This document shows, one piece after another, positions 1 to 28,640 of a DNA stretch of 28,640 bases; positions within the stretch are counted from its first letter, which is position 1, and every line of letters begins with the position of its first letter. Location of the stretch: IMG/VR virus record IMGVR_UViG_3300045918_000450, positions 1 to 28,640 of that record; one strand, written 5' to 3'. The stretch comes from a virus. Under the pieces are notes generated by a model. The model was not told the origin of the DNA and searched no databases. It saw only the letters and a program-made list of their open reading frames with translations. A program made the translations under genes and the position numbers.

Positions 1-313
1 TATCGACCCACAGTTTACCCGTGCCTGTGATTTCATTCGCGGCAATGCCTAACATCACCGCCGCCGTGTAGCTGTAAGTGGTATTGCCTTTGTTTTTACC
101 ACCGCCCATTAAGCCGCCTTTACCGCCTGATTGGCTTTTATCGGTGACAGGAATAGCTTTAAAATTGCCGTAAAAAAACAGCTCAACAGGCAGTCGTGTT
201 CTGCCGAAGATTAACGGAATGACATTGCCGTAGCCTTGGGTTTGAACTTTAAGACTACCCAACACGGTGGGCTGGGTAGACTGTGCTTTATTACCACCGC
301 CGAATAAACTCAT
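1..313 (-). CDS. Phage tail-tip/hub protein, N-terminal part (cut by window edge)
   Basis: Reading from an ATG at 313 leftwards, the frame stays open to position 1, giving about 104 residues that begin MSLFGGGNKAQST and continue with a stretch rich in Gly and Lys (SGGKGGLMGGGKNKG). The pattern of a Gly-rich start, a QTQGYGNVIPLIFGRTRLP segment, then FFYGNFKAIPV and a Gly/Lys loop is the N-terminus of the large tail-tip or baseplate-hub proteins found after NlpC/P60 genes in siphovirus tail modules. Its place, directly downstream of DUF2460-like, DUF2163-like and peptidase genes, supports this. The protein normally runs to many hundreds of residues, so most of it lies outside the window. The name rests on pattern and gene order; the exact family was not tested. 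Confidence 0.75.
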   Translation of the reverse strand, partial: MSLFGGGNKAQSTQPTVLGSLKVQTQGYGNVIPLIFGRTRLPVELFFYGNFKAIPVTDKSQSGGKGGLMGGGKNKGNTTYSYTAAVMLGIAANEITGTGKLWVD

Positions 314-314
314 A

Positions 315-536
315 TCAATTAGTATTCTTAAAAGATTGCCCTAACTCAATACCGATTCTATTATCTAGCTGTAGGCTAAGATTTTTTTTCCGCAATAAGA
401 GTGATTTAATTTTTTGCAGGACAAGCAAATCATCTATTAGCGTCAGATCGGCTAAAATTTCCTCTGCTCCCTTTCCGCTCTCGCTAAGAATATCGACCCA
501 TGTAGGTAACTCTTTAATATGTATTTGTCTAAACAT
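315..536 (-). CDS. Small protein of the tail-tip module, unknown function
   Basis: A 73-residue protein starting MFRQIHIKELPTWVDIL. It lies between the NlpC/P60 gene (ending at 545) and the tail-tip gene (starting at 313), with gaps of only a few bases, so it is almost certainly in the same transcript. It is mostly predicted helix: acidic in the middle (GKGAEEILADLTLIDDLL) and basic later (KIKSLLLRKKNLSL), which could form a short helical hairpin. No membrane segment or signal peptide is visible. I do not recognise the family. Tight packing between two recognisable tail genes is the main reason to accept it over the opposite-strand reading of 283-645. Confidence 0.6.
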   Translation of the reverse strand: MFRQIHIKELPTWVDILSESGKGAEEILADLTLIDDLLVLQKIKSLLLRKKNLSLQLDNRIGIELGQSFKNTN

Positions 537-544
537 GATTTATC

Positions 545-979
545 TCACTGTCCAAGCACTGAATAAAAGCGCACATCACGCCATGCCAAATCGCCTTGAT
601 CGCCTAAATCCAAAATCACGCCCTCATGGATTTTTGCATGAATGATTTGTGGCCAGCTTAAAATAATTGCCGCATGACTAAAACAGCGTCCAAATTTCCA
701 CACCGCTATATCACCGATTTGTGGGCTATCGACTTGTAATGCGTATTGCTCAATAGTGCGTAAAAAGCGTTCATCGTTAGAGTGCAGCGCGAAGTCCTGC
801 GGGTAATACGCGGGTACAAACCGCTGAATCAAACCACAGTGAGCATACACCTCAATCAATAAGCGACCACAATCGACACCCGCACCTTTAACCGCTTCCG
901 CGTGTTGCCACGGGGTGCGTAACCAACTCAACGCTTCATTAACAATCGCTTGTTGATGTAAAACAATAGTTGTATTCAT
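545..979 (-). CDS. NlpC/P60-family tail peptidase
   Basis: A 144-residue protein with the layout of phage tail NlpC/P60 enzymes: an early W-x-TPWQHAEAVKGAGVDCGRLL segment holding the likely catalytic cysteine (VDCG), and a later GDIAVWKF...CFSHAAIIL segment holding the likely catalytic histidine. In this family the enzyme cuts peptidoglycan cross-bridges and helps the tail tip cross the cell wall during DNA delivery. Its start overlaps the end of the DUF2163-like gene by four bases (976-979), which signals translational coupling. DUF2460-like, DUF2163-like, NlpC/P60 and tip protein in this order is a well-known tail cassette, shared with gene transfer agents. Domain call is confident; activity is inferred. 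Confidence 0.88.
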   Translation of the reverse strand: MNTTIVLHQQAIVNEALSWLRTPWQHAEAVKGAGVDCGRLLIEVYAHCGLIQRFVPAYYPQDFALHSNDERFLRTIEQYALQVDSPQIGDIAVWKFGRCFSHAAIILSWPQIIHAKIHEGVILDLGDQGDLAWRDVRFYSVLGQ

Positions 980-2517
980 ACTGAAGCCTCAGGCACTGGC
1001 ATATATTCAAAGCCAAGAAACTGACTGGTATTACTGAACTTAGCAGTACACGTTGACCGTAATTTGTCGCACCCAGCACTGATGGTAAACGTATCACCGA
1101 CCGCAGGGGCAAAGGGAAAATCAGTCGTTAAGCGTGCGGTCGCTATGCCAGCATTTAAAAACTGCCATTTAACGGTTCTCGATAAGCCTACATTCAAGCC
1201 AGAGGTAAACGTCAGTTTGCCTAAAGTAAAAAAGCCCACGCCATTAAGCGTAGCAAACAAAATATTGCCCTTATTTGAATACGCCAACACCGTTGCAGTT
1301 TGAGTAAACGCCGCACGGTTTACCCCACACTGAGCATCATATAAAGTATGGCTACAAGTGGGCTGATAAACCACTTTAGGAATAGACACATTTAACAAGG
1401 TCGTTTCTGAACTGACCGTTAAATCGACTTTTGCCACATCCAGCACCACATCAGTCACCCGCCCTTCAAACAAATGAATTGCCCCAAATGAGGTATCGCC
1501 ATACTCAGGCATAATCAGCAATTCGATTTTAATATGGGCGTTATCAAAGCCACCGATTAACGCATAAGCCTGAACAGGATTACCATTAATAACGCTGTCG
1601 GCATTGCAATTTAAGGTCACGGTACAGTCATCAACACTTACCCCTGTTGCCGTGCTAATATCGCCGCGCTCAATACGGATATTGCCGACCGCATAATCTA
1701 GCGTAGTCACTACTGTATCGGTAAACGGTTGAGTTTCTACCGTATAACTAGACGCACCATGCGCCATTGCCACACCGTTATAAATCAGAAACTCATCAAC
1801 CCGACCCCAAAAACTCATAGCACCTGAACCGCCGATGGTCATGGTGCGATTGAGTTGGTAATAAATCGGTGCAGTCAGTGCCACAGGCGTACACGCTAAC
1901 AAGCCATTGATGTACAAATATACCTGACCTTGATATACCTCAACAGAAAGTGCGTACCAATAACCATAGGGATAGGCACTACTACTAGCCAGCGTCAGCG
2001 CGTAGCTAGTGCCGTTATACGAGAGTAATAGCTGAAATTTTGCGGTATCGGCTAACCAGTTAATGGTTAAGCCATAGCCATTACTAAACAGCGTATGAAC
2101 TTTACCCCCTGCGGTATTGGTCACTTTACAGCGACAACGAAGCGTAAAATCATAGTTGGCAAAGTTTAAAGACGGTGTTTCAGCAAAACTAAAATAATAA
2201 TTATTCGCTGTACCCACGCCTAAATCACCCGACCTGCTACCAAAAACACTATCAGCGGCAGTTATCATATTGTTATTCACGGCAGTAATTAGATGCTGTT
2301 GACCGCCAGAATCAGCAATCGTGGTACTGCCAGTGACATCATTAAAATGCGCCAATAACGTATAAGGCTGGGTCGATACGCCTAATTGCACATCACCATC
2401 ACCCGAGGTAAAACGATACACTGAGCCATCAAGCAGCGTCAGCGTGTACAGCTCCGCAATAAAAAACCGATAGCCTGTCAGTGCAGTGAGCATTGCTGTT
2501 GAAACCGCTTTCATCAT
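976..2517 (-). CDS. DUF2163-like tail hub protein with an inserted LamG-like domain
   Basis: A 513-residue protein. Its first 50 residues (ELYTLTLLDGSVYRFTSGDGDV) and its last half (from about residue 260, including LDYAVGNIRIERGD and the cysteine pairs PTCSHTLYDAQCGV and GCDKLRSTC, then FLGFEYMPVP) match the DUF2163/BR0599-type tail protein in pattern. In between, about residues 52-255, lies a beta-rich segment that looks like a LamG/concanavalin domain: LLAHFND near its start, YDFTLRCRCKV, YWYALSVEVYQGQVYLYINGLL, and WGRVDEFLIYNG near its end. Such domains bind glycans, so the insert could help recognise the cell surface. The four cysteines could form disulfides or hold a metal cluster; the sequence does not decide. 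Start codon overlaps the stop of the DUF2460-like gene. Confidence 0.8.
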   Translation of the reverse strand: MMKAVSTAMLTALTGYRFFIAELYTLTLLDGSVYRFTSGDGDVQLGVSTQPYTLLAHFNDVTGSTTIADSGGQQHLITAVNNNMITAADSVFGSRSGDLGVGTANNYYFSFAETPSLNFANYDFTLRCRCKVTNTAGGKVHTLFSNGYGLTINWLADTAKFQLLLSYNGTSYALTLASSSAYPYGYWYALSVEVYQGQVYLYINGLLACTPVALTAPIYYQLNRTMTIGGSGAMSFWGRVDEFLIYNGVAMAHGASSYTVETQPFTDTVVTTLDYAVGNIRIERGDISTATGVSVDDCTVTLNCNADSVINGNPVQAYALIGGFDNAHIKIELLIMPEYGDTSFGAIHLFEGRVTDVVLDVAKVDLTVSSETTLLNVSIPKVVYQPTCSHTLYDAQCGVNRAAFTQTATVLAYSNKGNILFATLNGVGFFTLGKLTFTSGLNVGLSRTVKWQFLNAGIATARLTTDFPFAPAVGDTFTISAGCDKLRSTCTAKFSNTSQFLGFEYMPVPEASV

Positions 2518-3149
2518 TACACCTTATTTGCCAGAGAGCCTTTAAACTTGATTTCGCCACAGTCATACAAGCGTTCAGCAAATTGATTGTATTCCAGTGA
2601 ATCCTCTAAAAACACACAGCGATAATACGCCGTGCCTGTCCAACTCAATACCCCGCCAGATGGGACAGAATAAGACACCGCCCCTGTGGTCGGATCAACT
2701 GAGTCAGAAAAATGAAGCAAGCCCGTGCCATTGATAAGATAATCACGACCGACGGTCAACAAACCGCCATTCAAATAAATCAGCGGACTAGGCGCGTAGT
2801 TATTCACCTTCTCTAAAAACAGCCCATTTTGTAACCGCCCTAATTGAAAATCACGGGTTGAACCGTTAGACACGGCAAAGACATGATTTTGCAACGCGCA
2901 GTCTTCATCAACATACAAAAACGATTCAAACGAACCGCGCCGTGCAGTAAAAAAACCAATAAGTGCGTCCTTATCGGCTTTCGTTAGCCACTGATTAGCC
3001 AAATTAAACTCATAAATCGGCTGATCGTACAAACTAATATGAATATCCCGACCCGTCTGTGGCGAATGGGTAATATTGTTAAACAAGGGTTTCTTTTTAG
3101 AATCCCAAGTAAAGCCGTTTAAAGTCGATGGAAAAATTAAATCACTCAT
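2517..3149 (-). CDS. DUF2460-like distal tail protein
   Basis: A 210-residue protein starting MSDLIFPSTLNGFTWDSKKKPLFNN. The opening, the segment TGRDIHISLYDQPIYEFNLA, and the FFTARRGSFESFLYVDEDC motif are typical of the DUF2460 family, which includes the gene transfer agent distal tail protein. In these systems it forms the ring joining the tail tube to the hub. It lies between a 72-residue small gene and the DUF2163-like gene, sharing a base with the latter's start, and belongs to the tail-tip cassette. The shine-dalgarno region is weak (GGGA about 9 bases upstream), so translation may be coupled to the gene before it. Confidence 0.85.
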   Translation of the reverse strand: MSDLIFPSTLNGFTWDSKKKPLFNNITHSPQTGRDIHISLYDQPIYEFNLANQWLTKADKDALIGFFTARRGSFESFLYVDEDCALQNHVFAVSNGSTRDFQLGRLQNGLFLEKVNNYAPSPLIYLNGGLLTVGRDYLINGTGLLHFSDSVDPTTGAVSYSVPSGGVLSWTGTAYYRCVFLEDSLEYNQFAERLYDCGEIKFKGSLANKV

Positions 3150-3367
3150 TAAAAAATCCCAGTTTCAGCAGTCGTTTCATCAATCGTCAAGGGTTTATAT
3201 TGTTGCAACCAAGAGTCTAAATCCAACAGAAAAACTCTGTTGTTGTCAGAACGAAAGATGCGATAGCGGACGGTATAACGCATACAATAATCCACTTCAT
3301 AAATTGCGTTATGATTATGCTTATATCGCCACAAGCTATGGGGTGCTGGAATCATTAGCTCACTCAT
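3149..3367 (-). CDS. Small protein after the tape measure, unknown function
   Basis: A 72-residue protein starting MSELMIPAPHSLWRYKHNHNAIYEVDYC. Its stop overlaps the start of the DUF2460-like gene and its start overlaps the tape-measure stop by four bases (3364-3367), so it sits in a tightly coupled run. The LWRYKHN...YEVDY...YRIFRSDNNRVFLLDLDSWLQQYKPL pattern suggests a small beta-rich domain similar in feel to short phage proteins that begin with a WRHK/YEV motif, but I cannot name a family. It is not likely to be spurious, given the overlaps on both sides. Confidence 0.65.
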   Translation of the reverse strand: MSELMIPAPHSLWRYKHNHNAIYEVDYCMRYTVRYRIFRSDNNRVFLLDLDSWLQQYKPLTIDETTAETGIF

Positions 3368-6300
3368 TTTACCGTCCTAAAATTGCGGTTCTCTTTTGCC
3401 AAGAATTTGGTCAGATCATCCTTATGAATAAACTCGCCACCTTTGGTATTAATCACCACCGTACCACCTGAGGCTTGTTTTTGCTGTTGTTGGGCTTGGA
3501 TTAACGATTGTTGTGTCGCTAAGGCACTCGCAGCGGTCATTGCTAAACCAGCACCTGTATTACTGTTACTTGTCGCTTGCTCAGGTAAACCAACATTACC
3601 AATCCCGCCATTGGCAAAGAACTCACGCATCGGTGCGGCAATGGTCGCGGGTAAGATGGTTTCGTTTTTGTGGACTAAATTTAAGCGGTCGTTAGGCACA
3701 TCCCATTCGCCACCCGCCGACGATGAAATCATGCCACCAAACGCCATCACCCCAGCAAACGCAACCGCCGCTGCAATGGGAGCAATAACAGGCCCTACAT
3801 ACGGAATCCCGATCATTGCATCATAAGCACCCGCCGCTGCGTCCGCTGCTTTAGTGGTAATCTTGCTGGTCGCAGCGCTTGCCTCAACGGCTTTACTTTC
3901 AGCCGCTGCCACACCTTCCGCTGCAACTCGCGCCTGTGTCCCTACAATCGTAGCCCCTGTTTGCGTCGCTTCGCTAGTCGCCTTAATCGCACCTTTGGTG
4001 GTTTCCTTCGCGCCAAAACCCATCAACTCCCATAACCAATGCGCTGCCGAATCAATCGCCATATTCGCCAGTGACTGCGTATAGCTCAACACAATCGACT
4101 GAAACGCATTCTTCATGCCCTGTTTCAGCGTAGTCGTACCTTGCAAAATGCCTTGAATCGTTGAACCGAAGGCAGATTTAATCGGTGCAAACGCAGAGGT
4201 AAACATCGACTGATTATCAAGAGCCACTTTATGATTAATGGCTTTTAAATCTTGCGCGTGCTTTAGTCCTAGCTCTTTTTCCTTGCTTAAGGCTTTGGCT
4301 TTGCCAACCGTATCATCACTTTCTAATAAAGCAGATCTATCGCGCAGTGCTTTTAAGGCAATTTGATAGCGTTGGTTCTCAAAGTCTTTTTGCTTAGCTA
4401 ATAACTGAGCGTTGGTAATCGTCCCTATTGCTAGCTGTTGCTGAGCATCATCCTCTTGCATTTGCACTAGCGTGTTATCCATGGCTTCTTTTGAGCTAAG
4501 CTCTTCTTCCGCTAATGCCTTAGCCTCTGCTTTGGCTTTTTTGTCCTCATCCTGTTTCTTTTTAGCAGTTTCTCTGAGAATTTGCAGGTCTAAATCAGCG
4601 GATTTTTTCTTAAGTTCAGCAAGGGTTTTATCATCGCCTTTGTAATTAGCAATCACTGAATCCCAATAAGCTTTTTCTTGCTCTTTAGAAAATTCCTGCA
4701 ATAAATTCTTGCGTTCAAATGCCAGTTTTTGGGCAGTTAAATCGGCTTCAAAACGGCTCATGTCCGATACGTCACCACTTTTACCGCCTGGCGAATGACC
4801 GCCTTTACCTTTACCGCTACCGCCCGTTGGCGCATCAGGAATCGATTTTGAACCGCCTGTGCTACGTTTTTCAGGGCTACCTTTGCCAGTTGATTTAGAG
4901 CCACGACCACGCGCTATTTCGTCCTTAATCGTTGAGACAAACGCATTCTTACGTTCCTTAACTACATTGCTAACAGACTCTGCATACAGACCCACTTCTT
5001 TAGCTGCATTACCAACATAATCGGTTTTCATGCCCGAACGAAACGCTTCACCTATTGCCCCCTCTGAGGCTTGCCTACGCGCTTTATTTTCTGACTGATT
5101 GACATTAAGTTGCGAAACAAATGCCCCGCCTGAAAAGTCACCACCCAATGCGGCTTTAATCGAATTACCCGCCGCAACCGCTAAACTGACAGCATGATTC
5201 AAACTCATGCTAATTTTGTCAACGATTTGCGCCATAATCACGCCAATCGCTGAACTTAAGCCAACAAATGCACCTATCCCTGCATTAACAAAGTCTTTAA
5301 CCGTACCTAATGCGCTGTTTAAGGACTCTTTAAAGCTTTCCCACGTTTTGTCATTAACACCAATTAACGCTTTAAGATAGCCTTCAAAATCACTAAAAAA
5401 ACCAGCAACAAAATCGCCAAAATCACTAAAAATACCCGTGATAATCCGCCAGACTGCGCTTAGAATTTCTGATAGCGTGGTATTTTGGTCACCAAACTGA
5501 ATCACATTGTCTTTAACTTCGGCAAACTTAACGGCTAAAAATGCCAGTCCTGAAATCACCAGACCGATAGGACCGCCCACTAAACGCAGTAATACGCTAC
5601 CCAATGGAGCAAACACCGCTGAAAACTGCCCAACAAAAGTAGTCGCTAAAGCAAACCTGACACCAATAGCCGTTAATCCTGCCAATAACATCGCAATAGG
5701 ATTAGTTGCAATAGTCGTGATGACAGACCCTAATGTCCCTAAAACCGACACCAAGCCATTAAAACCAACTGTTAAAACCCCCGCCGCTAACACTGCCCGA
5801 CTAATCGCACCGCTAAAAGTCGTTGTTAAGACACCTGCAATCCCTGTAAAACCCGCTCGCATCACGGCAAAAACACTACCACCAGCCGCTGCTGCAATAA
5901 TGCGCATAGCCGATGAAAACGCCGCCGCAATCCCTGGCATTAAAGTAGTAATAGCGATATGCGTTAACCGAAACAAGCCACCTAGCGGAGCAATAATTGC
6001 CGCTATCCGAATAAAGCCAGCCAAATTAGGCGAATGCGCACTAATGCTAGTGATAGCGACTGTTAAACTTTTTAGCCCATCGATAACAAAAGTAATCGCG
6101 GGTAAAAATATTGCCGAGGTGGTAATAGCAAACACATCAAACGCACTTTTTAGTCGCTGTATTGCTGCGCTAACGGTTCTTTCACGCTCAGCAAAGGTAG
6201 CCGACATACTACCTGTAAAGATTTCATCCTTGCTTGCCAGCCCTGCTAAACGGTGATATTCATCTAAAGAGTTAATCAAATCGCCAATAGCAGCCGTATC

Positions 6301-7338
6301 TTCACCTTTACCAAATAAACCCGTTAGAATTTGCCCACGTCCTTTGGTATCAAAGGTTTTAATTTTGGCTAAAAAACCATCTAAGGCAGCGGATGGATTT
6401 GCCTGAATATCATTAGCCAATTTATTGGCATCCATGCCCATCAAATCCAACGCTTCTAAAAAGGGTTTTGCTTGACTAGGGGCATTTTGCAGCGACATTA
6501 AAAAATTCTGCATCGATGTACCGACAACCTCTGGCTGTCTACCCATTGCTAAAAACGCCGCTGATAAAGCAACGGTTTCACCACGCAATAAACCGAAGTT
6601 TTGTGCAGACCCACCCGCACGGTTTAAGACGTTTAAAATGTCTTTTTCTGAGGTATTAGCACTGTCGGCAACGGTATTAATCTGGTCACCAAACTTTTCC
6701 AGATCAGCCATAGACAACTGATAAATATTGCGTAGATTACCTAATGATTTAGCGGCTTCTTCTGGCACTATATCAAACGCCACTGCCATTTTTGATACCA
6801 GCTCAGTGAAATTAGCAATCTCACCAATAGGTAAACCCATTTGACCACCAAACACCGCTACCTTAGTAAGCTGCTCTAAAGGTACTGATATTTCCGTTGA
6901 CAGCTTTTTTAAGGAATCGGCTAATCCATTGACCTCATCCGTTGTGCCATTAACGACTTTTTTGACATCTGAAAATTGGTTTTGAAACTCAACACCCCGC
7001 CACGCACTAACACCAGCCGCTGCTACCGCTAAACCAAAACGGGTAAAACTGCCACGCAAACCCTCAATATCCTGATTAAGGTCACGCATTTTAAGCACCG
7101 CCTCAGACCCTGCCGAACCAATCGCCCGCAATGCACCCGTACCAGCGGCTGTTAATGCGATATAAGATTGCTGAGCTAACTTAACCGAGGCAATCAGCGG
7201 CGCGGCGATCAGTGGATTACCCAGCGACTCAACCGCTTTATCCTTTAACCCACTTAAATAATTTTTAGCATTATCAATCCCTGCTTTTAACTCATCCGTT
7301 TTAGCACTAATAATGATGCTTATTTTGTTATCCGACAT
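3364..7338 (-). CDS. Tail tape measure protein
   Basis: The longest gene in the window, 1324 residues from the ATG at 7338 (MSDNKISIIISAKTDELKAG). A longer reading from 7395 would run into the gene upstream, so the inner ATG is preferred. The N-terminal part has the tape-measure core (GVEFQNQFSDVKKVVNGTTDEVNGLADSL ... EISVPLEQL ... GQMGLPIGEI), followed by several hydrophobic alpha-helical stretches at about residues 430-640, a low-complexity Ser/Gly/Lys linker (about 830-870), a long charged coiled coil (about 880-1050), and an Ala-rich C-terminus. The protein sets tail length and takes part in DNA passage. Length suggests a tail on the order of 200 nm by the usual rule of about 1.5 Angstrom per residue, which is an estimate only. 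Confidence 0.92.
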   Translation of the reverse strand: MSDNKISIIISAKTDELKAGIDNAKNYLSGLKDKAVESLGNPLIAAPLIASVKLAQQSYIALTAAGTGALRAIGSAGSEAVLKMRDLNQDIEGLRGSFTRFGLAVAAAGVSAWRGVEFQNQFSDVKKVVNGTTDEVNGLADSLKKLSTEISVPLEQLTKVAVFGGQMGLPIGEIANFTELVSKMAVAFDIVPEEAAKSLGNLRNIYQLSMADLEKFGDQINTVADSANTSEKDILNVLNRAGGSAQNFGLLRGETVALSAAFLAMGRQPEVVGTSMQNFLMSLQNAPSQAKPFLEALDLMGMDANKLANDIQANPSAALDGFLAKIKTFDTKGRGQILTGLFGKGEDTAAIGDLINSLDEYHRLAGLASKDEIFTGSMSATFAERERTVSAAIQRLKSAFDVFAITTSAIFLPAITFVIDGLKSLTVAITSISAHSPNLAGFIRIAAIIAPLGGLFRLTHIAITTLMPGIAAAFSSAMRIIAAAAGGSVFAVMRAGFTGIAGVLTTTFSGAISRAVLAAGVLTVGFNGLVSVLGTLGSVITTIATNPIAMLLAGLTAIGVRFALATTFVGQFSAVFAPLGSVLLRLVGGPIGLVISGLAFLAVKFAEVKDNVIQFGDQNTTLSEILSAVWRIITGIFSDFGDFVAGFFSDFEGYLKALIGVNDKTWESFKESLNSALGTVKDFVNAGIGAFVGLSSAIGVIMAQIVDKISMSLNHAVSLAVAAGNSIKAALGGDFSGGAFVSQLNVNQSENKARRQASEGAIGEAFRSGMKTDYVGNAAKEVGLYAESVSNVVKERKNAFVSTIKDEIARGRGSKSTGKGSPEKRSTGGSKSIPDAPTGGSGKGKGGHSPGGKSGDVSDMSRFEADLTAQKLAFERKNLLQEFSKEQEKAYWDSVIANYKGDDKTLAELKKKSADLDLQILRETAKKKQDEDKKAKAEAKALAEEELSSKEAMDNTLVQMQEDDAQQQLAIGTITNAQLLAKQKDFENQRYQIALKALRDRSALLESDDTVGKAKALSKEKELGLKHAQDLKAINHKVALDNQSMFTSAFAPIKSAFGSTIQGILQGTTTLKQGMKNAFQSIVLSYTQSLANMAIDSAAHWLWELMGFGAKETTKGAIKATSEATQTGATIVGTQARVAAEGVAAAESKAVEASAATSKITTKAADAAAGAYDAMIGIPYVGPVIAPIAAAVAFAGVMAFGGMISSSAGGEWDVPNDRLNLVHKNETILPATIAAPMREFFANGGIGNVGLPEQATSNSNTGAGLAMTAASALATQQSLIQAQQQQKQASGGTVVINTKGGEFIHKDDLTKFLAKENRNFRTVK

Positions 7339-7364
7339 AAAAAACTCGTTTAGTATAAATAGCG

Positions 7365-7913
7365 TTAATGCTGGGTGGGATTTAACGCTAACCACGCATC
7401 AATCTTGTCTTCAAGGCTTTCTGGTTTTTTGTACTCATAACCCAGATAAGTAGCAATCATGGAATCCGCAGAGGGCGTGACATTCAAAGAGTCTGATAGA
7501 CTATTTAAACGGCTGATAGTCATTTGTTCATCGACTTGTTGCCACGTCCAGCCAGATACCCGAATAACTCGCCAATAAATGGCATCCCAGTCATCGGTTT
7601 GTTTTGAATTTGAATCGTTTGACGAGGCTGATTTTTGCAGGCCACAAATCTCAGGAATTGCCTCGATCATCGCGGTTAGTTCCTCAGGGCTTGGTGTTGG
7701 GATTTTCCACGCTTCCCAACTAAAGCGGCGGAATTTTTTTACATGATACTCTCCAAGTAAGCTATGCAGGATCAACTGAATATCAGCAATTAAATTAAAA
7801 TCGGAGTCATCAGGATGATTAAGACGATTCAAAGCGGCGAGAATGATTTTTAAATCCCTAAACACGGGTTCATTAATGACGTGAGGCTTACCGCCTAAAA
7901 TCAAGGTGTGCAT
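7365..7913 (-). CDS. Probable tail assembly chaperone
   Basis: A 182-residue protein directly before the tape measure, which is the standard place for tail assembly chaperones. The ATG at 7913 has a good ribosome site (GAGGT, 7 bases away). The N-terminal half is helical and includes LKIILAALNRL and LIADIQLILHSLLG; after a Ser/Asn-rich linker (about residues 100-115) comes a second part with DDWDAIYWRVIRVSGWTWQQVDEQMTISRLNSL, resembling the C-terminal 'T-like' part of lambda G/GT chaperones. I see no convincing slippery site, so a single-frame fused form is possible. The role is inferred from position and shape, not from a recognised motif. Confidence 0.6.
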   Translation of the reverse strand: MHTLILGGKPHVINEPVFRDLKIILAALNRLNHPDDSDFNLIADIQLILHSLLGEYHVKKFRRFSWEAWKIPTPSPEELTAMIEAIPEICGLQKSASSNDSNSKQTDDWDAIYWRVIRVSGWTWQQVDEQMTISRLNSLSDSLNVTPSADSMIATYLGYEYKKPESLEDKIDAWLALNPTQH

Positions 7914-7946
7914 ATCAAAACCTCATTTATCGTTTTAACACCAGTA

Positions 7947-8024
7947 GTAGGTCGGGTTAGCGATAGCGTAACCCGACAATGCTATAGATTAATGTCGGGT
8001 TACGGCAAGCCTAACCCGACCTAC
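7947..8024. repeat. Long palindromic element, GTAGG(T/C)(T/C)GGGTTA type
   Basis: A 78-base element with outer ends GTAGGTCGGGTTA and TAACCCGACCTAC as inverted copies, and an inner pair (GTAACCCGACA and TGTCGGGTTAC). The same family occurs at 9869, 14389 and 17895. It fills the gap between the chaperone and tail tube genes. Confidence 0.8.
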
Positions 8025-8035
8025 TACTACATTTA

Positions 8036-8065
8036 CCAAGGGCGGGTTTAGAACCCGCCCCTACA
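8036..8065. repeat. Inverted repeat, GGGCGGGTT / AACCCGCCC
   Basis: GGGCGGGTTTAGAACCCGCCC forms a hairpin with 9-base arms, followed by a short GC-rich palindrome-like tail (CACCGTGGGGGTG). It is one of several repeat elements stacked in the 218-base gap 7914-8131. It could act as a transcript-stabilising hairpin, but no T-run follows. Confidence 0.6.
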
Positions 8066-8092
8066 CCGTGGGGGTGTTTCTATTTAAGGTAA

Positions 8093-8123
8093 ACCTGCGA
8101 GTTTTTTAAAACCTCGCAGCTCT
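8093..8123. repeat. Palindromic element, CCTGCGAGG type (copy 1)
   Basis: Inverted arms ACCTGCGAG and CTCGCAGCT around an AT-rich centre. This is a slightly decayed copy of the window's commonest palindrome, found also at 13331, 17853, 22181, 24778, 25925, 27048 and 27482. It lies just after the stop of the tail tube gene. Confidence 0.8.
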
Positions 8124-8131
8124 ACTGGTTG

Positions 8132-8908
8132 TTACAACGGAATATTTGAGGTAAACACCAAACCAGTAACAGGATTCGCCAGCACATCAACGGTGATTTT
8201 CTGCGCCATATAATCGCCATTCTTAAACGGCTGTGAGGTATCTTTAATAGTCACAATCGGCGCATCAAACATCACCGACACGCCGCGATAAGTACCAGAA
8301 GTCAGAATAAGCGAATACTCAGGGGCTTCACCCTGCATACGATTATATTCAGCCACTGAACTACCCCCCGAAGACGTGCTATAGGTATATTTGATATACA
8401 CCGCTTTACCCACATCAGCCGCTGCAAAGGTATAAACCCCCGTTGCATCCACCAAAGAATACTGTCCAGTAGTCGGGGCAGAAGCCACACGGGTTAACGC
8501 TTCACCCGTATCTGATAACACGCCCATATTGGTTTTAAATACACCAGTACCAGGTGGTGTTGCGGTGATGGTAAACGGCGTGGCAGGAATCAGCGTTGCT
8601 GTTTTGGGTGAATAAAGCGCGTCAAAACTGCCCAATACACTTTCATTGGTAGAAAGTGTTAAAGACTTGGCAGAATGCACATTACAGGTTAAAGACACCT
8701 CAATAGACCGCTTTGCAATTGCCGAGGCAATTGAATATTGAAACTTGCCTTCATGTTTTTTGGCATCGCCTTTCTTTTCAATACCAATATCAATACACGA
8801 AGACAGCGACACAGGCGTAGGGACAGCAATCGCATTGCCGTCCGCATCGCGTTTAGGGATAAAAATTGCTTCCCCAGAACCGAACAAAATAAACTCTTTT
8901 GAACTCAT
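8132..8908 (-). CDS. Major tail tube protein
   Basis: A 258-residue, beta-rich protein starting MSSKEFILFGSGEAIFIPKRDADGN. It lies two genes upstream of the tape measure, the usual place for the tube subunit. The N-terminus with a 'GSGEAIFIP' opening, the central IAKRSIEVSLTCNVHSAKSLTLSTNESVLGS segment, and the C-terminal YRGVSVMFDAPIVTIKDTSQPFKNGDYM...ITVDVLANP resemble phage tail tube proteins. Residues of about 105-180 look like an added beta domain with Ser/Thr-rich loops. Its ATG at 8908 overlaps the stop of the small gene before it (TAATG). Function rests on order and fold-like features; no enzymatic motif is expected. Confidence 0.75.
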   Translation of the reverse strand: MSSKEFILFGSGEAIFIPKRDADGNAIAVPTPVSLSSCIDIGIEKKGDAKKHEGKFQYSIASAIAKRSIEVSLTCNVHSAKSLTLSTNESVLGSFDALYSPKTATLIPATPFTITATPPGTGVFKTNMGVLSDTGEALTRVASAPTTGQYSLVDATGVYTFAAADVGKAVYIKYTYSTSSGGSSVAEYNRMQGEAPEYSLILTSGTYRGVSVMFDAPIVTIKDTSQPFKNGDYMAQKITVDVLANPVTGLVFTSNIPL

Positions 8909-9108
8909 TACACATTACCTTTTTCAGCCGCTACCGTAGCGGGTTTGGTTTTGGTTTCAGGCAATGGTGCAACGGTAAAACCATGCGCCCATAACTGACT
9001 ACCGATAAATTCAGGTTCAATATCTACCTGCCCCTTGTCATCGACTACAAACGATCTACCATGCAAATGCACATCTCCTGTAAAACCTTCTGGTGTTTGT
9101 AATTTCAT
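8908..9108 (-). CDS. Small neck/tail protein, unknown function
   Basis: A 66-residue protein starting MKLQTPEGFTGDVHLHGRSF. The ATG at 9108 has a ribosome site GAGGA five bases upstream, so it is preferred to a start at 9132. The motif 'GDVHLHGRSFVVDDKGQVDIEPEFIGSQLWAHGF' suggests a small compact beta domain, followed by a Thr/Pro/Lys-rich tail. It overlaps the tail tube start and so belongs to the same unit. Similar short genes stand before tail tube genes in other Mu-like siphoviruses; I cannot name a family. Confidence 0.7.
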   Translation of the reverse strand: MKLQTPEGFTGDVHLHGRSFVVDDKGQVDIEPEFIGSQLWAHGFTVAPLPETKTKPATVAAEKGNV

Positions 9109-9135
9109 AAAATCCTCACTCAAAAAATACATACT

Positions 9136-9192
9136 GTAGAGACGCGATTTATCGCGTCTTTATGTGTGAGACGTAATAAATCGCGTCTCTAC
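9136..9192. repeat. Paired palindromic elements, GTAGAGACGCGAT type
   Basis: One element with GTAGAGACGCGATTTATCGCGTC, followed closely by a second half (GAGACG...AATCGCGTCTCTAC), so that the outer ends also pair. Other copies are at 9983-10010 and 27118-27145. The right-hand CTAC supplies the stop codon of the 43-aa small protein at 9189. Confidence 0.8.
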
Positions 9193-9320
9193 CCAAAATG
9201 CTTCTTTTTTTTCTTATCCAAATACTGCGATCGGCGAATACTTATCCACGCTGCCAGCAATACAACCAATACCGCTATAACAAACCAAAAAACAAAAAAC
9301 GAGAAAATATCAACCATCAT
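9189..9320 (-). CDS. Small single-span membrane protein, 43 aa
   Basis: A short gene starting with ATGATG at 9320, behind a strong ribosome site (AAGGGGGA). The product begins MMVDIFSFFVFWFVIAVLVV, then LLAAWISIRR, and ends in SQYLDKKKKKHFG. About residues 5-27 form one hydrophobic segment; the tail is very basic, so by the positive-inside rule the C-terminus should face the cytoplasm. The stop codon lies in the outer end of a palindromic repeat. It could be a lysis-helper, a superinfection-exclusion protein, or a membrane-anchored tail assembly factor; nothing in the sequence decides. The good ribosome site and clean membrane topology make it more than a chance frame. Confidence 0.6.
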   Translation of the reverse strand: MMVDIFSFFVFWFVIAVLVVLLAAWISIRRSQYLDKKKKKHFG

Positions 9321-9332
9321 TCCCCCTTGTAC

Positions 9333-9833
9333 TTAATAAGGCGGGTTATGTAATACGCGGTTAGTAATCAACTGACACTCCGCACTGTGGCACAACACCC
9401 CAGAGAACAGCACAGGCTGACTATCCAGCACAGAAAAACCGATTTGCTCCTTACTGGGTTGATCCGTATATAAAGTGCTAACGTAATCACCACTGACATT
9501 AATCGCCTGCCAAGGATCCCCCGCATCCACTCTGAATACCGCTCTGATACTATCTAACAAGGCATCAAACTCCAGCTCAGAGGCAGATACATCATTAATC
9601 GCCAGATAACCGCGTATTAACCATATTGATTGCTCGATGTTATCGCCTGTACCAAACACCTTTTCAACCACTGATACACGGCGTATAAACCAACCATGTA
9701 ATCGCCCGTTATTTTGATATAAATCCGCTAACTGCTTTTCACGGTCGGCATAGCGTTGATAAGAATGCACCGTACCAATGCCAGACACTGTATTAAGTTG
9801 ACTCATAATCCAATCGCGTATTTTTTGATGCAC
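9333..9833 (-). CDS. Neck/tail completion protein, Mu-like (DUF1834-like)
   Basis: A 166-residue protein from a GTG at 9833 (MHQKIRDWIMSQLNTVSGIG), with GAGGTG four bases before the start. Features include the 'IGTVHSYQRYADREKQLADLYQNNGRLHGWFIRRVS' segment and an alpha/beta body (YLAINDVSASELEFDALLDSIRAVFR). The order head gene, neck gene, this gene, tail tube suggests a head-to-tail connector or tail completion protein, and the QRYA...FIRR pattern is like DUF1834-type phage proteins. I hold the family name at moderate confidence. The start lies right after the palindrome block 9869-10010. Confidence 0.6.
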   Translation of the reverse strand: MHQKIRDWIMSQLNTVSGIGTVHSYQRYADREKQLADLYQNNGRLHGWFIRRVSVVEKVFGTGDNIEQSIWLIRGYLAINDVSASELEFDALLDSIRAVFRVDAGDPWQAINVSGDYVSTLYTDQPSKEQIGFSVLDSQPVLFSGVLCHSAECQLITNRVLHNPPY

Positions 9834-9868
9834 AAATCACCTCACAGGAGTCAAAACGCATAAACACC

Positions 9869-9944
9869 GTAGGTTGGGTTGGTGCTTTTCCAACCCAACA
9901 TTTATCGCATGATGTTGGGTTGCAAAAAACGCAACCCAACCTAC
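9869..9944. repeat. Long palindromic element, GTAGGTTGGGTTGG type
   Basis: A 76-base element: GTAGGTTGGGTTGG at the left, CAACCCAACCTAC at the right, with an inner CCAACCCAACA / TGTTGGGTTG pair. Nearly identical to the copy at 14389-14465. It lies in the gap 9834-10021, with a GTAGAGACGCG element beside it. Confidence 0.85.
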
Positions 9945-9982
9945 AGACTGCATAATTCACCTCAGTAGCATGGAGTAAATAC

Positions 9983-10010
9983 GCAGAGACGCGATTAATC
10001 GCGTCTCTAC
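9983..10010. repeat. Palindromic element, AGAGACGCGATTAATCGCGTCTCT
   Basis: A near-perfect 28-base palindrome centred on ATTAAT. Same family as 9136 and 27118. Its right end is about 10 bases from the stop of the following minus-strand gene. Confidence 0.85.
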
Positions 10011-10021
10011 TAGAGTAAAAA

Positions 10022-10690
10022 TTATCTATTTCGATTAGAGTGTATAAAACGGTCCTGTCCACGGCTGTTTTGCAAATCTAAATCCACCACCGCAGACGCG
10101 GCAACCAGCTTATTTTCCTTAATTCCTAACACACTGAAATACCGCGTCCGATAGTTTTTAGCTAAGCGGGCATAATCCGCTGATTGACTATTACGTTGAA
10201 TATGGTCAGCTTGGATGGTGCTATCACTGGCACTGGCATAATAAGAAGCCAGTTGATCGCAACACCACGCCGCTGCCCAACACGTTACCGCCTCTTGGTG
10301 ATACAGATTAATCGTATCAATTAGCGTAGTGACGGTATGCGGCAAGGTGTAGGTTAAGCGCACCGCATCAGTAGGAATAAACACAAACAATACGCTTAAC
10401 CCAGAAGGCTGTTGATACAAACAATAGCGTTCAGCATCCATCACATGAGGCGGAAAACCACCTAGTGGATATTCAATGCTGACAATGGAACTAAACTCTG
10501 CTACCCAATCTGTTGGTACTGGCAGATTCGATGTACCATTGCTGGCTAAATCCGTTACTTTTAACAGCGGAAAATCAGTTGAATAACGCACCACTGCCAA
10601 TTGAATCGCCTTGTCAATATCCGTTGTCGTAATGACATTGTTGTCATCACGCACTAGCCCCGTCAGTAATGCTTGATAATCGCTTAACAT
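10022..10690 (-). CDS. Head-tail connector (neck) protein
   Basis: A 222-residue protein starting MLSDYQALLTGLVRDDNNVITTTDID. The opening 'DYQALLTGLVRDD...ITTTDIDKAIQLAVVRYSTDFP' followed by a beta segment, and a helical C-terminal half with QEAVTCWAAAWCCDQLASYYA, is the pattern of phage adaptor proteins that join the portal ring to the tail. Its position just after the major capsid gene fits. CRISPR-like module B lies immediately upstream of its start codon (leader end at 10691), and no ribosome site is visible there, so the module may have displaced the native leader. Family not named with certainty. Confidence 0.65.
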   Translation of the reverse strand: MLSDYQALLTGLVRDDNNVITTTDIDKAIQLAVVRYSTDFPLLKVTDLASNGTSNLPVPTDWVAEFSSIVSIEYPLGGFPPHVMDAERYCLYQQPSGLSVLFVFIPTDAVRLTYTLPHTVTTLIDTINLYHQEAVTCWAAAWCCDQLASYYASASDSTIQADHIQRNSQSADYARLAKNYRTRYFSVLGIKENKLVAASAVVDLDLQNSRGQDRFIHSNRNR

Positions 10691-10762
10691 ATAATTTTTG
10701 GTAAAAATTCACAAAGTTACTTAAACTATTGAGGTGTTTAGTCTTATTTAACTAAGCACCTT
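10691..10762 (+). promoter_or_regulatory. CRISPR leader of array B
   Basis: AT-rich stretch before the first repeat of array B. It holds the box CTTAAACTATTGAGGTGT at 10720-10737, which differs by two bases from the box in leaders A and C and stands 43 nt before the first repeat. Read on the other strand the box contains CTCAATAGTTTA, close to the IHF consensus WATCAANNNNTTR. Confidence 0.7.
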
Positions 10763-10850
10763 GTTTACTGCCGCATAGGCAGCTTAGAAAACGATAATCA
10801 ATCACCGCACCACCATAGATATATTCACTGCCGAACAGGCAGCTTAATGA
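10763..10850 (+). CRISPR. Mini CRISPR array B, type I-F-like, two repeats and one spacer
   Basis: Repeat 1 at 10763-10790 and repeat 2 at 10823-10850, both 28 nt, flank one 32-nt spacer at 10791-10822. Both repeats keep the I-F hairpin, CTGCC and GGCAG as a 5-base stem, with loops GCATA and GAACA. The second repeat is degenerate at its end (TTAATGA instead of TTAGAAA), as usual for a terminal repeat. The spacer matches the phage's own major capsid gene end, 10917-10948, at 25 of 32 positions. A palindrome (GACTGCCAGTCC / GGACTGGCAGTC) follows the last repeat at once. No cas genes are near. Confidence 0.88.
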
Positions 10851-10879
10851 CTGCCAGTCCTTTAAGGACTGGCAGTCAT
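10847..10879. repeat. Palindrome capping array B
   Basis: Inverted arms ATGACTGCCAGTCCTT and AAGGACTGGCAGTCAT with a single central base, overlapping the last bases of the final repeat. It could end the array transcript or serve as an antisense hairpin, but no clear T-run follows. It fills the space to the capsid gene stop at 10890. Confidence 0.8.
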
Positions 10880-10889
10880 GCTTACGTTA

Positions 10890-12911
10890 TTAAGGAACAA
10901 TCCCAGCGTAAAAGCCTCTGAAGTCAATCACCGCACCGCCATAGATGTGACGGATTTTGTAAATAATTTGGTCATTGCTAAACAAACTACCCTGAGTAGG
11001 TAAATCTTGAACAAACAGCTCAGGCTCTTCCGTGCCGTTATAAAAACCCAACTCAATCAGCGGTATTTCCATCTTGTCGGCGGTGGCAAACCAGTTATTA
11101 GTATCAGACCAATAATCAACAACGTGGACTTTGGGTTTCCGTGACTGCACAAACGATTCGTCTAAATTGGTGTTACGAACAAACAAATCAAACGCGGTTT
11201 CTTCCAATTCCGCAGGAACATACAAATGACGCAATACCAAACCTAGTTTTTTAGCACTGTTCAATTCTACTTGTTTCTTAACGGCTAACCGCGCTGCTGA
11301 AAAAGCCGCTGCACTGAGTGCTGCCGTGCCTAAATTGCCATGGATAGCATTAAACAACGTCACCGCGTCATACAGAGTCGGATTAGTGGCAATAAAATCC
11401 ATCACGAACTCATACAAGGTGCGTTTTGCCGCCACTGCCAACCGTTGTGGGACTTTACGAATCGCACCCACATCATCATTAGCAATGGTTTCAAGACTGA
11501 TGGTTTCTTTACCACCGCGTTTAGTGATGGCGTAAGTCGCTTTTTCATCACTGGGCGACGTGAGCGCGTTATAAGCACCGTTTTCAGCCACAGCAGGCAG
11601 GTTGCCATAACCACCCATACGAGTGCGTTCTTGCGTACGAAAGTTAGAGATAGGAACAACATCGACTAAATCCTGAAAATCGTTATAATTTTCCAGCGCG
11701 GCATAATCACGCACCATTGCCCGTGTAATCGAGTTACCCAAAATATTGCCAAAGGTAGCCGCTGAAATCGCTTCACGGAAATGGGCATCACTCCCCAACG
11801 CTTCACGCAAACGCTGTTCATTACAGTTTTGAATCAGACCCGTCACCCCTGTATCGCCTGTGACTTCGACATAACATTCACGAAATGATTTAGCCCGTTT
11901 AGCAGGATTAAAAAAATCATCAAACATGGTGGTGATTTTGTCAGCGCGGTCTGAACCCATTTCAATAACCACGTCACCCAAGCCTTTAACATGACCTGAT
12001 TCTGTCAGTTTTGATAGCATAGTACGCTCGGTATCAATCGCTTCGCGCACCGCTTTCATCGTTAAACTATCGGTAGCTTTAAACTGTTTTAACAGTTTTT
12101 CAGTCACAGGGGCAGGTAGGTTTGCTGCTGCTAATATCGAACTATGCTCTCGCGCTTCCCAATAACGCGCTCTTTTTCCGTCGTCAAGCGTTTCGTTATA
12201 AGCTGCTAACACCGCGACTGGGTCAGTGGTATCCAGACCTTTAGGCATATCCCCGTCATTGCCCACCTGAATAAATGCCAACATTAATTGTAATAAGTCC
12301 ATAGTCCCACCTTGATTTTGTGATTGTAGTACGGGTTGATTAGCATCAACCGCCTCGATTATTAGAGTACAAACCCTAGGTTTGTCTGAATCCGAAGGCA
12401 TCACTGCCTCGATTAAATTGATAAGCTGCCCACCCGCCCCTGGTTCGATAATCAAATCGACCGAATGCACTTTGACAAACTTAGTGGCTTCGCGAAGTTT
12501 GCCGCGCATTTGCGTTAGCCCATCGGCATCAATCGAAAAGCCGAATAGCTCGGTCATCCCGTTGTTGTAGGCTTCTTTGAGTTTGGCAACCACTTCACCT
12601 GCCGAAGCCAATAAAGTCAGTGTGGCTTGGATTTCACCACTGTCTTGACCATTGCCTTCAATAAAGCGCGGGTCTGATAATTGACCAATGAGCTGACTAA
12701 ATGATTTACCACCGCCGTGAATATGTTCCGCATCGGATTTAGAAAATACCCGCACCTTGTCAAACAACGGTACGGCTTCACGCAACACCCGATCAGGGTA
12801 AAAGTTGTTATTACCCGACTGACCCGCGCGAATAACCCGAATCAGATACTTCAAGCCCGTTTTACCGTCGCTATCGGCAACGGCTTCAATAAATGAATTA
12901 GACGTTGGCAT
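10890..12911 (-). CDS. Fused prohead protease / major capsid protein
   Basis: A 673-residue protein from an ATG at 12911 (MPTSNSFIEAVADSDGK); the longer reading from 12968 overlaps the gene before it. Residues 1 to about 180 look like a phage prohead protease: FYPDRVLREAVPLFDKVRVF, EHIHGGGKSFSQLIGQLSDPRF, then a long helical segment. From about residue 320 the sequence has the Mu-like major head pattern: EQRLREALGSDAHFREAISAATFGNILGNSITRAMVRDY and the end IYGGAVIDFRGFYAGIVP. In Mu, protease and capsid are separate genes; here they are joined, as in several Mu-like siphoviruses, so one protein cleaves itself during head maturation. A palindrome at 12366-12388 is translated in frame in the linker. 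The last codons are the target matched by the array B spacer. Confidence 0.88.
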   Translation of the reverse strand: MPTSNSFIEAVADSDGKTGLKYLIRVIRAGQSGNNNFYPDRVLREAVPLFDKVRVFSKSDAEHIHGGGKSFSQLIGQLSDPRFIEGNGQDSGEIQATLTLLASAGEVVAKLKEAYNNGMTELFGFSIDADGLTQMRGKLREATKFVKVHSVDLIIEPGAGGQLINLIEAVMPSDSDKPRVCTLIIEAVDANQPVLQSQNQGGTMDLLQLMLAFIQVGNDGDMPKGLDTTDPVAVLAAYNETLDDGKRARYWEAREHSSILAAANLPAPVTEKLLKQFKATDSLTMKAVREAIDTERTMLSKLTESGHVKGLGDVVIEMGSDRADKITTMFDDFFNPAKRAKSFRECYVEVTGDTGVTGLIQNCNEQRLREALGSDAHFREAISAATFGNILGNSITRAMVRDYAALENYNDFQDLVDVVPISNFRTQERTRMGGYGNLPAVAENGAYNALTSPSDEKATYAITKRGGKETISLETIANDDVGAIRKVPQRLAVAAKRTLYEFVMDFIATNPTLYDAVTLFNAIHGNLGTAALSAAAFSAARLAVKKQVELNSAKKLGLVLRHLYVPAELEETAFDLFVRNTNLDESFVQSRKPKVHVVDYWSDTNNWFATADKMEIPLIELGFYNGTEEPELFVQDLPTQGSLFSNDQIIYKIRHIYGGAVIDFRGFYAGIVP
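10917..10948 (-). other. Imperfect self-match of array B spacer in the capsid gene
   Basis: 32 bases in the C-terminal codons of the capsid gene match spacer B1 at 25 positions. Mismatches at spacer positions 1, 3, 4, 5, 7, 22 and 31; five lie in the seed. The two bases before the match on the spacer-like strand are CC (10915-10916), the standard I-F PAM. Of the changes, all but one pair are synonymous; one changes Phe to Tyr. Confidence 0.85.
12366..12388. repeat. Short palindrome translated in frame, ACAAACCCTAGGTTTGT
   Basis: Perfect short palindrome ACAAACCTAGGTTTGT-like, centred on CCCTAGG, lying inside the fused protease/capsid gene in the linker region (residues KPRVCTLIIEAV). A close copy, with GGAGTC added at its left, lies in the intergenic region 13370-13394. 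Confidence 0.7.
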
Positions 12912-13086
12912 CTTTTGCCACCGTGATTTTTTGACCAGCAACCGTGACCACGACCACAGTATTGCCATAATCTTTAAACGCTAAACACTCAGTGAGGTCT
13001 TTGCGAGCCAATAACGCCGCATCCGCTAAGGTCAACACCGCGAGCGTGGGTTTGGTTTCTTCTTTGGGTTTGGGTGATTCTGCCAT
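12898..13086 (-). CDS. Small capsid-region protein, unknown function
   Basis: A 62-residue protein starting MAESPKPKEETKPTLAVLTLADAA, from the ATG at 13086. It overlaps the start of the protease/capsid gene by 14 bases, so it is coupled to it. The N-terminus is Lys/Pro/Glu-rich and flexible; the rest is a small domain, LARKDLTECLAFKDYGNTVVVVTVAGQKITV. Short proteins of this shape are often seen just before Mu-like capsid genes. The function is unknown, perhaps a head decoration or scaffold component. Confidence 0.65.
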   Translation of the reverse strand: MAESPKPKEETKPTLAVLTLADAALLARKDLTECLAFKDYGNTVVVVTVAGQKITVAKDANV

Positions 13087-13396
13087 GACAGTTCCGAAGT
13101 AAGGACAAGTGGCAAAAGAATAAATCAGCAAGCACGGTAATACACCTAGGAATGCAGTCCTATGGTATTTTTAGAGGGAGGGCGTTCAAACCAAGCTTTG
13201 AACTTCAAATAAAGCCTTTAACTAACGATTAAAGGAAGTTTAACGGGGGTTTAACGGGGGTAAAAACAAAAATCTATGCCAGTGTAGCGCGTTGTCTTTA
13301 AAAATGCCTAAAAATAAAAATTATCAGCCAGACCTGCGAGGTTTTTAAAACCTCGCAGGTCTACGCGACTGGAGTCCAAACCCTAGGTTTGTACGA
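13087..13396. other. Gene-free stretch with four palindromic elements
   Basis: 310 bases without a credible gene. In order: an imperfect inverted repeat near 13144-13168 (ACCTAGGA ... TCCTATGGT) followed by TATTTTTA; GTTCAAACCAAGCTTTGAAC near 13173; an AT-rich tract with CTTTAA/TTAAAGG arms and GGGGG runs; a CCTGCGAGG element at 13331-13362; and GGAGTCCAAACCCTAGGTTTGTA at 13370. I see no RNA gene. It separates the gpG-like gene from the capsid block. Confidence 0.7.
13331..13362. repeat. Palindromic element, CCTGCGAGG type (copy 2)
   Basis: Perfect arms GACCTGCGAGGTTTT and AAAACCTCGCAGGTC around a short centre; the reference copy for this family in the window. Confidence 0.9.
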
Positions 13397-13927
13397 TCAC
13401 ACAATCCCAAGATAATCTTCAACTACATCCATCACATCTTTTTCCCAAGTAATCGGCAACTGCTGGCTAGGCATAAACGGACGGGCAGGTATATCACCCC
13501 ATAAATGACCAAACTGTGCTTTCGACCCGCCGAAGTTCATCATCGCTGCCTGTGGCTCGTTCGTACCAATCTCCACCGCCGTACCACTGAGTTGATACGC
13601 AATGGAATTGCGTAACACGCCAGTATCATTTAACGGTGTCGCTGTTAAATACGCATCGGTGAACTTCTTGGTTGTCCGCTTGCCACTCTTAATATAAACC
13701 TTACCACCCGCGACCCGCTCAGCGCGATTAAACTTAGTAACAAGCGATAACGGTTTCCACGGCACACCCTCAGGGCTTTTTAAATCTCGAAAGGTCGATC
13801 TAATATGCTCATTCAAGGTATGACCAATCGCTTCTAAGGCAGGTTGCAGATGATCTGCTCGAGTTGCTAACTGATTTAACAGCGTTTCAACCGCACGGCT
13901 ATCAATGGTAATAATCAACTCAGTCAT
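13397..13927 (-). CDS. Phage virion morphogenesis protein (Mu gpG-like)
   Basis: A 176-residue protein starting MTELIITIDSRAVETLLNQLATRADHLQPALEAIGHTLNEHIRSTFRD. The pattern of an early helical part with 'HIRSTFRDLKSPEGVPWKPLS', then 'LNDTGVLRNSIAYQLSGTAVEIGTNEPQAAMMNFGG', and the near-terminal WGDIPARPFMP is typical of the Mu gpG / phage virion morphogenesis family. In Mu-like phages this protein takes part in tail or neck completion after head assembly. It lies between the head-morphogenesis gene and the capsid block, matching the Mu order 30-G. Confident family call. Confidence 0.88.
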   Translation of the reverse strand: MTELIITIDSRAVETLLNQLATRADHLQPALEAIGHTLNEHIRSTFRDLKSPEGVPWKPLSLVTKFNRAERVAGGKVYIKSGKRTTKKFTDAYLTATPLNDTGVLRNSIAYQLSGTAVEIGTNEPQAAMMNFGGSKAQFGHLWGDIPARPFMPSQQLPITWEKDVMDVVEDYLGIV

Positions 13928-13932
13928 GTTTA

Positions 13933-13960
13933 TTGCCTTTTAATTAGAAAGTGATACACT
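13933..13960 (+). promoter_or_regulatory. Possible promoter of the plus-strand gene
   Basis: TTGCCT (13933) and TACACT (13955) spaced 16 bases apart, each 4 of 6 to the sigma-70 consensus, about 35 bases before the ATG at 13994. Weak evidence, given the AT-rich context. Confidence 0.35.
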
Positions 13961-13993
13961 CAAAACAGATTTAACCCTGATTGGATTGCCGTT

Positions 13994-14278
13994 ATGAATG
14001 CCGTTGTACAACCCCAAAAACTAGAAACTGTTTTTGACCATAACATCACCAAAGATGAACTAAGAAAATTATTGTACGGCGATACTGAATCGCTTGAAGA
14101 ATATACTCAATTTCTTGACCAAGATGGTGCGTATGCAGATATAGCTCAACTACTTCGTTCACGCGGCGATAATGATAAAGCCTTAAAATATATCAGCATG
14201 ATAACGGATAACGAACTGAGAACACAGTATATGACAACCCCATGCGTTATAGCGGGGCGTTCTTTTGCTGAACAATAA
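13994..14278 (+). CDS. Plus-strand small protein, possible moron, unknown function
   Basis: A 94-residue protein starting MNAVVQPQKLETVFDHNITK, the only credible coding gene on the plus strand. It has its own promoter-like sequence and is mostly helical with a balanced, soluble composition (SLEEYTQFLDQDGAYADIAQLLRSRGDNDKALKYISMITDNELR). Tandem helices of this type occur in small regulatory or adaptor proteins. I recognise no family. Opposite orientation inside the late operon, flanked by repeats, is the classic placing of a lysogenic-expression gene (moron) that may act on the host or on other phages. Confidence 0.6.
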   Translation: MNAVVQPQKLETVFDHNITKDELRKLLYGDTESLEEYTQFLDQDGAYADIAQLLRSRGDNDKALKYISMITDNELRTQYMTTPCVIAGRSFAEQ

Positions 14279-14388
14279 TTTTTTGTTTAAATTGCTCTAA
14301 AGACACTTTATTAGCCGCATTTAACAATGTCCCAACCCGTTTTGTTTTTAATCCTATCGACAATAAAGCCTTCAATGGCTCAAGTCGC

Positions 14389-14465
14389 GTAGGTTGGGTT
14401 GGTGCTTTTCCAACCCAACATTTACCTCGCAATGTTGGGTTGCAAAAAGACGCAACCCAACCTAC
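14389..14465. repeat. Long palindromic element, GTAGGTTGGGTTGG type (copy)
   Basis: A 77-base element nearly identical to 9869-9944, with outer GTAGGTTGGGTTGG / CAACCCAACCTAC arms and an inner pair. It lies between the plus-strand gene and the minus-strand 80-aa gene; 14279-14490 has no credible gene besides this. Confidence 0.85.
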
Positions 14466-14490
14466 AGACTGCCCAGCATTCGGCAATGAA

Positions 14491-14733
14491 TTATTTGTCA
14501 TACTCAGGTTTAACAAGACTATCATGAATAAAACCATCGTCCCCAACAGAATAGACGCGCATCAAATCATCGCCTCGCATTTCTTTAAGTTCTTTCTGTA
14601 TTAATAAATCTATCTCGGTATCGTTTGACGATAAGCTCTCCGACTGTTTTTGCAGTATTTCTTGGGGTTGGGTTGTTTCTGTATTCTGCCCAACATTCAG
14701 CAATAAAGTCTTGGATTTTTTGTTCTGAGGCAT
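14491..14733 (-). CDS. 80-aa protein overlapping the head-morphogenesis gene end
   Basis: An 80-residue protein, MPQNKKSKTLLLNVGQNTETT, ending in ELKEMRGDDLMRVYSVGDDGFIHDSLVKPEYDK. Its ATG at 14733 has AGGAG ten bases upstream and it overlaps the last 149 bases of the head-morphogenesis gene in another frame. The first half is low-complexity; the second half reads like true coding sequence. It follows a peptidase-like C-terminal domain, so an inhibitor or immunity role is a fair guess, but nothing proves it. Confidence 0.5.
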   Translation of the reverse strand: MPQNKKSKTLLLNVGQNTETTQPQEILQKQSESLSSNDTEIDLLIQKELKEMRGDDLMRVYSVGDDGFIHDSLVKPEYDK

Positions 14734-16042
14734 AACCTGATAACTCCTGTTTTAATGTGCCACTTCTTTTTAATTTCAAATAGAGCGATTTAATTTCCTT
14801 TTCTTCGCTAAGAAATAACAAATTATCTAGTTGATGACCTAGCTCATGGTCAACAACATATTTCATTGTTCCTGATCCTTGCGCCCAGTATTCAGTCTCT
14901 GCTATCTGTTGCATAAGCCTAGCTGCATCAACTTCAAAAACTTCATTAAATGCGATTCCTTTTGCACCATCACGCGGATTAGAGAAAGCAAAACCATTAG
15001 GCTTAAGTTTTTTTACATTACGCTTTACAGCCGCAATAGATTCTTCCTCTGTATATCCTTTTGAAATACAGCTAAGCCTCATTTTTTCACATTCAAAATT
15101 ATATAACTTTTCAATATTAGCTAATTGTGAACCCGTAAACTGCTGATTAATCCGTAATTCAGGAAACTCTTTGACTGTATCAAATAAAGCTTTGTTCCAA
15201 TCATTAATTAAGGCTATATCGGTAATTTTGCCAAAATCCGCAAAATCAACAATATCGTTATCAACTAGATATTGCTCTGCTTCTTTAACGGTTTTGGCAG
15301 GGATAAATTTAGCAGGTTCTAACGGTTTAGCCAGCTCTTTATCCATAGCAGACAACAACACCTTATCTACCTTACCCGCCGTCATCCTATCGGCAATCGC
15401 TCGCTCCACGCCAAAGCTCAACACATCCGCATTCATCACATCGACACTGTCCCATGCCTTATCACGCAATGGGTCTTCGGTTGCCGTCTTATAAATACCT
15501 TGTCCATTGGCTGATCTGTCCATTGCCTGTTTTTCAGTTAGCGAAATTAACCGACACCGACAGCGATAGACATTACGGCTAAACCAAATCCGTTTCCAGA
15601 TTGGATCATCAATCTTGCGAATAATACCGTCATTGGCTTTATGACTAGGACGGGTGCGTGAATCATTAATAGCATCGTACATTAAATAGCCATGCGTAGC
15701 TTGATTAGCTAGTGCCTGTTGCCAATGCCCGTGGTTATACGCCTGTTGGATATTTGTACGAAAAATGTTATCCAGTCGGTGTCTTGGTAAACCCAAGGCT
15801 TTAACATCAACATTTTTTTGCCAGCTTGCAAAAGTACCGCCATTTTTTAGATGATTGGTTAATGAATCTAATACCGCTTGCAATTGGTCAACTTCGGCAA
15901 TATTGGCAATTGAAAACGCTAACTGTCGGTGAATGCCTTGCAGTTTGCCATAATACACCTCAGGCAACACCACGCCACGGTTTGCCATTTGTTGTATGGC
16001 TTCATCAAATGGTAGATTAAAGTTAATATTAATAGCAGTCAT
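14585..16042 (-). CDS. Head morphogenesis protein (Mu gp30/F-like) with a C-terminal HELGH metallopeptidase-like domain
   Basis: A 485-residue protein. The N-terminal half is a Mu F-like minor head protein: LPFDEAIQQMANRGVVLPEVY, RLDNIFRTNIQQAYNHGHWQQAL, and the DARTR-like segment YDAINDSRTRPSHKANDG, then WKRIWFSRNVYRCRCRLISLTEKQA (a typical end of the minor head domain). The C-terminal part, from about residue 240, is an added domain with DHELGH at 398-403 (HExxH zinc-binding signature) and a downstream acidic cluster AECWAEY (Glu 449 or 453), which may supply the third zinc ligand. Such C-terminal toxin-like or peptidase domains are often attached to minor head proteins and may act on the host after injection. 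Start at 16042; it lies 15 bases after the portal stop. Confidence 0.8.
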   Translation of the reverse strand: MTAININFNLPFDEAIQQMANRGVVLPEVYYGKLQGIHRQLAFSIANIAEVDQLQAVLDSLTNHLKNGGTFASWQKNVDVKALGLPRHRLDNIFRTNIQQAYNHGHWQQALANQATHGYLMYDAINDSRTRPSHKANDGIIRKIDDPIWKRIWFSRNVYRCRCRLISLTEKQAMDRSANGQGIYKTATEDPLRDKAWDSVDVMNADVLSFGVERAIADRMTAGKVDKVLLSAMDKELAKPLEPAKFIPAKTVKEAEQYLVDNDIVDFADFGKITDIALINDWNKALFDTVKEFPELRINQQFTGSQLANIEKLYNFECEKMRLSCISKGYTEEESIAAVKRNVKKLKPNGFAFSNPRDGAKGIAFNEVFEVDAARLMQQIAETEYWAQGSGTMKYVVDHELGHQLDNLLFLSEEKEIKSLYLKLKRSGTLKQELSGYASEQKIQDFIAECWAEYRNNPTPRNTAKTVGELIVKRYRDRFINTERT

Positions 16043-16057
16043 ATAGGAACGAGTTTT

Positions 16058-17743
16058 CTACTGTGCATTGGCAAAGCCCAACAAATCAGCGGCAAAGGTA
16101 GCGCGTTCTAACACGGTTCTAAATTCAGTGGTATCCGACTCACCAAACAACACCGCTAATCTATCCGCTAAGTCTTCAAAACTTTTTGCTGATTTAATAG
16201 CGTTTTCAATGTCGGTTTCACTGACAGGTGAACCTAAGGTAGCCAGTACCTCATCGGCTAGGTTTTCAATAATCTGTTGGTCAGCGGTAAAAACAGGCAC
16301 GGCTTTATTAGCCACCGCTTCGGTTATCTTGGTGGGTTGCTGTCCAGTCGTCTGGACAGCTTTACTGGAGTCCAAGCCTTGGCTTAGCTGTTCAGTAATC
16401 GCCGCTAGTTCCTTTTCGGCATCAAACTTTACGCCCAACTGCCCCGCTATCGATTCAATCACCTGTATGCCCGTCTTAATCGACAGCAACTTAGCTGTCA
16501 CTGCCAAACTCACCGCTTGGGTGACTTGCTGTAACGCCGCTGCATAACGGGTGGTATCTTTAGCAATCATCTCTGGAAACTGTACCGCAAAACCATAAAC
16601 CGCTTCGCTTAAATCAGGCTCTTTGCCGTTATGTGCCAGCTCATATTGCCGTATCACATAGCGTGCCATTTCCGATAGCATATAGCCGATAAATGCCTGT
16701 CTTAACGACATCATCTTAAACGTAGGATCGCCCATACTTTCGCCTGTGGAGCGATTGACATCACCACCGCCACCAAACCAATGTTCGGGAATGGTTGCTC
16801 CACCTAATACATGATTACGAAACAACTTCGCGCTAGTTTCTGAATCGCTGGATTCAAGACTAGGGCTTTCGGCTTTCCATGTTTCCGCGTCATTATGCAC
16901 CCGCACAGAACCGGGTTTAGGGGCGCGTATCGATTTGGCTTTTTGTTTAACTTCTTCTTCATTCGCACCTATTAGCGTCACATCCCACATAAAGGCGCGT
17001 AAAAACTGTACCCTGTCCAACTCACCAAATAGAAACTGATCGTAAGAATCCAACCAGTCAATTTGACTGAGTAAATCCGACCGCCCCCGCCGTCCACTGG
17101 CAAGGTCGTTAATCTTGAAATAGAAACAATCGCCATCGGTAAAGCTATCCCGAATAGCGATAGTACGTTGGGTAAACATCTCCTCTTCAATGCCATTAAC
17201 AATAACTTTAAAACGCTTAGCCACACCTTTTTTAGTGATATTGGTAATGATACCTATCGGTTGTTCAGCATTGTCAGGGTCTACCACCACGGTCGCAATC
17301 AAGCACGGATCAAGATAACCCAAGCGCACCGCACCGCTGTACTCATTAACAAAAGTGGGATAACACTGTTCACCATACATCGACAACTCACGGACTTTTT
17401 TAACCAGCTTAATGTCCATATTATTAACAGGATGTTGCCAAAAATCCGTTAATAGTTTCTGAATAATCTCATCATTGGCTTTAAGTTTAACGCCATCGGC
17501 TAAAATATAGGCTATTGGCAATTCAATCAGGCGATTAGCCAGTGTGTTCGATTCCCACAGATACGCCGACAAATTTTGCATACGGCGTTGGTTCATCGGT
17601 AGCAAATCACGCAATGCGTCACCGCTCAACGGGCGGAAATCTGCATCATCTGCATCAACAGTTTGCCCAACTGCTTCACGCATCGGCTGTGGTAAGGGGT
17701 CGTTTTTAATAGCTTCTATAAACCAATTCAGTAGATTTTTCAT
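16058..17743 (-). CDS. Portal protein
   Basis: A 561-residue protein from an ATG at 17743 (MKNLLNWFIEAIKNDPLPQP); a TTG start 30 bases upstream is less likely. Typical phage portal features: MNQRRMQNLSAYLWESNTLANRLIELPIAYILADG near the N-terminus, VKKVRELSMYGEQCYPTFVNEYSGAVRLGYLDP in the core, a wing region with SDLLSQIDWLDSYDQFLFGELDRVQFLRAF, and GGATIPEHWFGGGGDVNRST near the crown. Helical C-terminal tail. Its position between terminase and head morphogenesis fits the Mu gene-29 place, though I would not equate it with DUF935. CRISPR-like locus C lies directly upstream of the start. A palindrome (16369-16391) is translated in frame as LSQGLDSSKAVQ. Confidence 0.88.
   Translation of the reverse strand: MKNLLNWFIEAIKNDPLPQPMREAVGQTVDADDADFRPLSGDALRDLLPMNQRRMQNLSAYLWESNTLANRLIELPIAYILADGVKLKANDEIIQKLLTDFWQHPVNNMDIKLVKKVRELSMYGEQCYPTFVNEYSGAVRLGYLDPCLIATVVVDPDNAEQPIGIITNITKKGVAKRFKVIVNGIEEEMFTQRTIAIRDSFTDGDCFYFKINDLASGRRGRSDLLSQIDWLDSYDQFLFGELDRVQFLRAFMWDVTLIGANEEEVKQKAKSIRAPKPGSVRVHNDAETWKAESPSLESSDSETSAKLFRNHVLGGATIPEHWFGGGGDVNRSTGESMGDPTFKMMSLRQAFIGYMLSEMARYVIRQYELAHNGKEPDLSEAVYGFAVQFPEMIAKDTTRYAAALQQVTQAVSLAVTAKLLSIKTGIQVIESIAGQLGVKFDAEKELAAITEQLSQGLDSSKAVQTTGQQPTKITEAVANKAVPVFTADQQIIENLADEVLATLGSPVSETDIENAIKSAKSFEDLADRLAVLFGESDTTEFRTVLERATFAADLLGFANAQ
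16369..16391. repeat. Short palindrome translated in frame, GGAGTCCAAGCCTTGGCTT
   Basis: Palindromic core CCAAGCCTTGG in the portal C-terminal tail, read as residues QGLDSS. Related to 12366, 13370, 25318 and 27716; the GGAGTCCAA half is shared. Confidence 0.65.
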
Positions 17744-17824
17744 AACTAAATACTTAACAATTAATAAAATCAATAGAAATGTCTTAAACTATTGATGCGT
17801 ATATTTTTCTTGATTTAGCGCGTT
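17744..17824 (+). promoter_or_regulatory. CRISPR leader of locus C
   Basis: AT-rich leader with the box CTTAAACTATTGATGCGT at 17783-17800, identical to leader A and standing 42 nt before the repeat. Upstream, AATAAAATCAATA (about 17763-17775) is shared with leader A. The other strand of the box reads GCATCAATAGTTTAAG, close to an IHF site. Confidence 0.7.
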
Positions 17825-17852
17825 GTTCACTGCCGCACAGGTAGCTTATAAA
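17825..17852 (+). CRISPR. CRISPR locus C: leader plus one repeat, no spacer
   Basis: A single 28-nt repeat with the I-F pattern; one stem base differs (GGTAG, giving a G-U pair). Its end reads CTTATAAA, the same as the last repeat of array A, and the same palindrome (GACCTG...CAGGTCT) follows directly. This looks like an array that lost its spacers by recombination between first and last repeat, or one that never gained any. Confidence 0.75.
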
Positions 17853-17884
17853 GACCTGAGAGGTTTTAAAAACCTCGCAGGTCT
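17853..17884. repeat. Palindromic element, CCTGCGAGG type (copy 3)
   Basis: Starts at the first base after the CRISPR repeat of locus C. One base is changed in the left arm (GACCTGAGAGG). It may end a short transcript. Confidence 0.8.
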
Positions 17885-17894
17885 ACTTAAGTGT

Positions 17895-17972
17895 GTAGGT
17901 CGGGTTAGGCTTGCCGTAACCCGACATTAATCTACGGTCATTGTTGGGTTACGCTACGCTAACCCAACCTAC
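17895..17972. repeat. Long palindromic element, GTAGGTCGGGTTA type (copy)
   Basis: Left arm GTAGGTCGGGTTAGGC, right end GCTAACCCAACCTAC; the two halves now differ slightly (CGGG vs TGGG), so it may be a hybrid of two elements. Confidence 0.75.
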
Positions 17973-18029
17973 GCAACTAAAAATCTGTAGGGTACGCTGT
18001 GCGTACCAAAAAAAATGACGGTATTTATC

Positions 18030-18076
18030 GTTCCAACGCTCCAGCGTTTTCTCGTTCCCACGCAGCGCGTGGGAAC
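18030..18076. repeat. Palindromic element with GTTCCCACGC / GCGTGGGAAC
   Basis: GTTCCAACGCTCCAGCGTTTTCTC followed by a perfect GTTCCCACGCAGCGCGTGGGAAC-type hairpin (18054-18076). Together with a GTACGC / GCGTAC pair near 17992-18007 it fills 17973-18106, the gap between portal leader and terminase stop. No gene seen there. Confidence 0.75.
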
Positions 18077-18106
18077 TAGATAAGGATGTGAATGTTCACA
18101 CTGTAT

Positions 18107-19525
18107 TTAAAACTGACGGCGATGACGCATACTTTCAGGAAGATAAGTATCAAGCTCATCCTCAACCGTTTCACCTGCTGCTGACACAGACCCATTCCCA
18201 GCCGCATGAGTTGCTAACGCCCCAGCCCAAAATCTATCGGCATGACCGTCTGTCGTCCGTTCAGCCATAAAGCGAATATTACCTGCGGCGGTGGTAGTTT
18301 TCTTTATGGCCCTTAAATCAGCGCGTACTTTAGGATTAAACGGAATGCGGATTTTCTTATCTTCAAACTTGCCCCGAAACGCATACGCCATGATTTCTTT
18401 AACGCTGTTGGTAAAGGTCACACACTCCACGCGATACTTGCCGAACTTATCTTGAGCATCATCACCCCAACCTATGCCTAAGCCTGTATAGTCCAGACAC
18501 ACGCGCTGCATATACGGAATTAAAGGATAAAACACCTTTTCCTGATCGCTTTTTTTCATATTTTGTAGCTCAATAATCATGCGGGTATACAAGACATCGC
18601 CTAGTTTTTCGAGTATCCAAATCACTGTTAAATCACTTTTTCGCCCTATATCAATGCCCATGTATAACGCGCCTGTTGCAGTCTTTAAATCGGCTAATAG
18701 GTATTGCCATTGCTCAGTTGCGCCATACTCACAACTGGCGATTAAATCATACTCAAGAAACGCGCTATCATCGTCAGCAGGATTGCACATATATTCCTGT
18801 TCAAACGATTCGGAGTCCGCGCACCCCGCACGAATAAGATCAAAATAAGCCGCTTCATCCATTGCCTGGCATTCGTCATCATCGGGGAGTGCCTGTTGTA
18901 GTTTGTATAAAAAGCCTTGCTCTAAAGCGTCTTGTAGTGTGATACGGTGTAGGCTTATTTTCTTTGGATTGCCGTTTTCTCTTATTTCTCGCACTAACTG
19001 ATTAAAGAAGTTTTGGCTACCACGGTGGGTACTAATCACTTCTAACTGACCGCCCCACGTTATCCCTGGATAAGCAATTGACCATAATTTTCTCGGGTCT
19101 GGATGCAAGGCGAACTCGTCTAAAATACGCCCACCGCGTTTACCCGCTTGGGCATCGGCATTAGAGGTCAATGCATGAATACGTTTACCGCTGGAAAATT
19201 CCAGCGTAAACGCTGTTGATTGGGTCTTTTTATCGACAACAATCTCGCCTAAATCCTGTGCAGCAATCCCTAAAACCTTTGACCACATTTTGCAATCCTC
19301 GATAAATAACCGCGCCTGCATATCATCACGACTAGAGACCCATTGATCGATTTTTTTTCCTTGTTTTGCCGCACGTTCATCTGTTGCATAAGCAGTAGAC
19401 CAACTGATACCAATCTGCCGCGCTTTTTCCATTAGCTTTAAACGTGAGGTATCGGCAATCCATTTCTCTTGGTCTCTTAAAAACAGCCCTTTTGGATTAA
19501 CGGGAATTATTTTTGCATTGCCCAT
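18107..19525 (-). CDS. Large terminase subunit (Mu gp28-like)
   Basis: A 472-residue protein, the usual length for this family. ATPase part: a Walker A-like EKARQIGISWSTA (about residues 33-45), and Walker B GGRILDEFAL (about 130). Nuclease part: GIDIGRKSDLTVIW (first acidic residues), RVCLDYTGLGIGWGD, and the late DGHADRFWAGALATHAA with further acidic residues. It cuts and packages DNA into heads, for Mu-like phages with host DNA at the ends. The start at 19525 lies beside the solo CRISPR-like repeat D, with TAGG about ten bases upstream as a weak ribosome site. Confidence 0.93.
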   Translation of the reverse strand: MGNAKIIPVNPKGLFLRDQEKWIADTSRLKLMEKARQIGISWSTAYATDERAAKQGKKIDQWVSSRDDMQARLFIEDCKMWSKVLGIAAQDLGEIVVDKKTQSTAFTLEFSSGKRIHALTSNADAQAGKRGGRILDEFALHPDPRKLWSIAYPGITWGGQLEVISTHRGSQNFFNQLVREIRENGNPKKISLHRITLQDALEQGFLYKLQQALPDDDECQAMDEAAYFDLIRAGCADSESFEQEYMCNPADDDSAFLEYDLIASCEYGATEQWQYLLADLKTATGALYMGIDIGRKSDLTVIWILEKLGDVLYTRMIIELQNMKKSDQEKVFYPLIPYMQRVCLDYTGLGIGWGDDAQDKFGKYRVECVTFTNSVKEIMAYAFRGKFEDKKIRIPFNPKVRADLRAIKKTTTAAGNIRFMAERTTDGHADRFWAGALATHAAGNGSVSAAGETVEDELDTYLPESMRHRRQF

Positions 19526-19531
19526 AAAATT

Positions 19532-19559
19532 AACCTACTGCCGCATAGGCAGCTTTTAT
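19532..19559 (+). repeat. Solo CRISPR-like repeat D
   Basis: The core ACTGCCGCATAGGCAGCTT (19 bases) is identical to the first repeat of array B, with intact stem CTGCC/GGCAG; the flanks have decayed. No leader or second repeat is visible. A palindrome, GGAGTTAAAAACTCATGAGTTTTGA, follows immediately (19562), as in the other three loci. Confidence 0.65.
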
Positions 19560-19561
19560 CT

Positions 19562-19588
19562 GGAGTTAAAAACTCATGAGTTTTGATT
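19562..19588. repeat. Palindromic element, AAAACTCATGAGTTTT type
   Basis: Inverted AAAACTCATGAGTTTT after repeat D. Related elements at 20984-21013 and 21418-21440. Confidence 0.7.
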
Positions 19589-19593
19589 ATAGA

Positions 19594-20172
19594 TTATTGA
19601 CTAAAACCTAAGACTTCAACTCGAATTTTATTAATCGCCTCATCACTCACCCCCGCCAACTTAGCCGATTTAGTCATGGATTCCACCGCTTTTAACGCCG
19701 CTGCCTTTTCGATTTCACGCTTGCGTTCTTCGTTAATGGTTGCTGAGCGTTCAAGCTTTTCATGACTGGTTGCCAGTGAGTTCACCATGCCTGTCACTTC
19801 TTTTAAGTCTTTTAAATCCAGCTCGCTGTCGGTCATGATGCGCTTTAGCACAGGCAACACCTTAAACAGCATGACCCGCAAGGTTTCAGCCGTCGCTTGT
19901 CCGACATTACTTTGATTATCAATATTTAGTTCTTTAATCATCACCGCCGCTAAGCGGTCGGTCTCGACAATTTCAGCAGTCATTTCTTCAAAAGTAATAG
20001 CGTAGCGATTCACCGCTGATTTACTGACTTTAATGTCTTTACCTTGTTCGGCTAACAAGGCATTAATTTGATGAGTGACTTCTAATTGCGTAACCCGTGG
20101 ATCAAGCAACAATGCCTGTAATTTTGCTAGAATGTCATCGGGTAATAACACAATGCTGGATAGTTTAGCCAT
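19594..20172 (-). CDS. DUF3486 protein, probable small terminase subunit (Mu gp27-like)
   Basis: A 192-residue, mostly helical protein. The N-terminus MAKLSSIVLLPDDILAKLQALLLDPRVTQLEVTHQINALLAEQGKDIKVSKSAVNRYAITFEEM is the classic DUF3486 pattern, with a helix-turn-helix-like part ending in SKSAVNRYA. The rest forms long helices (LKDLKEVTGMVNSLATSHEKLERSATINEERKREIEKAAALKAVE). In Mu-like phages gene 27 directly precedes the large terminase gene and is considered the small terminase. Here the same order is kept, with solo repeat D between them. Family call is confident; role follows from the order. Confidence 0.88.
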   Translation of the reverse strand: MAKLSSIVLLPDDILAKLQALLLDPRVTQLEVTHQINALLAEQGKDIKVSKSAVNRYAITFEEMTAEIVETDRLAAVMIKELNIDNQSNVGQATAETLRVMLFKVLPVLKRIMTDSELDLKDLKEVTGMVNSLATSHEKLERSATINEERKREIEKAAALKAVESMTKSAKLAGVSDEAINKIRVEVLGFSQ

Positions 20173-20174
20173 GA

Positions 20175-20468
20175 TTAACTCGCAGGTTTAGGGCGGGCAA
20201 TCCCCGGCACAGATGAGATACCCTCCGCCACATCCACGCCCTCACATCTTAATAACGCGATGGTTAAATCGCCTAGTTTTTGCGTAGACAATAGACTTTG
20301 TTGTTCTAGCCATGCCAGATCACCGCGTACCACCGATAACGACACCCCTATACCAATGCGCTTTAGCAGGTCATACAATAGCGCGTCACTCATGCGATAA
20401 TCGCCTGAGGTTTTCAGGCATTTCAACACATATAAGCGTCTATTTTCAGTTATTAGGTCATCGCTCAT
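20175..20468 (-). CDS. Winged-helix Mu-like protein (gp26-like)
   Basis: A 97-residue protein starting MSDDLITENRRLYVLKCLKTSGDYRMSDALLYDLLKRIGIGVSLSVVRGDLAWLEQQSLL. The pattern 'RRL.VL..L......N..LL...L...G...S...VRGDLAWLEEQGL' followed by a Gly-x-Ala-rich segment and the end VPGIARPKP matches the VpaChn25_0724-type family of Mu-like prophages, a small winged-helix domain. It lies between the DUF2730 gene and the DUF3486 gene, with gaps of only a few bases. Probably a small DNA-binding regulator or packaging helper. Confidence 0.82.
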   Translation of the reverse strand: MSDDLITENRRLYVLKCLKTSGDYRMSDALLYDLLKRIGIGVSLSVVRGDLAWLEQQSLLSTQKLGDLTIALLRCEGVDVAEGISSVPGIARPKPAS

Positions 20469-20477
20469 CGTTCACCT

Positions 20478-20885
20478 TTATTTTTTATTGTTAGCATCAA
20501 TTAGCTTTATTACTATATCGACAACTTGTTTTTGAGTATCTGCCATTTGATTAAACCGATGACCAATCTGATCAGTCTGTTGCTTAATCTGTCCTGATAA
20601 ATCACCCAATAGCAAGTTGGTTTGGCTTTGGCTTTTATCCATGCTATCGATACGCTCATGAATACGGACAATATCTTCATGACTAGGCACTTTGGCAATA
20701 TCACGTTCCAATAAACTCACCCGATCACTAACGCTATTAATTGTTTTTTCCAGATTCTCTTCAATTCTATCTATTGATGAAATCGTGGCTTTTTCTTTAT
20801 TTTCGCGTGCTGTGGCTAGCCATAAAATGACCGTAATAAATACACTCACTAATGGGATAATAATTTTAAAAAGCTCATAATCCAT
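20478..20885 (-). CDS. DUF2730 membrane-anchored protein (Mu gp25-like)
   Basis: A 135-residue protein from an ATG at 20885 (MDYELFKIIIPLVSVFITVILWLA), behind a strong ribosome site (GGAGG, five bases away). Residues 5-24 form one membrane segment; the rest is a long heptad-like coiled coil (IDRIEENLEKTINSVSDRVSLLERDIAKVP ... RIDSMDKSQSQTNLLLGDLSGQIKQQTDQIGHRFNQM). This is the Mu gp25 / DUF2730 pattern. It is the first gene of the late operon, directly after the terminator at 20949-20980. Function unknown, perhaps linked to lysis or to membrane-bound assembly. Confidence 0.82.
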   Translation of the reverse strand: MDYELFKIIIPLVSVFITVILWLATARENKEKATISSIDRIEENLEKTINSVSDRVSLLERDIAKVPSHEDIVRIHERIDSMDKSQSQTNLLLGDLSGQIKQQTDQIGHRFNQMADTQKQVVDIVIKLIDANNKK

Positions 20886-20942
20886 AAAAGCCTCCATGGT
20901 TTTAGGTTTGTGGGTTTGTGGGTTGCAGTTTAAAACGACAGG

Positions 20943-20980
20943 CAAAAAAAAACCCATAGGATATAAATCCTATGGGTTTT
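20943..20980 (-). terminator. Rho-independent terminator after mor
   Basis: Arms ACCCATAGGAT and ATCCTATGGGT around a four-base loop, followed on the minus strand by nine Ts (20952-20944). A strong intrinsic terminator closing the early/middle transcript just after the Mor gene. The late promoter should then lie in 20886-20943. Confidence 0.9.
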
Positions 20981-20983
20981 AAT

Positions 20984-21013
20984 CTGGAGTCGAAACTCAT
21001 ACGTTTTGACTCC
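20984..21013. repeat. Palindromic element, GGAGTCGAAACTCATACG type
   Basis: GGAGTCGAAAC and GTTTTGACTCC as imperfect inverted arms, between the terminator and the stop of mor. Same family as 19562 and 21418. Confidence 0.65.
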
Positions 21014-21426
21014 TACGTTAATTCAAAAATATCCAGATTGCTGTAATACACTTCGCGTGATTTTTGCTTAATGCGCCGCACATTGCGTTCTGTCGTATTA
21101 AATTTGCGAGCCACAACGGCATTACTAAATCCTGCTTTAACATCCGCCATGATTAACAGCTTTTTTTGTTGGCTGATGATATTAGCACATAAATCAATCT
21201 CTAACGGTGTTCCGCCATAATAGGCACATAATTTTTCTAACGACCCCAGAGTAATCACCGCTGTCAGTTTATGGTTCGGCTTGGCTTTTTTAGGAATGTT
21301 TAAATGCGTACCCCCGTAATGATGTACCAATGCCATTGCCGCTTCAAAACCCACTACCTGTATCAGTTCAGCGGTGCGCTTTGGTAATAACGCATAAATA
21401 TCATCCGTAGCGGAATCAAAACTCAT
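21013..21426 (-). CDS. mor: Mor transcription activator family protein
   Basis: A 137-residue protein. The centre and C-terminus show the Mor/C family design: helical dimerisation part (TAELIQVVGFEAAMALVHHYGGTHLNIPKK), then a helix-turn-helix near the end, AGFSNAVVARKFNTTERNVRRIKQK. In Mu, Mor switches on the middle promoter; in Mu-like siphoviruses that lack C, this protein likely drives the late operon directly. It is followed on the minus strand by the strong terminator. Its start codon overlaps the gemA stop inside a palindrome (AAAACTCATGAGTTTTGACTCC), so the palindrome encodes both ends. Confidence 0.88.
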   Translation of the reverse strand: MSFDSATDDIYALLPKRTAELIQVVGFEAAMALVHHYGGTHLNIPKKAKPNHKLTAVITLGSLEKLCAYYGGTPLEIDLCANIISQQKKLLIMADVKAGFSNAVVARKFNTTERNVRRIKQKSREVYYSNLDIFELT

Positions 21427-21847
21427 GAGTTTTGACTCCTTCCACTGCCTTAACCAACGCAGTAATCACCCCGCGTAGTTCAAACGGTGTGCAAAATGTC
21501 AGGTTCGCTTTTTTGTACATCCGTTTTGCAATCGCATGAGCATAAGACCACGGCTTTTTCTGTACTGTCAGCAAGGCTTCAATCTTTTGTAACTGCCCAT
21601 TCTGTGCGGTGTTGTGCGGCTTGCCTTCGTGCAGCGTTTTACCTAACTGTGACTGCAAGTAAGCAATCACAGTTAGCCGTTGCGCTCTATTCAGTTTTGC
21701 CGAAGAATCCAGCCCAGTTTGATTAACTAACATGACTCGATAAGTTTCATCATCCAGCGTTAAATTCTTTTTCAACACATGAATCTTAGCGAGTTCTTTG
21801 TTTCTGTACGGATCGGGATTACCGTTAATCACTTTCTTGATTGCCAT
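21416..21847 (-). CDS. gemA: GemA-like regulatory protein (DUF1018, Mu gp16-like)
   Basis: A 143-residue protein with the DUF1018 pattern: RNKELAKIHVLKKNLTLDDETYRVMLVNQTGLDSSAKLNRAQRLTVIAYLQSQLG, then a second domain with ALLTVQKKPWSYAHAIAKRMYKK...FCTPFELRGVITAL. In Mu, gp16/GemA modulates host functions including DNA supercoiling control. It overlaps the Mor start, suggesting coupling. No ribosome site is visible before the ATG at 21847, which lies next to the leader of CRISPR array A. Its bases 21617-21648 match spacer A3 imperfectly. Confidence 0.88.
   Translation of the reverse strand: MAIKKVINGNPDPYRNKELAKIHVLKKNLTLDDETYRVMLVNQTGLDSSAKLNRAQRLTVIAYLQSQLGKTLHEGKPHNTAQNGQLQKIEALLTVQKKPWSYAHAIAKRMYKKANLTFCTPFELRGVITALVKAVEGVKTHEF
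21617..21648 (-). other. Imperfect self-match of array A spacer 3 in gemA
   Basis: Spacer A3 matches 28 of 32 bases on the coding strand, residues QLGKTLHEGKP. Mismatches at spacer positions 2, 3, 5 and 15; three in the seed. The two bases before the match read AC, not the CC expected for a I-F PAM. Spacer codons read Gln-Leu-Gly-Lys-Thr-Met, so only Leu to Met changes the protein. Confidence 0.9.
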
Positions 21848-21972
21848 TATATTTTTACATTAAAAAGTAGTAATAAAATCAATAAGTTGCTTAAGCGATT
21901 TTTTCATTGAAAAAAAACAGGAAAAATAGCTTAAACTATTGATGCGTTTAATCTTTTTCGATTAAGCGTCGC
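21848..21972 (+). promoter_or_regulatory. CRISPR leader of array A
   Basis: A 125-base AT-rich leader. It has the box CTTAAACTATTGATGCGT at 21930-21947, 43 nt before the first repeat and identical to leader C; reversed, it reads CATCAATAGTTTA, near the IHF consensus. A second site, AATCAATAAGTTG at 21877-21889, fits the IHF consensus WATCAANNNNTTR fully. Two IHF sites, near and far, are known for I-F leaders that support spacer uptake. A possible promoter is TTGAAA (21916) with TAAACT about 17-19 bases later. Confidence 0.7.
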
Positions 21973-22180
21973 GTTCACTGCCGCACAGGCAGCTTAGAAA
22001 TACTCGCGAATATTGCAGAGCCAATACGCTTGGTTCACTGCCGCACAGGCAGCTTAGAAAGCCAACGCTATCTTACAAGCCGCAATTACGGCGTTCACTG
22101 CCGCACAGGCAGCTTAGAAAAACTGGGTAAAACGATGCACGAAGGCAAGCCGGTTCACTGCCGCACAGGCAGCTTATAAA
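21973..22180 (+). CRISPR. Mini CRISPR array A, type I-F, four repeats and three spacers
   Basis: Repeats at 21973-22000, 22033-22060, 22093-22120 and 22153-22180, each 28 nt, with a strict 60-base period; spacers at 22001-22032, 22061-22092 and 22121-22152, each 32 nt. Repeats 1-3 are identical, start with GTTCACTGCCGC and end with GGCAGCTTAGAAA, which is the I-F class pattern; the last repeat ends CTTATAAA. The stem CTGCC/GGCAG with a five-base loop is the Cas6f (Csy4) substrate. 28/32 lengths are exactly those of I-F. It reads on the plus strand, opposite to the phage genes, between gemA and the DUF3164 gene. No cas gene in the window, so processing must rely on the host. Confidence 0.97.
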
Positions 22181-22212
22181 GACCTGCGAGGTTTTAAAAA
22201 CCTCGCAGGTCT
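22181..22212. repeat. Palindromic element, CCTGCGAGG type (copy 4), capping array A
   Basis: Begins at the first base after the last repeat of array A. Perfect arms GACCTGCGAGGTTTT / AAACCTCGCAGGTC, followed by TCTTTGTTAT on the plus strand, which could make it a weak terminator for the array transcript. Confidence 0.85.
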
Positions 22213-22262
22213 TTGTTATAACTTCGCTAAATCTAAACTAACTAATCCCCTAGCCGACTTTT

Positions 22263-22961
22263 TCATAGTGCTGCAATATCCAGTGATATTGCCTCCCATT
22301 CGCTGTCGATATTTTCACGTTTATACACCCGTACATAGCCTTTCGAGCCAATGGGCAATATGGCTTTAGAAATGGCTTGCATGGCTTGTTCCCACTTCGG
22401 ATGTACGATATTAATGCGGCGCAGTTTGAGAATTTCAGCCGTGTTGATGTTGCCATCATTTAGGCTAAAGGCGTTCATCAACAGCGTTTTAGTAATGTCA
22501 TCAACACCTGTGCTTTTCTCTTGAATCAACTCTTCAATGTGGCGTTTTGCCGCCATTAACTCTTCGGTAAAAGTAATGCGCTCAGCATAGGAGATAACAA
22601 TCTTTCTGGTTTGCGAGAAGTTGGTTAGCGTGACACCACTCTTTTTACCACCGATTTTAATGTCATAGTTAGCAAGGCTATAGGCTAAGAATGCCTCAAT
22701 TTTAGCAAAGGCATTGATTTTTACGTCGCGTAAATGGGCTTGTTCTGTTTCCCACTCCGCGACCATTTCATTGACCAGATCATCACGCGCTGCATCAACA
22801 GGGCTGATGATGCTAGCTGGATAAATCCGTCCTTTGCTGTCCACGCGGTGTGGTGTCTCAGGGTTAGCTTTTGCCTCTACACAGCGTGTAAACAGCGATT
22901 TAATATAATCGCTGCTGCGCTGCAAGGGGCTTTTTTCAGTATTTTCAGTTGGGTTTAACAT
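22263..22961 (-). CDS. DUF3164 protein
   Basis: A 232-residue protein: VDSKGRIYPASIISPVDAARDDLVNEMVAEWETEQAHLRD, then SLANYDIKIGGKKSGVTLTNFSQTRKIVISYAERITFTEELMAAKRHIEELIQE, and LKLRRINIVHPKWEQAMQAISKAILPIGSKGYVRVYKRE near the end. This is a close fit to the DUF3164 family, present in almost all Mu-like early regions between the replication genes and gp16. The function is not established; a nucleic-acid role is often assumed. It directly follows the DnaB-like gene with a 15-base gap and is the last gene before array A. Confidence 0.92.
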   Translation of the reverse strand: MLNPTENTEKSPLQRSSDYIKSLFTRCVEAKANPETPHRVDSKGRIYPASIISPVDAARDDLVNEMVAEWETEQAHLRDVKINAFAKIEAFLAYSLANYDIKIGGKKSGVTLTNFSQTRKIVISYAERITFTEELMAAKRHIEELIQEKSTGVDDITKTLLMNAFSLNDGNINTAEILKLRRINIVHPKWEQAMQAISKAILPIGSKGYVRVYKRENIDSEWEAISLDIAAL

Positions 22962-22976
22962 GGTTTTATACCTAGT

Positions 22977-24353
22977 TTAATAGTCATTAGTGGTTGTTTG
23001 TGGGGTGTAAAAATTCTCAAAACGGGTGTATTGCGCTAAAAAACTCAGATTGACTGTCCCGAGTGGCCCGTTACGTTGTTTGCCGATAATAATCTCAGCA
23101 ATGCCTTTGTATTCGCTGTCGGGGTTGTAAACTTCATCCCGATAGACAAATACAATCAAGTCAGCATCCTGTTCAATCGCACCTGAATCGCGTAGATCAG
23201 ACATGATCGGGCGTTTATTGGGTCGTTGCTCAAGATTACGGTTGAGTTGTGATAGGGCAATCACAGGCACAGATAATTCTTTAGCAAGTGCTTTTAAGCC
23301 TCTGGAAATATCGGATATTTGCTGAACGCGGTTATCGCCACTGCTAGGTGCAGACATCAGTTGTAGATAATCGATAACAATTAAGCCCAACTGCCCTTGC
23401 TCTCGTGCTACACGTCTAGCACGAGCGCGGACTTCAAGCACACTAAGAGCCGCGCTGTCATCAATCATCAACTTAGTTTCAGCTAAAGTAGTAATCGCCT
23501 TGGTTAGTAATACCCAGTCGTTATCTTCCAGTTTTCCCGTTCTGACTTTGTGCTGATCGATACGCCCTAGCGAGGACATCATCCGCATCGCTAAGGCATC
23601 GGCGGGCATTTCCATACTGAACACCAACACGGGTTTATCACTGTGCAGGGCAACGGTTTCTGCAATATTCATCGACAGCGCCGTTTTACCCATTGAAGGT
23701 CTACCCGCGACAATGATTAGATCAGCAGGTTGTAAGCCTGAGGTCAGTGCGTCAAAATCAGCAAACCCAGTGCTTATCCCCGTAATTGAGCCTTTTTGGG
23801 CATACAGTTGTTGGATTTTATCAACGGTTTGATTCAATAACGGCTTGATACCAATAAAACCGTCTTGTGTATGTTGCCGCTGTTCAGCGAGTTTAAACAC
23901 CTGCCGTTCAGCATTTTCCAGTAACTCTGTAGTTTCACGTCCTTCAGGATAAAAAGCAGACTGCGATATGTCGGTGCCGACATGAATCAATTGCCGTAAC
24001 ACTGCATAGTCTTTAACGATGTCGGTATATGCCAACACATTGGCAGCAGTTGGCGTGTCTTCAACCAGCATACACAAATAAGGGATTCCGCCGACATTAT
24101 CCAGCTCACCCAGACTGAGTAAGCTATCAGATAGCGTAACTATATCCATTGGCTGTTGTTGCTCTGCTAATTTTGCAATCACTTGAAAAATCAGTTGATG
24201 GTTGCGGCGGTAAAAATCCGCTGCCACTAACTTATCGGCAACCTGCTCCCAACAGCGATTATCCAGCATCAAACTACCCAGCACCGATTGTTCCGCTGGC
24301 AAAGAGTTAGGCGGTGTTTTTAGTTTTTCAATCTCATAATCCTGAGTCAACAT
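22977..24353 (-). CDS. DnaB-type replicative DNA helicase
   Basis: A 458-residue protein of normal DnaB length. The N-terminal domain (SLPAEQSVLGSLMLDNRCWEQVADKLVAADFYRRNHQLIF) binds primase in DnaB; the C-terminal motor shows Walker A GRPSMGKTALSMNIA (about residue 212), VFSMEMPADALAMRMMSS, Walker B LIVIDYLQLM (about residue 322), SRGLKALAKELSVPVIALSQLNR (arginine-finger helix region), and SDLRDSGAIEQDADLIVFVYRDEVYN. All key motifs are intact. Mu uses the host DnaB, so a phage-borne complete copy in a transposable phage is unusual; it could drive replicative transposition independently of the host loader. It overlaps the 137-aa gene by a few bases. Confidence 0.95.
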   Translation of the reverse strand: MLTQDYEIEKLKTPPNSLPAEQSVLGSLMLDNRCWEQVADKLVAADFYRRNHQLIFQVIAKLAEQQQPMDIVTLSDSLLSLGELDNVGGIPYLCMLVEDTPTAANVLAYTDIVKDYAVLRQLIHVGTDISQSAFYPEGRETTELLENAERQVFKLAEQRQHTQDGFIGIKPLLNQTVDKIQQLYAQKGSITGISTGFADFDALTSGLQPADLIIVAGRPSMGKTALSMNIAETVALHSDKPVLVFSMEMPADALAMRMMSSLGRIDQHKVRTGKLEDNDWVLLTKAITTLAETKLMIDDSAALSVLEVRARARRVAREQGQLGLIVIDYLQLMSAPSSGDNRVQQISDISRGLKALAKELSVPVIALSQLNRNLEQRPNKRPIMSDLRDSGAIEQDADLIVFVYRDEVYNPDSEYKGIAEIIIGKQRNGPLGTVNLSFLAQYTRFENFYTPQTTTNDY

Positions 24354-24760
24354 ACATCACCCTTTTTGCTATTCAAACCAAGGTTTGAACGCTGTTGACG
24401 TTGCTGATTCCAAATCCCTGTTTGCTTGACCCAGACAATTTCACAGTCATCATTCACAGGCAGGTGATAACGTAGATATAAACCTGTTTGCAAATGCACC
24501 CCGCGCTCAATAATCTCTGCATTCAAGCTATCCAAGGCAGGAAAGTAGCGAATAACCACCTGAAACTGCCCATTGTTCACAAAAATACCTTTTAAACTCA
24601 CTCGCCCAATGCCGCGCTTTTTCAGCTTATCAATACACAGCCGCGCTGCATTAGGCACATCAAACAGTGATAAATCTGCTGTCACTGGCTTGTTATAGAC
24701 CGCAAACGTCTCACCCTTTGCAGGGCAAGGTGTTCGTAATTTTTTAGTCACCTTAGCCAT
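24347..24760 (-). CDS. Unrecognised early protein, 137 aa
   Basis: Starts at the ATG at 24760, behind a very strong ribosome site (AGGAGGTG). The sequence begins MAKVTKKLRTPCPAKGETFAVY, then ARLCIDKLKKRGIGRVSLKGIFVNNGQFQVVIRYFPALDSLNAEIIERGVHLQTGLYLRYHLPVNDD, probably an alpha/beta domain. The C-terminus, NQQRQQRSNLGLNSKK, includes a translated palindrome (TTCAAACCAAGGTTTGAA). It lies upstream of and overlaps the DnaB-like gene, so a role in replication, such as helicase loading, is possible but unproven. Confidence 0.75.
   Translation of the reverse strand: MAKVTKKLRTPCPAKGETFAVYNKPVTADLSLFDVPNAARLCIDKLKKRGIGRVSLKGIFVNNGQFQVVIRYFPALDSLNAEIIERGVHLQTGLYLRYHLPVNDDCEIVWVKQTGIWNQQRQQRSNLGLNSKKGDVC
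24371..24390. repeat. Short palindrome translated in frame, TTCAAACC-AAGGTTTGAA
   Basis: TTCAAACCAAGGTTTGAA, palindromic, near the 3' end of the 137-aa gene, read as residues SNLGLN. A close variant (with AAGC in the middle) is at 13173. Confidence 0.65.
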
Positions 24761-25304
24761 GACCCACCTCCTGATCTAAGACCTGCGAGGTTTTTAAAAC
24801 CTCGCAGGTCTTGTTATCAGATAAGGTTTTATTCAATGACGGATTCACCCGCATTGCCGCCATCGCCGCCTCATGACATGAGCTGGTAATAAGCTGTATA
24901 GCGTCGTTATGCTGTTGGATATGCGCTAAAAACGCCCCCGTCGATGAAAAAACCCAGCTTGAACAAACCTGTTTATCATAAATACCTGCAGTTTTTGCCT
25001 TAGCTTTTGAGCCATAGCATTTTTCCCATGACTTTAGTTCTTTAGCAGAAAAAATAGACTTGAGTTTCCAACAATAGAACTTCCGACAAATCTCAGACAT
25101 TTGCTCAAGGTCTGTTTCCCGACCATAAAATAACCAATCACCTCTAAACAGGCTATTGACATAAACGGCAATTTTGACCTGCATACCGACTTGTACAGTA
25201 GCCGTCGTGATGTAATAGCCATCAATCAAAAAATAAGACCGATGACCTAGCTGTGGTAAGTCTTTTTTAAGCTCATCACGCTGTGCTTTGGTTAGCTTAG
25301 CCAT
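24753..25304 (-). CDS. Unrecognised early protein, 183 aa, ending in a translated palindrome
   Basis: From the ATG at 25304, MAKLTKAQRDELKKDLPQLGHRSYFLIDGYYI, followed by a beta segment (TTATVQVGMQVKIAVYVNSLFRGDWLFYG) and a helical, cysteine-containing part (EICRKFYCWKLKSIFSAKELKSWEKCYGSK). The last 25 residues include KTCEVLKTSQVLDQ, the translation of a CCTGCGAGG palindrome (24778-24812). It opens into the 137-aa gene with a short overlap. I recognise no family. Its position in the early block, before a replicative helicase, could point to a replication or anti-host role. Confidence 0.75.
   Translation of the reverse strand: MAKLTKAQRDELKKDLPQLGHRSYFLIDGYYITTATVQVGMQVKIAVYVNSLFRGDWLFYGRETDLEQMSEICRKFYCWKLKSIFSAKELKSWEKCYGSKAKAKTAGIYDKQVCSSWVFSSTGAFLAHIQQHNDAIQLITSSCHEAAMAAMRVNPSLNKTLSDNKTCEVLKTSQVLDQEVGHG
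24778..24812. repeat. Palindromic element, CCTGCGAGG type (copy 5), translated in frame
   Basis: AAGACCTGCGAGGTTTTTAA and its inverse, inside the 3' end of the 183-aa gene, adding the residues TCEVLKTSQVL. Confidence 0.9.
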
Positions 25305-25563
25305 GACGCACCCCACTATCGGACTCCAAAGCGTGGACAAAAGGACGCGACAAGAAAACCCGCACTAACTGCCGATCTAGCCCACGTCTAACAATGCCTT
25401 TTTTTTGTACTACCGCTAAATACTCAGCACGCGAATAAAACGCCTTATTAACCTGCTTAGCCACACAGCGAATGCCATTTCTATGCACAAACTGACACAC
25501 AGAGCTTTGTGACATATCCAACTCAGCCGCAATTTCGATTAAAGTAATCATCTCTACACTCAT
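25297..25563 (-). CDS. Small helix-turn-helix protein
   Basis: An 88-residue protein from the ATG at 25563 (MSVEMITLIEIAAELDMSQSSVCQFVHRNGIRCVAKQVNK), with AAGGGGG just before it. Residues 6-30 form a clear helix-turn-helix like that of excisionase or AlpA-type proteins (LIEIAAELDMSQSSVCQFVHRNGI). The C-terminus, RPFVHALESDSGVRHG, contains a translated GGACTCCAAAG-type element. Its start overlaps the stop of the gene before it. A role as a DNA-binding regulator of early genes is likely. Confidence 0.75.
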   Translation of the reverse strand: MSVEMITLIEIAAELDMSQSSVCQFVHRNGIRCVAKQVNKAFYSRAEYLAVVQKKGIVRRGLDRQLVRVFLSRPFVHALESDSGVRHG

Positions 25564-25877
25564 CACGCCCCCTTATTGACACAAGTTTGACAACATTGCC
25601 ACCAAGCCAGTTTACGCACCCCACCAAAAGGCTCAGGTGCGTTATAACGCAAGCGACACTCAGCACGGTTTAACGGTTCTTCAATAAATGGACACAGCAC
25701 CACGTCAACATACTTAGCCGCAAACGTCGCTAGTACCGCATCGGGTTTGCCCCGATAATTATCAGAACAAATACTACGGATCGTCACATCGGCAACCCCT
25801 AACGATTCTGCCAGTTTTGCCGTGCCGATTTCTTTGCGTTTGGCTTTTAACAGCACCAACAAATTATGCAGACTCAT
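25563..25877 (-). CDS. HTH protein with cysteine-rich end, Mu-like early regulator
   Basis: 104 residues from the ATG at 25877 (MSLHNLLVLLKAKRKEIGTAKLAESLGVADVTIRSICSDNYRGKPDAVLATFAAKYV), behind a strong ribosome site (GGAGG, six bases). The N-terminal half is a Cro/LacI-like helix-turn-helix. The C-terminal half has spaced cysteines (VVLCPFIEE, AECRLRY, WWQCCQTCVNKG), which could hold a metal. Proteins of the same layout recur in Mu-like early regions after the B gene. A later start fits better than 25916. Confidence 0.78.
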   Translation of the reverse strand: MSLHNLLVLLKAKRKEIGTAKLAESLGVADVTIRSICSDNYRGKPDAVLATFAAKYVDVVLCPFIEEPLNRAECRLRYNAPEPFGGVRKLAWWQCCQTCVNKGA

Positions 25878-26295
25878 CACACACCTCCGCTGCCCGTAAC
25901 TCATCACCCACATCACAGCGATTCAAGACCTGCGAGGTTTTTAAAACCTCGCAGCTCTCAACAACAAACGGCAACAAGGTTTTGCTATTGGCATCAAACA
26001 CCCCATCTTTACGCATAATCGGATTCTTAGCCCCTAGATCATTCACCAGCCGATACTGATACACGCCGTTGCTAGTCGGCTTACCATCATCTAACCGCTC
26101 ACGCGACAATACCCCTACCCGTGTTAAAAAGGTCAAATACTGCCCTAAATTCCGATCTGCGTGTTTGCGTGAGCCGTCATTCAATACCATCAACAAATCC
26201 GCTAAGGTCACGGTTTTATTCTTGCGAATAATCCACCACGCTCTAGACCGCAATCCATAACTGCGTTGTCGTTTCATACCACGTTTACCCGCCAT
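25864..26295 (-). CDS. Winged-helix-like early protein
   Basis: 143 residues from the ATG at 26295 (MAGKRGMKRQRSYGLRSRAWWIIRKNKTVTLADLLMVLNDGSRKHADRNLGQYLTFLTRVGVLSRERLD). The pattern RSRAWWIIR....TLADLL...NDGS....N...YL..L...GVL, followed by 'GVYQYRLVNDLGAKNPIMRKDGVFDAN', is the winged-helix family that stands directly after the B ATPase in many Mu-like phages. The C-terminal 30 residues contain CEVLKTSQVL, a translated CCTGCGAGG palindrome (25925-25957). Probably a DNA-binding regulator. Confidence 0.8.
   Translation of the reverse strand: MAGKRGMKRQRSYGLRSRAWWIIRKNKTVTLADLLMVLNDGSRKHADRNLGQYLTFLTRVGVLSRERLDDGKPTSNGVYQYRLVNDLGAKNPIMRKDGVFDANSKTLLPFVVESCEVLKTSQVLNRCDVGDELRAAEVCDESA
25925..25957. 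repeat. Palindromic element, CCTGCGAGG type (copy 6), translated in frame
   Basis: Inside the 3' end of the winged-helix gene, adding SCEVLKTSQVLN, the same peptide as in the 183-aa protein. Confidence 0.9.
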
Positions 26296-26296
26296 G

Positions 26297-27022
26297 CTAA
26301 CCACCCTTTTTCAGTGATTTCATCGCGTTTTCACACAGTACAAAATTAGCGGTATCAGCAAAACTCAAACTATCCACACCCTTAGCTTTAGCTATCGCTT
26401 CCAGCGTAGAACACGCCGAAGTCAGCAACCGATACCGCCCCATAGACGATTTATGCGCTTGTGCCACAATCCCAGCATCAATCGCTACCTCACACAGCTC
26501 AGCCAGATACAAAGCGGTATCTTCAATGGTTGCGGGGGTAAATTCGACCACCGCACTAATGCGCGTAGCAATATGGGCTAGCCGATGTTCACCAAAGCGG
26601 TGTTGTTCTGAGCTGTGACAAACCAGAATAAAAATACTCCCTGCCTGTTCAGCAATGCGGCGTAGGTATTCAATGACATCGGCTTTTTTATCCAACCCAT
26701 GTTGGGCTTCATCTAAAATAATCGTGGTGCATTGTTGATTCAGCACCCGTTGAATCGCTTGTTGTTGGGCAAACTTAGTGCCACCTTGCACACCCAATTC
26801 ATAAGCCAACAAATCACGGATATAAGACACCGTCATCCCTGGCATCCCTTCAATATGCACCGCCCGCACCGACGAGCCAAAATAATCCACTGTGCAGGTT
26901 TTGCCCGTCCCCGGTGCGCCCGCCAGCAACAAAATCCGCGCTTCTCTTGCCGCGCCGCTTAATGAATCCACCGCCGCAATAAAGCGTTTGTGATTCGACG
27001 TTTTGACATATTTCATTTTCAT
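26297..27022 (-). CDS. Transposition ATPase, MuB/TniB-like
   Basis: A 241-residue AAA+ ATPase. Walker A LLAGAPGTGKTCTVDYF (about residues 32-48); Walker B TTIILDEAQHGLDKKADVIEYLRRIAEQ (about 98-125), sensor 1 region IFILVCHSSE. The ATG at 27022 has AGGAA seven bases upstream. As in Mu, it lies directly after the transposase (one small gene between). MuB selects target DNA and activates the transposase. It lacks the long N-terminal extension of Mu B, as is usual for the shorter B proteins of Mu-like siphoviruses. Confidence 0.92.
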   Translation of the reverse strand: MKMKYVKTSNHKRFIAAVDSLSGAAREARILLLAGAPGTGKTCTVDYFGSSVRAVHIEGMPGMTVSYIRDLLAYELGVQGGTKFAQQQAIQRVLNQQCTTIILDEAQHGLDKKADVIEYLRRIAEQAGSIFILVCHSSEQHRFGEHRLAHIATRISAVVEFTPATIEDTALYLAELCEVAIDAGIVAQAHKSSMGRYRLLTSACSTLEAIAKAKGVDSLSFADTANFVLCENAMKSLKKGG

Positions 27023-27047
27023 GATTAAATTCCTACTGTTTTGTGAA

Positions 27048-27079
27048 GACCTGCGAGGTTTTAAAAACCTCGCTGGTCT
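27048..27079. repeat. Palindromic element, CCTGCGAGG type (copy 7)
   Basis: In the 178-base gap between the 82-aa gene and B. One base differs in the right arm (CGCTGG). Confidence 0.85.
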
Positions 27080-27117
27080 ATGTTTTAAAACCTGTGCGCT
27101 AACACAGGCGTTTTATA

Positions 27118-27145
27118 GTAGAGACGCGATTAATCGCGTCTCTAC
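27118..27145. repeat. Palindromic element, GTAGAGACGCGATTAATCGC type
   Basis: A perfect 28-base palindrome centred on TTAA, same family as 9136 and 9983. With the copy at 27048 it fills 27023-27200. Confidence 0.9.
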
Positions 27146-27200
27146 GTTACAACGGCAAATTACTCGGATCACGATTCAACTCGCTTCATTACCTGACCCA

Positions 27201-27449
27201 TTACCAACTCCTTAAACCCACCATTTCATCAGGCTCATAACCATGCTGCTGACACAAGGCATAAGGGTCTTTTTCATGATCCTCAAACGTCACAATCAGC
27301 TTTTTAAACAGCTCAATCGCCTTGATTTGCCCCCCTGCCGCTTGCATAATTTCCAACATTGCCAGCTCAATTGTCGCCGTCTTAATCGTCGCCTGACACC
27401 GCGCCTTCGCTAACTCAAATTTTGCAAAACTAATTTTCTCAACTGCCAT
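27201..27449 (-). CDS. Small early protein between A and B, unknown function
   Basis: An 82-residue protein, MAVEKISFAKFELAKARCQATIKTATIELAMLEIMQAAGGQIKAIELFKKLIVTFEDHEKDPYALCQQHGY. Two amphipathic helices and a short acidic end. It stands between transposase and B ATPase, where Mu-like phages often have a small gene. I recognise no family. It could adjust A-B interplay or have an unrelated early role. Confidence 0.65.
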   Translation of the reverse strand: MAVEKISFAKFELAKARCQATIKTATIELAMLEIMQAAGGQIKAIELFKKLIVTFEDHEKDPYALCQQHGYEPDEMVGLRSW

Positions 27450-27481
27450 ACCTCACCCCTCATTAAATTAACTACCCCCAA

Positions 27482-27513
27482 GACCTGCGAGGTTTTAAAA
27501 ACCGCGTAGATCT
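27482..27513. repeat. Palindromic element, CCTGCGAGG type (copy 8)
   Basis: A decayed copy (right arm ACCGCGTAGATCT) directly after the transposase stop at 27517. Confidence 0.8.
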
Positions 27514-27516
27514 AAT

Positions 27517-28640
27517 TCACTTACCCGCTCCATACAACCGCTCCACCGTTTCTGAGCGACTCAAAGTCTCGTCATCACCCCGTTGCTCAGCCAATAAATC
27601 CGCCAACGTCCGTAATTTCTTTGGTTCAGAATCATCAAACGTCGATTCATACACCACCCGTTTTAACTCAATCACCTCTGCACCCCCCGTTAAACCCGCT
27701 GGACGATTAACACCCTCGGAGTCCAAGCCCACGGCTTGTGACCCCACCCCCGCCGCAATCCCCGCTTGCTCTAACGCAGGTGTAAAATGCTCAACCGCAG
27801 GACGTGGAAACCATTCCACGTTATCGCTACTTTCAACCCGATGCTCAATCACCAAATTAACAATATCCTCACTAATCTCCTTCTTATAAGCCTTCATTTC
27901 CCTAGCCTGAGCGGTCAGGTGTTTCTTAATATGCTTCTTAGTCACCACCGCCACTTCACGCTGTGAAATACCCGTAATCTCAGGGCATTCGGCAACACAA
28001 ATAAACTGATTACCCACATACACATACAACCGTCCAATATCCGACTCGTCATACTTCAACACCGCAGGTTTACCCGCATATTCGGTCAACTCAGGCGCGA
28101 TATAATCCCGACCGTTAAACCGTATGCCCTTTTTACCCAGAATCCGCGTGGCCGCTGTCTCCGCCAGCAACATATCCAACGCCCGTTCACTGCTAATCCG
28201 CCGAACCGAACCGCCAAAAGACGCGGCTTGCTCATTAGGCGACTTACCACTCAACCCGCTGTGCGTATCCTGCCCATAAACGTGGTATGCCCACTTATCC
28301 AGCGTGCTTTGTAGCTCCGCTGCCGTCATTGATACTTCAACGACTTCCCCTGGAGTCATAATCCGTTGTGCAAATGATTTCATACCTCTAATCTGTTGCG
28401 CCTGAGTCACGTTATGCCCTGCAAAGCCAGGCAATAACTCCATCAAGCCATGCGACATCGTGCCTAAACTGCGCTCTATCGTGCCTTTCTCTTCTGACGC
28501 GAACGGTATACACAGGTCCTGCACAATCTCCAGCTCCACCAATGCCGTGCTAAAGTAATCCGACACATAATCCTTACCGTTATCCGTCCGTATCCGTTCA
28601 GGTACGCCCCAAAACAACACCGCCTTACGAAACGCCTGCC
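27517..28640 (-). CDS. DDE transposase MuA-like, C-terminal part (cut by window edge)
   Basis: The frame is open to the window edge; the ORF continues past GTG at 28620 (QAFRKAVLFWGVPERIRTDNG), so the N-terminal DNA-binding domains lie outside. The visible part has the second catalytic Asp in RTDNGKDY and the catalytic Glu in EEKGTIERSLGTM, the Mu/retroviral integrase DDE design, then the MuA beta-barrel domain (about residues 165-230: YIAPELTEYAGKPAVLKYDESDIGRLYVYV) and a C-terminal part with the basic, coiled segment that contacts MuB (RTLADLLAEQR). Near the end a translated palindrome (27716-27740) gives QAVGLDSEG. It should carry out replicative transposition. Confidence 0.92.
   Translation of the reverse strand, partial: QAFRKAVLFWGVPERIRTDNGKDYVSDYFSTALVELEIVQDLCIPFASEEKGTIERSLGTMSHGLMELLPGFAGHNVTQAQQIRGMKSFAQRIMTPGEVVEVSMTAAELQSTLDKWAYHVYGQDTHSGLSGKSPNEQAASFGGSVRRISSERALDMLLAETAATRILGKKGIRFNGRDYIAPELTEYAGKPAVLKYDESDIGRLYVYVGNQFICVAECPEITGISQREVAVVTKKHIKKHLTAQAREMKAYKKEISEDIVNLVIEHRVESSDNVEWFPRPAVEHFTPALEQAGIAAGVGSQAVGLDSEGVNRPAGLTGGAEVIELKRVVYESTFDDSEPKKLRTLADLLAEQRGDDETLSRSETVERLYGAGK
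27716..27740. repeat. Short palindrome translated in frame, GGAGTCCAAGCC type
   Basis: GGAGTCCAAGCCCACGGCTTGTGAC: left half identical to the portal element (16369), right half a near inverse. Encoded residues GSQAVGLDSEG in a flexible linker of the transposase. Confidence 0.65.

Follow-up and report, generated by a model that had tools for sequence, protein, structure and literature searches.

Locus C, a single type I-F CRISPR repeat with its own leader in the genome of a Mu-like phage, is on balance best viewed as a CRISPR mini-array that has collapsed and partly decayed. This reading is probable because, in a near-identical relative (contig L090), another array of the same phage, locus B, has lost its only spacer. 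An earlier note on this DNA had proposed that C is either a collapsed array or a fresh landing site for spacers. The first proposal is supported by analogy with the zero-spacer allele of B, although no allele of C with spacers occurs in the data.

CRISPR-like loci in a Mu-like phage

The window (the whole stretch of DNA analysed, a virus record of 28,640 bases) corresponds to a B3-like, Mu-like phage. Its Mu-type gene set (GemA, Mor, gp27, MuF-like, DUF3164, portal, terminase and transposition proteins) is shared with Pseudomonas phage B3, and the TerL proteins of the two phages are 69% identical. Structural and early genes lie on the minus strand and every CRISPR-like locus on the plus strand. 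An ORF of 94 codons (13994-14278) is also found on the plus strand, opposite to the surrounding genes, and has no PADLOC match. Pfam and PADLOC scans of the main window proteins identified no cas genes (the record may be a fragment), and the window is in this respect a virus genome with CRISPR repeats but without cas genes among the proteins scanned. It includes array A (four repeats, three spacers), array B (two repeats, one spacer), locus C (one repeat) and locus D (a bare hairpin remnant). Six copies of the CRISPR direct repeat family RF01317 exceed the Rfam gathering score: four in array A, one in B (10763-10790) and one at C. The second repeat of B (10823-10850) is clearly recognizable, although it has diverged further. 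The type I-F label used here for RF01317 repeats derives from the repeat sequence. The features are as follows.

10691-10762, plus strand: leader B, 72 bp.
10763-10850, plus strand: array B, two repeats and one spacer (10791-10822), Rfam match for the first repeat.
17743-17824, plus strand: leader C, 82 bp from the portal start codon to the repeat, without 38 bp of leader A (alignment to leader A).
17762-17775, plus strand: 14-base word TAATAAAATCAATA common to leaders A and C (shared-word comparison).
17783-17800, plus strand: 18-base leader box, whose minus strand holds the IHF-type core ATCAATAGTTTA at -40 to -29 from the repeat.
17825-17852, plus strand: solitary type I-F repeat of locus C, GTTCACTGCCGCACAGGTAGCTTATAAA (Rfam match and fold).
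17852-17884, no strand: palindrome after the C repeat, a dispersed element (eight copies in the window) and putative terminator.
19536-19555, plus strand: locus D, a leaderless 20-nt repeat remnant between terS and terL, identical to part of the first repeat of B.
21848-21972, plus strand: leader A, 125 bp, with both IHF-type sites (motif scan).
21973-22180, plus strand: array A, four repeats and three spacers of 32 nt (Rfam match).
22180-22212, no strand: palindrome after array A.

The single 28-nt I-F repeat reported earlier at C is confirmed at 17825-17852, where it matches RF01317 over 28 nt (38.4 bits, E 1.4e-5). It also has the expected end, CTTATAAA, the same as in the terminal repeat of array A. 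The two repeats differ by one C-to-T change, which converts a G-C pair into a G-U wobble within the stem of the RNA. The C hairpin still folds (-6.6 versus -8.6 kcal/mol) and its C6-G20 base pair is intact. Together with the palindrome that follows it, the repeat is 97% identical to its counterpart at A across 60 nt. Mini-arrays have at least one spacer between repeats, as do A and B, while C has one repeat. C is intergenic, lying between portal and terL, and is distant from other repeats, the nearest being remnant D at 1.7 kb, then A at 4.1 kb. It thus combines two of the properties by which solitary repeats are recognized, an intergenic position apart from other repeats and an intact C6-G20 pair. 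A palindrome (19569-19586) also follows the hairpin of locus D.

Leader of locus C

The 18-base box CTTAAACTATTGATGCGT is, as the earlier note had stated, identical in C (17783-17800) and A (21930-21947); when up to three mismatches are allowed, there are three matches where chance would give 0.02. The upstream sequence that it had described as common to both leaders proves to be the 14-base word TAATAAAATCAATA (17762-17775 and 21871-21884), and none of 500 shuffles yielded a shared word of at least 13 bases. With a score of 52 (shuffle maximum 30), the two leaders are homologous. Leader A also resembles that of the related contig L096 (score 99, shuffle maximum 31), both having the longer form. 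The 14-base word and the box are separated by 45 bp in A and by 7 bp in C, from which 38 bp are therefore missing. As L096 shares the longer form of A, it is the leader of C, and not that of A, that has changed.

This deletion affects the IHF-type sites. The proximal core ATCAATAGTTTA matches the IHF core ATCAANNNNTTR, a motif that is not rare (eight in the window). Leader A carries a second core at -95 to -84, where the 14-base word includes the distal site ATCAATAAGTTG; in C only the first half of this site remains. The proximal site is therefore intact in C and the distal one destroyed, while A retains both. Adaptation-competent type I-F leaders generally require both IHF-type sites, and C does not have such a full leader.

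The box-to-repeat linkers of A and C differ at 10 of 25 positions, against 1 of 46 for box plus repeat (p 6e-5). Changes private to C show the same tendency (4 of 25 in the linker and 1 of 46 in box plus repeat, p 0.05), a pattern that points, tentatively, to constraint or gene conversion and not to decay alone. The earlier description of C as array A with the spacer part removed is consequently not exact: 38 bp have gone from the leader, 10 of 25 linker positions differ, and there is one change in the repeat and one in the palindrome. The leader deletion leads us to reject a simple loss of spacers from A as a full account of C.

The same deletion bears on the proposal of a fresh landing site, according to which C would be a naive acceptor, a leader and one repeat maintained so that host Cas1-Cas2/3 can insert spacers. 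A leader with a single repeat does work as an I-F acceptor in Acinetobacter (PMC9602844), collapsed arrays of Legionella can repopulate (PMC8047081) and the proximal IHF-type site of C is intact. However, the 38 bp missing from C include the distal IHF-type site, a spacer-bearing version of C was not found, and the 82 bp leader is close to the lengths that failed or nearly failed in the one I-F system tested, that of Acinetobacter, where leaders of 60 bp gave no acquisition, those of 80 bp almost none and those of at least 100 bp high rates (PMC9602844). The proposal is thereby weakened and we consider it improbable; by removing the distal site, the deletion would probably have made C a poor spacer acceptor.

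Palindrome and surrounding dispersed repeats

The same palindrome as at A directly follows the C repeat (17852-17884), in agreement with the earlier note, and differs from it by one base. The A-C similarity ends after the palindrome, with no further flank in common, which indicates that leader, repeat and palindrome form one module. This common module, together with the leader and repeat found in L096 at another junction, supports the suggestion that such modules move or duplicate inside the phage. An A-like module of leader, terminal repeat and palindrome was probably copied to the portal-terminase junction.

The palindrome is not in itself a CRISPR-specific part of the module. Most of its eight copies in the window adjoin no repeat, the other AGACCTGCGAGG...CCTCGCAGGTCT copies being located at 8090-8123, 13330-13362, 24779-24811, 25926-25958, 27047-27079 and 27481-27513. 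Some of the dispersed copies overlap ORFs, and one copy is also present in the related phage L103. Different hairpins occupy the same position after the repeats in B (about 10850-10880) and in L096, and a hairpin after the last repeat seems to be general to these arrays. At C, the palindrome probably serves as a hairpin or terminator between the locus and the convergent terL operon. A scan for T-run terminators found none at C or A.

Dispersed repeats fill the region downstream of C (17895-17972 and beyond). Members of other intergenic dispersed families include a 40-nt sequence present as exact inverted copies at 7985-8024 and 17895-17934, 9.9 kb apart. The abundance of such repeats downstream of C and the eight copies of the palindrome would fit a different origin, in which C is an inert repeat fragment that arrived with dispersed palindromes in repeat-rich intergenic DNA and was never an array. 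Against this, the homology to A spans leader, repeat and palindrome in order and includes the terminal-repeat polymorphism; the arrival of a lone repeat would leave the leader unexplained, which makes an inert fragment very unlikely.

Zero-spacer allele of locus B

An array collapse within the same phage lineage is illustrated by contig L090, which is 99.7% and 99.5% identical to the window on the two sides of locus B. A 60 bp segment, equivalent to one repeat and one spacer, is absent, leaving no spacer and one repeat. This repeat, R0 (GTTTACTGCCGCATAGGCAGCTTAATGA), consists of the 5' part of the first repeat of B (R1) and the 3' part of the second (R2). Judging from its sequence, such a hybrid is the expected one-step product of recombination between the two repeats of B. 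Contig L088 (metagenome 3300045993; metagenome labels are taken from contig names) carries the one-spacer form of B.

An assembly collapse or artefact in L090 is unlikely, R1 and R2 sharing only 10 contiguous bases. We also reject, on repeat polymorphisms, a state of B preceding spacer acquisition: R0 differs from the window B repeats at 3 and 4 positions, whereas under canonical adaptation both of these would be copies of R0, so that seven extra changes would be needed. The difference between the two alleles may alternatively reflect a one-step gain of the spacer in the window through recombination with another array.

Collapse to the terminal repeat is known for I-F arrays (reviewed in PMC8047081). 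In Legionella they collapse by repeat recombination and can then repopulate (PMC8047081), in which case the new repeats would carry the terminal-repeat polymorphism. This polymorphism is absent from the other repeats of array A, which implies that A has not collapsed since its terminal repeat changed. No further alleles of locus A were found.

Distribution of locus C among relatives

The earlier note had suggested comparing the portal-terminase junction in relatives for versions with spacers or without the module. The second kind was found: in four relatives (L092-L095, 71-86% portal identity) other DNA lies directly upstream of the portal gene and there is no repeat. The first kind, a spacer-bearing version of C, was not found there. 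The leader and repeat module also occurs in contig L096, as an array at a different junction that lies upstream of the capsid gene. Among 40 related phage records, only the L093/L096 record has the repeat.

The only other contig that spans C, L089, is 100% identical to the window and may come from the same population; C itself accordingly shows no variation. This contig terminates (L089 1-30) within the first repeat of array A, at window position 21996, suggestive of an assembly break at this point. The leader-plus-repeat pattern was not found in the genome contigs collection, nor was similar leader-repeat DNA found in the public phage and plasmid collections.

Possible history and role of locus C

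The sequence of C is expected to be the same whether a former array has collapsed there or no spacer was ever present. Under the collapse that we favour, any spacers that C once had would have been lost by recombination between its first and last repeats, the product of such an event being visible in locus B of L090. Loci A to D resemble consecutive steps by which such arrays arise and disappear. Since these small I-F arrays possess leaders but no recognizable cas genes, they would have to borrow the Cas proteins of a host I-F system. If transcribed, C would yield only a leader RNA ending in a Cas6f-type hairpin, with no guide. Such an RNA would be at most a weak decoy resembling an RNA anti-CRISPR (Racr), and otherwise C would be a relic.

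A stronger version of this role, which we regard as rather unlikely, makes C a selected Racr whose leader-repeat RNA is bound by Cas6f and Cas7f and titrates Cascade away from host I-F immunity. C has the published properties of solitary repeats, with the C6-G20 pair of the hairpin kept, and its box and repeat are better conserved than its linker. RacrIF1 is itself a solitary I-F repeat of a phage, with Cas7f coating its 5' flank (PMC10651486), and the leader-repeat RNA of C would resemble it. RacrIF1 is strongly expressed and inhibitory (PMC10651486). Against such a role, a simple sigma-70 scan detected no consensus promoter within 250 bp upstream of C, although it likewise detected none for array A. 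Moreover, a strong inhibitor would disarm the spacer arrays of the phage itself, which need a working host I-F system, and C is absent from the portal-terminase junction of close relatives.

Comparison with known systems

Like RacrIF1 (PMC10651486), locus C consists of one I-F repeat hairpin located between genes of a phage. It differs in that its derivation from one of the phage's own spacer-array modules is evident; C is known here from its sequence. It is also similar to the collapsed I-F arrays of Legionella pneumophila (PMC8047081), reduced to leader and terminal repeat, but those are chromosomal or plasmid-borne in a bacterium with its own I-F systems, whereas C lies in a phage genome in which no cas genes were found. 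The portogloboviruses SPV1 and SPV2 of Sulfolobales (Medvedeva 2019, PMC6858448) likewise possess short arrays with leaders and no cas genes; here the carrier is a Mu-like bacteriophage and the repeats are of type I-F. Virus-borne mini-CRISPR arrays are known from bacteriophages too. These phage mini-arrays are stated to lack leaders, and stand-alone repeats are leaderless (PMC6858448), in contrast to the leaders with IHF-type sites that precede both arrays and a solitary repeat here. The zero-spacer allele is a further difference from the virus-borne mini-arrays of that report. As for phage B3, no leader-repeat sequence like that of the window phage was found in the public phage collection.

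Phage mini-arrays and solitary repeats are treated as two kinds of element, the former exploiting and the latter blocking host CRISPR. Here both forms occur in one phage and with one leader family, and in the sister contig an array has become a leader with a single repeat by apparently one deletion. Should collapse of mini-arrays be a common source of solitary repeats, this would provide an origin for at least some Racr candidates, and not every solitary repeat would be an anti-CRISPR. The leaders of these bacteriophage mini-arrays also make host-driven spacer gain testable.

Spacer targets

For spacer B1, matches are found at the 3' end of the capsid gene of L092 (1 mismatch), L093/L096 (3) and L112 (4). 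All have a CC PAM, and those in L092 and L093 also a perfect seed. The B1-like copy of the phage itself has the PAM but 5 of 8 seed positions are mismatched. The match of spacer A3 lies in gemA of the related phage L103; it includes 5 mismatches, none of them in the seed, next to a CC PAM. The phage's own gemA lacks the CC PAM and has 3 seed mismatches. Both B1 and A3 therefore match structural or early genes of related Mu-like phages and not the carrier, as do the mini-array spacers of SPV1 and SPV2, which match close relatives and not the carrier copy (PMC6858448). As far as these sequence matches go, the arrays fit the pattern described for virus-borne mini-arrays engaged in interviral conflict (PMC6858448, PMC11656645). 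In L107 there is a match to spacer X2 of L096, with a CC PAM and a perfect seed but an apparent 1-base indel. No target was identified for spacers A1 and A2, whose best matches (10 mismatches) are not better than those of shuffled spacers.

On the maps of their own carriers, the spacer matches are located in the gene adjoining the array: B1 at 10917-10948 (66 bp away), A3 at 21617-21648 (324 bp) and L096 X1 at 4838-4869 (172 bp, 6 mismatches). Such a position for three of three spacers has a chance probability of about 7e-6 in a 37-kb genome, a value to be read in light of the loci having been fetched around genes. As targets adjoin the arrays and the carrier copies are mismatched, the mini-arrays might be seen as RNA-guided analogues of intronless homing elements, a speculative and doubtful idea, with A active, B (including its zero-spacer allele) losing its spacer, C collapsed and D a remnant. 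Cutting a co-infecting relative at the target in the array-adjacent gene could then favour copying of the carrier segment together with the array. L090, which has lost B1, and L092, whose capsid gene matches B1 with 1 mismatch, both come from one metagenome.

Follow-up and report, generated by a model that had tools for sequence, protein, structure and literature searches.

What does a type I-F CRISPR array do inside a phage in which no cas genes are recognised? The window analysed here, a stretch of 28,640 nucleotides of viral DNA (IMG/VR record IMGVR_UViG_3300045918_000450, positions 1 to 28,640), exhibits a Mu-like gene set comprising a transposase, a MuB-like ATPase, GemA and Mor. Judging from sequence comparison with related phages and likely hosts, we consider it probable, at roughly 0.78, that this phage carries cas-less guide cassettes which use the I-F machinery of the host against related, competing phages.

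Mini-arrays and repeat units in the window

The main mini-array (21973..22180, + strand), recognised by repeat search, Rfam and RNA folding, comprises four I-F repeats of 28 nt and three spacers of 32 nt. The repeats start at 21973, 22033 and 22093 (exact copies) and at 22153 (one mismatch), with a strict period of 60 nt. Six repeat matches at up to 3 mismatches were found in the window, compared with 0 in 100 dinucleotide shuffles, and the Rfam family CRISPR-DR4 (RF01317) matched all four repeats of the main array as well as the units at 10763 and 17825. The repeat folds into a 5-bp stem, CTGCC/GGCAG, which is the I-F hairpin, and 28-nt repeats with this stem together with 32-nt spacers identify the array as type I-F. 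It is flanked upstream by gemA (21416..21847, − strand; PF06252, E 4e-18) and downstream by a DUF3164 gene (22263..22961, − strand; PF11363, E 7.8e-54). No cas genes, and hence no cognate cas operon in cis, were found among the ORFs of the window scanned with PADLOC, PHROGs and Pfam. Few spacers, no cas genes and a location inside a viral genome are the features of a virus-borne mini-array. The sequence-only reading had described this repeat, spacer and period arrangement, the I-F hairpin, the site between gemA and the DUF3164 gene and the absence of cas genes; the repeat positions, shuffles, Rfam and domain matches, folding and ORF scans agree with it on each of these points. The processed handle that it predicted has to be corrected from CTAAGAAA to CTTAGAAA, and the one array that it claimed is genuine but is accompanied by further cassettes (10763-10850, 17825-17852 and a remnant at 19536-19555).

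Directly 3' of the last repeat of the main array lies a perfect 18-bp inverted repeat (22178..22214, + strand), a possible transcription stop to which the terminator scan gave no terminator score. Palindromes like AAGACCTGCGAGGTTTTTAAAACCTCGCAGGTCTT occur in eight copies in the window (8089, 13330, 17852, 22180, 24779, 25926, 27047 and 27481), two of which are directly 3' of CRISPR units, and related phages have copies too.

The second mini-array (10763..10850, + strand) comprises two repeats, at 10763 and 10823, and one spacer, and is identical in the record L021. It adjoins a fused head protease / major capsid gene (10890..12968, − strand; PHROG 133, 4523 and 29592), which is the target gene in relatives. 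Its partly decayed leader (10698..10762, + strand) has kept TTGGTA-N18-TAAACT and has lost the IHF site. A third unit (17758..17852, + strand) consists of a leader and a solitary repeat, GTTCACTGCCGCACAGGTAGCTTATAAA, at 17825-17852, whose stem is maintained via a G-U pair according to RNA folding, and behind which the palindrome that follows the last repeat of the main array recurs. Finally, repeat search and folding revealed, between the terminase genes, a repeat remnant that lacks a leader (19536..19555, + strand). The units at 10.7, 17.8 and 22 kb have a common upstream element.

Could a host array simply have been joined to the phage during assembly? The window is a metagenomic virus record, and a second IMG/VR record, L028, ends inside the main array and holds only its leader and first repeat. 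Nevertheless, the same junctions recur in other records (L021, L023 and L028); among these independent IMG/VR records, L021 backs the 10.7-kb array and L028 the 17.8-kb unit. Moreover, several units have one leader type and spacers match the flanking phage genes, all of which makes an assembly chimera extremely improbable.

In L023, which represents the same phage, the 10.7-kb site lacks one spacer-repeat unit (L023:1140-1199), which leaves a solitary repeat there. Such a loss is as expected from repeat-repeat recombination, as far as the sequences indicate, and a mini-array can therefore turn into a solitary repeat. The contig names of L023 and of L071, the latter holding the best target of the spacer that is gone from the former, contain the same metagenome number.

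Solitary repeats raise the question of whether the repeats, rather than the spacers, are the functional part. In an RNA anti-CRISPR (Racr), expressed repeats would act as decoys for Cas6f and Cas7f and shield the phage from the I-F system of its host, the spacers being incidental. The solitary repeat and promoter-like leader of the 17.8-kb unit have the published Racr layout (PMC10651486), its stem is kept by the G-U pair, the 10.7-kb site is reduced to a solitary repeat in L023, and solitary I-F repeats occur in many phage records. The exact 32-nt spacers between intact repeats are at odds with this explanation, as are the spacer matches described below, and we regard it as unlikely for the cassettes as a whole. 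The co-resident solitary repeat could nonetheless inhibit the same I-F system and, when active together with the arrays, would counteract them.

Leaders and the likely host

The main array possesses a host-like I-F leader with an IHF site. This leader of about 115 nt (21858..21972, + strand) exhibits 85% identity over 113 nt to that of genome G232 and 81% to that of genome G001, two genomes of the likely host family whose own leaders are 83% identical; two further I-F leaders from this family are 57% and 63% identical to it. The IHF consensus AATCAATAAGTTG starts at −96 from repeat 1 in the main leader and in all four host leaders examined, whereas it was found at exactly −96 by chance in 0.1% of shuffles. 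In I-F systems, IHF folds the leader for spacer integration (PMC12259127). The main leader also includes a promoter-like TTGAAA-N19-TAAACT; a stricter sigma-70 promoter scan returned no standard site in the leader. In the 10.7-kb and 17.8-kb units, only the proximal part of the leader is kept, with a promoter-like box pair common to both and the IHF site gone. With regard to other phages, the related phage L011 carries a mini-array behind a host-type leader, including an IHF site with one mismatch, and the mini-arrays of L194 and L214 are without a host-type leader. A search for the leader pattern returned eight unrelated sequences in IMG/VR besides already known kin; across 237 genomes of the host family, it returned four host-type I-F leaders, and no prophage array was recognised.

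The hosts of this Mu-like phage are probably methane-oxidising bacteria, and we infer that the host of the window itself is a member of a Methylococcales family. The nearest capsid relative found in genomes, L034 (82%), is located in a Methylococcales MAG (G001), which has genes for Cas3f, Csy1, Csy2, Csy3 and Csy4 and I-F arrays, one with the exact repeat of the window. G232, from the same family, has genes for Cas1f, Cas3f, Csy1, Csy3 and Csy4 and a further ORF, outside the scan, at the place of Csy2; the array directly downstream comprises the exact repeat of the window and 162 different spacers. Cas6f is present in 97 of the 237 family genomes. The sequence-only reading had proposed to look in the host genome and relatives for an I-F cas operon with the same repeat; I-F cas genes and this repeat occur in both G232 and G001. 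Its two related claims, a proper leader and dependence on a host I-F system, are likewise sustained by the homology to the I-F locus leader of the likely host family and by the IHF site. The analysis revealed no lysogen in which the phage of the window sits beside an I-F locus; in the closest prophage, L034, the stretch read is without an array. One host I-F spacer, in array C6 of G001, matches a related phage (L030:2768) with 1 mismatch and a CC PAM.

G001 also has I-F repeats on the sense strand next to housekeeping genes (L176 and L177 loci): two repeats at C57:102843-102950, between rpoN-like and hpf-like genes, and one at C35:46127-46154, right after an infC-like gene and upstream of an rplT-like gene. 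These are possible Cas6f sites in housekeeping mRNAs.

Spacer targets and their distance from the arrays

Type I-F systems have a CC PAM and set seed positions, both of which were taken here from established knowledge of these systems. Two of the four spacers in the window have a recognisable target, and each target gene, gemA or the major capsid gene, adjoins its array. The spacer of the second array, A10 (10791..10822, + strand), contains in frame the sequence IYGGAVIDYR of the relatives' major capsid protein, with its target at the 3' end of the capsid gene. It matches L071 with 1 mismatch and a CC PAM, and L011, L034, L027 and L022 with 3-6 mismatches, a CC PAM and at most one seed mismatch. 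The homologous site in the phage's own capsid gene (10917..10948, + strand) has a CC PAM and seed mismatches at positions 1, 3, 4, 5 and 7 (7 mismatches in all). Spacer S3 of the main array (22121..22152, + strand) contains in frame LGKTMHEGKP of a relative's GemA, the identical peptide being found in L031, whose gemA exhibits a CC PAM, an intact seed and 5 mismatches outside the seed. The homologous site in the phage's own gemA (21617..21648, − strand) has the PAM AC instead of CC and seed mismatches at positions 2, 3 and 5 (4 in all). A10 and S3 thus combine a match to related viruses with an altered own copy, as is characteristic of virus-borne mini-arrays. For three spacers taken together, the own copies are mismatched at 10 of 21 seed positions versus 7 of 75 other positions (Fisher p 2.5e-4). 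The placeable spacers point at genes of related phages, which supports the virus-virus conflict suggested by the sequence-only reading.

No target was found for the remaining spacers, S1 (22001..22032, + strand) and S2 (22061..22092, + strand), in the fetched loci at up to 9 mismatches or in IMG/VR by PAM plus 16 nt; S1 also had none in the 237 genomes at 3 mismatches. Comparison of both with phage records gave only one 18-nt chance match.

Other phages exhibit the same pattern. Of the two spacers in L011, L011a is similar to the neck gene upstream of the array and its partner to the beginning of the gene downstream; L011a had no target with a CC PAM. An IMG/VR scan for the core of the repeat returned 57 stretches, which include two further phages with such mini-arrays. 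The mini-array spacer of L194 resembles the phage's own tail gene (4 mismatches, 462 bp away), and those of L214 resemble its own tape-measure gene (3 mismatches, 50 bp) and the gene after it (7 mismatches, 164 bp). Four phages (the window, L011, L194 and L214) together have seven spacers with a resemblance to a gene of their carrier; in every case the own copy is 50-462 bp from the array and has lost the PAM or has a disrupted seed. In relatives, PAM and seed are intact, L011a excepted. The combined p value for proximity is 5e-6, or 1.3e-3 using the weakest spacer per record, under a simple uniform null and with L194 searched over 12 of its 46.8 kb. The chance expectation of the counted own-gene matches is at most 2.5e-5 per record. 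L220 was excluded from this count, as its 28-nt units match each other within one array and represent a tandem duplication. Among the spacers of longer arrays listed in that scan, none matched its own record with fewer than 11 mismatches, and 111 loci with capsid relatives had no other I-F repeat and a single further spaced repeat pair, in L138.

The scan also returned tandem I-F repeats that are only 13-20 nt apart, compared with 32 nt in the arrays (L014, L191, L192, L199, L206, L220, L226 and L198/L202). These gaps are too short for a spacer, and the repeats are perhaps Racr variants or RNA-processing sites. Two one-spacer arrays from separate phage records, L010:11811-11898 and L016:48-135, exhibit a divergent first repeat (CCGTG.. 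and CCCCACTGCC.., respectively) and resemble each other in their AT-rich leaders.

The target data bear on three other explanations. As regards the Racr explanation, spacers that match relatives, with PAM and seed kept in the relatives and changed in self, count against it, as does the exact spacer length, because a decoy needs none of these features. A second explanation is self-regulation, in which crRNAs would bind and tune the flanking genes of their own phage. The spacers do adjoin the own genes that they resemble, but all seven own copies fail where binding starts, with the PAM lost or the seed disrupted. Known crRNA-like regulators have the opposite arrangement, with PAM and seed kept and the distal part lost. 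On account of this PAM and seed pattern, self-regulation was rejected as highly improbable.

The main alternative for the proximity is capture by recombination at the matching gene. A host array targeting the phage or its kin would have recombined with the phage and been passively kept, and the proximity and altered own sites would be scars of capture and escape that serve no purpose today. Recombination between phage and array through spacer-protospacer homology is attributed to Varble 2019 in PMC7099407, and such homology to a flanking gene would give proximity without selection for linkage. If seed, PAM and position 6 are set aside, a single mismatch separates S3, and likewise the L194 spacer, from the own gene, and the leader has decayed in two cassettes, as capture would allow. 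On the other hand, the arrays are intergenic, where capture would predict a crossover within the matching gene, A10 is closer to a relative (1 mismatch) than to the own gene, and the repeats, leader and IHF site are intact at 22 kb. Furthermore, no spacer of the window or of L011 was found among 244 host spacers from five loci, the best comparison having 15 mismatches. Taken together, these observations make passive capture improbable.

Proposed action and known systems

If the cassettes do serve as guides against related phages, they would be transcribed from the leader in a lysogen or in a co-infected cell. The transcript, with a repeat identical to that of host I-F loci, would be cut by the host Cas6f, and the crRNA would be loaded into the host Csy complex, with Cas2-3 then recruited to the rival phage. 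The guides would be aimed at the genes flanking the cassette in relatives, and the carrier would be spared by the altered PAM or seed of its own alleles. Partial self matches could also trigger primed adaptation against the carrier phage, a concern raised in PMC7099407.

Why should the targets be so close? A tentative answer, to which we give somewhat less than even odds, is that guide and immune allele need to stay linked in recombining phages, so that the cassette acts as a localised exclusion of the rival allele. Linkage is the simplest account of the proximity, since recombination that parts guide and immune allele would expose the carrier to its own guide. A more far-reaching and rather doubtful version is an RNA-guided selfish cassette. 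Here, the guide would cut the neighbouring gene of a co-infecting relative, and repair templated by the carrier would copy the cassette with its immune flank; this would amount to a natural CRISPR gene drive with host Cas proteins, in which an intact leader would let the host load new guides.

Several elements of this picture are already published, namely virus-borne mini-arrays against relatives, altered own sites and target proximity. The Saccharolobus portogloboviruses SPV1 and SPV2 (Medvedeva et al. 2019, PMC6858448) have intergenic arrays of 1-2 spacers with a host-like leader and without cas genes, and their spacers match close relatives near the array, with the own sites mutated. The proximity of the targets was noted there and called unexplained (PMC6858448). 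These are archaeal, non-lytic viruses with other CRISPR types, whereas the present case is a Mu-like bacteriophage with type I-F repeats and several cassettes in a single genome; its IHF site is placed as in the host leaders, and the changes in its own sites are clustered in the I-F seed. Mini-arrays are not confined to the archaeal viruses that the sequence-only reading named: as relayed in PMC6858448 and PMC7099407, Faure et al. 2019 had already described both mini-arrays and solitary repeat units from phages and prophages, with spacers in some of them against adjacent genes of relatives. According to the same two accounts, the leaders of those phage mini-arrays were absent or unlike those of the host, which was taken to preclude adaptation. 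L194 and L214 fit that description as relayed, and the window and L011 differ from it by their host-type leaders.

A host-type leader on a bacteriophage mini-array is therefore a departure from the published accounts, and as its IHF site is in place, spacer uptake becomes testable. As far as the openly available literature shows, the novelty lies in this leader with its IHF site, in the occurrence of several cassettes within a single transposable phage, and in the seed statistics. In addition, four phages with seven own-gene-like spacers beside the respective gene add bacteriophage cases to the so far unexplained closeness of mini-array targets.

Racr elements such as RacrIF1 (PMC10651486) share with the unit at 17825-17852 and with L023 a cas-less phage I-F repeat behind a promoter-like leader; they differ from the arrays of the window, which hold full spacers with interpretable targets. 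The free-standing homing endonucleases and localised marker exclusion of T-even phages (PMC2988022) offer a parallel to the proposed action: there, a cutting factor is encoded hundreds of bp from the site attacked in a relative, and the carrier allele is immune. All seven own-gene-like spacers lie within 0.5 kb, as marker exclusion would have it, and the likeness is one of sequence pattern; a guide RNA and a host-supplied nuclease would take the place of the endonuclease. This pattern agrees with a linked arrangement of guide and immune allele, and a homing or marker-exclusion model can now be put directly to the test.

Follow-up and report, generated by a model that had tools for sequence, protein, structure and literature searches.

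Mini-CRISPR arrays carried by a Mu-like phage probably borrow the type I-F Cas proteins of the host to destroy related phages, as judged from the sequences of the arrays, of their targets and of the phage's own alleles. The window, i.e. the whole stretch of DNA that was analysed, is a 28.6 kb virus record of IMG/VR with genes for GemA, Mor, Gp27, a MuB-like ATPase, a Mu transposase C-terminal domain, a large terminase and a capsid protein, and a virion morphogenesis gene. It contains three CRISPR loci (A, B and C), all on the plus strand, with most of the genes running in the opposite direction, and no cas genes were seen among the window proteins scanned. The leaders of the three loci are of one kind; the third locus had been missed in an earlier, sequence-only reading of this DNA. 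The evidence consists of the arrays themselves, their host-type leader and repeat, mismatches that spare the carrier, and near-perfect or perfect targets with a CC PAM in sister phages, most of the targeted phages being without an array. Array A and its surroundings comprise the following features.

21863 to 21972, plus strand: leader of array A, host-type I-F, by alignment to the chromosomal leader of the Methylococcales genome G165
21973 to 22180, plus strand: CRISPR mini-array A, with 28-nt repeats, a 60-nt period and three spacers
21973 to 22000, 22033 to 22060, 22093 to 22120 and 22153 to 22180, plus strand: repeats of array A, identical in sequence to the G165 repeat
22001 to 22032, plus strand: spacer A1 (newest), with a weak likeness to the tape-measure C-terminus
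22061 to 22092, plus strand: spacer A2 of array A
22121 to 22152, plus strand: spacer A3 (oldest), AACTGGGTAAAACGATGCACGAAGGCAAGCCG, third in this four-repeat I-F-type array
21416 to 21847, minus strand: gemA (PF06252, E = 4e-18), which adjoins array A and is the self homologue of the A3 target
21617 to 21648, minus strand: near-match of A3 inside gemA, 28/32, with mismatches at spacer positions 2, 3, 5 and 15 and PAM AC

The loci display the guide features of type I-F systems, namely a 28-nt repeat, 32-nt spacers and a 5' CC PAM before the best targets, and the repeat of array A folds into the 5-bp I-F hairpin. G165 was found by a leader search in genomes from the order of a Methylococcales MAG; its chromosomal I-F array contains 169 repeats, identical to that of the phage, and is preceded by a complete cas operon (genes for Cas1, Cas2-3, Csy1, Csy2, Csy3 and Csy4). 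The leader of array A matches the G165 leader at 94 of 107 aligned bases (88%), scoring 73 where the best of 300 shuffles reached 20, and in another phage, L030, 89 of 106 leader bases agree with it; the leaders of B and C are less like the chromosomal leader, yet lie above all shuffles. The identical repeat, the 88% leader identity and the complete cas operon make it very probable that host Cas proteins process the phage arrays, which look competent for host processing and possibly for adaptation. Spacer 55 of the G165 array matches the phage L010 at 29/32 positions with a CCC PAM, supporting both the host range and the PAM. The host assignment is thus a candidate one, based on the leader, the repeat and this one spacer match rather than on a lysogen. 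A scan for a second I-F repeat variant, CTAAGAAA, returned one viral contig only, and a scan for sigma-70-like promoters at array A found none.

The alignment of A3 with the phage's own gemA is ungapped, and the bases upstream of the self site are CAC, giving a PAM of AC instead of CC. The sequence-only reading, which had reported this match with its four mismatches and altered PAM, was exact to the base, and its account of the codons also holds (CAA/CAG for Gln, CTG/TTA for Leu with two changes, and ATG/CTG for Met/Leu). In 300 shuffles of A3 the best match to the window had ten mismatches, as compared with four for the real spacer. That reading had further predicted a gemA homologue in a related phage matching the spacer at 32/32 and preceded by CC, which was not found: among six gemA homologues in viral contigs, the best foreign target is that of L010, with 27/32 matches, perfect seed positions 1–10 and a CCC PAM, and its mismatches (11, 14, 26, 29 and 32) all fall at third codon positions. 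It had also held that the idea would fail if no gemA homologue lay closer to the spacer than the self copy. By raw identity the self copy, at 28/32, is indeed the closest known, but by seed and PAM L010 is the better target.

A scan for the gemA epitope in 2.9 million IMG/VR viral contigs returned only L007 (the self allele), L010 and L011, with no 32/32 match, so the exact donor of A3 appears to be unsampled. Searches for A3 gave only partial chance matches of 17–20 nt among INPHARED phages, mostly in Vibrio and Aeromonas phages, and, across 311 genomes from the host's order, none with three or fewer mismatches. A prophage source for A3 was not found, since gemA in sequenced genomes never exceeded about 53% identity. 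Judging by these matches, the source of A3 is a related phage's gemA allele. Spacers A1 and A2 had no matches among INPHARED phages, and their candidate targets in related loci have at least ten mismatches, inside the shuffle range. A1 resembles a tape-measure C-terminal motif (window positions 3622–3653), with 10–11 mismatches in the window and in L269, which is too weak to call.

Array B provides a second near-match to the phage's own genome, which the sequence-only reading had missed and which lies 67 bp from the array at the end of the capsid gene.

10653 to 10762, plus strand: diverged leader of array B, sharing 70/101 aligned bases with the host leader (score 21; best of the shuffles 16)
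10763 to 10850, plus strand: CRISPR mini-array B, with one spacer between repeats 10763 to 10790 and 10823 to 10850 (the second decayed)
10791 to 10822, plus strand: spacer B1, from a sister-phage major capsid gene, 31/32 in L260 and 29/32 in L030, both with CCC
10890 to 12968, minus strand: major capsid protein gene (PF25209, E = 1.3e-39), which adjoins array B
10917 to 10948, plus strand: capsid-gene site that nearly matches B1, 25/32, with mismatches at 1, 3, 4, 5, 7, 22 and 31 and the CC PAM kept

Five of the seven mismatches at the self site (1, 3, 4, 5 and 7) are in the seed, while the PAM lies within a Gly codon and hence CC is unchanged; the self copy is GACTTCAGA and the target GATTATCGT, a difference that includes Tyr to Phe and CGT to AGA. 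Shuffled versions of B1 never came below ten mismatches in the window. The best target, with a perfect seed, is in the sister phage L260, whose synteny with the window comes with 66–82% nucleotide identity; no repeat was found across the whole L260 contig, and the gemA gene is absent from the L260 record. The IMG dataset that contains L260 is also the source of L055, a contig with almost the same sequence as the window. Further targets with a CC PAM are present in L059 (28/32) and L054 (26/32) besides L030, and neither a leader nor an array was found downstream of the capsid gene in L030, L054 or L059. No matches to B1 were found among INPHARED phages. On these alignments, B1 makes a stronger case than A3 in the same phage.

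The matches of A3 and B1 to the carrier's own genes (28/32 and 25/32) could also be read as self-regulation, in which imperfectly bound crRNAs would repress gemA and the capsid gene but not cut them. This is very improbable, because the mismatches are located in the seed and PAM, where binding fails first, and sister phages keep both intact. As the window is a metagenomic record, an assembly artefact was also considered, in which fragments of host arrays were joined to phage contigs and the matches arose by chance. It is largely refuted and its probability is close to negligible: independent contigs agree with the window, L031/L053 for array B and L007, over 149/149 bases, for locus C and the first part of array A, and the matches far exceed those of shuffled spacers.

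Alleles with a single repeat occur as well. In L055, with flanks like those of the window, exactly one 60-bp repeat-spacer unit is missing from array B and the leader is kept together with one hybrid repeat (L055 positions 1120–1240 against window positions 10763–10850), as expected if recombination between the repeats led to spacer loss, with assembly collapse as the alternative. Locus C has a comparable organisation, and a solitary repeat remnant is found elsewhere.

17825 to 17852, plus strand: locus C, leader and single repeat followed directly by a palindrome; candidate spacer-less array or RNA anti-CRISPR
17853 to 17884, no strand assigned: palindrome after the locus C repeat, predicted to fold into a stable stem
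22181 to 22213, no strand assigned: palindrome directly 3' of the last repeat of array A, common to locus C and other intergenic sites
19534 to 19555, plus strand: repeat remnant without a leader, upstream of the terminase gene (repeat family D5)

The palindromic repeat, GACCTGCGAGGTTTTTAAAACCTCGCAGGTC, is present at about eight intergenic places in the window (8090–8123, 13330–13362, 17852–17884, 22180–22213, 24779–24811, 25926–25958, 27047–27079 and 27481–27513). It directly follows arrays A and C, and three copies are found in the Methylococcales MAG G033.

Solitary repeat units with a promoter have been reported as an RNA anti-CRISPR arrangement (PMC10651486), and the repeats of this phage might likewise be RNA anti-CRISPRs (Racr) obstructing Cas6f and Cas7f of the host, with the spacers being incidental. 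Locus C resembles those units in combining a leader, a single repeat and a stable palindrome, and, compared with RacrIF1 (Camara-Wilpert 2023, PMC10651486), it shares a putative promoter region, a single I-F repeat and a stem-loop; single-repeat alleles are also found at array sites in L055 and in another phage contig, L188. Unlike RacrIF1, however, arrays A and B hold spacers with targets, and the sister-phage sites matched by A3 and B1 have kept the CC PAM and the seed, neither of which a pure decoy would need. The Racr explanation is therefore unlikely for the loci as a whole, although decoy and targeting may coexist at different loci. The single-repeat alleles form a link between mini-arrays and the solitary repeats known from RNA anti-CRISPRs.

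A scan of IMG/VR for the repeat gave 41 stretches, among which three further phages (L030, G007 and L041) show the same pattern of a spacer that matches a neighbouring gene. In L030 an array of its own, with a leader of the same kind, separates the morphogenesis gene from its neighbour, at a site that is empty in the window and in L054. Spacer 1 of this array has a 26/32 match, with PAM TA, in the phage's own morphogenesis gene. Spacer 2 matches L054 where the gene on the opposite flank begins, with a CC PAM, one mismatch and a one-base indel, the seed being altered at the L030 self site. The G007 spacer matches the phage's own major tail protein gene at 28/32 (mismatches 3, 6, 8 and 9; PAM CG), and an intact site was found in none of the array-less relatives L159–L163. 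The first repeat of this array (L024/L158) starts at the stop codon of the targeted gene.

In L041, spacer 2 matches the lysin-like gene just downstream at 31/32 with PAM CA (ACA), and the homologous gene of L190, a contig of the same metagenome, at 32/32 with a CC PAM (ACC). At the same site, the relative L189 contains a one-spacer array with a different spacer (4830–4917), and L188 contains a single repeat (4853) together with the CA PAM. Across the related phages L187 (904–1051), L188 and L189, this one site holds zero, one or two spacers of differing content, with the same target gene adjoining. For many of the remaining spacers in viral contigs with these repeats, the contig of origin contains no near match, and adjacency is thus not universal.

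In all five clear self-matches the target of the array is a neighbouring gene, at distances of 67–544 bp, the genes being gemA, the major capsid gene, the virion morphogenesis gene, the major tail protein gene and the lysin-like gene. The differences that spare the carrier are in the seed and/or PAM for A3, B1, L030 spacer 1 and the G007 spacer, and in the PAM for L041 spacer 2. Positions 1–8 contain 13 of 22 mismatches in these self-matches and 1 of 16 in the foreign homologues, several of which belong to one spacer (Fisher p = 0.0016). The combined p for proximity is 8e-5 with five spacers, or 1.3e-3 with one, least favourable, spacer per phage, in a test that assumes uniform placement and includes few phages. 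Both statistics are supporting rather than decisive. The sequence-only reading had proposed superinfection exclusion between Mu-like phages aimed at a conserved early gene. It is supported in part: the arrays hold spacers directed at the corresponding genes of related phages, and the carrier's own copies differ in seed and PAM, the part left unsupported being the perfect CC-preceded gemA target for A3; the aim at an early gene is too narrow, as the common feature is that the target gene adjoins the array.

Taken together, the proposed mechanism would begin with processing of the array transcript by host Cas6f and Cascade, after which the crRNA would guide Cas2-3 to a sister-phage gene with matching seed and CC PAM. 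The resident phage would escape since its own allele differs in seed, PAM or both. In phages that recombine, the array and the immune allele would have to stay linked, as a separated array would cut its own recombinant carrier. The position of the array beside its target gene most likely reflects selection for this linkage, because in mosaic phages an array that comes apart from the immune allele meets a susceptible allele and kills the carrier.

The same proximity is compatible with RNA-guided homing. The array would then be a mobile cassette: the host I-F system would break the sister phage's allele beside the empty site, and repair of the break would copy the array and immune allele from the co-infecting phage, much as a free-standing homing endonuclease might act with marker exclusion. 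The array sites are intergenic, beside the target gene, furnished with their own leader, and empty in sisters (L030, L054 and L059 for array B; the window and L054 for the L030 array). In both arrays that mix spacers of known and unknown targets the adjacent match belongs to the oldest spacer (A3 and L041 spacer 2), and the two spacers of L030 match both flanks of its array. Set against this, the DNA degradation by Cas2-3 is processive and would more readily destroy the target than leave it to clean repair, and simple linkage accounts for the proximity without any conversion. Homing is an attractive but tentative extension, and the further proposal that an array and its recoded neighbour gene form a natural gene-drive-like unit, spreading among co-infecting Mu-like phages via the host type I-F system, is doubtful. 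The matched alleles and the candidate host make linkage (poison and antidote) and homing directly testable against each other.

Virus-borne mini-arrays are already known. The Sulfolobales portogloboviruses SPV1 and SPV2 carry mini-CRISPR arrays (Medvedeva 2019, PMC6858448), which are alike in being small, cas-less and intergenic, with host-like leader and repeat, spacers against a sibling virus, an altered own copy and nearby targets. The arrays described here have the corresponding features, i.e. one to a few spacers without cas genes, a host-like repeat, matches to related viruses and a mutated own copy, but they are of type I-F, occur in a bacterial Mu-like phage at three loci in one genome, and have spacer-lost and array-less alleles. 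As cited in PMC6858448 and PMC7099407, the phage mini-arrays of Faure et al. 2019 also target adjacent genes of related phages and spare the carrier. Leaders of phage mini-arrays are held to differ from host leaders (PMC7099407), and in these citing accounts the arrays of Faure et al. 2019 are without host leaders, which was taken to preclude adaptation, whereas the leader of array A is 88% identical to a chromosomal I-F leader. This suggests that host adaptation machinery can load phage arrays, which was formerly thought to be precluded.

Free-standing phage homing endonucleases and competition by an intron endonuclease (PMC11620839) are similar in that a sequence-specific cutter beside its target attacks the competitor allele and the own allele is resistant; the arrays, by contrast, would be RNA-guided and use host enzymes. 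What is added here is the occurrence of three array loci in a single phage, a leader of host type, alleles with an empty site or with one repeat, and target adjacency in every clear self-match. It has been noted that virus-borne spacers target regions near their arrays, with the cause and consequences called unclear (Medvedeva 2019, PMC6858448). Bacterial phages whose arrays have I-F repeats now show this proximity too. Among them, matched alleles with the array, with a single repeat and with an empty site are seen, and a genome with a complete I-F system is the candidate host. Homing, if true, would account for the proximity of virus-borne spacers to their targets.
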